A DNA stretch of 64,000 nucleotides, from positions 7,088,001 through 7,152,000 of the forward strand of contig AP031357.1 in NCBI GenBank assembly GCA_037833965.1. The letters run 5' to 3'. Position numbers and translations under genes: made by a program. The notes under the pieces were generated by a model, which had not been told where the DNA came from, made no database searches, and worked only from the letters and a program-made list of their open reading frames with translations. The stretch comes from Marchantia polymorpha subsp. ruderalis. Its lineage: Eukaryota > Streptophyta > Marchantiopsida > Marchantiales > Marchantiaceae. This document shows, one piece after another, positions 1 to 64,000 of the stretch (position 1 is the first letter of the stretch; each line of letters opens with the position of its first letter).

Positions 1-1004
1 TTGCCTTGGCTTCCTACTCAAAGTTTGGTCTTGTGGAAACTCTATGCACACACTCCACATGTTGGCGGTGTGCGAAGCGGGCATCAAGTTGAATGATCGA
101 ATTTATTAAAATCCCAGAGGACTTCAGTAATGTAGTCAAGATTCATCTGAGTGCATAAGAATGAAGACAACACGAGTCATTTAAAAGGATCCTCGGGACA
201 GAAGTATGCACACATCTTCCGGAATGTCAGTCTCTATGTTCTGCTTGTATTAAAATATGCCTCACTAGTGAGACGCATCGATTGAAACAAAAGTGAATTG
301 TGAAATTCGTATTTGCCACCAGGATAAGAAGAGTATTACCAGTGAATATTTTCTATCAACGTCCGTACTGAACTCAGCTTCTTGTCAACGAAAGATGCAG
401 AGGGGCGGTGACAAGTTTGCCCATACATCTGGGAGACAATATATTCCCTGTACAGGTGGCAGGTAAGCTCGATAGACCAACAAACATATCGTACAACTCA
501 GAGAGACATTCTCAGTGACATGTATATTACCCCTTGACACACAGTATGAATATGAGGAACATCTTTTAAGTTTCTGGTGGTATTTGTGGACACAAAAGAT
601 TCCTTCCGTCTCAATTTGAAAACAGTTCTCACCCACACAAATTTAATCTTGCATGCGGTTCTACCTGCAAATCATGAAAAACCAAGGATACTATTCCCCA
701 CTCATGATCCATAGCACAACCGGTAACTCCAATGCACACTAGTCATACGGAGTGTACGCACATTGGTACCGAAGACCAGTTTGCTAAAGTCCTCATCTAT
801 ATATTATGTTTCGAAACTAACATTTGTTGGCTTTTAATGCACGCAGGCGCCCATTCTCCTAAGGGATGAGTCCAGCACTTACTCGCCTACATGGACTGAC
901 TGTCTCACTTTGCATCAGAAGTCGTTGTCTCGTATCGTATTGACAAAAGTTATAGTACACGGCATGTTCCACCTTCGCGAAGACCGCTCTACGAGTGGCT
1001 TTAT
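1..1004. other. Intergenic, nothing recognised
   Basis: About 1 kb of mixed-composition DNA downstream of the SOUL gene, which is on the minus strand. Short open frames occur on the minus strand (for example 385-636) but none resembles a known family or shows splice-site support. The part next to 1005 should contain the 3' UTR of the SOUL gene. Confidence 0.5.
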
Positions 1005-2218
1005 CTACTTTGCACTCAGACTCTCAGCCGACTTATCCAACTTGATGTTGACCCACACTTCGTTCTTGCGATTGAAAATCTGAAATGGACTGCTGTACTG
1101 AGCAATGGCGTAAGAATCCAGCCCCTCGATAGGATAAGTAGCATCCTTGGCAAAATCTGAGCTTCCCAAGCTGATAGAGAGCTTCTCAGCCTCTTGAGCC
1201 ACGTTGAAGTCCATTGCATATCCGGAGAATGTCCTCACTGCAACGGTTCGCTTGCCCCAGCGCTCGAAAGTGAGGTCAAGTTCCTCGAGAGGAGTTGGCG
1301 GCGCCTTGTGAAACTTCGGAGGAACGTAAAACCGCACGGCAAAGGCAGACGAACAGAACGGCCCAGCGGAGGGAACAATCCCTGTCACCACGGGGGATGT
1401 CATCGGCACTCTTGTCCAGTTGTGATTGCCACCTTCGATATACTCAAAGAGCCTGCATAAGGCATTGACAAGAACAAAGACTAAGTCAGAAATTCTACTC
1501 TCCTGATATACATCGACCACGCATTCCACAGTTGGGTGTCAAAGTCATGCAAAATGAGACTGTATGAGAAAAGAGCTTTGAATTAAACTGTACATCGAAT
1601 GATGTAAACCCACATTCATGGTTTCATTCGCGAGGAGATCAGGCGTTTGGTTTCATGTATACTTGTAGGGCACTGCACGTGGAGCGCTTGGCTCGCTCGT
1701 GGGAAGCAGTCCTTCGTGATGTTCATTAGACGAGATGTTCATTTCCATCGTTCAAGTTTTCAAATGGAATTGAACTACGAAATATCGAACTCCACACGAA
1801 ATAAAGAAAGATATCACTAGGATTTACGCTAGTTTCAGAGAATGAGAGACGAACAAAAACGGCGACTTCCTGTGTGCATATTCCTAAACTCCTTGACCTC
1901 ACTTAAAATCAGACGTCATTGATAAAGCAAAACGATTCAAGCACTTAATTCGAATTACGAGATTTGCTTCCCGACATAATCAAACCGTCGACTTGGAGGG
2001 GAGAATTACCTGTGGAATCCAGCCTGTGTTGCATGCACAAATGAAAAATCGTCTACCATGGCAACAGCCCACACACTCTCATTGTACAAACGGACTTCAA
2101 AATCACCTTCTTCCTTCAACACAGTATACTCCGGAGTATCTAGCGCAGGAAAAGCCGCTGCATGGATGGTGCAGATGGCGAGCAGCAAACACAAAGGCAG
2201 TACGACCTTCTGATCCAT
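1005..2218 (-). CDS. SOUL/HBP-family heme-binding protein, secreted or vacuolar type, two exons
   Basis: Two exons join in frame. Exon 1 (2218-2010) ends CACAG before GTAATT. Exon 2 (1452-1005) follows an ATGCAG acceptor, and codon 70 (Arg) is split across the junction, giving 218 residues. The start at 2218 (MDQKVVLPLCLLLAIC) is preferred over an in-frame ATG at 2239 because it places a hydrophobic signal peptide at the N terminus. Family features are EYTVLKEEGDFEVRLY near residue 30, RLFEYIEGGN after the junction, VPMTSPVV (the MTxPV motif of SOUL proteins), a FYVPPKF strand and the PPTPLEELDL segment before a TVAVRTFSGY strand. SOUL proteins bind heme or tetrapyrroles; plant members are cytosolic, plastidial or secreted, and the signal peptide here suggests the secretory route. 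Length is normal for the family. Family assignment is firm; ligand and location are inferred. Confidence 0.9.
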
Positions 2219-3060
2219 CTTTCGCGTACCGCACATCAAAATTTAAGTCAGAATCTGCAAGAAACCCAACCAGCAGCCCAAAAACATTAGCAATCAAAAA
2301 ACTCCAAAGACATTCCGATCCTCTAAGTGAAACCAGATGAACGAAGCAGATTGCATCTTCCACCCGAGGATCTCCTCGGGTGAACTGGGTTGACTGTCAA
2401 ATGATACAACTCCCGGATAATCTCCACTTATAGGACCCGTGGAGTTGACATCGATAGATGAGGCATCGATATCAAGCACATGCCTCAGCTCGCTGCTCAA
2501 CATGAAAGCACATCACTTCCCACCGAATTTACGGAATTCACTGAAAATGCATTCGAAGAGCTTCATATAAAACTAAAGCATATTCCTCTACACGAAATCC
2601 ATAGCTAAATTGGGACATCAATCTCACCCCTCCCTCTCAGGTTAGCCAAGATTCCTCCCCGATATGAGTTCCACTAGGCAAAACCTAACCATAAAATCTA
2701 AAGCTACTCTCTCTCTCTCCAACAATTGACAGAAGATCTGTCCAGAAAAGAACCGACCTTTCTCTTCGGAGCAACGACAGCTTCAAGGAAACCGGATGAA
2801 GTGGAAACCCAAACAGCAGAGTGTCCGCCTTGAATGTAGCAGAAGGAAGGGGATTTATTGCCGAGACGGGAGCCCTACGTACAATGTTCGACCTGACAAG
2901 TGGTGTCCTGGCTGCCACACAAGACCAAATCTGTGCCTAGCTCTGAGTCAGACGATCCTGTGCGACCTCGTCGATCGCCATAACATAGCGGGCAATGCAA
3001 GTTTTCTTATCCAGCTCGTTATTCTATTAATACAACGCTCTTGCTGAAGATTCACGAAGG
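2219..3060 (-). promoter_or_regulatory. Probable 5' UTR and promoter side of the SOUL gene
   Basis: Region upstream of the SOUL start on the minus strand. A short CT run at about 2706-2720 on the plus strand reads as GA on the gene's strand, the pattern seen in front of the other genes here (10.4 and 34.5 kb). No TATA element could be placed with confidence. Short open frames (such as 2685-2918, minus) have no recognised family. Confidence 0.35.
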
Positions 3061-5182
3061 AAGCCAAGTGTCTTCGTTGAGTCTCCTTGTTCTCGGGCCT
3101 TGGGGCCGTATCCTCTCGTCATGTCCAATGCCTTCTGTGCTTCCCCGTCATCTGCCGTTTTTTACAAGTCTCCTTCTTGACGTAAACCTCGTATTTATTT
3201 TTCCTGTTTGAGATTCGGTGCGATTTGAAGTGCGTTGCTTGAGGCCAAAAATCATTTAATACATTGAAAAAATATTCACGCGTTACATTTTCTTACCGCG
3301 TTTATAATGCGGCGAGGGAGATTATGCAATTTTCCTCTAACCAGATTCTTGATTCTTGTTAACATCAAGCGATAACGAGTGTAAGTATTTGTTGTTAATC
3401 AAATAAAGGAGAGTTGTCTAGTAGAGTTTGATATAACAATTTTAACATACACTCCTACGTCTCGTTCGAGATGTTGTTCTAGCAAAGTTGTATGTTCATG
3501 GAAGTTTACATTATTACTCCAACTCTTACTTATCACACCATGGCTTAAACTATCCATTCGCACATTGATTGTTTTGCTTTAGAAGTAGTAGTTTATAACC
3601 ATCTGTTTGCACATCGATTGACTTAATTCAGATGTAGTAAATATTCATATGACATTTCTCTTGGAATGAGAAATATAACTACGCAAGATGTCATCAGATA
3701 TTTCGTATTAAGTATTATGGGAGAGGTTGCCTAACAGACACAGATTATTCTTGACATGTCTTCCAGTGGACTCTATATAGGTCAATTTTATATTTGGTTA
3801 TAAAAGATCAAATTATACTTGAAAATATGGAGATTGTAAATACTGCACATGACACGATTTACATTGCATGAGGGTATGATTACTTATATTTTTTAATATG
3901 TATAAACTCAGGATTCCAAAATTCGTGGGCATGTAGATCTTTCATTTATTATGCTTAGATTAATATGGAACTAACTATGCTTGTGTCCACATGTTTGTGA
4001 AAAGAATATCATACTAGGAAGCATGAATTTGACTTTTTTAGCATGTTAGCTGATATTTATCAAATCAAATGTTTTCATTAGGAAAAAGAGCAATAGCTGA
4101 TATTGTAGTACCTAGAAGATTCATCATATTTATTGATGAAAATATATTAAGTGATCTTAACCTTGTTGTTTGTATTCAGTTATTTGTAATTATCTTACAT
4201 GTTGTAAAACAAGATCTTAAATTTTCTTCAGTCATAGCATTTGATTCGCTATTTGAAACTTTACAAGATTGAATTTATTCAGACATTTTTAACTCCTTGT
4301 GTATAGTTGTTAGTATTATATTCACAATATTTTTCACGGGCAAGTAATAAGTTTTTTACTACAAAATTTTAAACATTTAGATATGCATCAATGAATCAAT
4401 CTGCATCTATCACATGCAATCTAATTACACGTATCGAAATGTAGAATCAATTTTTGTGAACTATATTATTATATGGTTTGTAGTTGTTATTAGACATCTT
4501 CATTGTCTCATATTATTTTGTCATAATAAAAAAGGATGATTGTTGATAGAAAATTTGGATGAGCTTGTAATCTGCACAAATTATAAAAAGTCATAATACA
4601 ATTTGAAAATCATTTTTTAGCTTAAAAAGTATTTTGTGAAAATTGAGAATGTATTTATCAGCTAATTTTGACTTGGTTGTATTATTTTAGTGAATTCTGA
4701 TCTTCATCTATCTCACAATCACTTCAATTTCTACTTACATTTTATGGAATATATTAATATAACAAAAAGTTGCAATCTGAATGCTAAAATTATTGACAAC
4801 AAATATTGGATGCATCGTTGTACCTAACAATATGTTATTATGCAGTTAATTATTAATAAATCAAAAAATGTACAGACATAGTTCTGAAACATATGCTAGA
4901 GTGTTATTTCATATTTTTTTTTAAATCGAAATCATCATAGTGAAACAATATAATTTGAACTATGATATAAATTATAAACTGAAATGAATTAACTGTGACT
5001 TATTTTTAGAATGTTTAAAACTTTAAAAAAATATAACATAAAGTGAACTGTTTGAAAATATAATTTTTTTAACAAGAACAAAATTCAATTATTTCAAAAT
5101 GGATGAGTTATGAAAATGATACTCTTTGAAGTTATTCTAGGAAGTAAGTACTACTTTTGTGCTGTTCAATGTTCAACAACAT
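3061..5182. other. AT-rich intergenic DNA
   Basis: Strongly AT-rich with no coding signal on either strand; the only open frame above 60 codons (4069-4272) has no recognisable family and biased composition. No transposon domain could be identified. Confidence 0.6.
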
Positions 5183-5225
5183 AAATCAACAACGATTGTA
5201 AAGATTTTACAATCATTGTTGATTT
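5183..5225. repeat. Inverted repeat, 20-bp arms, 3-nt spacer
   Basis: Left arm 5183-5202 (starts AAATCAACAACG) and right arm 5206-5225 (ends ATTGTTGATTT) are reverse complements with one mismatch, which is a G-U pair in RNA. The spacer is GAT. No target duplication was seen. It may be a cruciform or the end of an old foldback element. Confidence 0.8.
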
Positions 5226-5465
5226 AATTTTCACTTTGATGCACACAAATAATTGTAATTATCCATGCAAATTTTGATTTATTGTTTTAAATGTACAATG
5301 TTATATTTAATGTTGATTTAGATCCAAATATTTCAAATTATACGTGTGATTTTGATGCACACAATAATTATAATTATCCATGAAAATTTCAATTTATTGT
5401 TTGAAATTTACATTAATATATTTTATGTTAATTTAGATTCAAATATTTCAAATTATATATGTGAT
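5226..5465. repeat. Imperfect two-copy tandem duplication, about 115-120 bp
   Basis: The segment with TTTGATGCACACAAATAATTG at 5235 onward recurs from about 5350 (TTTTGATGCACACAATAATT). Both copies continue through ATTATCCATG, a T-rich stretch, and CAAATATTTCAAATTATA. It lies immediately after the 5183-5225 inverted repeat. The sequence is AT-rich and non-coding. Confidence 0.7.
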
Positions 5466-5729
5466 TTTAGAATATATAGAAAGAATTGTATATGTGTCAC
5501 TATGGATATATATGTTTTCATAAAATGAGTTAAAATTATGCTATACGTCGATATGTTACTGCACATTGTAAATTTAATAATAATTATGCATATATGAACC
5601 TGCTTTCAAAATTTAAATTTCAATCACAAATCAACAGGCATTTGCAAACTTGACATTTGCCAAATTTGTCATAAATTACTCTATTATGACATCACAAAAA
5701 TTTTATATTTGACAAATATGATCACTGTA

Positions 5730-7410
5730 TCAAACTGTTGGAATTTCCTTAAATTGTTTACAGCACATGATGCCATTGAGTGACAGATCCATTAAGGACG
5801 ATCTGTAATCGTCTTTCTTCCAACTAATGACGAAAAAATCACTCTCCACACGCGTTGTACAAGGATATAAACTAGCAAATCCTCCAGCAAATGTGCACAC
5901 TTTGGGAAATCTAAGTTCAAGAGCACTCCATGCTTCATGAAAATCTACAAATTCCGGCATTTGATCCACATTGTCACGAAGTATATCTTCTCTTTGATAA
6001 GCAGTCCTGAGTTCATTGTATTCTCGTTCCAAGCTGTAAATATACTCGTTGATGAGTTTCTTCTCAAGTCGAGATCAAAATCTAATGATTAGGTACACAA
6101 AGCTTGATGCAGGCATGGTCACAAACTCTCGAGGAAGACTTGGAGTAAAGTTGATTCTAGTGCATTGTTACTATTCCATTATGGCTCAATTGAATGTATT
6201 CCAGCTGCAAGACTAACTATTAGATTTTCAACTTAACAAATCACAACATCCTTCTCAACTTGATACAAGCTATCGAATGACATAACAATGAACGAACCAC
6301 AGCCTTGAACAAAATGCATGACAACATTCTTGTCAGATCTGTAAAACTGTTAGATTACAAGTTATTTTCATCTTGTTATTTAAATAATAATTCAGAGAGT
6401 GTATCTTCCATTACTGTCACATCCCAAAGACAAGAAATGAATCTACAAAAAGCAATTTCCTGTTGTGTGACCAACAACGTAGAATGCTACAAGGTTTTAA
6501 ACATAATGTAAATTGCTATAACTATTGGGATCAATAAAATTAGAGCAATCCATCACATGACAGTTGGTTTCAAATCAAAATTTTTCTAGTCTATGCATTC
6601 AACAATACGGCAATGATGAGTTGAAAATCAAGGTAATACTTTCCCTAACAATAACCAGCGAGTAGTTGCAAACTTTGAACACTTAGCTCGCATTCATTGA
6701 TCAAATTTTGTTGTCGATGAAGGTATCTGATGATGGCAGTTAACGTCGTGTAAAATTCAATGTTGAGATAATCTGAAATAACATTTTGAACTACAAGATC
6801 AAGTTGGTGTGCACCACACCAAAATCAAATCAAGTAACAACCTTCTCGTTCAACTTGAGAGAAAACACGAATCACTATTCCACGTACTTGAACTATCATA
6901 TTTCTGGCACCATTAGAGCATGTCGATAAGAGTGTGTATACCCAAGATGGACAACTTGCATCCATAGCTTTCTCGAACGTCTCGAACAAATTGTCATCTG
7001 TGTTTGGTCCGTAAAGAGAAAGACAATATAAATGAAAACAATACAATCTAGTTCCTACAACAAACCTCACTCAATGAATCAAATGCGATTGAAAAAATCA
7101 AACAATTAGCAAGTAATTTAATGAGTTTTTGTAGGTAGACAACAACATCAACCCGAACAAACAATGATACTTTTGATTCATTGTATCCGCCAAGATAACC
7201 GAGAGTAAATTCTTCACGTGCACACTCCACTTGATGCGTTGTTATTCTAAACGACGAGCCAAGACCAACGATCTCAATAACAAGCTTGAAAAACTTGATA
7301 TGAACTTGATATCCTACAATCACACTATCAGATTTGATTGGCTCAAAAAATCTCAACGCACGATCAATACAAATGTACTCAGCTTTAGTATCAAATAGAA
7401 GTATACGCAA
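5730..7410 (-). pseudogene. Degenerate hAT-type transposase
   Basis: Read on the minus strand, fragments occur in the order of a hAT transposase but in different frames. The N-terminal part (7410-7048) contains EEFTLGYLGGYNESKVSLF and a KLLANCLIFSIAFDS catalytic-core strand. The next fragment (7070-6825) contains STCSNGARNMIVQVRGIV, matching the usual SSDGARNMTGxxxGVVTR segment. Then WCGAHQLDLVVQ at about 6785-6830 is the conserved core motif. The C-terminal part (6032-5730) carries the dimerisation-like LRFPKVCTFAGGFASLYP and TTRVESDFFVISWKKDDY. Frameshifts and lost spans make it non-functional. No N-terminal BED finger or terminal inverted repeats were found. Family recognition comes from motif memory, not a search. 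Confidence 0.8.
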
Positions 7411-10019
7411 AATTATATCGATGATGTTTACTTTTATATGAAAATATAGCTCATCTCATGATCTAACAAAATGAGCATGCATAGTATTCACTAAAATAGT
7501 ATCATAAAAGAAACTTGACTTTGCTTCTACTGACAGAGAACAGTATTCACTCCACTTTGTCAAGTGTTGGCTCTTGAGATGTTGTGGTTGCAATTCTGGT
7601 AAATAAACTCTAAAATACTTTGTGGTCCTAGCCGACTTGTGCTTCTAGCCGATCTTTTGTTCACGGCCCATATCTGACAGAAACGACATAAAACTGATGT
7701 GTCATGTAATTTTGAGCCATCTCCGATTCTGTACTCCTCGAGACCTGAAACCCTATCTCAACATCTAAATATAGTAAGTACGAGAAATTGAAGTTGTGAC
7801 ATTTGAGTGCGTACTCTTTCGCGCTTTATGTGTGCGTATGTGTATGTGAGTAACATGTCAGTGATGTAGAATGTATGACGATATGTATTCGCACGACAGA
7901 TGTGACGACACTTGACAACGGATACCGCGTCAAAATCTTTAATCCATACTCGAATGGATTTTTGAGTTTCTTTGATGACATATCATTGACAGCAGTTCTT
8001 CAACAACAAAAATGAACGCCATATCTCTTCGATAGCTGTAGTGAACTCGACTCACTTCTTCTCTTTGGCTTCTCTGTGGCTTGAGAAGAATTCTTCAGAT
8101 TGTCGTTCTTTTCCACGCTGAAGAGTTGATGTTGCTCATTCAACAGCAACGGGCAGAGCAGCTGTCGCTCGTTTCCACCACTCAAGACTTACTGTTTTCT
8201 TTAACCGTAACAGACAAGAGGAACCGTCAACTCAAGAAACTCTCAACTAAAACTGTCATTTTTATTTATGGCATGTCGCAAATATTATTTATGACAAAAT
8301 TGGCATTAGCGCCGCCAATGCCATATTTGAAGAGGCCTGCAAATCAGCCGCTATAAAAATATACATATATACATACCTTCATTTATATTGAAAATTAAAT
8401 TTCATAAAAAATTGGATTTCCAGTAGAAGAGTATGAGAAAATGATCTTATCTCTTGTAAAGAATAATTATCTTTTTTGAACATAATCATGAAATTATTTT
8501 TTACATATATATGAAGTATACAACTGAAAAAAGAATCTAGTTGGATTTGCAACTATGAACAGAATTAAAATTCTTCTCAAAAGAAAATAAGAATCATTAT
8601 TATGTTATTCATCTATTTATCCTAATCCTAAATTTCATTTTCCATGAATTTTTGGATGATAATATACTCGCGTAAGTTGTTCACATTGTATAATGCGTAT
8701 GGATCATTGAAACTGAATTCTCCATTTTATTATATTAATCTTCTATACCGCTCATTTTTAGTCGAGATGATAAGTATCAGCTGATTTCTACTTGCATTGA
8801 ACTTATTTCTTTGATTTGAGATTTACTCTTTTCCTTTCAAGGGATATTGTAAGCCGTTGTTGTACCATTTCAAACAATCGATTCTATTCTTTCAGGAATC
8901 AAGGGGCATGCGTGGAACTTGATATGATCCAAAATAAACCATCAACATGAAGGTGAACTTCTGCGCAGGCTGAAACTCTTATCGTGTTGGACAGTAAGTA
9001 TTCTGTAAATCTCTAGACGTGTCACTTCTTGGACGAAGTTGAAATTCTGGACGGGTGGATGGCAAGAATCATATGGCAAGAATCATATGGCAAGATTTAT
9101 AAACACATATACTCAGTGGTGTCACAGTCTTCTAAGGCGGAAGATAAACCCTTCAAGCATAGAAGAAACCATTAGAAACCTCGCTGTCTACGACTGGTAG
9201 GTCTCGACTTGGTCAGTTCGTTAAGCTAACAACCATAAGCTTCAGATAATCAGGAATCCACACCCTCCGTGTGCAGGTGCTCGCTCCTCTCCCGAATAGA
9301 TGTTTATCTTTCGAGTTATAATCACAGCTGCTTGCAGCAGAAGAAAGAAGCAAAGAGAAATGCATTTTCATGCAGATCACGCCTGACGGTCCTTCGAGTC
9401 ATGATAATCGATGTACATGCGGTTCCGGGGAGAGAACGCGGAGACTTCATGACACAGTAAGGACAAGGAACACTTTCCGAAAAGATAATAGGGGCCAAAT
9501 TAGCAAAACTGCTCCTTAGGCTGGCCAGGCAAACATAAACGATAAGGAAGAATCAAGTGGATCATGGCGAACTGACTGACAGGAAATAACAGTTACTCTC
9601 GTAAAAAAGCTAAATCTCCTCGCCCACGACATCTTCATTTCTGCAGTCCGCATGACTGCTGCATAAATACAAATAGAAGGGGAAAAAACCACTTGAAGTA
9701 CGCAAAGGTCATCATTACTTCACTCACTTATTAAATTATTCTTAATCTCATGGAGAAACTCTTCTCTTTATCGAAGCACTGTACCTTGGAAGTAGTACTA
9801 AGAAAATGCTCAGGCTCTTCAAAAGATCGACAGTCGGAGAATGCCCACCAGAGCCAAATGGTGGAACTTAAAGGCACACACTGGGGCCCTCATCACTTCA
9901 CCTCCGGATTATATAATCGACTGTCTCACAGAAAACTCTTCTCCGCAGCAAATAATTAAAACGCGCTCGGCGTCTCTAAATGATCGACCGTCGCAGAGTG
10001 GTCCATGTTCCACCTTTGG
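7411..10019. other. Intergenic
   Basis: Mixed AT-rich DNA without supported genes. Open frames at 8081-8356 and 9269-9460 have no family resemblance. A short direct repeat lies at 9059-9096. The 3' part (from about 9,700) becomes more balanced in composition as it approaches the Ubc13 5' region. Confidence 0.5.
9059..9096. repeat. 16-bp direct repeat, 2.5 copies
   Basis: The unit ATGGCAAGAATCAT plus two bases is repeated back to back, and a third partial copy runs into AAGATTT. A small local duplication with no further meaning seen. Confidence 0.75.
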
Positions 10020-11086
10020 CTAACAGTTTCGCCAATTTGGCTGGAAGTTTAGCAGGAGGAGGAGGAGGAGTTTCGGAGTTTGGAGCATCCGGCGATCACC
10101 CCACAGAAGCTCCCCCACGACGTACAAAGAAGAGAAATAAAATCCGCCGAGGAGCTACAGAAATTCCAAGGCGCTGTTGCAGTCAAACGAAATAGGGAAA
10201 TAGGGGAAATGGGGAAATAGGAGAAATGGGGGAATAAGAAGAGGGAAACATAGACGCGAGAGCACGGAGGTAAAATAGGGATACGACATTGTGAAGGTCG
10301 TGCGAGGAAGGGGGAAGGGGGCAGGGAACGAAAGAAGCGTCCGTTTGCCCTAAACTAATAAACAAGCAAAAGTAGTGGAGGGCCACAGTGAGACAGAGAG
10401 AGAGAGAGAGCGAGAGAAGGAAGGGGAGCGAGGGAGTGAGCAGAGAGAGAGAGAGAGAGGGAGGAGGGGACAGGAAGGAAGGAAGGAACCAACGAAGGAA
10501 GGGGAGGGGAGGGGAGGGGAGGGGGAGGGGGAGGGAGCGAGGGCAGGACAAAGGCTCATGAGGGAGTCTGGAAGCCTCGTTCTTGCGCTCTGTTGATGCT
10601 GTTGCGGGTGTCGTTGCAACACTGTTGTAGCTGGTGCTGGTGTCGGGCCTAGTGCTCTAGTGCTGGGCGAAATTGAAGCGGTCGGGAGCTAGATTCCTCA
10701 AGATTGGATCGGCTGCAGAAGCGAAGGATTTTGCTGCGGGATCTGCCAGGGGGTGAGACGAGCAGTACGGGTGGGCGGGTTGGTTGGTTGGTTGGTTGAT
10801 TGATTGATTGATTCCGAGCAGCACGAGAGAGGAAGGAAGGGAGACAGAGAGCAGGACGAGACGGTTCGACCGGTGGTGGCAGAGGAAGGGCGAGGTGCCT
10901 TTGGTGGTATTGCTGTTGCTGCTGCTGCTGCTGCCGCCGCCTAGGTGAAGGAGAGTGACAGGGAGTGGCTGGCGCGCTGCCTTGCTTCTGGGGCGAGGGT
11001 TGAGAGCGAGGATCTTTGGACAAGAGGCGGGAGAAGATTAGCGTTTCGGGTTGGGTTCCGGGGCGACCTTGGCGTTACACTGCAAC
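10020..11086 (+). promoter_or_regulatory. GA-rich promoter and 5' UTR region of the Ubc13 gene
   Basis: This GC- and purine-rich block leads directly to the Ubc13 start codon. It holds a (GA)n tract at about 10,390-10,460, AGGG/GGGGA runs to 10,540, a (TTGG)n-(TTGA)n tract at about 10,785-10,813 and a (GCT)n run at about 10,915-10,933. GA and CT tracts in plant 5' UTRs often mark the transcription start zone and bind GAGA-type factors; the precise start cannot be read here. Open frames in both strands (such as 10183-10622 and 10649-11023) are products of the repeats: they encode only S/L/P or R/E/G/Q-biased strings. Confidence 0.55.
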
Positions 11087-14000
11087 ATGTCGGGAACCAC
11101 CGCCAATAGCAATCTACCTCGCAGGATCATAAAGGTGTGGTGGTTTTTCGGCCGACCTGACCAACTGCGGTTTTGACTGTTTCCCAATTGCGGGCTCTCA
11201 CCCGTTTTGTGATCATGTGATGAATTGCCTATCAAGTAAAGTGCTTCCCTCTTGTCAGTATTAGTCATGAACTCAGCTTGTTTGAGGCAAGATGGCGCCT
11301 ACTGATCGACGAGGTGTGCTGTTCGTTGAATTTTCGAACTGCAGGAAACGCAGCGATTGCTAAGTGAACCAGGTATTGACTTTTTTCTTCTTCTTTTAGT
11401 GTAGACAACAGCCCCATTTGTTCTTCCTAGACTTTCGATTTCCTATCACAATTGGTATCACATAATGTGCTCTTCATCTCTACCAAACAGATTGTGGAGT
11501 CGACGCCTGCAGCAGCTCGTAAGGTGTATTGGACCATAGAGATCAAGTTTTCATAGTCCAGTGACGAGAAAGTTCGGAGATTGTCAATATTTACCATCTA
11601 GATTGTGCTCTCGTGTAGTCATTTGACACTTTATTATTTTTACTTTTTCAACATCAGCACCGGGCATAAGTGCGTCACCTTCGGAGGAGAACCTGCGTTA
11701 CTTCAATGTCATGATTTTGGGCCCGACACAATCTCCATATGAAGGTGAGAAGTCAATTTCGAGTTTATAGTGTTGAATGATGTTTGATGTTGGTTGATGA
11801 CGTCTAAAACTAATATCAGCAACTCGCAGTTGGAAGCATAAGCGTCCGAAAGTTAGTCGATTGTGGTTAAAGAACGTTGCTTAAAAGTGTGACGATTGGC
11901 TCATCCTAAGTTGATGATCGCCTCTCTAGATCGAAACACAGTATGTATTTCTTTGACCAGTCTAAGCTCATGGTTTGCTGGAAATGAATATTCCGATTCT
12001 AGCCGGCTTCTCTTAACTTCCAAGAAACTTATGGGTTTTTTACATCAATTGTGGAGGTTTAATTCAAGAAATCGTCCCCTTCTTTGTTACTTGGGAAAGT
12101 ACGAGGCACTGAACGAACTCTTATCTTATCAGTCCATATGATTAGCAGTAAGGTGTGAGACGAATTCATGTCTTGCAGTTCTCAAGGCTTTAGTTCCCTG
12201 ATGTTTCCTCAACAAGCATGCTATGTCAGTAGCTTATAACGTTGCTATTAAGGATTGGAGGTCGAACGTGACTCTGTTTTCAGGGTTACAATCTCTTTGA
12301 TCAAACGTCTTAAGGTTGAAGCCTAGTTATAGTCAAAATAACCACGTGCTCAAACATGGTATACTGAGAATAAGTTTGCAGGAATTGTTAACGAATCTGA
12401 GGCTGTACATCATCTGGACTTTTTTTAGGTTATTCTGTGTTCTGTGATTGGTATGCTGTATGGGACGGGATGAGTTTAAAGTTCATCCGCCTCTGGCTAT
12501 CAGGGAGACTTGTTGGGTGTATTTGAGAAATTTGGAGCATGAAGAGCTAGACAAATTCTTCAAAGCAATAGGTTATCAGTGCAAAGCCTCACGTATCTGC
12601 AATGTTTATGAGCTATTTTTTTCTTATTATTTGGTTATCTATCATCTGGGGATCAGCCCATAGTTCTGAAATATCAAGTGGGTCTCATGCCTTTTAATCA
12701 CAACTAGAAAAAGATGGCGAACCATACCTTCAACTTGCACACTGTTAGGCAAGAATGGCGAATTCATTCTCGAGTTCATTATTTGATAGAACGCAGTAAC
12801 AATAGGGCGAGACGATTTTGTAACATCTCTCTGCTCATTGTGTTCAAGGTGTTACGGGTAGTCACTGGGCTTGATCTAAAGCCCAAAGTTCCGTTCTTCC
12901 TACTCATCGTAATTGGGGCGCTTTTAGTTATGAGACGGATGAGCTAGTGGAGGTTCTCTTGCTTGACATCTAGTGAGAACTATTGTCATTTATGGAACAA
13001 GTCCCACCAGTAGAGAGATCCTCTTCGCTCTGCAGCAGTATTTTTCTTGTGTTCCTTGTACTTCTGTTTCGTCTTTCCCAACTGCTCTTTATTGCCACAC
13101 TAGCACCGCTCAGCCAGGGCAGGGAGTATATGGTCTTATGTTAATGACCTGCACACCGTAATGGTTGCAACTTGTTTTCATTGTTTTTGTAGTCTGCTGT
13201 TTTTGTAGTCTCATCGTTATACAAATCTAGCCCTTTATCTTGTCTACATTTGACTTCTCATTCTTCTGATTTTCTCTTTACAGTTACAAGGCTAAGACAA
13301 CTATCTTGCAAGCACCTTGTTTTCGTTTCTGTTTCTTTGTTGGAGCATATCTCAAGCCTTGCGTTCCAGGTTTGAATTTTTTAGTGAGTAACCGGAAGAC
13401 ATTACTTGCTCACAGTTGAGTACTCTTATCTTTGGTTGGATGGTTATCAATGAAGCCTGCGTTGGGTTGTATCCAACCTCGTCCAAATTATGTTAAAAAT
13501 CTAGTTGGAGTATGCTTCAGTGCGGGTACGTTACCGAGAAGGTTGTATAAGAGGACCCCTTTAAGCAACGTGAGGAACTGTTCAAGTAGTACCCAAATCG
13601 TTCCTTGCTGCTAACTTTGAGCAGGAAACGTTGTGGGACATGCCGTTTTCTGTTCCGTATAGTCTTTGTGATTCAAATCTTAGACGTCCTGCATCATACT
13701 CCAGTAGGACAACTTTCTCTGTCGGAGTAGATGAAACATTGGAAGAAGTAGCCGCCCAACATGTGATTCAATCATCACTTCAAGCTTGGATTTGGGTCTA
13801 CAATGTGTGCCTTCATCCTCTAATAGGTTAATTTGACGGCTATTGGTGAAACAGAATGTAAGAGATCAGTGTCCCTTTCCGCTTGGGGCGTAATCTGCGA
13901 TGTGATTTTAGGCTACGAGGACCCGTTATAGAATCGTCCAGTCGGATGATAGAATTGATGTCAGTAGGATGATGAATTGGTGATAGAATTGTTGTAATGA

Positions 14001-17000
14001 TCTGCATCACCCTGAGTTTCGTATTTTTTAACTTCCTTAGCTTTACATTGTCCGACGTAAAGATACTATGGACTTGTTGAAATTGCTCACCTGTGTAATA
14101 AAATAGCAGACGTATGTATACGGCATTGAGTTACGAAATATAATCATTGATCAGACAGTAGGCGTGTCACAAGTTGAACGGGACATGCAAACGTATTCAC
14201 GGTAGCCTTTGGTTAAATCGTTAATGCGTATCCTTTGATTGTGGTTGCTGAATCTCACTGCACAATCGATAATAATATTGACTACAGAAAACCTATTAGA
14301 TGATTTGTAGCAAATTTTCTTTGGTTTTGTTTACTCGTCACCGTTACAAGTTTTCGATGTTCATCTGCTTTGTGCCCGCAATATCATGAGTACTTAGTTG
14401 GCTCCTTCTATAGCCTGGAAATTTGTCCGCATAGTTGTAACTACGCGATACGGTCGTTTATAGCTTAATTTTAACGGGCTGTGTTTTCCTCGTTCACAGG
14501 GGGTGTGTTCAAGTTGGAGCTCTTCTTACCTGAAGAGTATCCTATGGCTGCTCCTAAGGTATGAGGTTTAGAACACGTGTGCTTCAGTCTTAGTATTCAA
14601 CTTGATATTGTGAGTAAAAGCAAATCTCATTTACTATGAACATAAGGTTTTGGTGCCAAATGTGGTTCGAGCGGACCATGTAAAATTACCATGTTTGCTG
14701 AACTCATAATTTTAGAGCCTAAAAAGTCAGAGTCTCCTCACACCCTGCTTTGTGGGGGCAATTCGAATTTCATAATGCTGAAAATCATAGTCGAGTTAAC
14801 CTACATGATGTCTTGTTAAGGAAATTGTATTCTGGATTGGTGTTGTCTTTCAACGTATTGGGAGTTAGTTCGAAAGGGAGGTATCACTTCTAAGAGTAGT
14901 CCGTGAATTCTGTTGACACTGTATAAGTAATCACTGCTTCTAGAGGATAAGATATTTTGTTACGTATATAGTCACGTTCAACTCCTTTGGGGCAAACACA
15001 AGCTAATGTAGTAACTTCACAGTTTCCTTTTTTTTTATTTTTAGTCTTTTACCAGCTTCTTAAAGATATTTCACTCAAGGCCTAAGACGTCTCTCGTGCA
15101 TTAATGTATCTGCATAGTCTTGCTGAGCTTGTGTCCCACGTATATTGTCTTCTAAGTTACTTTTAATTTGCGATATTAATACATTCTATTATGGTCACAT
15201 GGGGAATCAAGTCTTTTAGGGCAAGACTTGCTCAAATGTTCAGTTGAGACTGTAACTAGGTATAACACGTTACAGTTTTCTTCTCTTTGTACAGGTTTAC
15301 CTCAAAATGCATTAGGACTCTCCGTTTGTTTTCTTACGTTTTGTCAGCTTGGGTTGCTCTGCAACTGTGATTACGTGATAAAGACTGTATTTTGGGAAGC
15401 AAGGGAGCCAATGTACTTCATACCGTTCTCATAATATTTGTCAAGATACACCCTCATTGATGATGATGTCGTTGGATCATACGCCGCAGTAGAGAGTCGA
15501 GTATATCAGTAAATATCAGTAGTAGATATATACACCATTATATAATTCTTCAAACGTTAGCAATAACTATTATGGATGATTAGGCGGTAAGCAGATTATC
15601 TTAGTGAAATTTTCGGTCTTTGATTTCGGGGTTCAACCTTTTTCTTCTTTATCCAGTTGTATTGGTCTCAGAGAAGAATTGTCATGTACTTGTCTTCAAT
15701 ATCACTGCCAAAAGAGGTTGGGTGTTAGAGAATATGTTCACAGCCAGTTTTTTTCATTTGTTTTTAGTACATGTCTTGGTCTTCAAACGTGATTACTGAG
15801 CATGCGTCATCGTCAATAAACAAGAAATGAACTCAAAAGTAAACAGGAAATGTAGAATGATGAACTCTCATCGTCGTTAGAAGCTCATACATTGAACTTT
15901 GTTAACAGGTGAGATTCTTGACAAAGATCTATCACCCAAATATTGACAAGGTATGTTTTCTCAATCTCACGAGAACCTTTAAATGTTTGCGGCTGTTTTT
16001 CTCTCCTTTTCAAGCCCTGAACTAATTGTTTTCCATCATAAGTGGGACTTTCGTGGTTTGAAACAATCGGAGAACTCCTGGTATCTTTGCGCTGTAGACT
16101 TGTTGGTCAGAGGAAATTGCTGATTAGTATTATAGTATCTTTCACCAGAGTCTATGATTGTGGCCCTTTCAACAGTTTGCCCCTCACCTAACTGCAGCAT
16201 TGGTCCTTCATTCAGCAGAAGTAGTGTGTTCCGCTACCAAATTGTTATCTGTTACGATCTAGGGTTTCCGAGAGGACCTTTCGAGGAGGATGAATATGGA
16301 CTGGTTAGGCCGCGGATTGGTGACTAACCTGCTCCAGTCTGGCTCTGTTTCAGTTGGGGCGAATCTGCCTTGATATCCTGAAGGACAAGTGGAGTCCAGC
16401 ACTTCAAATTCGAACTGTTCTTCTCAGGTGATTTAGTAAAACTATCAATTCTCTCTTGCGATCTTACTATGTTGCCACTAGTACTTATGGAAATGTGACA
16501 TTATTGGTCAAAGTGATGAACCATCTGTTGGTTCTGTTTTGTATCTCACAGTATACAGGCATTACTAAGTGCACCCAACCCAGACGATCCTCTTGCTGAG
16601 AATATTGCTAAGCATTGGAAGACTGACGAAGCTCAGGCTGTCGCAACAGGTAAGAAGCTCCACGGCTGCCTCGGTCCGCTAATTCTTCTCGTATATTCCA
16701 ATTTTGGGTGTCAAATTGATTCAAGTAAATGAATTGGAGAAAAATCTGTCTTTGGTTACCTATTTATCCGTTGTCCACGTGTAGCCAACTTATGGTTCTG
16801 GAATGGTTTAGTCAATGCAGCTTAAGCTAGCGACATGCTATATCGTTTACAGGCTTTATAAGTTTGTTTGCTTTCTTCACATTAGCACCGCTTCGCTAGG
16901 GCACAGGCTTTATGTTTTTCTTTTGTTTTTTGGTTTTGTGGATGCCACGACATCCTATGCACACACGAATGAGTAATCTTGGTTTCTACATCGTCCATCC

Positions 17001-17284
17001 TGCGCTTGATAATGTTCATCAAGAAAATTGAATGTCTTGAGAACCGCAGTTGACGAAGTGTCGGAGTGTCGCGTCTAGGCAAAATCCGCTGTCCATGAAT
17101 CTGTTTTTGCCTTCTCTACATCATCTCCTTGAGTTCAATAGTTCTAGAGAACCACACATGCTGATTACCGGATGCCGAGTTCAGAACACGCTAGACACGA
17201 GTTATAGGAAAGTTCACTTATGAGGCCTTTGTGTTGGCTGTAACAGCGAGGGAGTGGACTCGACTTTACGCAACTGGAGCGTAA
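11087..17284 (+). CDS. UBC13: Ubiquitin-conjugating enzyme E2, Ubc13 type (eight exons)
   Basis: Eight GT-AG exons join into a complete 157-residue protein: 11087-11134, 11345-11372, 11658-11744, 14500-14558, 15909-15950, 16354-16427, 16552-16649 and 17247-17284 (stop TAA). The start gives [16 protein letters not shown], four residues longer at the N terminus than the 153-residue Arabidopsis UBC35/36. Features: the ETQRLLSEP helix, [17 protein letters not shown], the HPN motif at residues 83-85, catalytic Cys93 in [15 protein letters not shown], and the C-terminal [11 protein letters not shown]. Ubc13 pairs with a Uev1/Mms2 partner to build K63-linked ubiquitin chains in DNA-damage tolerance, iron and immune signalling. 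All catalytic landmarks are present, so the gene looks functional. The third intron is large (2,755 bp) and the fourth 1,350 bp; no gene was found inside either. Confidence 0.97.
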
Positions 17285-20200
17285 TTCAGAGGTTATATCT
17301 CTAAGCACTTTTGAATTTGCAGAGCTTGCTTGTAATATATTGTAGGCTTCATACCCGGAGGAAAATTGAAGCTTATCATGCCTGACAAATATGAGAACTG
17401 TCAAGTTTTTCTTGTGGTGCTGTTTCTTTCTGTTGAGATTTACGATGTAGTAACTGTTCTCGCCTTGTATACTCCAGATAATCATTAAGGAGAGCTTACA
17501 TGGAAAGTGGATGCGATTTAGAGTTCCCAGGCAGGCGCAGCAGTAGACAGAGAGTTGATATATCACAATCTATCCTCTGTTATGGCTGGTCACAACGGAA
17601 TGAAGACCTAACTTGAAGCATCATGGAGGTTCAGTTGCTTTCAGTCAAAACTACACCCAGATACTACGGAGGTCAGAAATAGGCCCTTGAATCTGGAAAG
17701 GACTTATCTATTTAGTGCCACAACCCCAAACGAGCAACAGACTTCCTCGGCTTCATGTCCAGCAACACTCCCTGAAGATGCCGGGCCTTATTCATGATCA
17801 TGGTTTTGTTTGCTCTAGAGTTATTTTCTTTTCCAATCTGATATAAGTTAGAAGGTGTCCAAAGCGTTCTAGACTTTTACTTTTGCCACATTCGAAGGAT
17901 GATTTTTCTAGCCCGTTGGTTCTATTCTTTCTTAGCTGGTTGTGGCCAAAGACCAGGAGTTTGCTTCTCTTCCACATGTATATCTGTGCAGACGACGAGT
18001 GTAAAGTTGGTTCTCAAACTGTCAATCAAATGCTGCACCACTTACAGCGAACTCTTAAACACCACCCGTTGTGATGTTTTATGAAGAAGTTTATACACGA
18101 GGTCAAGTCTGAAAAGTCACTTCAGGACATATTTCAGGCACACTACTTTTGTCCTTTTTATCTCTCTTAGTGTTTGACATGTTTCTGAATGAGTAATTTG
18201 GGCTTCCTCACTATGTTCTAAGTATGGAGCTGGAAAGGTATCTCGATGTGTTCGATCGGCGCCAGTTTGTGGAGGGTCTTTCGCATTCGGCTGAGTCTCC
18301 TTAGGATTCGTACCATCGTTTTGAGACAGTACTCTCCTGAAACGTGTGCACTGTCTATTTGGTCAACTGAGGTTGGTTTTTTCTCTGGCTCTTTCCACAC
18401 CTTGTCGGTGTGTCAGTATGAAGCATGGACGCGAATTTCAATGTTTGTAATGTGACTACTTTGGCTGGACAGGTGGCTCCAAGAAATATCAGTGATATTT
18501 CCAGCCAAGACGTGCATCCCTATCAATGATGTCCTATGAAGGATGAATATTAAGTTCATGTCGTCGATGCTGTCAGCACGGGTGCAAAAGTAGTGTGTCA
18601 GATACACAAGAGGATAGGAAGAAGACCTGTGCAGTTAGTCTCGTTGGTAACAAATTAAATCTTTTAACGGAGTAACGCACGATTTCCATCATATCCTAGT
18701 TTGTTATCCAGCTACCGTCGTAATGTCTTGTTGTTTTAAGGACAAGCACGCACATCCTATCGACAGTAGCTTCTTGGTCAACGTCAAGGAGAGGTTGCAG
18801 TCACGAAGCATAGGAATCCTCTAGCTTATCCTTTTTTTTGTCATCCAGCTCTTGTTGGTTGATGGTCGTCAAGTGCTTTTGTAGTAAGGCAATCATGCAT
18901 CTCCTCTCGATAGTAGGTGCACGGTCAACGGTAAGGGTAATCGTCACAATGGAAGGCAACTCGTAATTTCATGCAGTTATCATTCAGAACAGGTAAGCAA
19001 CTGAAGCGGTTGAAACGACACTAATAGTGACAGAAATCTGAATGTGGTCAAAAGTGTCTCACAAGTGCGTTACTACGGCTTGCTTCCCTTCTGTAATGTT
19101 AAAAAACGCACGTTTTGGAGTGGATGTTCAGAAAGAGCTTCAAAATTCAATCTAGAACAATGCCAGAGTAGAATGACAGATACCTGTCGCATATCTGCAG
19201 GAAGATTTTTACAATCCTTGATACATTACTGTAATGTTACCACAGGGCGTAAAGGACGGCTGTCCCCGTGTTCCCCCCAGTGCGGCTTATCTGACAAATA
19301 ATTGTGGAGGAGGGACGAAAACCTCACAGAGGATGTAGCTGAGCTCGAAGACAAAAAATAAGAATAAGGTGTAAAATATAACGTGCATGGGTGCAACACA
19401 TATAGCATCGCAACACTGTCGCTGAATCCCACCTCTCAAAGATCCTCTCGAAAGCAGGAGGTTGGACTTAGTCCATCGAATTCGGTCAATCTCTTGCTTA
19501 TTGAATTGTTGACTCGACTTCTTATATCACCTCGTACATTGCTGGCTAACTCAAGAGAAGAGAGTTGCAAAGGACCAATTTTACGTTCACATGGATTCTG
19601 GATACGAGACCCTGTCAAATACAGGACTTACTCCGTCTCTGACTTTCAAACACTTCTCGGCCTCTCGCCGTTTCTTTTTTACTAATTAAGAAATGGAAAA
19701 GAGAGTGTTGGACTTTCACACTTGAGACCCCAACGAAGACTTTTGCGATGGCAGCGGGTGGTGGCAGCGACAGGTCGGTCAAACTCAGGTCCTGACAGAA
19801 GAACGGGAATTTAGCAAAAATACAAAATTTCCTGCTTCCGTAGGAATGCGAGGACTGTAGTGTAGTGTAGTGATCAGGGGCCACGTACGAGTTAGAACCT
19901 TGTTCTCAATGTCGTTGAGCTATTCTGAGAATGTCAAGGGGATGCTAGGAGCAGCTGCTGCGAGTAGAAACTAGAAAGCGCTCGGCCTTCAGATAGAGCT
20001 ACGGGTTAGCCCGACCAACCATCTGCCCCTAAGTGTGACCCTCTGCGAGGTACCATTTATTTCTACCAGGAGTTAAGTGGACAGACAGTTGGACCGATCC
20101 GAACCAGAGAGTGAGGGTGGAACGAAATGTCCAAGATAGTGACTCTTAGTGATTCAGAAAGTAGAAAGACTGAAGACTAGCTTTCTCCACTGGCCACAGC

Positions 20201-20699
20201 TCAAGATGCTTGATATTGGATGACAGCAAACTTCAGACAATCGCTGAGAACCATCCCGCACCCCAATAAACTTCGGAATCAATTCAATCATGTTACTATC
20301 ATTGGTCTTTCTTTCATTGAGAAAAAGAGAAACATCTCCCGGTTTAATTTTCTCTTTCTTCATAAGAAGACTGAAGTCTGTTGATGTTCTACATTTGTCC
20401 AGCAGTCCAAGTCACATCGAGTAGGTCAAAAAGGTTTCTATTTAATCAAAGCATGTGAGAATGTTTGGACTATTAGAATTGGCGACAAATACATCTTTTC
20501 TCTTGAAGTTACCGAAGTAGAAAAATGGCAATGGTGCAGATATTGATAGCAGGTTGACATCTAACTGGGGACAAAGCTTTGTTTTGGTAATCCCTATCTG
20601 CTTAGCTCTGATATCTTCTCCTTTGGATAAGAAGCCCAAGAGGTTCAAACTTATGTAGAAAGAGCAAATCCCGATAGAATAAGTGAGCATACCTAATAG
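17285..20699. other. Ubc13 3' region and intergenic DNA
   Basis: The first few hundred bases after the stop should include the 3' UTR. Beyond that, many short open frames occur on both strands (for example 18246-18455, 19383-19685 plus; 19615-19884 minus) but none shows a known domain or consistent splice signals. No transposon motif was recognised. Confidence 0.5.
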
Positions 20700-23600
20700 A
20701 ACTAAAGGAGGCTATCCACATGTAACTTAGCTAAAATTCATATGCTCTCCTCCACGATTGTAAGACAACAATAGAGAATTTAGCTCATACTATGAAGCTA
20801 GATCTCGCACTCCAAAGTAGTCAAAAACAAATCCTAGAACGGGTTTCTCATCAATGTAGTTCACACCCAAATTCTTAACTTCTAACATGAGTTAATTTTA
20901 ATAATCTCTCTCCTTAACTCATGTCAAGGAAACATAAGCCTCCATAGTCTATATAATTTTTCTACAAGAATTATCTTGATCAAATATTAGTCTAGCAAGG
21001 ATTTGACAATGTCTAATAAACTATCATCAAATAAATCATAATCCTTAGTACTCTTTAGTTATCTTAGAATTTATATCATTGCTTTCCTATTCACTTTATG
21101 GATTTGACAAATATCCGCTCACCTTGTACATAGCTAGAGCAATATCAGAACTTGTGCACACCATTAGATTTATAATTGAGATTTGATATGTATTAGCTCA
21201 CATCGTACATAGCTAGAGCAATGTCAAACCTTGTGCATATCATTAGATACATGGATTTTGTTCAATTTTTTTTCATACAAAATTGATGACATCTTTTCAT
21301 CTTCAATGACATTGGTTGGATCTTGAGTTCTAAAAAAGTTTGAAATGTGATGACAAAGTATTTATACTCTTTTAGAATCATACATGTTAAACTTGTCAAG
21401 CACATGTTGAACGTACTTGACTTGATTCAACCATAGTGTCATATTCCCCATATACTTATAAAGAATTATTTCTAATATATTTTTGGCATTATTAAGATAC
21501 TTCATCTTAACTTCAGACTTCAATTGATTCTTGCATGTATTGACATCAAATTGATTTTTTGCCAAATTTAACATGTTACTCAACTGGAGTATCATAATAA
21601 TACGTTTAAAGATTTCATTGTATTTTGTCTTCATGTATACAAAAGAATCACACACATTTCATAAATTATTTTTTTTGCTTTCATGAACTCATTAGATCTC
21701 TCATCCTATTGCTAAGTAGTTTGTCTCCATCCATATAATGATTTTAACAATATGCAAAACAACTTTTATCAATCTTTCTCTTCAAAACCAACGGTTGTGT
21801 CATGTAGATTTTCTTCTCTAGAAAGCCATAGAAAAATGCAGTAATTACATCAATTTAATTTATAATCAAACTAAATATTGCAGAAAATGTACATACTAAT
21901 CTAATTGTAAGATAATTTGTTCTAAATGAAGATATTTTGTTATAACCCACAACTTTCTCTTGTGTGAAAGCTCTTGCCACCAACTTAGCTTTGAAGATTT
22001 TTGTTTCGTCATTCAATTTTTAGCTTGTACATCCACTTGGAATCAATCAAAGCTTGATTTCTTGAAAAATAAACAAGACTTCAAATCTTGTTATACATCA
22101 GCTACATCTCTCATGCTCCATAGCATCATTCTACTCAAGTTTATTGATAGAATCTTGATACTCTTTTTAGGAAGAAAGTTTTACTTCTTCCAAATCAACG
22201 CAATTTCATCATCATTTTATATATCTTCAAGAATTTATCACAATCTTCAAGAATGGATAAATTAATCCATAATTCATGTCTTACAAAAATTCTATTAATT
22301 TGATTCAATGATTTTCATCTATATCGTTCTGCTTGAATCTATCGTATGGTATCTGATAACATAATCTTCTAATTACTTCCATTCAGAATTTTGCTCTATC
22401 AATATCAGAGCTTGTACTTAGGTTACATAATTAATCACATAATAATCAATCTACTTTCAACAACATTTTTCCTTGTCAATGTGAGTAGTCTCAGAAATCT
22501 CTTACTCTTTTAATGATTTGTACTTATTGAAAAGTACATCCATACTGAAAATAATTTTTTAATTGAATGTATTCCATCGCTTATAACGTTTCACATCATT
22601 AGCAAATATAAAAAAACAATTTTTTTAGATATAATATTCAATGTATTTTTATTGTTTTTAGAATGTGAGTACAAATTATATGATTAAAACTTTTCAAAGT
22701 GTTATGATTAACCATCCATTTGTGTCTCATTTCAAACAATGTCAAAAAGTTGATTGTATCAAAAAATGTAAAATTTATTCAATAGATTGCGGTATTGACA
22801 ACCTCAATCCAAAATTCATATGATACACTATATTAGCTGAACATACTACTCATCTTCTTCAATACTATTTGATGAACATTTCAGAAGAATAATATGTTGC
22901 GGAGTATAAAATGTGATGAGATGATGTGTAGTGGCTCTCGTTTGCACTAACTTTAAAAATCCTTAGAAGTAAAAAATTTATGCCATTCTCTGTCCTCAAA
23001 TATCTCACATTGTGTCTAATCTGAGTTCAATTTGAATTTTTTTTACTTTTGAAAGTTGTAAAAACCTTAAACTTGTGTGTGGAAAAATGAAATTCACACA
23101 AATCTTGAATATTTATCAATAAAGTATGCATAGTAAAACTTTCAAAAAGTGAAACTTTTGAAAAGAAAACTCACACGTGTGACTACGTACTTAAAAAATT
23201 TCATGAAACTGTGATTTCTAATCACCAAAAGCTTACGTGTGATGATTGCTCATAACACAATATTTGCAAACTCTAAATCAACTTTACCTATTCAACACGA
23301 AAATTTTCTATTTTTTAAAATTAACATAGACCTATCATTTATGTGTTCTAGTTTAAAATGCTATACACAAGACATCTTAGTTCAAAATTTTGTAAATTTG
23401 ACTTCACTACAAATGATATTGTACTTTGATAGATATAGATTGTTGTGCTTTAATTTCTAAAAATAATATTATCACATACTTTCTCCTCAATCATTTCTAT
23501 TTCAGAGCTCCATTCAAGGCTTTTTGAATCTAACATTTCAAGAAAGATCAATTTATGTAAGTTATAAATTTGACTTGAATCAATTAACATTAGATTTCAT

Positions 23601-24000
23601 TAAACACTTGAATCTCGATAGATCCAATACTTTTAATCTTACAAAATTGATTATTTTCCATAACAACTTAGCTCTTTAATATCAAAAAATATAAAAAAAC
23701 TTTCAAATATAACAAATGTAATAAGAATAAGCAAAATCTAGATTTCATACATCATGAATATTCTTAGTTGAATTGCATAAAACATATCTTGAACATCATA
23801 ATTCATAGTCTAAAAAATCATTTTACTTGAAATCAAACTCTGAAGCTACATTGGTATATATAGAACAGCACCGCTGGTCTTCTATCATCAATCTTATAAA
23901 GTGATCACTCTTGCCACATTTCTAACATACCATCGTATTCCTTTTAAAAACCTTATCTCTAGACTTGGATCTAATCTTAGATATAAAACACTTGCCATCT
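20700..24000 (-). pseudogene. Degenerate Ty1/copia retrotransposon polyprotein
   Basis: On the minus strand the copia order gag, integrase, RT can be followed through many stops. A CCHC knuckle remnant lies at about 23,932-23,890 (VC-stop-KCGKSDHFIRL, last Cys lost). An integrase remnant lies at about 23,060-22,880: an LRLDTM segment in place of LRxDNG, then FLKLVQTRATTHHLITFYTPQ, comparable to FxxFCxxxGIxRxxxxPYTPQQ. RT lies at 21,900-21,360: IDVITAFFYGFLEKKIYMTQP corresponds to the DVKTAFLHGxLEEEIYMxQP motif, and the fragment ending LWLNQVKYVQHVLDKFNMYDSKRV follows. The catalytic YVDD position reads QLSN. No intact LTR pair was identified. Clearly dead and old. Confidence 0.75.
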
Positions 24001-25110
24001 TTGTCATTTTGTGAATACATTCGATCTCACATCGCATTCAGTGATGTATGTCAAGCGAATATCTATCCTCATACAACATACATTGTTGACATGCAATAAT
24101 CACACACAGCCAGGAGTATACGGTTATGTTTGTGAGGAATTTAAGAATAAATGGTTTTAATATTTATACAATAATCCAACTTTAGAATATGTATATGAAA
24201 CAAAAGTGTGTATATACACGAATGTATCACAACTGAAAATGCTTGTGAAAGCCCCACTAGCATAAAACACAAATGTCACATAGAGTCAAGCCAAGCCCAC
24301 TCCACTGTTTGAAGAATCCAGGTCCATGCTAACTAGAAACATTAGCTAATTCATTGTGAACAATTTCCAAAGTTAAAGTCTCAACTCAAAAAACTGAATG
24401 TTATTCAAATTATAATTAACATAAACTTTCCAACAAGCGAGAGTGGGTACTAATTAGGTTTAGGTACTCTAAATCCTAAACCTAACCCTAATTTTACTAA
24501 TCCTAATGTAACTAATACTAATCGGATTAATCATAATCTAACCTATATGAACATGACATGTTAAAAAAATAGTATAAAAAGATTATAACATCATTTTTTT
24601 TGTAAATAGGACTTTCATTAAATTCAAAAATCCTAGTTAGTATCGGAATAGATTTAGTTCTGGATTTAGGGTTGCACTCAACCCAAAAACTCAAATATTA
24701 ATAAAGTCTTTCATATTGCTCACTCCGTACAAACAATGACGTTTTTAATTACATCTACCAACTAATTAATGTATGCAAGAAGATTCTAGTGAAGCCGACG
24801 CTGGTGCTGTAATCGTCGGTAGTTCGAACATAGCTCACTAAGAAGGGGAAAGTAATCGTCCGTGACCCAACTCCTAGTAGGTAGGATTCTGGCTCGACTC
24901 GACCTTCTTTTCAAAAAGTGATCATGCGATATCTCCAAAAATGAAGAGATTAAACTTTAGCGGATGACGATGATTTGAAATAGACTCCGAAGTTAACTGA
25001 TATAGAGCACTTGCCATTTTTGACAAAGAAATATGTAACAAAATCAAGAGGTGAGGTTTATGAACACATCAATCGTTTAGACTAAGATGACAAGGTGCTA
25101 CTATCTTGTA
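24001..25110. other. Intergenic, with a short degenerate telomere-like patch
   Basis: No gene is supported. About 24,470-24,500 contains CCTAAACCTAACCCTAA-like sequence resembling the plant telomeric repeat; it is too short and irregular to be more than an interstitial relic. The 24,780-24,900 stretch is less AT-rich but contains no recognisable gene. Confidence 0.45.
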
Positions 25111-25240
25111 AATAATGCACAAAATCGTGATGCTTTTTGGAGTATTCCTTCAAGAAGATTAAATCAAACACAACAAATCACATGAAGCATGTGAAGAGTC
25201 ATCATAAAGTCAATATTTTGGAAATGGCGGCAATATGATT
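25111..25240 (+). pseudogene. BED zinc-finger remnant, probably hAT-derived
   Basis: In one plus-strand frame the reading is C-K-stop-C-T-K-S, then EYSFKKIKSNTTNHMKHVKSHH. This is the Cx2C...Hx4H layout of a BED finger, with the typical SNTTNHxKxH segment before the paired histidines. Two in-frame stops and no continuation into a transposase show it is a dead fragment. It lies just left of the LTR-like unit that begins at 25,343, so that insertion may have landed in the remains of this element. Confidence 0.55.
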
Positions 25241-25342
25241 GAACCAATGGATTGCTATGTGCAGAATTTTTCAACTCTTGAGACGAAGATAACCGAGGCT
25301 CAGATATTTCAGACGATCTTATTTGGACAAAGTTGAAACATC

Positions 25343-28300
25343 TGTAATGACAGACAAAAACCAAAATGGAGCATAATGGTTTAGATGTGATCCCACGAGG
25401 ACAAAAACAACCACAAAAGTCACGATTTGTCACGTATTAGCATTCTATTAAGGAGTTTTACTTCTTAGGCCAATGCCATTCCCAGAAGACACTACTCAGC
25501 TACGGCCAAAGACATGCAGAGTAGCACATAATCACATTCACAACCTGAAACTTGTTCAATCAACGCCTGTGGAAATCGCCTGCGATCCCACACTTAGATT
25601 TCAGGGGGAAAACTTCCTAGCATTGCATACACCCCGACTCACTGACCCGAATACCCAGATCCGAGTTTGCTTAAATCTTGAAGAGCCCCGGCTAAACAGA
25701 ACATTCAGGCTGTACATCCACAACTACTGATGCGGTAACTTCGACAAACAGGAGCGCACTATGGTCGATGTCTGGATCACACACCAGCACACAGACACAC
25801 CGTAAATACAGTTTTATAGTCAAGACAAGCCAATTTACAGAAAAGACTCCCAAGGAAAGAGCCTTGGGTTTCTTTATTCACAATGGCAACTCTGGAATCT
25901 CCACCGCCTGAGGCGAATCACTCTCAGGTGTTGTGCCGTCTGATGTAGCGGTTACGATGTTGTTTAAACTTATATTTGCTCCTAGTCTACGCAAAACGTT
26001 TACAATCTCTAACTCTACATTCTATCGCGTCTCATCTAATTCCTTAGAAAATGTCTTAACTATCTCTACAATCTGCTTCTGTCCTGCAGATCCACTGGCT
26101 TTAGTGCTCATCAATCGTCGTTCGAGTGAATCTAACTTTAGCCACTTCACCGTTTGCAATCTCCACATTGCGAATCCGCGCAGGCACTTCTCTACACGCA
26201 ATCTCAATTCATCGGTTGTCTCATCCCGCAGATGACAGTAGGCATGCTCTGACTTTTCCATTCTCCTCCGCGACTCTTCCGATCTCATGTGCGCCTTACC
26301 TAACTGCTCTCGCAACCGTTGACATTCCGATTCAACCTTTAATTTACATTTGACCTCCGAAGACTTGGCCGATTCGCAATCTGCCAATTTCTTGGCCCAA
26401 TTCGTCAACTCCTCTTCATGCTTGTGAATTCCCTCCGACAGACTCGCCGATAGCTCCTCCGCGCGTCGGAATTCCATGTCACACTTACCCGCAATCTCCG
26501 CAACCTTACTACAAAGTTCCTCTTCCGCCGTCTTCGCCTCTGCAATCTTCCCCGAAAGTTCTTCGGCGATACGAGCTTCTTCGGCTATTCGGGCTTCGGC
26601 TATAGCGAATGTCTTAGCGTGCATCTTCTCCCGCCTCTCGGTAGTCGTGATCAGTCTCTCTGATCGTTGGACTGCCACTTCGTACGCCTCCTTAGATTTC
26701 TCCAATCTTTCGAGCAGGTCCACTGTCACCTTCTGCGCGTTCTCGTTAGAGACACGAAGTCCGCCACATGTCTCCTCCAAGTTCGCACATTGTCCGGATT
26801 CCTTCGCCAAATTCAACAGCAGCACTTCGCACTCAATGTCCTTCTCCGGGAGTTGATATTCTCGCTCCTTCAATGCCGCCTTCGCTGCTACGCACTCAGC
26901 TAACAAGATTGCTGCTCGCTCTTTCGCCAACTCAGTCGCGGAATCCCACTCCCTCTTCACTGCATCTGCTCTCTTGAGCTTTGTCATCTTCCTAATCAGC
27001 TCAACATAGGATTCAGACTCCTTCCTCACAGTATACTTTTCCCTCTTCGTGTCTAGGTACCTCAGTAAAGGTACTAAGCTATCATGCAAGAAGTCGGGGA
27101 AGGTAATTTCCAATGGCTTCATCTCTTCGCCTGAAGTCTTCGTCATGACTTCAGATTTTACTTCCTACTCTGGTGGTGGCGGCCCTTGTTCTTCTACCAG
27201 ATTCCTCAGAGTTCCACCAACCTCTGCCACAATCTGTTCCAAGATTGCTTCGCTCAACGTAACCTCCGTTGCTACTTCTCCTCCGATCTTCGGCTGAGGT
27301 ACGTCCTCACTCCCCACAGACCGCGTCCACTCCGAAGAAAGAAAATTTGGACTTACTATCTATGTTCCCTCCTTCGAAGGTTCCACTGTCACGTCCGTTG
27401 GAACTTCGACTGGTACCGCAAAAGGTACTCCTGTCACCACAAGCTGTGTCGCTCGCCAGCTGCTACTTCAGGTGGGGCGTTGGTTGGAGCAATTGTCTTC
27501 TCCACACTGCTGTCCGAAGCTTCGGTTACTACCAACCCTCGACTTGCTTTTCTCTTCGGTCTAGCGCGAGTTTTCAACTGTCTAACTCCCTCTATCTCCG
27601 TTTACGCTCTTCTTACCTCTAGCATCAAGTACTCCTCGTCATCAGTCACCACCTTTTGCCTCTTTGCCAATCGCCGTTCTGGCTTCTCTCAATTTGGCAG
27701 AACTTCTACCTGAACAAGTCCGCGTGCTGTTGTGTGAGGTGGAATTTGAGGTCGATTTCTATCCTCTTCTTCGGTCCCTTCACTGAATTCAACTGCTAAG
27801 ATTTCCAGCTCCCTCGTAAATTGCTTCTCCTCCTTCCTTGTAAGCAATACCATGCCTCGATAGAAATTCACTAGCAAGGAAGTCAAGTGATTCGCCAATG
27901 GTCCTGCCCACCAGAGCTCGCATTCATCCAGACAAGATCGTAAAAGATTCTTGCCCAGTACACCCGCTGTCCCTTAATGACTTGTTCGAAAAATCCTACT
28001 TGCCAGGCCGTGATATAAATCGTTCGCGCCGGTCGCTGGATGTGCATAATGCCCAGCGCTATTGCCCGTCTCTTCGGATCCTTGTAGTCGGCGGTCTTCC
28101 ATCCATTTGTCCCAGACCTTCCATTAGTGAAGAGTGGCCCGAAGGAGAATTCTTCCATGCGAGTAAGGTTCCCGCTACTCTTCTCGAACAGGATATCCCC
28201 GTCGCTACTTGCACACGGCCCCATCACTCTCGCCCAATGCTCTATCGTCCACAACATTGGATTGCCTCGGAGATCCTCGCCCCCAGTCCGGTTCTTGTCC

Positions 28301-28881
28301 ATAATCTCCTTGCAAATGCTCGCCGAGATGCAATTCCAATTCCATAGGAGAAAATCAAGATATAATTCATTGAGCTCGCGCCTGAAGGATCGCAATTCCT
28401 CGTAGGGTACCTTCAATAGAACCAATTTCCGCACTTTGTCGCTCTTCTTGGACGGCGTCATGTCTTCACTTCGTGTCGTCGTGGAATCGATGTCGATCAA
28501 TCTCTCTCTCTGCGCTCGCTCTCGCTCAGTATCGCAATGTCGGCGCCCTTGCTTCTACCTTTGCCTTTCCCTCAATGCTCTAACATTGACTACTTCCACG
28601 CCCAGTAGGATTCTCGACGCGTGAGAACGTTGTCCGGCCCGTTGCGCATTTTGAATTGATTTTGATGTCTTCGCCGAAGACTCAGATCTTGCACTGTCCA
28701 GAAAGGCTACGCCGAAGATCTTTGAATCTTTGGATCTTCGGCCGAAGGCAAAGTCTAACTAATAATAATTCTATCATAATGTCTCTAATTCTACTCCTTC
28801 TAACTCATATGTCTACCTTCTACACAAATATGTTTAAGTTTTGTTAATTTTTGAAGAAAAACAAAAAAACTAGGCACCACA
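25343..28881 (-). mobile_element. Full-length solo LTR-like unit with internal ORF (3.54 kb)
   Basis: On the minus strand the unit starts TGTGGTGCCTAG at 28,881 and ends TCATTACA at 25,343. Both ends match the termini of the LTR at 59,894-61,799: TGTGGTAACCCAC followed by TTTTTGTTTTTC at the 5' side, and a 3' side containing blocks equivalent to the bases around 58,360-59,330. Flanking pentamers on the plus strand are ACATC (25,338-25,342) and AAATC (28,882-28,886), four of five identical, as expected of an aged 5-bp target duplication. Between the ends lies a long broken ORF (28,461-26,022). No PBS or polypurine tract is inside. The simplest reading is a solo LTR left by recombination, from a family whose LTR encodes a protein. 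Confidence 0.7.
26022..28461 (-). pseudogene. LTR-encoded protein: conserved N-domain, linker, coiled coil (broken)
   Basis: Three blocks are in order on the minus strand. Block 1 (28,461-27,883; ATG choice follows homology with the 42-kb copy) has LYLDFLLWNWNCISASICKEI, LWTIEHWARVMGPCA, DYKDPKRRAIALGIM and TIYITAWQVGFFEQVIKG. Block 2 (27,898-27,689, another frame) continues with HLTSLLVNFYRGMVLLTRKEE. A P/T/S/E-rich linker with one in-frame TAG just upstream of 27,146 leads to block 3 (27,146-26,022, 374 codons), an Ala/Glu/Lys/Arg-rich heptad-like coiled coil ending CLRGFAMWRLQTVKW...SKELDETR. Two frameshifts and at least one stop inactivate it. The function is unknown to me. Layout and the W-rich N-domain recall the extra ORF proteins of Athila-type elements; this is inference. 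Confidence 0.7.
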
Positions 28882-28894
28882 AAATCTTTGAGGT

Positions 28895-29340
28895 TTGAAT
28901 TTTTCAGAGGGGAGTGCCAAATCTTGCAGGGGCCATTACTTCGGTTGGAGTGTGTATCTAATTTTGAGTGTTGAGCTTCGAGTGTCAAGATTTGAGGGAA
29001 AGAGATTCGAATCTTACGGGAGCTGTTTTTTTTAGCTTGGGTGTGCACTTGACCTGAAACTTTGTGGGAGCTTGGACTTGAACAAGCGCACAAGCCTGCA
29101 AAATTTAAGATGGAATGCAATTTCAAAGAGGAAGTTGAGACATGTTTGACATTCAAGTTTTTGAGAGGGGAGGGCCGAATCTTGCAGGGATTGTAACTTG
29201 GGGCTGGAGTGTGCATGAACTTGAAACTTTGTGTGAGCTTGGATTTGGGCAGGACACACGAGCCTGCAAAATTTTAGACCAAATTCAATTTAGAGTACTA
29301 AGTTGAGACATCTTTGAGTCTCAAGTTTTTTAGAGTCATT
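28895..29340. repeat. Degenerate tandem repeats, about 160 bp
   Basis: The phrase GAGGGGAGxGCCxAATCTTGCAGGG occurs at about 28,910 and 29,163, with a diverged form (GATTCGAATCTTACGGGAG) at 29,006. CTTGAAACTTTGTGxGAGCTTGGA occurs at about 29,053 and 29,217, and GAGCCTGCAAAATTT at 29,090 and 29,262. Spacing is near 160-165 bp. The array lies between the end of the LTR-like unit at 28,881 and the LINE. Non-coding. Confidence 0.65.
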
Positions 29341-29469
29341 CATATTATGGCTTCTCAAGACAATTGATACTCAATTTTGTGCAAACGGTTTTGGAAGAAT
29401 TGAAAGTACTCCGTGAAGAATTCAAGGTATAAAAATATAATTTTTTTCTTGCTCAATAGAAACAACCAT

Positions 29470-31409
29470 CATCAACCTAGCAATCAAGAGCTTGAGCAAG
29501 TTAATGTGGAATATAAGAGGTCTTTCTACAACAAAGTATGTGTATGCTGATCTCATGGCATTCAGAACGGCGAACGGCAAGGAGGTTTTCCTTCAACTTG
29601 ATTTTCACAGAAGATTGTGCCTATTCACAAGTTAGGAAGTAAGTGTTTGGTGACAAACTATCGCACTATCATGGTGGGTAGTGTTTTTTCCAAGTTGTTT
29701 GGCAAATTGGTGGAGTCAAAGTTGAGCACATGGACTGAATCTCATTGAAAGAGAGCGCGGTTTCAAGTAGGTTTTCGCCCCACATACAACACCATGGACC
29801 ATATTTTGGCCTTGCGTGTTTTATGGGAGAAGTCAAAGGGCAACAAAAAAGCTTTGTTTTGTGCCTTCATTGATTTTAAGAAAGCTTTTGACACCGTACC
29901 TCCTGAGCTATTATGGGAAAGGCTGCAAGTCATTGGAGTACCATCAGATCTTCTAGCAGCTATGACCACGTTATACCATTCTGTTTGAGCCAAGATCAAC
30001 ACTTCTCAAACTGAAGAGGTTTTGAGTACCATTGGAGTGATTCAAGGTTGTACTCTCTCTCCTACTGTATTTGGAGTTTTTATAGATAATATCGAAGAGT
30101 GGTTGGAGGCATGTAATAGTGAAGGTGTCAAGCTTGGAAACTTTGTTATCAAAGTTTTCTTGTATGCATATGATATCATATTACTAGCACGTGATGCAAT
30201 TAGTTTATAGAAACATCTATACACTTTGGCTACCTTTTGTACCCAGAATCAGATGGAGGTAGATATAGAGAACTCTAAAGTCATGATAGTGGGCACTAGA
30301 TCCAAGTTTTCTTTCTATTACCAAGATCTACAATTAGAAGAAGTGAAGAGATATAAATATCTAGTCATTGATTTTTCTAATGATTATAGTTAGGCACTTT
30401 GTGTGTAAAAGAGAGTAGAAGGTGGGTACAAAGCTCTATATTCATTGCTAAATCGGTGTAGAAGGGTTCATCTAGTGTCTTGGAGTCTTAGGAAATTTTT
30501 ATTTAGAAGCTTAGTGTTGCCGGTAGTATTGTATGGAATCCAAGTGTGGGGTTCTGGTTGTAAGAAGACAGGTTAGGAGTGTGTGGAGAGGGTGCAGAAG
30601 ATATTTCTACAAGAAGAATTAGGTGTGAGAAAACAAACTTCATATGCTATTCTTCTTGCGGAAACATGTTGTTTACCTCTAGAGGCTGAAGCTCTATACT
30701 GGACCATCACTTACATCAAAAGGGTGATATCTCTTGATGCTTCTCGCCTTCCTCCTCAATCTTTGAGTGCCACACATGCCAAAGGATGGTTAGCGGATGT
30801 GATAACTTGGTCTTTGAGGTGGAATGTGACGGAACTCGACTAGAACTTGCAACCTATAGCACTATGTGAACGTATGAAAGAGGAGTTTGTGAACATTATT
30901 TGGAGCAAGCGTGACACCAAGATGTAGTTTTATCAACTTCATGTGAATCCTATGCCTGTTTATTGTGAACAGTATCACCTACTTGCAAGAATCTTTACGT
31001 TCTTACGTCATATTATTGCTAGGCATAGAATTGGATCTTATAGGCTTGGAATTGAGGAAGTACGTTGGTTTAATATTGATAGGAGTGAACGTATTTGTAG
31101 ATTATGTGACGGTGAATACATTGAGGATGAAGAGCATGTATTTGTTACTTGTTATAGGTACGAAGACATTAGAGTTGCTCATAATATAGATGTAGAGAAT
31201 TTCTGTTCTTTGTTATAGTTAATTTCTTTTAATTTAGGTTCTTATATTAGGGACATTATTAGTTACAGTTCTAGTGCTCTTGACACTAGCTAGGGATTAG
31301 ACTTTGGGGTCTTTTTCCTTGTTTGTGGTTGTTGCTTGTATTGTGTTTTTCAACCTTTTGACACTTTGGGTCCTCTGGGTTTGATCTATTACCATTTACC
31401 ATTTACCAT
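29470..31409 (+). pseudogene. Degenerate non-LTR retrotransposon (LINE) with RT and zf-RVT
   Basis: Plus-strand fragments run in LINE order. YRTIMVGSVFSKLFGKLVESKL (about 29,660) resembles the NYRPIxLxSxxYKxxxKxxxxRL motif. RT core fragments at 29,794-29,988 have ALFCAFIDFKKAFDTVP and at 30,022-30,210 GVIQGCTLSPTVFGVFID, then FLYAYDIILLA, where YADD should be. Downstream, 30,583-30,843 and 30,943-31,218 carry the connection region and a terminal CRLCDxxxxEDEEHVFVTC zinc finger of the zf-RVT type. Several in-frame stops interrupt it, for example after YHSV at 29,985. The body ends in three TTACCAT repeats at 31,389-31,409, a LINE-like tail. The endonuclease domain was not recognised, so the 5' end is truncated. 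Confidence 0.85.
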
Positions 31410-32217
31410 CTTTTCTCGCATGCTATCAAAAAATAGTAATTCAGACTCTTCACACATGAAAGCAAATCTTATATTTCTTGATCTCGAACTTGGTATCAAA
31501 AACATTCCTTCTACAATGAAGGAATTTTTTTATGTGTGATCTAGATATTGCTTTTCTTCATCACATACGTTTTTGCTGATATAAACTTTGTTCCAGCAAG
31601 AGTGATGATGAGAATTATGCATCTCATTCTAGTTGCATGGGTTGCCTTGACTACAACAAGTGCATTTTCAATGATGATATATTTTTGAAATTAAAGATCT
31701 AGAGTTTTGGCAACATAAAAAAAACTCAAGTGGAAGCTTTAAGTTTTCAAAAAGTATCACTAAGATGACTAGGTCAAAATTTGTTCAACATAAAACAACG
31801 GTTGCTAAATTGACGTTCATCTTAATCCAATGGGCTTTTGAAACCATTGCCAGTTTGAACCTTGCTTTTTTGCACTTGCATAAGATTCAATGCTTATAAA
31901 TAGTCAAGTCATGAATTTGATTGACCATGCTTTTCTATATAAAGTCCAAAAAATTGCTTCTTGAAAGCTTGAATGTTGAACTCAAGATAGTACTTACGCA
32001 TCTAGCCTCTCAAAAAGGTTGATGATAAAAAAGGTTCACATGTGTACATGAACGGATTGAATATTCCGCTGTCACAATCACTCCTTTTTTGGCAAACAAT
32101 GCCATCCTCATGTTACTATACGATATATCGTTCTCACACAACACTCCATCTATGTCAAAGAACACTCCTGCAATGGCAGTAACTCCGCAACATCACTTTC
32201 TCATTCTATAGAGTTCT
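31410..32217. other. AT-rich intergenic DNA
   Basis: Nothing could be assigned. A few short plus-strand frames are open (31,336-31,539) but overlap the LINE tail and do not resemble a protein family. Confidence 0.5.
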
Positions 32218-32665
32218 AATATTAATTGCAAGAAGAAACACAAAAATCCATAAACATGACAGAGAGAAAAAATTACATAGATAAAAGAACTATGTGGTTT
32301 GTCACTCTTGTATTATGTACAAGGGATTGAAAAAATAAAAAACGTGCATATTGTTCACAATAGGTTGATGATTGGTTTCGTTTTGATATCAATTGTAACA
32401 AGAAACACAAGAATCTATAAACATAATAAAGAGAAAAAATGACATCTCAGATTCTCTACAAGGAATTAATAAATTAAAGACCGTGCAAATTATCCTCAAT
32501 GGATTGGCGATGGGCTGCACTTTGATACCAATTGTAACAAGAAACACAAGAATCTATAAACATGATAATGAGAGAAAATGACAGCGACAAAAAACTACGT
32601 GGTGCGCCACTCTTGGATTATGTAAACGTGATTAAGAAGATGAAGAACATGCATAGTGTTCAAGG
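32218..32665 (-). repeat. Three tandem copies of a copia-like LTR end with PBS-like motif
   Basis: Each unit contains AACAAGAAACACAAGAATC followed by TATAAACAT; units start at about 32,218, 32,396 and 32,531. Just before units 2 and 3 is TTTGATATCAATTGTAAC / TTTGATACCAATTGTAAC. On the minus strand this reads GTTACAATTGGTATCAAA, an LTR end followed by the TGGTATCA core that primes from initiator Met tRNA in copia elements (32,510-32,530 is the best copy). Unit length is about 135-178 bp. Likely rearranged 5' LTR/leader junctions of an old copia element on the minus strand. Confidence 0.55.
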
Positions 32666-32683
32666 CAAACTATGTCTCCATCT

Positions 32684-32707
32684 CCTATATATATATATAT
32701 ATATATA
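32684..32707. repeat. (AT)n microsatellite
   Basis: An uninterrupted TA run of about eleven units. Confidence 0.9.
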
Positions 32708-34470
32708 CATGGTAGCAAAAATTCTTGATCTTAACTTAAATAGTATAATCTAATTCGAACTTATTTTCACATATATCAAAACTTGTTTTCATCATCATCG
32801 CATAAAAAGTATAATAAAATATTAATATAGTAAAAAAATGAAAAAATTAGTATTGTTGTCTACCTTTCTTCTTTCTAAATTCAATATCATTTCCTCTCCT
32901 TCAAAATCAACTAACTTTTGATTGATTTTGGAAAAGCAAGTACTAGAATTGATGTAGATTGGATAACATGTATGCATGTGTATTGTTTTTATATTTGATA
33001 CTAGAAGAACATACGATTATCAATTACAACACAACCTATGCACATCTACTGAACATTCTAACTTTTGGCATACATCAAATATATGTGGAGAAAATTACTT
33101 GATGTCACCCCTACAAAAATCAATACATTTAATGGGATGAAACAAGTTTCATTTTACCCGAAGGCATCTCCTCAACAGCCCTGCACTTCAGTGTTAGCAA
33201 TATTCCAACAAGATATGGATTTAGTCATGCTTCATGAATCAAGATGGATTAATTGATGATTTCGGGTAGAAAAGATTGCGATGTTTCTTTGGATCTAATC
33301 ACGGAAAGACCTCTCAGAAGTACTTCAATCTTATGACCAAAATATGATGGATACCTTCTTTCAAAGTTATGCGCAGCAAAAAAAAATTGAACGTTTATTC
33401 TCGTCCAACCTATTGCATCTACGCTTTTCGACTATAAAGCGTCACGATTGCAATTATACTGAACTGATTGTTGAGAAAATTCTTTGTTGTCAAACCATTC
33501 GTAAGACCGTGCTTTCTACTCCGACCTACTCGTTGCACTCTGCCAAATCTTTGATAAAGTTGTTCAACTCATCATCATCCTTTCTTGTTGGTACCTTCAT
33601 TTCTACCATCTGGACGATGCTGCCATCACAACAGAGCAAATTTTACTACCCGATTTACAAAGAAGATCTCAAATGTGCTCTAGACTATGAAGTGAAATGG
33701 ATAGTTGTGCGAGTAAGGGCATATCCCTTTCTCAGGCGCGATCATAAAGATCAAACGAATAGCCAAAATATTATATCCGGTGAAAATGCCTTAGCCCGAT
33801 AGTCGCAGAACCTTTCCCACATATAGTGCAAATTATCAGGTTATAAGAACTTTTATCTAAACATGGTTGATGGTGGACATCGAATAGGCTAAAATGAAAC
33901 TGTTGGGTCTCATAAGTCTGTTGCTTTTCCAGGTGTTCTATCAAGTACTTTTCTATATACATGTGTAAGTTAACTAGCAAGATGTGAAAATATAACTATA
34001 AGAATCTACTGAGAGATTAATATAATTACTCGTAACTGGGAAATATAGATGTAGTAATTTGTTTTCTGGCATTTGTAGCTTTTCATCTAGTAAAAGCTGG
34101 TTTCCAAAGGTTACAGCGGAATCTAAATTTAGAAATATCCACTTTCACTAAGTTTTTTGTTGTTTCTTGTCAAATAAAATCCACTGAATCAGTGAACATG
34201 AAAAGCTGAAAAATACCCCAAACCAAGGCTTGAAAAAGTCCTACTTTGACAAACTTCCAAAAAACAGTGAAAAAATAATCACCAGAATATCCTCCTGACA
34301 TGATTCATCTCCCACTCACTTCCATGTCATCATTCGTCACCAAAAATTGGTCCGAGATTCACCCTCTGCCGTCAGAACTGTTGCATGCCACTCCTTCAAT
34401 AATCTGACCGAAGTCAGCGAAATAACGTGGAGAAGTAATAAAATTAGTGCGTGAATTAAAGTCCCCGGGA
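32708..34470. other. Intergenic
   Basis: AT-rich at the left, more balanced toward the MIR390 locus. The plus-strand frame 33,344-33,802 (152 codons) is the longest, but has no recognisable domain and no splice partner was found. The last 200 bases are probably promoter of the MIR390 transcript. Confidence 0.45.
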
Positions 34471-34640
34471 ACCCGAAACCCTAACGCGGTCCCATGAGAC
34501 TCTCGCCGAGAGAGAGAGAGAGAGAAGGGGAGGGACAGAGGGAGAGGAAGGGGCCATCGTTTAGCGCCGGCAGAGCCAGCCTCTCGTTTAGGGTTGTCGT
34601 CGCTGACAGAGCTACTCGTGCGCCGGGACAGGGCCCGTCG
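34471..34640 (+). promoter_or_regulatory. Telo-box and GA-rich start region of the MIR390 locus
   Basis: A perfect telo-box AAACCCTAA lies at 34,476-34,484 and an inverted one (TTTAGGGTT) at about 34,588. Between them is a (GA)n tract at about 34,508-34,528. Telo-boxes and GA tracts sit near the transcription starts of many plant genes, which suggests RNA polymerase II transcription rightward from here. The precise start cannot be read. Confidence 0.5.
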
Positions 34641-36200
34641 CGGGGGCGGGTGTCATCGCTCGCGTGGCAGCCAGCGTGGCTGGCGCTCGCGCCACGCTGG
34701 CAGGCTGGCTGGCAGGCAGGCTCGGTGGCGCGGTGTCTCGCGGGGCGGAGTTTGAATGCGTGCCGCTGGAGGCCTGATCGGGGAGGCGGTATCTGGTGGC
34801 CGGGGGGAACCACTAGTTCCCCTCTGTCAGCAGGCGGAATGGCGAAAGCGCAATGGAGATCGACGACGTGCGCAGAGCTTGGATCTCCAGTTTTCATCTG
34901 TCAGCTCTTGCAAAGGCGAGATGATCCATCGTCGGCCTCGCGGCATTGCCTTGCGGGGCTACTCGGACAGGCGATTAGGCCTCGGTGAGTTCGGTCGGTG
35001 GTGGTGGTGGTGTTGGAAGTCGCCTTTGCTCGAGCTGCCAATTGAACATTGGTCCTATCGTCACAGCTCTCTCGGGGCGTCGAGCACGGCTCTCGCATCC
35101 GCCATGAGTCGTCCGCTGAGCACTTGCTTACTCCCTCATGTCAGCCTCCCCGTCGTGAATTGCTTCCTGCTGCGTGCAGCGATTTCTCGAGCGCCCGGTA
35201 CGCCCATCTCCAGTTCCGGCCGGGACCTCGGCCACGTTCGGTCTTTCTCCTCCCTTGGCTTGCTGCGCGTCCTTTTGCGAGAACTTTCCCGTCGTCTTTC
35301 GGATCTGGCTTTCTTTTCTCTCACGTTGCTGGAAATCTTCGCCTCGAGGCCTTCTACAGGCTGCCATCAGGGTTCGGTGGCACAGTGGACGATCTACCGA
35401 TGTTGTTGATAGGATTCTCCTGCTCCACTTTTGTGAAGGGCACACTCTCGCCTTCTGGGCCAATATTGTACATAACGATGCCGAGGCCTCTCAGGTTGGT
35501 CAGAGCGACAAAGCTCAGGAGGGATAGCGTCTGCTTTTCCGTCAGGCTCGTGTGGGGCACGGGTACTTGTTCCTGGCTGTGGAGTTTACGCTATCCATTG
35601 TGAGCTCTGTCGCTCTCCCTTCCTCCCTCTTTGCGACCGTGTGGCGCATCACTGGAGACGGCATTGTGGGGCAGGCGCTGGACTCCCGCGCGCGTTCTCC
35701 CCACTCTCTAGGACATCAATGCGCTTCGATCACCCCGGATGGTATGACGACGTATAAGATAATCCTTACTGCAGTCCTATCATCCAGGATGATCAAGACG
35801 TGTTGCTCTTCCAGACTCCGCGACTGTTGTTTCTTTTTTGCTTTTGGATTGGCTTGGTGATGTTAATAACCCTTACAATCCGCTCCCAATTCACCCACTG
35901 TGTCTCATTCCTGGCCGGGTGTGCGGAAAATTCTCCTAACTCGATTGACTGGAAAGTGATTCTTAAGTTCAGTCGGTTTGGCGAGTGTTCGGTTGTCTGG
36001 AACGAATGTTGACGCCAGTTCAGACTGCACGAGGGCGCTCGCAAGGTGTACATTGCTCCTGCAGATTATCGAGGTTCTTTATTGTCGAGCATGCTGTTCT
36101 GCTTCATGTACCAAACTTAACTTTGATTATGAATCGTCCAGATTGCGACACAATTATGCACTTTCCCACGTTTAAAGTCTACGTGCAGTGCACGTTTTGC
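34500..36200 (+). ncRNA. Putative primary transcript of MIR390 (boundaries uncertain)
   Basis: This 1.7-kb GC-rich block stands out from its AT-rich flanks and contains the MIR390 hairpin about 1 kb from a telo-box/GA-type start. Several long overlapping frames are open on both strands (34,756-35,409, 35,049-35,603, 35,174-35,527 plus; 35,128-35,463 minus). None has a recognisable domain, and they are compositionally explained by the high GC. A non-coding primary microRNA transcript explains the region better than a protein gene. Ends, introns and polyadenylation site are inferred only; GC content falls after about 36,000. Confidence 0.5.
35502..35616 (+). ncRNA. MIR390: MIR390 precursor hairpin
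   Basis: The mature strand at 35,511-35,531 reads AAGCTCAGGAGGGATAGCG followed by TC. It is identical to plant miR390 except nucleotide 20 (T for C). The opposite arm at 35,589-35,609 starts CGCTATCCATTG and pairs with it, leaving 2-nt 3' overhangs. Mismatches fall opposite positions 1, 8 and 11, with a G-U at 9. Outside the duplex, AGAGCGACA (35,502-35,510) and TGTCGCTCT (35,608-35,616) add a perfect 9-bp lower stem, and GTCAGG/CCTGGC extends the upper stem toward the loop. miR390 is loaded into AGO7-type Argonautes and cuts or tethers TAS3 transcripts to start tasiARF production, which regulates ARF transcription factors; it is conserved from bryophytes to flowering plants. The fold is derived by hand. 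Confidence 0.93.
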
Positions 36201-39200
36201 TAGTTCAGGGGCGGAGGCCAAAAGCTAGTCTGGATAGATGGCAATGTAGGCATTATAAGATCCAGTAATGCATAGGATGGCCAAGTTTCAATACCTCGCT
36301 TCACGTCATGCAGAGTCGTCACAGCTAACGGAACACGCATGAAATGTTTCTGTCATCTGTTCCAGATGAACGTGAAAGAGGGAACTTGCCATCTGTTGTG
36401 CGAGAGAAGCTCAGCTACTAAACCTTTGAATTTAACAATCTTCATGTGGTCATGTGTAGAAGTTGACCGGTTGTGCTGGGAGGCGTTTGAACTATGCATC
36501 TGAAATCATGAATTTTATACAGAGCTTGGATAGTAACACGATACTATCCGCAAAGCCCGAACCTGGTTTGTGTCACATCACTAGAAGTTGTGACGAGAAA
36601 TTAACAGTACTGTGTCGGAAGGTGGAGTGATATTTGCTTGTTTGTTTGAACTATTCGGTGTGTGTCTTTCAGGATAGAACAGAGCTGCAATGTCTCCAGA
36701 TAGAAGTCCGAAATCATTCAATTTGAATAACTTTGCACGTCAGCTCTGTTGTGGTAATCCATACTGGTAAAGAGACCGCCGAACCGTTTGTCAAACTCCT
36801 GGCAATGGTACTGAGAAGCTGACCCTTCTTTGTGCTGATAAAGATTGCCTTTGCCAGAGCTGATGTGCTTCAGGCATCAGCAAAGTAATAGTACTTAACT
36901 GATTCAACCCAAGAGAGGGTATTTGCTATTTTGCATTCCATATCGTTGGCCAGGGAATAATCGTACTTGCACAAAAATCTATCAATGGCCCAACAAACAT
37001 ACGCGTACAAGCATTTCCTGGTCTTAGCATTTCCTCGTATTCGTTCCTGGTCAGAGAGTGTATAACGTGTGGATGGTAAACCTTGGTCCTGACCACAGCA
37101 GAGAGCTCCAATGAGCGATAACCGACAACGGTGAGACCAAAAGTGCAGAGCGTGTGAAACTAATCTCATCTTCTTGTAGAGGACAATGAGCCGTTCACGT
37201 GGATTGTCAGAGATTAGCATTCGAAGCAAGAGGCTTGAAGCCTATTGCTCACTATCAAAACTTGGGTAATATCGAAAGGTGTCTTTCCACGTTTATATAG
37301 AACCTTGATGTAGAGAAGGCACTCGGACCTGGTCAACAAATCTCAAATTTCAAAGACGAAATACAGATGCAGTAGATGTCCGGGACCTCTCTGGGTAGGT
37401 TCAATGTAACCATCGGGAAGGGTCCTCAGAGCCGAAACTCTCATTGCACCGAGATGTCAGAGTGTCATAGATTATGGGGATGTGTTCCCGATGACTTGAA
37501 TCCAAGTCACGCAGAGGTTCACAAATTGTCCATGTCAAGTGCAAGGTTTTAGACTTCATCTTCACAACAACTACGAGAGATGTTACTCGCAACTCAGCAG
37601 AAATCTAAAATCATTGAGCTCAGCAATAACTCTCGGAGTTGCCTAAACTTCCATGTGGCTAATCCACCACACTTCGGCAGGAAACAGAGGGCTGGCCTTA
37701 ATCTTGTATTAGTTTAGGCTACGACTCAGAAATCGGAATAGCATCTCTTCACATGAGCATTTAGGTTTAGTGAAGATGAAGGAATCTAAGATGTTGAATC
37801 TCTAGTTGCATATCCACTTTGAGATAGCATAGGAGCCATCCACTTGAACCTTTATAAGTGGATGGCTAAACAAAGAGTAACATGTGTATACTAAACTGCA
37901 CTTTTGAGTTACAAAATTTTTTGTACACAAAATTTTCTAAATAACAATCATTGTATTCCTGCCTGATCAAAATTGTAATCAAGCTCCTGTAGTAAAATGA
38001 ATGATTAAACAAATATAAACTGAGCACAAAACTTCATAGAAATTTACAACCTCTGAAATTATCTTGTACATTTTCTATTCAACTTTCGAATAAAAAGAAA
38101 ATCCATCAACATTCTTAATGATAATAATTTTTATTAACTTACAAAAACGTTTGAAGAGACTGATGTTCTACTGTATTATATCATATGCAAAGAATTGTAA
38201 ACTTTAATTTATTTTTTTGTAAAATTCACATGCAAAACAGCCAGATCAGTGTGAATATTATCAATTTTTTTTGCCATACCGATATTCATTAAATTTCTAG
38301 CATAGTCAGTTTCGAAACAGAAATGTTGAATGATGAATAATCGATGAAAAATCACAATGAAATGTCTTAAATATATTACTTTCAACGCTCATGTGATCCT
38401 TCTCACATGTGAAAAGTTTACTAGGATCTAACCTATTAAGAACAGATTTAGGATTCTTATAAGTAAAACAATCACCTTGAAGAACTCTATAAAGTGACTA
38501 GAAAAACTTTATGAAATCAATAGAGTTTTCAAATGTATGCAATTAATTTGAGGGTGCTAAGATATCTTGCTACAAATTCATCTAAAGTGATAAAGATGAG
38601 AATATCAATGAAAATTAATTAAACTGTATATCAAGACATGTTTGTATTCGAATTATTAATCTACAATCTGTAGTTTTTTTTCCATTTTTCATCTTTTTTC
38701 ATGAATGTATGATAGAAGTAAAAAATAAAAACAACGCAAACGGCGAGAAAATTCAAACACATACATGAATAATCCGTGCATTTTATTGATTTAATTTTGA
38801 TGACAGAAAGAAAAATATTTTCAATCAAGCGGATAAATAATTCATTTATTTCTTTTATAAAGTCAAATTTTTCTGAAAAAAATTCTTGACTTAAGTCATA
38901 AATTGGGGTAAATTTTTTTTTACTAGTAGTCTTATATAATATGGTTAAATTAGCTATACTTATCATAATTACACTACTTACAAATAACAAGACTTGAATT
39001 AAATCAAAATTTTTTAACTCATGGTTTTGAGTTTATTTAAATTTTTTAATTTAAATGGTTAAAAATTATTATAAAGATTATTATAGATCATAATATAAAC
39101 CAGGATTATATAAGATTGATAATATAAGATAAAATACTTGGGCCTACGAACTTTAGCTATCACCTCATTGCTTCCTCGTGCTATACATGCAAGGAGATAA

Positions 39201-39654
39201 CCGTATTACAGTCAAGGCACTTGTGAATGATACTCACCTATTTGATTTTCCCGGTTGATGTTGAATTCTGGCCAATACCCTGGAAACATTATAACTTATA
39301 TTACTGCTTATATTTTCAGAACCCAAATGTTATGAAATATATGTTAGAACTCGAATGACAAAAACAGTCCGACCGTTGAAGAAGATGACGTTTGCTGCAA
39401 ACATGCAAGATAAATTATGATTGAGATTTGCAAGTGCCAAGCGTGGGGAATCGAGCAACAACTGATTTCATTCTGTTCATCCTTAGAGTCGCTTCCACGT
39501 TTTGAGGGATGAGGCAGAATTCGTGAATCATCCAGCGAGTCCGGCTTCTTAATCATCTGCTCCATGTGATGTCCAGGTGGAGAACTGGTAGGGTGTCAGA
39601 GAGGAGGATTAGTAAGACCTTTGAGCTGTAAGTTTTATTATCCCTGTGGCTTAG
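36201..39654. other. Intergenic
   Basis: 36.2-37.7 kb is of mixed composition with minus-strand frames at 36,870-37,229 and 37,401-37,592 that match nothing I recognise. 37.8-39.2 kb is very AT-rich with no coding signal. The 39.3-39.6 kb part has a minus-strand frame (39,344-39,565) with no family resemblance. Confidence 0.5.
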
Positions 39655-40100
39655 CCAAAGAATTGGTCCATCGATCTGTCTCCACAAAGTACTGTACTGA
39701 TAAATATACAGCGAAAGTCCAGATTCTCAAACCACGATATACGACATGTCACTGGCAATCCCAACGAGAGCATTCAGGTTTCGCGTCAGGAAACTTGCTG
39801 CGTTTCGCAACCTTCTAAATACACTAACTAGTGATTAAATATAAGTAAGCATTTCTATTTGAAGAGGCCATAACCTATTCTAGTAAGTCGAGCATAAAAG
39901 AATAAATTCATAAAATAGAGTATCCAGTCTCGTTAGAAACTATTAAAACAGTCGAAATGTGAGTCACGTGGAATACAACCTCGATAGCGATACAAAGCCA
40001 AGGGAAATGGAGAAAGCTAGTCTGTCTGGTGATTAGCGGAATAATGAAGAAACTAGATTTCCGATGCGTCACATCGAAGATAGTTCGTTGTGAGCCTAAA
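39655..40100. repeat. Segmental duplicate, copy B1 (matches about 51,280-51,690)
   Basis: From GGTCCATCGATCTGTCTC to the GATGCGTCAC-TCGAAG motif the sequence is collinear with 51,285-51,690 in the same orientation, with scattered substitutions and small indels. No protein is encoded. At 51 kb this block directly follows a block that matches 44.5-44.96 kb. Confidence 0.8.
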
Positions 40101-40764
40101 CTCCCCACCCTTCAGCGTTTGTAATCCAGGTGGGGGTTTAAGCTCCCATAATCCAACTTCTCTGATCTCAAGCCATGTGCTCAAAGTGTATTCAAGACAA
40201 TGAAATTATAAATACTCGCTTTTCCACAAACAAATTGTCCAGAACTGACACTAACAACTTGCTGTCTGCTATTTTCACAAGAGTAGCAGACAAGCTCCTC
40301 GTAACATAAAGATCTATCCCAACTCTGGGTGACTTTCTCAATACTACGGCCGCTGCGGGCCTATCCTAGAATGAGTGCCACATCTCGGACACATTGCCTC
40401 GGACTAAGTTAGGTAACACACCGGCAGCACGAGGTGACACCCTTCTTAACAGCAATCTTCACACCCAGGGAACACGATTCTACTCTCAACACTTTGCTTG
40501 ATTCTTCCTCTTAGTGATCAACTCACTCTCAGCCCAGCGACCCTCTTGGCCTTCACACACACTCTCCACTCAGCCCTCCGGCGACATTATCAGCGGCCCC
40601 ACGCACTCAACGCCCTTGCACTCAGGGATTTCTCCCTCCTATCATATTCCACCCACAATGTCGAGTATCAGATTTCAGTCTCAAATCCTCAGTTCCCACC
40701 TTCGATTTCAGTTCCACTCCCAATACCTACTTAGAGAATTCAAACTCTTCAATAGACTGTTATG
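40101..40764. other. Intergenic
   Basis: No gene recognised. The region ends with a short copy (40,733-40,763) of an LTR segment that recurs at 41,152-41,183 (GAATTCAAACT-TCAATAG-CTGTTA), so the left side of the following LTR fragment is rearranged. Confidence 0.45.
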
Positions 40765-41274
40765 GTGTGCTGCTGGATCGTTTCTCAGTTGAGTCCCTCC
40801 GTGCGGACCTGTGTTCTTTGCGCGTTTTATGAGTTGAGAGTGTTGTTCACCGCGTGTGAGTGACTTCGATCCGAAGTAGGAAGTCCAACCCGGGTTTCCC
40901 ACGCTAGCAGAAGGCTAGTGGAAGGGTTGTAAAAGCCGGAGTTGGGAGTCACTACCCGCAGATTCGCTGAGTGTACTCGCGAGAGACTTTCCCCCCTGAA
41001 ATCTTAAGTAGAGGTTCTAACCGATCTCTGGGTTGTGTTTCTGTAGTTTCAGGTGTGTGTGTGTGTGTTGAGTGAACTACGCTGCACTGTGCGACCTCCG
41101 AGTGAGCTCCGAGTGAACACTTGCAGTATTTCTGGGAGTGACAGTCGCCTGAGAATTCAAACTCCTCAATAGTCTGTTAAATGTGACACTTTGTACCCTG
41201 TGTGTTCCTCTGTCCCTGTGGGTTCGACCTTTCTACCACTATATTGCAGTTTTAGCCTTTAGTGGGTTATTACA
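40765..41274 (+). mobile_element. 3' fragment of an LTR of the 59-64 kb family, plus orientation
   Basis: From about 40,765 (CTGCTGGATCG) the sequence follows the LTR segment 61,275-61,799, with diverged blocks, then GTGACAGTCGCCTGAGAATTC and TTTTAGCCTTTAGTGGGTTATTACA, split here only by substitutions. It ends exactly at the LTR terminus at 41,274. No PBS follows; the next base enters the minus-strand ORF of another copy, so the end marks an insertion or rearrangement point. Confidence 0.75.
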
Positions 41275-42233
41275 GTCCTCCTCCGAGGATGGGATCTCCT
41301 TCTCTCTCCGGCGGCCCGCGCCGTTTCCGCGCTACTTGCAGGTAGTACAAGCCGGCGCGCTTTCTGCTTCGGCCGACTGTAGAGCTCGTGGAGTGGCCGC
41401 TTCCGTGTGAGAGCAGCCGAATCTTGATGTTGCTCTTTCTCCGGTTCCTCTCTCCATCTCCGTTTCCGCGGCACTCGCGCTGCGGATGTATCTCTCCCCG
41501 TATCCTGTTGAGCCGGTGGAGTGGAAGTCGGAGTGGACTCCGCGTCGGAGTCGACCTCGTTATCCCGCACATACCTCCCGAGATTGCCGAGTGACAACAG
41601 CGGAAACTGAATACGCTCGGTCGCGGTTAAGCAACCCATCGACCGATAAAAGTTTATCAAGAAGGGAGAGAGATGATTGATCGTTCCTCCCTTCTCCTCA
41701 AACGCATGCTGCCGCGTTACTCTATGCAAGATACACGACCAGTGAACTGGAGCTCCGGCCAATGTGAGCTCCACGAAAGACACTTGCCAAGAAGTGATGT
41801 ACGTTGTGCGGTGCGGCTGCAAGGGTTGCAGAAGTGCTATCGCTACGTTTCTGCGGAAGCGATCTTTGTAGTCACGGGTCCTGTACCCGTTCTTGGTGGA
41901 CTTCTCTCTCTTGAACAATTCCACAAAGGAGGCCTCTTCCGCCTTCGACACCTTGACGCTCTCACTGTCAAACAGGAGTAACCCATCCTCGCCTGCACAT
42001 CTCCCTAGCACTTGTCCCCAATCGTGGACAGTCCAACGATCTACGTGCGGTCGAAATCCGCGCGTAGGCTGGTGTCTCTCCCATTGCCATTCGCGCACCA
42101 TGTTCAGGCACACGTAATTCCATCCCCACAGCATGAAATCGAGTTTCACTGCAATCAGCCGGTCCTGAAAAGCACGCAACCCAATCTGCGGAAGCTTGAG
42201 TGGAACCATCCGCAGCTGAGTGGACTTCGACAT
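41275..42233 (-). CDS. LTR-encoded protein, N-terminal domain and basic linker (3'-truncated)
   Basis: An open frame without stops runs from an upstream ATG at 42,494 through 41,275; the ATG at 42,233 (MSKSTQLRMVPLKLP) is preferred because homology with the 28.4-kb copy begins there. About 320 residues remain. The conserved domain has LDFMLWGWNYVCLNMV, RWTVHDWGQVLGRCAGEDG, DYKDRFRRNVAIALL, TTYITSWQVSFVELTLAG and TINHLSPFLINFYRSMGCLT. A low-complexity acidic then Arg/Lys-rich segment follows. The reading then runs into foreign LTR sequence and stops by chance at 41,259. Unlike the 28-kb copy, no frameshift interrupts the domain. I do not know the function; shared Trp/Tyr positions between diverged copies suggest the protein was under selection. 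Confidence 0.6.
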
Positions 42234-43164
42234 AGCGTTCTTGAAATTCGATTGCGTGAACCTTCTTCTGCTACCCTCAAGCTTCTTGCGCACTACTTCG
42301 ATTCTCCTGCAAACTCTAATCTCTCTCGATTCCGACTGTCGCGCACTCAATTCTCTCTCTGCCACCGGGTGAGTCTCTGCGTGGTGGTGTCTGGAATGTC
42401 TCTCGGCTAGAAGGTGGACGCGCGCAGCTCGCACAAGAAATTGAAATCGCAAATTCAAGAATGGGGTGTCTGCTCTTCGCTCGCAGGATGTCATAATCGG
42501 CTCTCGGTCGTGAATGTCAACTCACTTGATGGCTGCGCCGGCTCGGAGGTGTAACGGCCCTCCTCTCGCACGTGCGGCTTCACGCTCCGCCGTCGCGCGC
42601 ACTCGCACGCTCGAAATGTCAATTTGAACTCCGCCAGCGTACAACGCCGCGGCCATGGCCGCGCAGCGCCGAAGGCGTAATTCTCGCCGACGCGCTACTC
42701 GCATTCGTACTCTGACTCGCATCAATCCCGCTCCGCCGAAGGCATTCCTCCGCACGCTCCGTCGAAGCCGAACTCCCTCTACCGAAGACGGATTTCCCGG
42801 CGGACTTTCCGCCGGCGACGAACTCCATACGCCTGTGCGTAGGCGCTGACCGTCCGCACCGAAGATGTCCGTCGGCGTAGGTCCCTTACGTTGTCCGTCG
42901 GCGTAGGCGCAGTGCCGAAGGCGGCTGTGCCGAAGGTCAACAGATTCCGTCCTGTCTGTCAATCTCTCTCGCCTCTCCGCAGGCGCTCTCGCCTCCGGAG
43001 TCCTTGTCCCCTCCGAGGGCGCACCTCTGTCCGTACCGCCGTCGCGTTGAGCCGAAGGCGGACCGTACGGATTCGCTACCCCGTTGGGCCCTTACCTAAC
43101 CTTGATGCGCTGGCACTGTAGGCACCGTACGAGCTCCACCTCCGAAGGCAAACTTCAGGGCGAA

Positions 43165-43290
43165 GTGCCTACGCGTAGGTGAATTCCTTTCGCCTATGCG
43201 TAGGCAAACTTCCTTCCGCCTGTGGGTAGGCAAAATTCTCGGCGGACTTCCCGCCGACGACGAACTCCTTCCGCCTATGTGTAGGCGCCC
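43165..43290. repeat. Palindromic GCCTAYGYGTAGGC repeats
   Basis: Four near-palindromes, at about 43,167, 43,192, 43,218 and 43,273, are separated by CAAACTTCCTTCC-like spacers. The 59-64 kb LTRs have only one equivalent (CGCCTACGGATAGGCG at about 60,258), so the block expanded in this copy. Confidence 0.7.
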
Positions 43291-43683
43291 GTCTTCGCAT
43301 CTTCCGATAGTCACAACTCCCTGAGTCCTCATCCGTTCCAGGCGTTCTTGGGCTCGTTAGAACGAGCGCGTCGAGCTCTTTTCAAAAAGACCCTGAGCAA
43401 GTCAAGGCGTTTGTGAATTGCATAAATTCTGAGGTCCCTCTAGTGCCGAAGGCGGATTATGCGCCTTGCGCGAAAGGAGAACTCCTTCAGAATCGATCGT
43501 TTAGGTCGGCGCCTGTTCCGGACATTGCGCCCAACTTCTGAATTCTACAAGATCCTGCGAGATCCGCGATTATCCATTTTCATTCTATTTAAATGTACCT
43601 ATCACCATTTACACGGTTGCTGCGGTACTGTTTTCCAAAATTGTTTTAATTTCCACAAAAAAGACAAAAAGTGGATTACCACA

Positions 43684-44490
43684 GCTTCTGTAAAACTGCA
43701 AGAGGTATGGTTTATCATCATGTTACTCGTTGGCAAAGATTACTAATCAAAGTTTTAATTGCAAATAGCCGATATTAACGATAAAATTACACTATTTGAC
43801 TAGACTTTTGATTTGGACATTAGGCTTTTGGTATTTTTTCCTCAATATAGATCTACTTTCTTCATTCACGATGTGCACTGTCAGAAACAACTACAGATGG
43901 TAAAGCGATTATCCAGTAGAAAAAAAGCTCGGTTTATTTCATCTCTTATTTTTCAAGAAAAACATTTGGATCTGACGAGGGACACCTGACTGTCTAACCG
44001 AAGTCTTTTGAGTCTGCTCCATAACTGCTGATGTTCAGCAGTCACGTATAAAGCAAGAGTTTAACGCTATGCTGTGGCAAGACTACCTCCAGCAAGAGTT
44101 CTTAAGTTTCTTGTGATCCTGGAAACATTCTTTTAGCTTCCTCCATCCAGGCGAGGTAAGTGTTTTCTTCGAAGTGAATGAAACGCACCTGATACACGAC
44201 GGTACAAAGTGTCATGAAACTTCATTCTTCATTCACCAGTCTTCTGACAATGCCATTGAAACGACCTAAAAATGACAGATAGGTACCGCCCAGTCAGCAG
44301 ATGATGATATTCACATAGAGTCAATTCTGTAACTAGGAAAATATCTCCTCTCGGTGCTTACCGATCTGTTCGAATTCGGTTCAGATTTTCCAGAAGTTAA
44401 GTTCAAACTCTGCAAAACTCCTCAGTCCCAACTCCCTGGAAATGGCGGATTTGACTAAAGCCTTGTTCAGAGAGATCAAGGTAAGCATGT
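43684..44490. other. Intergenic
   Basis: Nothing recognised up to the macro-domain exon. On the plus strand, 44,441-44,480 reads MADLTKALFREIK and is followed by GTAAGC, but without further exons this is not enough for a gene call. Confidence 0.4.
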
Positions 44491-44496
44491 ATTCAC

Positions 44497-44641
44497 CTCT
44501 TCCAGACCTGCGCAGCCCTCCCTCACAGCACTCAAGGCGACGACTGACGCCTTTTCGAGTGGGTACTGATATAAACCACATGAAATAGCAGGGAAAGCGA
44601 TGTACTTCACGCCATTTTGAACGGCAAGGGCCATCGAACTC
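44497..44641 (-). pseudogene. Macro-domain (ADP-ribose-binding) exon fragment
   Basis: One exon on the minus strand, bounded by CTTTGTCAG and a GTGAAT donor, encodes SMALAVQNGVKYIAFPAISC, then GLYQYPLEKASVVALSAVRE and GCAGLEE. This is the central macro-domain segment, with the IAFPAISxGxYxYP substrate loop and following helix; macro domains bind ADP-ribose or remove it from proteins. The frame is intact, but no upstream exon with the N-terminal phosphate-binding loop and no clear downstream exon was found, so it is probably a captured or orphaned fragment. A damaged copy is at 50.84-50.97 kb. Confidence 0.7.
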
Positions 44642-44960
44642 CTGACAAAGAAGCAGCGTCGAATGCGTCGAATGCGTGGGTTTAAATGCCAACAGAAATG
44701 GAGTTGGAAGGTGGAAGGGATACCAGGATTCAAGATTCAAGGTCGGCCTAGATCCAGGTTTAGAGCTTTGTACCTGTATGCCTTCCGTAATTCCTGTCCG
44801 ATTTCTTATTGGTTGGATAGATTGCTCCAACAGTGTGTATGATTTTCGATACTTTCAGTCTGGATCCGCTTTTTGCATGGAAACAACTGTGGACCTTAAC
44901 AAGTAGAACGATCGAAGCAATCAAAAATGCACTCCCGGGAGTAGACCGGGAATCTGCTGT
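44497..44960. repeat. Segmental duplicate, copy A1 (matches 50,840-51,260)
   Basis: This block, including the macro exon and about 300 bp beyond it, is collinear with 50,840-51,260 in the same orientation. Shared landmarks are GCCAACAGAAATGGAGTTGG, GGATACCAGGATT, CATGGAAACAACTGTGGAC and the perfect palindrome ACTCCCGGGAGT. Agreement looks to be roughly nine bases in ten by eye. Confidence 0.85.
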
Positions 44961-45129
44961 CGGTAGTACAACAAAGGAATGGATTGAAAAGAGATTCTTA
45001 AATGGAAAATGACAAGATGCCTAACCTCTTAATTCTAGCTTCACCAATCGGGCAGCCAACATTTCTAGTCACCTGGTGAAGAAATAAGCACGCTTTCTTC
45101 AGTTCTGGGCCGGCACTGGCGTGAATGGC

Positions 45130-47580
45130 TGCACATCGTGGTTCAGCGAGTCATCTTCCCAAACATCTTAAATTTTTTTTTGGAAATGAGTGAGACTAAA
45201 TCGAGCCATTGCGACAGATTTTTTTTAAAAAAATGTATGAGGCTAACAGCAAAACAGGCAGAAGTATATCAAACAATTATGGCAATGTATCTTAGACCCA
45301 ACTATCTTAAGTTTTTAAAAATATATGAGATTGATTGCAAAACAAATAGAAGTAAACAGTTATGACTACATACTTAACTCCAAATATCTTGAATTGTTTT
45401 TGGAAATGTATGAGACAAACTGCAGAATAGATAAAAGTAGACTCTACAATTATGGTCACATATTTTTCTCCCAACCATTTACAGATTTTTGGAAATGTAT
45501 AAGACAAGCTGCAGAATAGATAATAATGGACTCTACAACTATGGTTACATATTTTACTCCCAACCATCTTACAGATTTTTGGAAATGTATAAGAAAAGCT
45601 GAAGAATAGATAAAAGTAGACTCTACAACTATGGTTACATATTTTACTCCCAACCATCTTACAGCTTTCTGGAAATGTATAAGACAAGCTGCAGAATAGA
45701 AATAAACTAGACAACACTTCTTACAGATCTTACTCTCAACCATCTTACAGTTTCTGGAAGGGTACAACTACGGCCACACCCGCTACATACAAACAACTGA
45801 TTGCGCGTCAAAGCACGCCTCCCCTCAAACCCGCATGCAGTGTGAGCCTCTGAAATCCGGCTGCTAAGCCGAGCTCGTCCGTGAGGCAGAGGAGGGCAGA
45901 GGAGAGCGTAGTCGAGAGGCTTCGAGGGGCGTGGGGCCACTGCGGCCGTCGTTGTCTCCCGCGTTGCTGCCGCTTGTACCGCTGCAGCCGGTGCTGCCTT
46001 TCTATTGATCTATTTCGACTGCCATGCTGCTTCAACCCCCTTCGGCGACTTTGATCGAGGCAACTTACACGGGCGGGTGTGGCCGTAGTAAAAATGGGTG
46101 TGGCCCTAGTCGTCACCTTTCTGGAAATGTATGACACTAAATGCAAAACAAGGTAAGTAGCCATGACACCTATGGCCAGAACTATTACTCTCAACCATCT
46201 TAAAGTTTTTGGAAATATATGAAACGAATTGCAAAACAAGTAGAACTAGCCTCAACAACTATGGTAACAAAACTTGGCTAGAGATGTTACTCCCAAACAT
46301 ATAAAGTTTTGGAAATTGTATGAGACTAACAGCAGAATAGATAGAAGTAGTCTCGACAATGTATAAGACTAACTTTAAAACAGGCAGATAGACAATGTAT
46401 GAGACTAAGTGCAAAACAGGCAGAAGTACACTGGACAATGTATGAAACTTTATTGCAAAACATGCAAAAGTTGACTTCCATAAATATGGCTACAGATCTT
46501 ACTCTCAACTATCTCAGAGCTTTTTGGAAATGAATAAGACTAAGTATAAAACATGTAGAAGTAGATTTGGAAACTATGGCTAGTCATGTTACTTCCAACC
46601 ATCTCAAAGTGTTTGAATAATGTATGAGACTGACTGCAAACAAGTAGAACTAGACTTGACAACTATGATAGTAGATCTTACTCCCAATCATCTCAGAGTT
46701 TTGTTTTTTTATATGAGACTAATTGCAAAACAAGCAGAACTAGAATCAAAAACTATGATCACAGATCTTACTCCCCCCACAGAATATGTGTGACACTAAC
46801 TGCAAAGCACATAGAAGTATACACAAAAACTATGGCTACAAATCTTATGGCTAACTATCTTAAAGTTTTTTGGAAATGCATGAGACAAACTTCACGAGGG
46901 AAAAATTATACTCGATAACTATGGTTACAGAACTTTTTCCCAATCATCTTGAAGGTGTTTGGACATGCATGAGAATAACTGCAAAAGGCAAAAGTAAACC
47001 CAACAAATAATTATCTCCAATCATCTTAAAGTTTTTCCTACATGTATGAGACAAAGATTAGAAAGTAAAACTAAGCTCAACAACTAAGGTTGCAGATCTT
47101 ATTTCCAATCATCTTAAAGGTGTTTGAAAATGTATGAGAATAATTGCAAACAGGCAAAAGTAATCCCAAAAAATAATCATCATTAACCATCTTAAAGTTT
47201 TGGAAGTGTATCAGAAGAACTGCAAAACAAGCAAAATCATACTCGACAACTATGATTACAGGTGTTACTTCCAACCATCTTGAAGTTGTTTGAAAGTGTC
47301 TGATATTAACTGCAAAAGAAGTAGACTCGACAGCTATGATTACAACCATCTGAAAGTTTTTTTTGAAAATGAAGCAGACTAATTGCAAAACACATAGAAA
47401 TAGTCTCTAGAACAATGTTTACAGATTTTACTCCCAACTATCTGAAATTTTTTTGGAAATATATTAGTCTGACTGTGAAACAAGTGAAGTAAACACGACA
47501 ACTATGGCTACAGATCTTACTCCCAACAATGCTCAAGTTTGTTGAAAATGTATGCGACTAATAGCAAAACATGCTACAGA
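45130..47580. repeat. Tandem satellite array, unit about 89 bp, roughly 25 copies
   Basis: The repeated core is ACTATGGCTACAGATCTTAC, then CCAACCATCTTAAAGTTTTT, GGAAATGTATGAGACTAA, and CTGCAAAACAxGTAGAAGTA. In the best-preserved part, the same phase recurs at 45,538 and 45,628. Copies vary in length, mostly 80-95 bp, with many substitutions, so the array is old. The long minus-strand frames at 45,307-45,767 and elsewhere are repeats of this unit, not genes. It is interrupted once, by the TIR element at 45,767-46,089. Confidence 0.9.
45767..46089. mobile_element. MITE-like element with perfect 17-bp terminal inverted repeats
   Basis: The ends ACTACGGCCACACCCGC (45,767-45,783) and its exact reverse complement (46,073-46,089) enclose 289 bp of GC-rich DNA inside an AT-rich satellite. 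A second, slightly altered right terminus (GGGTGTGGCCCTAGT) sits just outside at about 46,096-46,110. No obvious target duplication was found, so the superfamily is undetermined. The internal frames (45,808-46,239 minus) do not resemble a transposase, so it would need a partner enzyme. Confidence 0.8.
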
Positions 47581-48214
47581 TGTTAGATAACCCCATACCT
47601 CTGTCCACCGCCCAACATTCGCTGATTGGCCGCCTCGACCTGGAGCCACTATGACCAGGAGAATGATAAGTGAAGAATCGATTTAGAATAAGACACTTGT
47701 GTCACAGAGGGAATTACAACGATGACGCTAGCAAAAGAACAAAGACAGGCTGAAATTGAGCCACTTTCACGTGTGAAAAGGAATGGATTCTAAAATCGCA
47801 TTGGTTTGACCGTTGAAATGCCATTGGATGAGATCCCCTCGCTGCAGCACGAGCTTGCAGGTCTCGGAGAGGGAAAAGAATGTCCTTAGCTCGCCACGCT
47901 CTATCACTGCAGCATCAGCCTCCTACGATTGTCGCTTGGTGCCGGACTCCAAGGGTGGAGAATCCGAGGCATTAGCGTCCGGACGAGACCACTTCATTGT
48001 TTCGAGACGCAAATAATTTGTTAGAAAACTGTAACAGAAAAGGCCGTCCCAGAACGCAATCTCCCAGAGCAGCAGAAGGCCGTGGAAACCGAGCCTGAGC
48101 CGGTCACTCCAACGTCGAGAAGGTTCCCAACTCGAGTGAAAACTCCCGATTGCGTGTCCTGCGCGAGACGCGGAGAGGGACAAATTCTAGCGGAAAACGC
48201 GCGAAAAATATCCA
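47581..48214. other. Intergenic, rising GC
   Basis: After the satellite array, sequence becomes GC-richer; no gene was recognised. Open frames here on both strands lack known domains. Confidence 0.45.
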
Positions 48215-48640
48215 AGAGAGTGCCATGCCAAGCCGGACGAGGGTAACCAGCCGACTCCTTCCGCGTTTTACGCATGTGCGTGAGTGCCAAGCCTTATCAT
48301 GCCATGCCAAGCCGGACTACAGTTGGCATTGGACTCGATCCGCGTTGTACGCATCTGTTTGAGTGCCACGTCATGCCATGCGAAGCAAGGCGAGGGTTCG
48401 CAGTAAACTGTCAGTCGTTGCACGCATGTGCGTGATTGCCAAGTCAGACCATGCAATGCCATAACATTCTAGACTACTGTAACTCGGACGAGGGTTGGCA
48501 GTGGACTCTTCCCCGCGACGTGGCGTTGACTCATGTGATTAAGTGGCATGGCATTTCATGTCATGCTATGCCATGCCGGCCGACTATTAATCGTTGCACG
48601 CATGTGCGTGAGTGTCTAGTCATACCATGCCATGCTGTAG
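48215..48640. repeat. Degenerate tandem repeats of about 75-100 bp rich in CATGCCATGCC
   Basis: Five to six copies of a unit combining ACGCATGTGCGTGAGTGCC, AxTCATGCCATGCCAAGCC, GGACGAGGGTTGGCAGT and GGACTCxxTCCGCGTT are recognisable, at about 48,215, 48,300, 48,375, 48,455 and 48,570. The ACGCATGTGCGT part is itself a near-palindrome. Non-coding. Confidence 0.75.
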
Positions 48641-49597
48641 AGAAGGTTGCTGAAGGATTCGACCAGAGACTCCTGAACGAGGACTGCAACCAGCGAATTG
48701 CGCCTGGGCCTGCAATTCGCCAGCCACCGATTCCGCCTCAGCGAGTCATGATTCGAAGGAATCGTCAAGCAACAGAGCACCAACGCAGAGCGGGTAATCG
48801 AGAGCGGAGGGAGACCAGGTGCGCGAGCGCGGCCACGGAGCCGCGCAGCGGAACCGCTCGGGGCGCGGAATTGGTGCTCGCAGCACGAACGCCCGCGCAG
48901 AGAGCCATTTCTCGCTGCCTGAGAGTGGTAAATTCGCGCGTCCAGAATCTTCAAATAGCATGCATCGACCTCCAACGCGCCAGGCACCATTTGCTGACAG
49001 GCGAGATATGTGAACGATTGAGGCATTTGGTGCAGAAGTGCAAGCTTGGGGATGATCTTATTTTTATTTGAAACAGGTACAAGCTCTAATGTGTTTCAGT
49101 CCTATTTGGGTCATGTAGACGTAAGCCGTAAAGTGTGGTCAGCTCTCGCACAACTTCCATCTGCAAATAAGCAAGAGATGAATATATACGAGTGGAAGAG
49201 ACGTTCTGAATTTCCACATGATGTGAAATAATTTGTTTATTTATATTATCAAGTATTCGTTTCGAACTGGGCGTTTCAGGTGGTTTTCAGTTGTGGTGAA
49301 GTGATAATATACAGGTTGACTAATTCTCAGATGCTCATCTCTCCTTACTCTTTAGATTACATGATGTTTGAATTCTAGTTTGCAAAAAGATGGAAAGTAG
49401 CTGCTGTGAATGGCCACTTATTCCCGATGTTGTATAAAGAGGCTATTTGTTCATATTGTCTATAAATATATTCACGTGCCAGAAGGCTACTTCCTTTCAT
49501 TTGGCATCAAATGTCGATTGATTGTAAAGCTTGAGTAAAAGCTATCACTCCAACTCAGTCATTCTGCTCATCTTGCAGATTCATAAGAATGCGTACC
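48641..49597. other. GC-rich patch then intergenic DNA
   Basis: 48.65-49.07 kb has long open frames in several phases (48,436-49,071 plus, 48,616-49,026 minus). Composition is Arg/Ala-biased and no family was recognised. After 49,070 the sequence is AT-rich. Calling a protein here is not justified. Confidence 0.4.
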
Positions 49598-49648
49598 TTA
49601 GCGATGAACATCACTGCTATGGAAAGAAGCAGTGACGTTCATCGCTAA
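49598..49648. repeat. Hairpin, 21-bp arms, 9-nt loop
   Basis: Left arm 49,598-49,618 (starts TTAGCGATGAAC) and right arm 49,628-49,648 (ends GTTCATCGCTAA) are complementary with one mismatch (a C-A apposition in a plus-strand transcript, G-U in a minus-strand one); the loop is ATGGAAAGA. The stem does not extend beyond the arms. Too short for a usual plant microRNA precursor. Confidence 0.85.
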
Positions 49649-50035
49649 AGTTTCCATTGCAGTTTTCTGGTATGTCTCGAGTATCTTTTTACTTAAAAAG
49701 CCGAAAGTAAAGTGCGGTCCAAATTTATTTTATGGTCGTTGCTTCAACCCTCATGCATGAAGATGAGATCCCAAGCTCCTAAACATAGTACTCGTTTTCA
49801 TTAGTTGTTACTTGTTAGATTCCAGCCTAGACTCACCCCCTACAGTATGCCTGTGGGTTGACGGCATACGGTCACGACCGTGAACTCCTGTGTCACCTTT
49901 GAGTCAAGAAGTCACCCTTTAAATTATATGTATGGTATGTATGCGGAATAAGAATTCATATTTGAATCACAAGGATTACGCACATTCATATGTCGTTGTT
50001 GTACGTATGAAAGTACAACAGCTACCTTTCAATAC
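49649..50035. other. Intergenic
   Basis: Nothing beyond a 7-bp hairpin (GTTGTAC/GTACAAC at about 49,996-50,020). Confidence 0.5.
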
Positions 50036-50106
50036 CATGGAAAATACAGAATTAAAAAAAGTTGATGAAGGTGATTCTTTCTGTAATATATTCTGTATTT
50101 TCCATG
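50036..50106. repeat. Inverted repeat, perfect 17-bp arms, 37-nt spacer
   Basis: CATGGAAAATACAGAAT at 50,036-50,052 pairs with its exact reverse complement at 50,090-50,106. A third partial direct copy (GAAAATACAGAATAC) follows at about 50,112 with the neighbouring phrase AAGTTGATGAAG also repeated, so local duplication and inversion both occurred. Confidence 0.85.
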
Positions 50107-50839
50107 ACATTGAAAATACAGAATACAAATAAGTTGATGAAGTAGAGTACAAAAAAAATCATGAGTAAAGTTGCTTCGCAACGTTACAAAGAAAAATCAG
50201 TATTGGAGGGAGAAAATGATTGGTACTCACTATAAAATCGAAAAACATACCTAACTAATTATTTTGGATGAGATTATGAAACTACGCAAGATATTACATT
50301 GATTTATCTTAGAACAACATGAAATTCTTTGTCATGAAGTTAAATTTAAAGCTGATGAAGTAGGCATATGATGAGTGCTAGACAATTAAATTGAATTGGT
50401 GAAACAAATACTTGACCAAGTTAGATTTAAAGAACAACTACAACCAAATCTAATTTGCATATGAAGAAATGCATTCAATTATGGTCATTTTGAATGTTTA
50501 TTGATATATTTTTCTACTAATGTATTAATTATATTTATTAATGTGAAATCTTAAATCGACCCATCTCTTTACTAAATCCACCCATCACGTAACTTTTTTT
50601 TTTTAAAAATTGTTAACTTCTCAGAAGCTCATGGTTTTATCTAAAACGATGAACTATCTATTATGTTCGATGATTATGACTGTGTCACTAGAGCTACATG
50701 TAATACCCGTCATAAAAAAAAAATAACGTGATGTGTCGATTTAACATTTCTCTTATTTAATTGATTAATGATGTATTTTTTGTAGACAAATTTTTTATTT
50801 CTTTTATATGATGTTTTGATATATAATCAATTACATGTC
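50107..50839. other. AT-rich intergenic DNA
   Basis: No coding signal and no recognisable repeat family. Confidence 0.5.
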
Positions 50840-51690
50840 TTCCAGACCTGCGCGCTTCTCTCACAGCACTCAAGGAGACTACGAGTAATGGAAATTAAAT
50901 AGCAGGGAAAACGATATACTTCACGCCATTTTGAACGGCAAGGGCCATCGAACTCCTGTCAAAGAAGCAGCGTGGAATGCGTGGGTTTAGATGCCAACAG
51001 AAATGGAGTTGGAAGGTGGAAGGGATACCAGGATTTAAGATTGAAGGTCAGCCTAGGTCCAGGTTTAGAGCTTTGTACCTGTTTGCCTTCCGTAATTCCT
51101 GCTTCGAGTTCTTATTGGTTGGAAAGATTGGTCAAACAGTGCGTATGATTTTCGATACTTTCAGTCTGAATCCGCTGCTTTGCATGGAAACAACTGTGGA
51201 CGTTAACAAGAAGAACGATCGAAGCAATAAAAAATACACTCCCGGGAGTAGACCGGGAATCTGCTGCTGCTGGTTTTGGTCCATCGATCTGTCTCTACCA
51301 AGTAGAGATAAATATACAGCGAAAGACCAGATTTTCAAACCACGATAAACGACATGTCACCGGCAATCCCAACGAGAAAATTCAGGTTTCGCGTCAGGAA
51401 AATTACTGTGTTTCGCAACCTTCTGAATACAGTAACTTGTGATTAAATATAAGCAAGCATTTCTAGATAAAGAAGCCACAACCTATTCTTGTAAGTCTAG
51501 CATAAAAGAATTAATATATAATATAGAGTATCCAGGCTCGTTAGAAAGCATTAAAACAGTCGAACTGGGACACACGTGGAATACAGACTCGATAGCGGTA
51601 TCGTACAAAGCCAAGGAGAAAGCTAGTCTCTCTGGTGTTTAGCAGGATAATGAAGAAAGTAGAATTCCGATGCGTCACGTCGAAGGTAGC
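50840..51690. repeat. Segmental duplicate carrying A2 and B2 blocks and a damaged macro exon
   Basis: 50,840-51,260 matches 44,497-44,960, and 51,285-51,690 matches 39,655-40,100, both in direct orientation. Here the two blocks are adjacent; at 39-45 kb they are in the opposite order and about 4.4 kb apart. The macro exon at the start (minus strand, about 50,967-50,840) has lost sequence from the middle and is not translatable, although CTTCACGCCATTTTGAACGG and its neighbours remain. This is a pseudogene copy. Confidence 0.8.
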
Positions 51691-52318
51691 TCGTACAGGT
51701 CAAGCTCATATCATGCGACGTCAGTTGAACATGACGTGGTATGATCCTGCAGAAATGATAACTTCGGAGTTCCACGTGCATTTGTGGAAGCTGGGCGTGA
51801 AGAAATGTATGCCTCTGGTGGATCGGCGTAGACATATGAGACGCTGACTCACGCCTAGAGAGAATGAGAAATCTGAATGGGAAGATGTTGATGCTGATTA
51901 GTGACAGTACAGCAGAGGAGCAAATTTTGCATGTGATAAGTGCATGTGAGAATGTAGTTTAGCTCGATAAAGAATATTCACATGTTCTCTTGTTTTCTTC
52001 ACATTCAACTCTTTAACCTCCTCGTGCAGTTATGATATTTTAATGTAGAGAAACGAGAGTAAGAATCAAATACGATCACCTAATTCATATACTTTCATGG
52101 ATCCGTCGATATTGACCATATGAAAGGTCTTTTCAAGACCTTACAAAAAGACGGATGATTTGATGTTTGTTACAGAATTTCTTCGACGGTTGTGAAGAAA
52201 GTAATGATCGGGGACAAATTGGTTGTAAACAAAGACTTAGCTTGTGTATAAAAGTCATGTGACCTTGGTGTTGCATATGAACGTTTTCTCATTACTCCAC
52301 CGCCGATGAATTTGATCT
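51691..52318. other. Intergenic
   Basis: No gene recognised. A TATA-like TGTATAAAAGTC at about 52,244 lies 75 bp before the inverted-repeat arm; a similar GCATAAAAGAAT is at about 53,020. Confidence 0.4.
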
Positions 52319-52850
52319 TGACCGACGCTGCAAACACCTAATGGATCTGTGATTTGACTTGGTTTAGGTGTTGTTGGCGCTGCAATGATACGATTGGGTA
52401 CAGGAAGATGAGGCCCACAAAAGATCTAAGATAGGGAGGCAAGGAAACTCTGAGCTCCGATCCATGAGCCTAGTGGAATAAGCAGATGGAATAGAAGCAA
52501 CTAAAAATGACATTGTCTCACAATCGTCTCGTGCAACTCGCACAGGCAACCGATCTCTTTGCTCAATAGTGTTACAGGCACACCCGATGCCATTGTCAAG
52601 GTTCATGTCCTCATCGCCACTGTCCAGGTTTTGTGCTTCCGACGCCGCTGACTAGGTTCGTTCCATCGACGCTACTATCAAGGTGTGTCCCCTTGCCCGC
52701 CACTGTTTCGCAGGTGGTCCCAATCCGAGGGCGTCCGGTGACATTCCGAAAGCCTCCCGTCAAATCAAGAGTTCCCGATATTAAGAATCCAAGAGAAGCC
52801 AGACTCTCGAGAAAAACGCCAGATTTCTATAGGGAAGTGCTGTGATTACA
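52319..52850 (+). repeat. Left arm of a wide inverted repeat (partner 57,865-58,358)
   Basis: Reverse complementary to 57,865-58,358 over nearly 500 bp with scattered changes. Shared phrases include CCGACGCT-CAA, CACAATCGTCTCGTGCAACT, TTGCCCGCCACTGTTTCGCAGGTGG and CGGGAGGCTTT-GGAA on opposite strands. The outer limit of the match on the right arm coincides with the end of the LTR copy at 58,359. A 71-codon open frame (52,633-52,845) has no recognised family. Confidence 0.8.
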
Positions 52851-53279
52851 TTTGAAAGACTTCTTTTTTTAGCAATGAGCATTGAAAAATGTTATTGTCA
52901 TTATTACTATTTTCTCGACATTGAAGATCTATTTTGGATAGAGTACGGAATATTTTGTAACTGAAAGTTATAGGTCAAAGCTCTCGATCTCGAGTGAACG
53001 TGCGCCTGAACTTGTGCATAAAAGAATAGATCCCTGACCCGTATTGATGATTGTGGTCGTGTTCATTAAGCTCCTCCGGAAGCATACTACCTGAAAGTCA
53101 TAGACAGATTCGGATCAGGAAAGTCGAACGTTTTAACTTAGCTGTCACAATTGGCTCAGTATGTCGTGATTGATAATGTATTGAGGTTCTAGAATCCTAA
53201 GATTTAACCATAATAGAGATTGCATCTTGCTATTTGCTACCTACTCAGCCTCAAGTTCTCCACATAAACAGGGAGATCG

Positions 53280-53620
53280 ACGAAATGCTTTGCTGTTTAT
53301 AAAGCCCATGTAGAAGAGAGCGATATCAGAAAATAATTTTATTCCAGTTTCAACGTAGTTAAAATACATGCTAAACTTTCAGTTTCCAAATATGCTTCTG
53401 TGTTGAACTACTCATGCTATGTTTTTGGCTCATTTATGTGTAGAGAAGCACATCCACCAAAGAGAGGGCCGCACCTACCTTTGTTATTTTGTTAAACTTC
53501 TTCATTGTGAGTCCTTCGCACTTGAATCGAGAGAAAGACAACGTCGCTTAGAGCTACTGCTGGAATGTGGGATATTTAAGAATGAGGACAGTGAAGTAAG
53601 GGCAGATTGAAGCCATATGA
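53280..53620. repeat. Weak direct repeat of 56,075-56,400
   Basis: Shared landmarks in order are AATGCTTTGCTG, CTTTCA-TTTC, CATCCAC-AAAGAG, GCAC-TA-TTT and CTTC-TCA-TGA. Similarity is patchy, so this is an old duplication or distantly related insert. The 53,280 copy contains a 63-codon open frame (53,419-53,610) that is broken in the 56-kb copy. Confidence 0.4.
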
Positions 53621-54276
53621 CACAGTAACAAAGAAGTTTTTCAGTCTCTGCACTCACCCAGTACAGATATCGTAATCATACAAATCTTACTAACAAAGTT
53701 ATTGAAAGCATTACAGCAAGTATTTTGATCATTGCAGTGGACTGTGCGAACTATAATTTATAGTTCTAAGAGTCTGTCTGTAGGAAAAAATCAGTGTATA
53801 CACTCAAGATGAAAGAATGTTTCTTCCATGATAGCATTTGACTTTCGATGTTTGTTTTGAAATCATACGTTTGTACACTTAGAAGCGAATAATTGTCCAC
53901 TTCGGTTGTTTATTTTTTCAAAGATATTCCAATTGAGTATTTTATTATGTCATGATTGCGTATCTTTTGACTCTTCATTATTCTCCACGATTATCGGTCT
54001 TCACTTTAATCGTAAGGTATTTCACAATTGAGCTTGAAAAACACCCTCTCCCACTCCAGCCGACTTGCTATGTATTTTACCATCATGATTCCCGTAGTCG
54101 CAATTCGGGAAAGTGCCCTTTGCAGAGAAAGTGAACTGGTTCTTTTTTCTCATTCTTCCAAGGTTATAGAATGCTGTATAAACAGCAATATTACAGAATT
54201 GATACTCTTGTTCCGACTTCAAAATTGGGAATCTGAGCGTCTGTGAATGTATGTTTTGCAGGAACCTTTCAAAACA

Positions 54277-54825
54277 ATGGCGAAGAACGGTGCTTTTAAC
54301 AAAATGTACCAGATAATGGCAATGGGCTTCGGGTTGTCCAGCATGGCTGACGCCGTGGAGATCATCTTCTATTCGAACCGATACGCTTGTTCCGGGACTG
54401 GTTACACGATTAATAGCGATATTAATAATGTTTGCTACTTCGCAAGCGGACTTTCGGTTGTATTTCTACTTATGGACAGCTGCAAGACCAGCGTCGTCTA
54501 CGTAGGTGGCTCTTGCAACACAACTCCATATTGATACCTTACGGGAAACGTCTGCTACACTGGTGGAGGATTCACATCCGTCTTCTGGTATTATGACTGC
54601 AGACGCCGCTCGCTGCTCGTAGAAGTTACTTCCAACGTGACTAAGTGCGAGACCGACTTCAAACCCACAGGTCTTGCCTTCACCGAGGACTCAGCCAAAG
54701 GCAAGTGGATCCTCAAATCCTCAGATGCAACTCAATTAATGTTTCAGATCGAGAAGTTGACCGATGTTGAAAAATTGAATTGGTTCAAATACAACGGCGT
54801 GCAGTTACCCAGAACGTGCCCTTGA
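54277..54825 (+). pseudogene. Unknown protein with two cysteine-framed repeats, one in-frame TGA
   Basis: A single frame runs from ATG 54,277 (MAKNGAFNKMYQIM) to TGA at 54,823-54,825, broken only by TGA at 54,532-54,534; ignoring it, about 182 codons. A TTTTGCAG acceptor ends at 54,261, just before the start, suggesting a 5' UTR intron. An internal duplication is visible: NNVCYFASGLSVVFLLMDSC is followed by GNVCYTGGGFTSVFWYYDC, a pattern of N-V-C-Y, two residues, G, then S-V and D-C. The C-terminal third is more polar. No family was recognised. Intact coding on both sides of the TGA suggests a recent loss, a polymorphism, or a sequencing error rather than old decay. No second copy was found. 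Confidence 0.5.
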
Positions 54826-55599
54826 ACTGAAATTGAGTTCTCCAGTTGACTTGCGACTGAATGTGGGCGGATCTGTTTGCACGAAGAGATGTCTGTCCCA
54901 TTTCCAGGCTGCATAAACCTGTTTAACGTATCTTTACGTGGCTTATACAATTGCCGCGCTATGTCGTGTCTGAGAATGAACTAATACACTAGTTTCGTTT
55001 GAGTTTAGCAAATAAAGGTTGCAGCTTGCTGTGAAGACTTGTTATAAGGGATTACACCAGTAACACTCTTCTGTGATCAAAATACACTATCATTGTAACC
55101 TGATACACTAGAAAGGTCCCCGGAGTAAAGAAAATATTTAAAAAATCACGTTACATTCAGACATGTATTATATATATTATATTTCCGTCACTTGAAGATC
55201 AACACTACTCAAGAATTGCAAAAATCTACTCTCAATCTTGTACACTACGTCTCACAGTTACCATACAAGGAAAGTTTAGGATATCTAAAAAGTACACAAG
55301 GGAAGCTGGCTGCTAGAAATCTACATGCATCACACGAGGAAAGTACCACTAGCTTGCGTCTCATCAGCCATGAAAAAAAAAAACGGACACTACGTCTCGG
55401 TTCTAATCTTCTAATGCTACCCCGACTCTAAACTCACACTAAATTATATAGCACACAAAAAGTCCCAAGCACCCCTGAAATGCCAAGGCCAAAGCTCCCC
55501 CGAAAAGCCAAGGCCAAAGCACACCTGCCCCTCTCCAAGGGTCAAAGAGTATTTCCACTAATGAAACATTGAAAACTCATCTTATCTCACCTAAAAATA
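54826..55599. other. 3' side and intergenic DNA
   Basis: AT-rich with no supported gene. AATAAAGG at about 55,009 could be a polyadenylation signal for the preceding gene. 55,480-55,545 contains CCAAGGCCAAAGC repeated twice. Confidence 0.4.
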
Positions 55600-56042
55600 G
55601 TACCACCCAATCTCACCTAAAATAGTCTCGCCCATAAACCTGTCTCTTCACTCTTGCCAGTGGTAACTTGATCCTTGGTGATGCCCAGGAATCATACCCT
55701 CTCTGATACTTCCAAGTCCGAAGTCTGAGTTCTCTTCGTCCGAAATCCGAAGAAATTTTGAGCCGAATCCGAAGTCCGAAGAAACTTTGAGCTGAAGTAC
55801 TTTCGCCTATTCTTACCAGCCATTTCCGATATTCATAATTCAATGATTTCTCAACCGTTTCAAAAGTTATTGGGCTCGTTAGAACGAGCATGCAAAGCTC
55901 TATATATCAAAACTCTATTTAAATCAATTGATTACGAATTGAGAAAATTATGAAATACTTACTCTATTGGATCAAAACTATCTATTGAAAAAAAATTAAA
56001 AAATACTACTATATTTCCTATCTAAAAAATAGCCATGTCACA
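55600..56042 (-). mobile_element. Diverged 5' LTR fragment of the LTR-ORF family
   Basis: On the minus strand from TGTGACATGG at 56,042, the sequence reaches AGAGCTTTGCAT-GCTCGTTCTAACGAGC-CCAA (dyad at 55,874-55,889) and then an equivalent of the AACGGxTGAGGA...ATATCGG block. This is the order seen at 43.7 and 60.1 kb, although surrounding bases are much diverged. Downstream it has repeated CCGAAGTCCGAAG units. The 3' half and the ORF are missing. Confidence 0.6.
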
Positions 56043-56074
56043 CTTGCTACTCAACCTTTAGTGCCCCGAAGGAA

Positions 56075-57864
56075 TGCTTTGCTGCTTGCAGAGGCCGTGT
56101 AATAATTAGCGGTATCAATAAATAGGTGAACTAGTGTTCACACGAGGATAAAAAAAAATGTTCAACTTTCAATTTCGAGCTTTTGAAGGCAAGTTCTGCC
56201 GCTTGATGTATGGCTGATTGATTTTACTGACTACATCCACAAAAGAGAAGTCTGCACGTAAGTTTCTAATATACTGTAAAGTCTTTCCTCACAATGATTA
56301 CTTCCGAATTGACTGAAGTGAATCTGCGCAGCGCTTACTGCTACACTTGATGTATACAGGAACAAGAATAACCAAGGAAGCGCAGCTTATGGTCAGATGT
56401 CAAAGGAACAGATAATAATTAACTCTGTTCTGATTATGTACTGACAATTGTACGTTTGTAATTCAGCATTGAGAAATCTTACTCCAGCCTAAAGGGAAAC
56501 ACTAGATGCCCCTTCCAATCTCATTTTCCCGTTTTCGTCTTCTCTTAGCCGCAGGTTAGCTGGGACTCAAGAAGACAGTCTTGAGAGACTGTTCAAAGTG
56601 ATGCTTCTAGATTCTACCTAGTGCTTCATAACTCTAAATAAACTCCTATTCTGAATGGAAGATCAAAACAGTTCCGTCACATGGCTATCGAATTTCTAAT
56701 CAGTTCTTGAATGACATTGGCTCATTGGCCCAAACCAGGAGGCCAATAACAGTAGGGCACAAACAGATTGGCTAAACGGTTGTTGACTATTTAACACTTG
56801 CTCCCAAGCAAAAAATATAATTTAAAAAAAATCCTGCTGCGCCATGTACATAACTACTCAATTGCATACGCAGGTAGCAACTTCACAACGTAAAATCTGA
56901 ACAGATTTTGACAATTCTTACGTATAAAGAATTTTTTAAATAATAAACTTCTTACCGTTGGGCAACCTACCTCAGTCGGATCCTGATTTGGACCCTCTAC
57001 ATCTGACTTCAATGACTTGCTCTCTCTCTCTAGGTGATCTCTTTAGGTGATATTCGGGTGAAATTAAACTCATGATTTGGATTACCGAGATGCTCTAATA
57101 AAGATATCCATCAGTTGATCATGCTCTGTTATTTAAATCTCCGTATATAAATACTTTCAGTCATCAAATCGACTTTTCTTTTTGTTGTTGAAACTGTGCT
57201 TGATATGTTGGTACATACTTGACTTTTCCTGGCTTAATTCAGAATAGCGTAATTTGAGATAAACCTCTTTGCGATATGCTGTGACTTCTGTTCGACGCAA
57301 GTTTCTGTGTAAATATAACTACACCATGGGATGCACATTTGAAACTTCTTCGATGTTTACCGTCGTTCCCATCCAGATTTATGTGTTTCATATATTTCAT
57401 TATTAGTTACACCTATTTGGGATAAAAAAAAACTTTCTCTCTTATAACTAAAAAAAACAGTCTTAATTTTCTTTCAACTTTCAACTAAATTCTTTTTCTC
57501 ACACTTCAATCTTCACTCTTGTAGTCTGGTACTTGAAGAACCAAGAACCACATTTTATTACTCTCACATGGCTCACCTTTCCAGTTTTAGTAATCTTTTG
57601 TTTTCCATTACCTCTCAATTTTTATTTGTACTTTCTACATGGACGCCTCAGCATATTACTTTGAAATATAGGGTCATTTTTTTGTCAAGAATATCTACTG
57701 TCCCTAATAATTGAACTTCCAATCCCTCATTCTCATACCTGTCAATAACAAAATATTCCTACTCAATCCAAAATAGATCTTCAATATAGAGAGAGAAAAA
57801 ACCGATCTTCAATCCTCATTTCTAATACGAGAAGTCTTCTAAATGGAATCACAGTACTTCACTA
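56075..57864. other. Intergenic, starting with a weak direct repeat of 53,280-53,620
   Basis: 56,075-56,400 resembles 53,280-53,620. The rest, to 57,864, is AT-rich with no supported gene or recognised transposon domain. Confidence 0.45.
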
Positions 57865-58358
57865 TCGAAATCTGGCTTTTATCTCGAGAGTCTGGCTTCT
57901 CTTGGGAACTCTTGATTTGACGGGAGGCTTTCGGAACGTCACCGGACGCACTCGGATCGGGACCACCTGCGAAACAGTGGCGGGCAAGGGACACACCTAG
58001 ATAGTGGCGTCGATGGAACGAACCTAGTCAGCGGAGTCGGAAGCATAAAACCTGAACAGTGGCGATAAGGACGCGAACCTTCACAATGGCGTCGGGTGTA
58101 TCTGTATCATTATTGTGCGAACATATCGGTTGCTTGTTGGAGTTGCACGAGACGATTGTGAGACAATTTCGTTCTTATTTGCTTCTTCTCCATCTGATTA
58201 TTCCACTAGGCTCATAGATTGGAGCAGAGAGTTTCCTTGCGTCCCTATCTTTGATCTTTTGTTGGCTTCGTCCTCCTTTCAGCCAATCTTATCATTACAA
58301 CACCAACAACACCAAACCGAAGTCAAATCCCAAATCCGTTAGGTGCTTGTAGCGTCGG
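57865..58358 (-). repeat. Right arm of a wide inverted repeat (partner 52,319-52,850)
   Basis: Reverse complement of the 52.3-kb arm, ending exactly at the terminus of the adjacent LTR copy. Together the arms enclose about 5 kb including the gene at 54.3 kb. See the left-arm entry for shared phrases. Confidence 0.8.
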
Positions 58359-59893
58359 TGTAATAACCCACCAAAGGCTAAAACTGCAGTATGGTGGTAA
58401 AAAGATCGAACCCACAGGGACAGAGGCAACACACAGAGTAAACGTGTCACATTTAACAGACTTTTGTAGAGTTTGAATTCTAGGCGACTGTCACTCCCAG
58501 AAATACTGCAGTGCTCGACTCGGAGGCTCGACTCGGAGGAGGATCTCAACTCGGAGGATGCTCGGAGGATGCACGGTACAGCGTGGTCACTCAACACACA
58601 CACACACACACACACCTGAAACTGGCAAAAAGCACAACTCGGAGGTCGGTCAGGACCTCCGCTTCGGATTTCAGGAGGAAAGTGTCTCACAAGTTCACTC
58701 AGAGGTTCTGCAGGTAGTGCCTCCCACTCCGGCTTTTACTGCCCTTCCGCCAGGAACTAGCGGGGGTACCCGGACTGGACTTCCCACTTCGGAACGAAGC
58801 CTCTACGTACGCCGTGGACGTCACCCTCGACTATCACACAAAACGCAGGGAGTGCAGACCCGACTGAGAACTTACTGAAAACACGATCCAGTAACACACA
58901 CACAACCTGAATTACAAACCAAGGTTTACACGAAGTAATGAAACTTCACATTGGCATTCAGGGGAAACTTCCCGTAGGAGTACAATCAGGATATGTCACT
59001 CGAAGGAGTAAGGGGGAACTGTTCAAGTATCTAACTCGCAGCCGGCTCTGAGCATCAGAAATCACCCGCAGGTGCAGATCCGCACTACTCAAGTCTCTAA
59101 CCGGGTACTAGCTCTGAACATTCAGCCGAAGGCCTTCAACTACAACATACGGTAACTTTGCTATGCTGCAGCTTCTCTACGTGGTGCCAGGACCAAAATG
59201 CACAAACACGCCAAGAAAGTGAGTTCCTGATCTGCACTTCCGAAACTGGAAGAGTCCCAAGGCAAAACGCCTTGATCTACTTTATACCCTCAAAAGATCC
59301 TAACTAGCACTACGCTATCCTATCTACCACTCGCAGTATCTGCGCGAAACCAAACTACTCTACTGCACTCAGCAGATCCGGTGCTGCGCCTCCTGCGCGC
59401 CGGACTGCTCCGCGTACTATCTCTACCTTGCCAGTCTTCCGACCGGCTGCGTAACCCCAGGCGTCGGAGCGCTGTGGTGACTTCCGACTGCAAGTGCGCC
59501 ATAGTGTCGCGCGCACCCGACAAGAAGGTTTCTAATTTTCTCGCCACTCGCCGCCGACTCCGACTGTCACCTTCCGTCAATGCCGCCGCCCGAAGCTCGA
59601 ACTCCCTGAGTGTGATCCTCTCTTGGGCTGCCACCTCCCAATGGGTGTATCCTTTTAGACAACGAGTCACCTGTGCCGCCAACTCTCCTCGCGCCTTGCA
59701 GCTGCTCTCCACCTCGGCCAGCTGCATTTCTAATCCCGCACGTTGTGCCCTCAAATCCGAGCACTCGGATTGCAAGTTGCACAACAACTCCTCATCCTCC
59801 TTGCGGGCTCTTTGACTTTCTTCTAAGGCGCGCGTCTGGCGCGCAAGCTCGGCTGCTAGGACTTTGTTCTGTCTCCGCTCCTCCTGCAGTTCC
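58359..59893 (-). mobile_element. LTR copy with coiled-coil ORF, interrupted by the 59,894 insertion
   Basis: On the minus strand the copy ends TTATTACA at 58,359. Its last ~960 bp (59,320-58,359) are nearly identical to 60,840-61,799 in the opposite direction. Upstream of that it holds an ORF where the 59,894-61,799 LTR has minisatellite and leader sequence. The copy stops abruptly at 59,893, where a plus-strand LTR starts, so the younger element inserted into the ORF. A (CA)n tract is at about 58,596-58,614. Confidence 0.8.
59320..59893 (-). pseudogene. LTR-encoded coiled-coil protein, C-terminal part (5'-truncated by insertion)
   Basis: The minus-strand frame is open from the insertion point at 59,893 to a stop at 59,320, about 190 codons. 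It begins ELQEERRQNKVLAAELARQ, a heptad-like coiled coil continuing through LQSECSDLRAQRAGLEMQL, then has RCLKGYTHWEVAAQERITLREFELRAA. That segment aligns with KCLRGFAMWRLQTVKWLKL and following residues in the 26-kb copy (Cys-Leu-x-Gly, aromatic, W, then an acidic/Leu helix), showing the same protein. It ends in a Ser/Arg-rich tail. No internal stop is present; only the N-terminal part has been cut off. Function unknown. Confidence 0.65.
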
Positions 59894-60177
59894 TGTGGTA
59901 ACCCACTTTTTGTTTTTCGTCGGAATTAGAACATTTTTGATTAGTAAGTACCGTGGTAGCAGCTGTAAATAGTAATCGGTACGCAAAGCCAGAGTAAAAA
60001 GAGGATCGAGGACAGTCAAGGGGTTTTGGGCTTAGGCCACAGTGGAACACTTGGAATGGAACGGGCGGTTCACGCTGCAGGACTCGCTTCGAGCACCTTC
60101 GGCGGTAGATCACTCATAACTTCCTCAATTCTTAACGCCTTGAGTTACTTAGGGTTTTGTTGGAAAGAACTCGACGC

Positions 60178-60193
60178 GCTCGTTCTAACGAGC
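60178..60193. promoter_or_regulatory. Conserved dyad GCTCGTTCTAACGAGC in the LTR
   Basis: Seven-base arms around a 2-base centre. The same 16 bases (or their reverse complement, by orientation) occur at 43,352-43,367, 55,874-55,889 and 62,716-62,731, always in the 5' part of an LTR copy. In the 55.9-kb copy nearly everything around it has diverged. A role as a protein-binding site or RNA stem is inferred only from conservation. Confidence 0.6.
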
Positions 60194-60342
60194 CCAAGAA
60201 AGCCTGGAACGGATGAGGACTCAGGGAGTTGTGACTGTCGGAAGATGCGAAGGACAACGCCTACGGATAGGCGGAAGGAGTTCGTCGTCAGCAGAATATC
60301 CACCTTCGGCCCTAGATGTTCGCCTTCGGCGACGGACGTCTT

Positions 60343-60579
60343 CGGGTCAACTTCAAGTCGGCAAACTCGAGGTCGGAGAACTCGAGGTCGGAAAACTTGA
60401 GGTCGGCGAACTCGAGGTCAAAGAACTTCAAGTCAGCAAACTCGAGGTCGGAAAACTTGAGGTCGGCGAACTCGAGGTCAAAGAACTTCAAGTCAGCAAA
60501 CTCGAGGTCGGCAAACTTGAGGTCGGCGAACTCGAGGTCGGCGAACTTCAAGTCGGCAAACTCGGAGTCGGAAAACCGG
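60343..60579. repeat. 15-bp minisatellite in the LTR, about 15 units
   Basis: The unit is close to AACTCGAGGTCGGCG with variants AACTTGAGGTCGGAA and AACTTCAAGTCAGCA; sets of four units form a 60-bp higher-order repeat. Because 15 is divisible by three and the unit lacks stop codons in several frames, the region is open in at least three phases: (VGKLE)n and (SANSR)n on the plus strand, (FADLK)n on the minus strand. An identical copy is in the 3' LTR at 62,881-63,117. Confidence 0.9.
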
Positions 60580-60734
60580 ATGCGGTTCAGAGATCTTGCG
60601 GAGTCCATATCTCTGCGATGGACGGTCGGATGGATCTGAAATTTGGTGGGGCCGTTGATCTCAGTCGGCCACGCATGCCTGCAAATATTCAGCCTCAGAT
60701 CTCGGATGTAAAGACGCTGGCGGCTCTGTACAGT

Positions 60735-60772
60735 AGGCTTAGGATTTAGATTTAGGGTTAGGGTTAGATTTA
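60735..60772. repeat. Short telomere-like patch in the LTR
   Basis: GGATTTAGATTTAGGGTTAGGG followed by TTAGATTTAGG mixes TTTAGGG (plant telomere) and TTAGGG units. It is repeated in the 3' LTR at about 63,273. Too short for telomere function. Confidence 0.75.
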
Positions 60773-61821
60773 GGTTGTAAGTTAGAGGGGAAGGTAGCCG
60801 CCGACTTCTCAGGTGTAGGATCTGTTGCGGCTCGCACCCTAGCGGGTAGTGTAGTGTTAGTTAGGACCTTAGAAGGTATAAAGTAGTTCAAGGCGTTTTG
60901 CCTTTTGACTCTTCCAGTTTCGGAAGTGCAGATCAGGAACTCACTTTCTTGGCGTGTTTGTGCGTTTTGGTCCTGGCACCACGTAGAGAAGCTGCAGCAT
61001 AGCGAAGTTACCGTATGTTGTAGTTGAAGGCCTTCGGCTGAATGTTCAGAGCTAGTACCCGGTTAGAGACTTGAGTAGTGCGGATCTGCACCTGCGGGTG
61101 ATTTCTGATACTCAGAGCCGGCTGCGAGTTAGATACTTGAACAGTTCCCCCTTACTCCTTCGAGTGACATATCCTGATTGTACTCCTACGGGAAGTTTCC
61201 CCTGAATGCCAATGTGAAGTTTCATTACTTCGTGTAAACCTTGGTTTGTAATTCAGGTTGTGTGTGTGTTACTGGATCGTGTTTTCAGTAAGTTCTCAGT
61301 CGGGTCTGCACTCCCTGCGTTTTGTGTGATAGTCGAGGGTGACGTCCACGGCGTACGTAGAGGCTTCGTTCCGAAGTGAGAAGTCCAGTCCGGGTACCCC
61401 CGCTAGTTCCTGGCGGAAGGGCAGTAAAAGCCGGAGTGGGAGGCACTTCCTGCAGAACCTCTGAGTGAACTTGCGAGACACTTTCCTCCTGAAATCCGAA
61501 GCGGAGGTCCTGACCGACCTCCGAGTTGTGCTTTTTGCCAGTTTCAGGTGTGTGTGTGTGTGTTGAGTGACCAAGCTGTACCGTGCATCCTCCGAGCATC
61601 CTCCGAGTTGAGATCCTCCTCCGAGTCGAGCCTCCGAGTCGAGCACTGCAGTATTTCTGGGAGTGACAGTCGCCTAGAATTCAAACTCTACCAAAAGTCT
61701 GTTAAATGTGACACTTTTACTCTGTGTGTTGCCTCTGTCCCTGTGGGTTCGATCTTTTTACCACCATACTGCAGTTTTAGCCTTTGGTGGGTTATTACAT
61801 AAGGAGCCGACAACTTCTTTT

Positions 61822-61839
61822 TGGCGCCGCTGCCGGGGA
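61822..61839 (+). promoter_or_regulatory. Primer binding site, tRNA-Asp type
   Basis: TGGCGCCGCTGCCGGGGA matches, with one change, the TGGCGCCGTTGCCGGGGA site of plant Athila/Tat-type Ty3/gypsy elements, which is complementary to the 3' end of tRNA-Asp. Its position 22 bp past the LTR end and the preceding run of T fit the usual arrangement. Confidence 0.9.
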
Positions 61840-62083
61840 ACAGTGCGTCAACACCAGAGTACTTGAGCAGCAATCTCAGTTAAGTCCTCAGTCGGGCCTG
61901 TACTCCCTACGTTTGGTGTGAGTCGAGGGTGACGTCCACGGCGTATGAAGAGGCTTCGTTCCGAAGTGGGAAGTCCAGTCCGGGTTCCCTACGCTAGTTC
62001 CTGGCGGAAGGGCTGTAAAAGCCGGAGTGGGAGTCACTACCTGCAGAGCCTCTGAGTGAACTTTTGAGATGAATGCTCGGTGA

Positions 62084-62431
62084 ATGTCGACGAGCGATGG
62101 TGTGGGGGACCTGAGTGCGAGAGCCACACGTAAGCTCCGTCGAGATTCGGAAAAAAAAAAAAAAAAGGAAGCCGTAGAAGAAAAACGGCGAACTACAAAG
62201 AAGACTCAAAGTGAGAACTCTGCAGAAAGATCGCCATCGCCGATTGCTGGGAGCCAAGGGTGTTCTCGTTCACCTACTGCAAGCATTGAGCTAACGGTTC
62301 TATTGGAAATCCCTCCGACAGGAACTCTTCCTGGGTCAGGCCAACCTAGGAGCAATCCGTTGACAGGATCACCAATGGCAGACCCTCAAGCCAAATGTTC
62401 GCGTGGGCGCTCACAATTGAGGAGGGGGGCA
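62084..62431 (+). CDS. Short basic ORF in the element body, possible gag remnant
   Basis: An ATG frame of about 116 codons begins MSTSDGVGDLSARATRKLRR, has a Lys run (DSEKKKKKEAVEEKRRTTKK), then a Ser/Pro-rich stretch, and reads past the polypurine tract about ten codons into the 3' LTR. A basic N terminus would fit a gag start, but no capsid or zinc-knuckle motif is present. It could also be non-coding body sequence. Confidence 0.3.
62414..62431 (+). promoter_or_regulatory. Polypurine tract
   Basis: TTGAGGAGGGGGGCA lies directly before the TG of the 3' LTR, the position of the plus-strand primer in LTR retrotransposons. Confidence 0.85.
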
Positions 62432-64000
62432 TGTGGTAACCCACTTTTTGTTTTTCGTCGGAATTAGAACATTTTTGATTAGTAAGTACCGTGGTAGCAG
62501 CTGTAAATAGTAATCGGTACGCAAAGCCAGAGTAAAAAGAGGATCGAGGACAGTCAAGGGGTTTTGGGCTTAGGCCACAGTGGAACACTTGGAATGGAAC
62601 GGGCGGTTCACGCTGCAGGACTCGCTTCGAGCACCTTCGGCGGTAGATCACTCATAACTTCCTCAATTCTTAACGCCTTGAGTTACTTAGGGTTTTGTTG
62701 GAAAGAACTCGACGCGCTCGTTCTAACGAGCCCAAGAAAGCCTGGAACGGATGAGGACTCAGGGAGTTGTGACTGTCGGAAGATGCGAAGGACAACGCCT
62801 ACGGATAGGCGGAAGGAGTTCGTCGTCAGCAGAATATCCACCTTCGGCCCTAGATGTTCGCCTTCGGCGACGGACGTCTTCGGGTCAACTTCAAGTCGGC
62901 AAACTCGAGGTCGGAGAACTCGAGGTCGGAAAACTTGAGGTCGGCGAACTCGAGGTCAAAGAACTTCAAGTCAGCAAACTCGAGGTCGGAAAACTTGAGG
63001 TCGGCGAACTCGAGGTCAAAGAACTTCAAGTCAGCAAACTCGAGGTCGGCAAACTTGAGGTCGGCGAACTCGAGGTCGGCGAACTTCAAGTCGGCAAACT
63101 CGGAGTCGGAAAACCGGATGCGGTTCAGAGATCTTGCGGAGTCCATATCTCTGCGATGGACGGTCGGATGGATCTGAAATTTGGTGGGGCCGTTGATCTC
63201 AGTCGGCCACGCATGCCTGCAAATATTCAGCCTCAGATCTCGGATGTAAAGACGCTGGCGGCTCTGTACAGTAGGCTTAGGATTTAGATTTAGGGTTAGG
63301 GTTAGATTTAGGTTGTAAGTTAGAGGGGAAGGTAGCCGCCGACTTCTCAGGTGTAGGATCTGTTGCGGCTCGCACCCTAGCGGGTAGTGTAGTGTTAGTT
63401 AGGACCTTAGAAGGTATAAAGTAGTTCAAGGCGTTTTGCCTTTTGACTCTTCCAGTTTCGGAAGTGCAGATCAGGAACTCACTTTCTTGGCGTGTTTGTG
63501 CGTTTTGGTCCTGGCACCACGTAGAGAAGCTGCAGCATAGCGAAGTTACCGTATGTTGTAGTTGAAGGCCTTCGGCTGAATGTTCAGAGCTAGTACCCGG
63601 TTAGAGACTTGAGTAGTGCGGATCTGCACCTGCGGGTGATTTCTGATACTCAGAGCCGGCTGCGAGTTAGATACTTGAACAGTTCCCCCTTACTCCTTCG
63701 AGTGACATATCCTGATTGTACTCCTACGGGAAGTTTCCCCTGAATGCCAATGTGAAGTTTCATTACTTCGTGTAAACCTTGGTTTGTAATTCAGGTTGTG
63801 TGTGTGTTACTGGATCGTGTTTTCAGTAAGTTCTCAGTCGGGTCTGCACTCCCTGCGTTTTGTGTGATAGTCGAGGGTGACGTCCACGGCGTACGTAGAG
63901 GCTTCGTTCCGAAGTGAGAAGTCCAGTCCGGGTACCCCCGCTAGTTCCTGGCGGAAGGGCAGTAAAAGCCGGAGTGGGAGGCACTTCCTGCAGAACCTCT
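62432..64000 (+). mobile_element. 3' LTR of the same element, cut by the window end
   Basis: Repeats 59,894-61,462 with a constant 2,538-bp shift and no difference seen in the stretches compared. By extrapolation it should end near 64,337. Confidence 0.88.

What the first reader, a model, noticed from the sequence alone, without database searches (positions are those of the whole stretch)
25343..28881. LTR family whose repeat itself encodes a protein
Seen: the 3.54-kb unit has both termini of the 59,894-61,799 LTR, TG...CA ends and flanks ACATC/AAATC, yet between the ends holds a ~2.4-kb ORF remnant (conserved Trp-rich domain, linker, coiled coil). The 41,275-43,683 copy has the LTR 5' end followed by the same ORF; the 58,359-59,893 copy has the ORF end followed by the LTR 3' end. 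So the ORF lies inside the repeat, not in the element body. Known: LTRs rarely carry long ORFs. Inference: full LTRs of this family are about 3.5-4 kb and would give two copies of the gene per element, with the protein surviving in solo LTRs.
Basis: partly seen in the sequence, partly recalled or inferred. Interest (0 to 1): 0.8.

Follow-up and report, generated by a model that had tools for sequence, protein, structure and literature searches.

The report
Retrotransposon carrying a gene in its LTRs
In this plant genome (very probably the liverwort Marchantia polymorpha) a large family of jumping genes keeps a long protein gene inside the repeats at both of its ends, so an insertion can bring two copies of that gene and a lone leftover repeat can still hold one.

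Summary
The window unit (25343-28881, minus strand) is an old solo LTR with a decayed ORF inside it, in sense orientation. Elsewhere in the genome the same architecture is young and intact: a Ty3/gypsy element with 5.4-kb LTRs carries an uninterrupted ~1,050-codon frame between polypurine tract and primer-binding site, i.e. within the LTR. Of 150 scored copies, 109 have frames of at least 1,000 codons; 19 same-strand pairs lie 11.15-11.25 kb apart. Four ~16.6-kb elements with an ORF in both LTRs were delimited, three with perfect 5-bp target-site duplications. At the locus read, pol stops 37 nt before the LTR, leaving no room for an internal copy; the only TATA box lies 36 nt after the ORF stop, so the ORF sits in U3, an arrangement like MMTV sag. 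The ORF shows purifying selection (median dN/dS 0.14-0.45 by divergence class), with caveats. It has no convincing Pfam or PDB relative. Its function is inferred: a trans-acting, possibly nuclear, accessory protein. Ten searches of an open-access library showed no plant retrotransposon with its gene inside the LTR. New variant of a known kind.

The parts
25343..28881 (-). Old solo LTR of subfamily B (TGTGGTGCC...GTCATTACA), 3,539 bp, with decayed ORF inside
27883..28554 (-). Open stretch with the Trp-rich N-terminal domain; conserved Met codon begins at 28461
   Evidence: alignment
26022..27164 (-). Open helix-prone C-terminal stretch of the ORF (380 aa)
25813..25818 (-). TATA box of the unit (unit position 3064), about 200 nt after the ORF frame ends
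41275..43683 (-). 5' part of a subfamily A LTR with the ORF N-terminal half (open frame 41262-42521)
40734..41274 (+). 3' end of an LTR 92% identical to the young ORF-bearing LTR
58359..59893 (-). 3' part of an ORF-bearing subfamily A LTR; ORF C-terminus at 59341-59889
59894..61799 (+). Young 1,906-bp LTR without the ORF (5' LTR of a gag-pol-less element), TATA at LTR position 984
61800..62431 (+). Internal region of 632 bp with PBS 61821-61839 and PPT 62419-62431, no gag-pol
62432..64000 (+). Next LTR copy, cut by the window end; 0 differences to 59894-61462 over 1,569 bases

Best explanation
A Ty3/gypsy LTR-retrotransposon group carries a long sense gene inside U3 of its LTRs; the window unit is a decayed solo LTR of an old subfamily. 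SHOWN: in the young family, at the locus read, the LTR is 5,394 bp, lies directly between PPT and PBS, and holds a 1,054-codon frame at LTR positions 1220-4381; gag begins 87 nt after the LTR, pol stops 37 nt before it; delimited elements have the ORF in both LTRs; the only TATA box lies just after the ORF. FOLLOWS from standard reverse transcription: the genomic RNA starts after the TATA box and so carries the gene once, between pol and its 3' end; plus-strand priming at the PPT, upstream of the gene, makes the gene part of U3, and strand transfer copies it into both LTRs; LTR-LTR recombination leaves a solo LTR that still holds one gene copy. INFERRED: the gene was once a pol-downstream accessory ORF, taken into the LTR when the effective PPT moved upstream of it. 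Its product is a trans-acting accessory protein, perhaps nuclear given its basic clusters, that helps the family; it is expressed from an upstream U3 promoter or a spliced RNA.
For: PPT-LTR(ORF)-PBS order read at C4:14592331-14598500. 109 of 150 scored copies with frames of at least 1,000 codons; 19 pairs, 11 with a listed gag between. PPT directly before the 3' ORF-LTR in 11 of 16 checkable pairs. Four elements delimited, three with perfect TSD, PBS and PPT junctions listed for all four. Old subfamily: LTR with ORF, then PBS, then gag in L070; 6 of 24 unit-type PBS junctions have a scored ORF 2.6-3.2 kb upstream. Gag PF03732 and zinc knuckles, RT PF00078 and Ty3-G match. dN/dS: medians 0.45 to 0.14 with rising dS, 0.25 and 0.31 in DNA-chosen copies, 0.20 between intact ORF and window copy; third-position excess also in transversions. 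Natural ORF-less LTRs that still multiplied fit a gene that can act in trans.
Against: Distances in noncoding LTR ends (0.18-0.22) are close to dN (0.16-0.19) and far below dS (0.64-0.92), so the strength of constraint is uncertain; in the C-terminal region outside CpG-like contexts position 1 (0.199) differs little from position 3 (0.233). One very close pair has dN/dS 1.05. Interiors of the four elements were not read; a gag is listed inside one of the four. No RNA or protein evidence; no promoter for the ORF found; ORF-less relatives multiply, so the gene may be dispensable. Function and PPT-shift origin are untested.
Confidence: 0.85

Rival explanations
1. The ORF is an ordinary internal accessory ORF between pol and the 3' LTR, and nested insertions only make it look as if it lay inside the LTR.
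For: Known plant additional ORFs are internal (PMC7264820). Nested solo LTRs are common here (L069).
Against: PPT and LTR start lie upstream of the ORF and LTR end and PBS downstream of it; paired copies with 5-bp duplications outside both ORFs in three of four elements.
Confidence: 0.02
2. The ORF is a passenger: a former gene caught in the LTR that is copied along without any role for the element.
For: ORF-less LTRs have multiplied recently (0 differences in 1,569 bases; near-identical copies); noncoding distances are as low as dN; the 150 best young copies are identical over the domain, so intactness there may only reflect youth.
Against: dN/dS medians 0.14-0.45 over most divergence classes and 0.25-0.31 in DNA-chosen copies; third-position excess in transversions; domain kept in two subfamilies about 39% identical with six of seven Trp columns shared.
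Confidence: 0.12
3. Solo LTRs with the ORF have become host genes kept for the plant's benefit, the element being secondary.
For: About two thirds of exact LTR ends lie outside PPT/PBS-marked pairs; many intact frames.
Against: 34 of 42 distinct aligned copies carry 1-5 stops in the domain alone; the intact frames belong to one young identical set.
Confidence: 0.03

Closest known systems
Mouse mammary tumour virus sag (superantigen ORF in the LTR)
   Same: An accessory ORF in the 3' LTR makes the LTR unusually long; the gene is copied into both LTRs in the DNA (PMC3026287, passages; duplication and U3 position recalled).
   Different: MMTV LTR about 1.3 kb against 5.4 kb here; a retrovirus with env; no sequence relation of the proteins was tested; splicing is documented there, unknown here.
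Plant Ty3/gypsy elements with additional ORFs (Grande, RIRE2, Retand, Athila/env-like)
   Same: gag-pol element with an extra conserved ORF of unknown function; Grande gene23 is nuclear (PMC7264820, parts 1-2 of 3).
   Different: There the ORF is internal, between pol and 3' LTR, once per element and in several families antisense; here it is sense and inside the LTR.
Non-autonomous LTR elements with short interiors (LARD/TRIM-like; class names recalled)
   Same: The 59894 element and L055/L066 have short internal regions without gag-pol but with PBS and PPT.
   Different: L055 keeps the start of the ORF in its LTR, so a gag-pol-less element can still bear the LTR gene; whether that frame is intact was not read.

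Membership tests
Ty3/gypsy LTR retrotransposon | Gag with CCHC knuckles and Ty3-type RT | tested here: met
   PF03732 E 1.9e-12, PF00098 three stretches (old copy L070); RT PF00078 E 9.1e-28 and Ty3-G match E 4.2e-35 (young copy)
Ty3/gypsy LTR retrotransposon | Direct LTRs TG...CA with PBS, PPT and 5-bp target duplication | tested here: met
   duplication perfect in 3 of 4 elements
Ty3/gypsy LTR retrotransposon | Gene order RT before integrase | not tested
   Integrase was not read; only RT and the pol C-terminus were seen
MMTV-like LTR-encoded accessory gene | ORF wholly in the LTR, upstream of the promoter for genomic RNA | tested here: inconclusive
   ORF in LTR shown; promoter position rests on a single TATA box, transcription start not measured
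MMTV-like LTR-encoded accessory gene | Expression from a spliced or separately started RNA | not testable with these tools
   No RNA data
Plant internal aORF elements | Extra ORF in the internal region between pol and 3' LTR | tested here: not met
   Pol stop 37 nt before the LTR at the locus read
Plant transposon domain families PF20167, PF04195, PF10536 (names recalled) | Profile match of the Trp domain | tested here: not met
   Not among the families listed for 29 members at E up to 10; the PF20167 genome search found nothing but its control also rang nowhere. The only repeated weak hit was PF02728, 11 of 29 members, best E 0.0077, below cut-off where shown
Solo LTR (window unit) | One LTR, flanking duplication, no PBS or PPT beside it | tested here: met
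   ACATC/AAATC, 4 of 5; no PBS motif in locus L001, no PPT upstream

The most novel reading that the evidence does not exclude
The LTR is a self-contained, heritable gene cassette: a shift of the polypurine tract pulled an accessory gene into U3, so every insertion doubles the gene and every solo LTR keeps it, giving the family a dispersed, element-independent reservoir of a trans-acting helper protein that also serves its gag-pol-less relatives.
Probability: 0.35. Interest if true: 0.9.

Novelty: new variant of a known kind. Interest (0 to 1): 0.78.

Why it matters
LTRs are usually treated as regulatory DNA and solo LTRs as non-coding scars. Here thousands of LTR ends in what is very probably a model-plant genome belong to a family whose LTRs can carry a ~1,000-codon gene under apparent selection. 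That changes how solo LTRs should be annotated, suggests that a cis element (the PPT) can move a gene between internal and terminal positions, and gives a plant retrotransposon counterpart to LTR-encoded retroviral accessory genes. If the host is Marchantia polymorpha, expression, localisation and gene-removal tests are feasible.

Tried and rejected
Internal-ORF explanation: rejected on PPT/PBS/TSD geometry. Host: first guessed a grass; replaced when contig number and sizes matched the female M. polymorpha assembly; the match is by size only (241,466,482 versus 241,484,302 bp; C1 5.59 Mb versus chrU 5.6 Mb). Structure prediction of the Trp domain, two alignments: mean pLDDT 49.5 and 44.4, too poor, so no fold search was made. 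Coiled coil: not supported by the heptad test; only 'helix-prone' is claimed. PF20167 genome search: uninformative. C5 cluster L069: nested solo LTRs, not a pair around a PBS. dN/dS uses copies chosen by protein similarity, which biases it downward; one search repeats it on DNA-chosen copies. A promoter for the ORF was sought only as TATA[AT]A; none in the LTR upstream of the ORF. An earlier count said 10 pairs with a listed gag; recounting one search gives 11 of 19. Paper searches (ten) gave no plant LTR-encoded ORF at the level of listings.

Full report
CHECK OF THE OBSERVATION. The 3,539-base unit is real and correctly delimited. On the minus strand it begins TGTGGTGCC at 28881 and ends ATTACA at 25343, with flanks ACATC and AAATC. 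The own-genome search found it plus 64 further matches, 17 of them full-length at 73-87%. Inside it, on the same minus strand, lie an open Trp-rich stretch (P0004) and an open helix-prone stretch (P0001) in different frames, so the ORF is decayed. The other two window copies are as described: 43683-41275 has the LTR 5' end and ORF residues 9-394; 59893-58359 has ORF residues 857-1043 and the LTR 3' end. That the unit has both termini of the 59894 LTR is too strong: by blastn at E 1e-8 the unit matches only itself in the window, and the two branches share about 39% protein identity. They are sister subfamilies, called B (unit) and A (the other three) here.

WHICH GENOME. The assembly has 241,466,482 bases in 9 contigs, one of them (C1) 5.59 Mb. 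The published female Marchantia polymorpha assembly has 9 sequences, 241,484,302 bp and a 5.6-Mb U chromosome (PMC13078153, passages). I infer that species and that C1 is the U chromosome; no gene was compared.

THE INTACT FAMILY. A Gag from an old copy (L070; PF03732 and three zinc-knuckle stretches) led to a young family in tandem arrays of about 11.1-11.2 kb period. Reading across one repeat (L072 and L071, C4:14592331-14598500) gives in order: the pol C-terminus and stop; 37 nt ending in the PPT gaggaggggggca; the LTR, C4:14592453-14597846, 5,394 bp, TGTGGTACC...TTATTACA; a 1,054-codon frame at LTR 1220-4381 with its stop at 4382-4384; a TATA box at 4421; the LTR end; the PBS TTGGCGCCGCTGCCGGGGA after 21 nt; and the Gag frame starting 87 nt after the LTR end. 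The PBS resembles the 3' end of plant tRNA-Asp (recalled). The RT of the same repeat is Ty3-type. At this locus the gene is within the LTR and there is no room for one between pol and the 3' LTR.

PAIRS AND COPY NUMBER. The Trp domain of that frame (P0008) gave 8,004 first-look candidates; the 150 scored are all 100% identical over 231 aa. Of these, 109 have frames of at least 1,000 codons, most often 1,059 (30), 1,054 (28) and 1,049 (11), that is, 15-base steps. Among the 150 there are 19 same-strand pairs 11,154-11,245 bp apart, using 32 ORFs; 11 of the 19 have a listed gag between them (80 of 150 gag places pasted). Of the 16 pairs in the part of the genome that the capped PPT listing covers, 11 have the exact PPT and LTR start before the 3' copy; of the 143 ORFs in that part, 35 do. 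Four elements were delimited: C3:3044618-3061195 (CTGCT/CTGCT), C3:7112564-7129140 (ATATA/ATATA), C3:6057012-6073633 (GCGCC/GCGCC) and C3:21020721-21037313 (TTTTC/ACTTT, no duplication). Each has a listed PBS junction and PPT junction; from these coordinates the LTRs are 5.37-5.41 kb and the elements 16.58-16.62 kb. Their interiors were not read; a gag is listed inside the first only (capped). Exact LTR starts number 2,928, of which 478 follow the PPT; exact LTR 3' ends number 3,430, of which 631 precede the PBS; reversed-pattern controls 0. So roughly two thirds of LTR ends lie outside PPT- or PBS-marked pairs (solo, truncated or variant). These counts do not test for the ORF.

THE OLD SUBFAMILY OF THE WINDOW UNIT. 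In L070 a 3.5-kb unit-type LTR (73% to the unit) with the ORF is followed by a PBS and gag. Of 24 unit-type PBS junctions, 6 have a scored ORF 2.6-3.2 kb upstream on the same strand, one at 4.9 kb, and 17 none among the 150 scored. None of 12 distinct unit-type LTR starts in fetched loci follows that PPT (read by eye), so these are solo or 5' LTRs. A B-type element complete on both sides was not delimited.

SELECTION. Among 35 B-type copies the median dN/dS falls from 0.45 (40 pairs, dS 0.15-0.25) to 0.14 (226 pairs, dS above 1); the single closest pair has 1.05. This is what constraint in active lineages followed by neutral decay would give, but those copies were chosen by protein similarity. 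In copies chosen by DNA similarity the median is 0.25 for the Trp domain (64 pairs) and 0.31 for the C-terminal region (104 pairs); codon-position-3 shares are 0.49 and 0.45, against phase shares of 0.30-0.39 and 0.31-0.36 in two noncoding LTR parts. The intact ORF against the window copy at 42521-41262 gives 0.20 over 410 codons. For transversions alone the position-3 shares are 0.447 and 0.413 (noncoding 0.29-0.40 and 0.32-0.35); outside CpG-like contexts the rates by position are 0.152/0.110/0.268 and 0.199/0.110/0.233. Against this: noncoding LTR distances (0.18-0.22) are close to dN (0.16-0.19) and far below dS (0.64-0.92), so the size of the constraint is uncertain, and pairs are not independent.

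MECHANISM. The LTR has one TATA[AT]A, 36 nt after the ORF stop; the ORF-less 59894 LTR has it in the same sequence context at 984, and the unit has one at 3064, about 200 nt after its ORF frame ends. So the ORF lies in U3 if that box is used, which was not measured. By the standard replication cycle the genomic RNA then carries it once, after pol, and DNA twice. The 59894 LTR does not align with LTR positions about 438-4392 and has multiplied recently (0 differences in 1,569 bases), so the gene is not needed in cis; its element also lacks gag-pol. L055 has a gag-pol-less interior and the start of the ORF in its LTR. The protein has a basic domain in which six of seven Trp columns are shared by A and B, a Pro/Ala/Ser-rich linker and a basic helix-prone tail with basic clusters. 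No PDB relative at E up to 1; Pfam gave only weak hits below cut-off, the commonest PF02728 in 11 of 29 members, best E 0.0077. A trans-acting nuclear accessory role is inferred by analogy with Grande gene23 (PMC7264820, parts 1-2 of 3). Capture by an upstream shift of the PPT is my proposal, untested.

COMPARISON. MMTV sag is nearest in arrangement (PMC3026287, passages). Plant additional ORFs are described as internal (PMC7264820, parts 1-2 of 3; PMC11963269, one passage); in PMC6317226 six terms were sought and none occurred; PMC2533021, two passages, nothing relevant. The paper searches listed nothing of the kind, judged from listings. The library holds only open-licence papers, so an earlier description cannot be excluded.

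Noticed in passing
window 59894-64000 and C8:7152338-7152969 (window 64338-64969): The young gag-pol-less element continues past the window as a tandem LTR-internal-LTR-internal array; similar arrays occur elsewhere (for example C9:4499098-4512059, C5:13296058-13302854).
   Followed up: partly
C4:14582728-14631769 and other gag places: The autonomous family also forms head-to-tail arrays with a period of about 11.1-11.2 kb, suggesting unequal recombination or tandem integration.
   Followed up: partly
contig C1 (5.59 Mb, probably the U sex chromosome): 39 of 150 scored old-type ORF hits and 13 of 24 unit-type PBS junctions lie on C1, which is 2.3% of the assembly: old copies seem to be kept there.
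   Followed up: no
L055 2100-3637; L066 3505-3636: Elements with the gag-pol-less interior whose 3' LTR nevertheless begins the ORF: the LTR gene may be their only gene.
   Followed up: partly
window 58359-59294 versus 60869-61799: Inverted arms about 98% complementary, because the young element sits in opposite orientation inside a close older relative's LTR.
   Followed up: yes
window 60289-60636; young ORF frames: 15-bp tandem repeats in the ORF-less LTR, and ORF frame lengths that differ by 5 codons, pointing to 15-bp repeat-number changes that keep the frame.
   Followed up: no
DNA-chosen copies: Synonymous distances (0.64-0.92) far exceed distances in the noncoding LTR ends (0.18-0.22) of the same copies; unexplained (conserved LTR ends, exchange between copies, or mutation bias).
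   Followed up: partly
window 41274/41275: A plus-strand LTR 3' end (40734-41274) abuts a minus-strand LTR cut inside its ORF; how the junction arose was not resolved.
   Followed up: no
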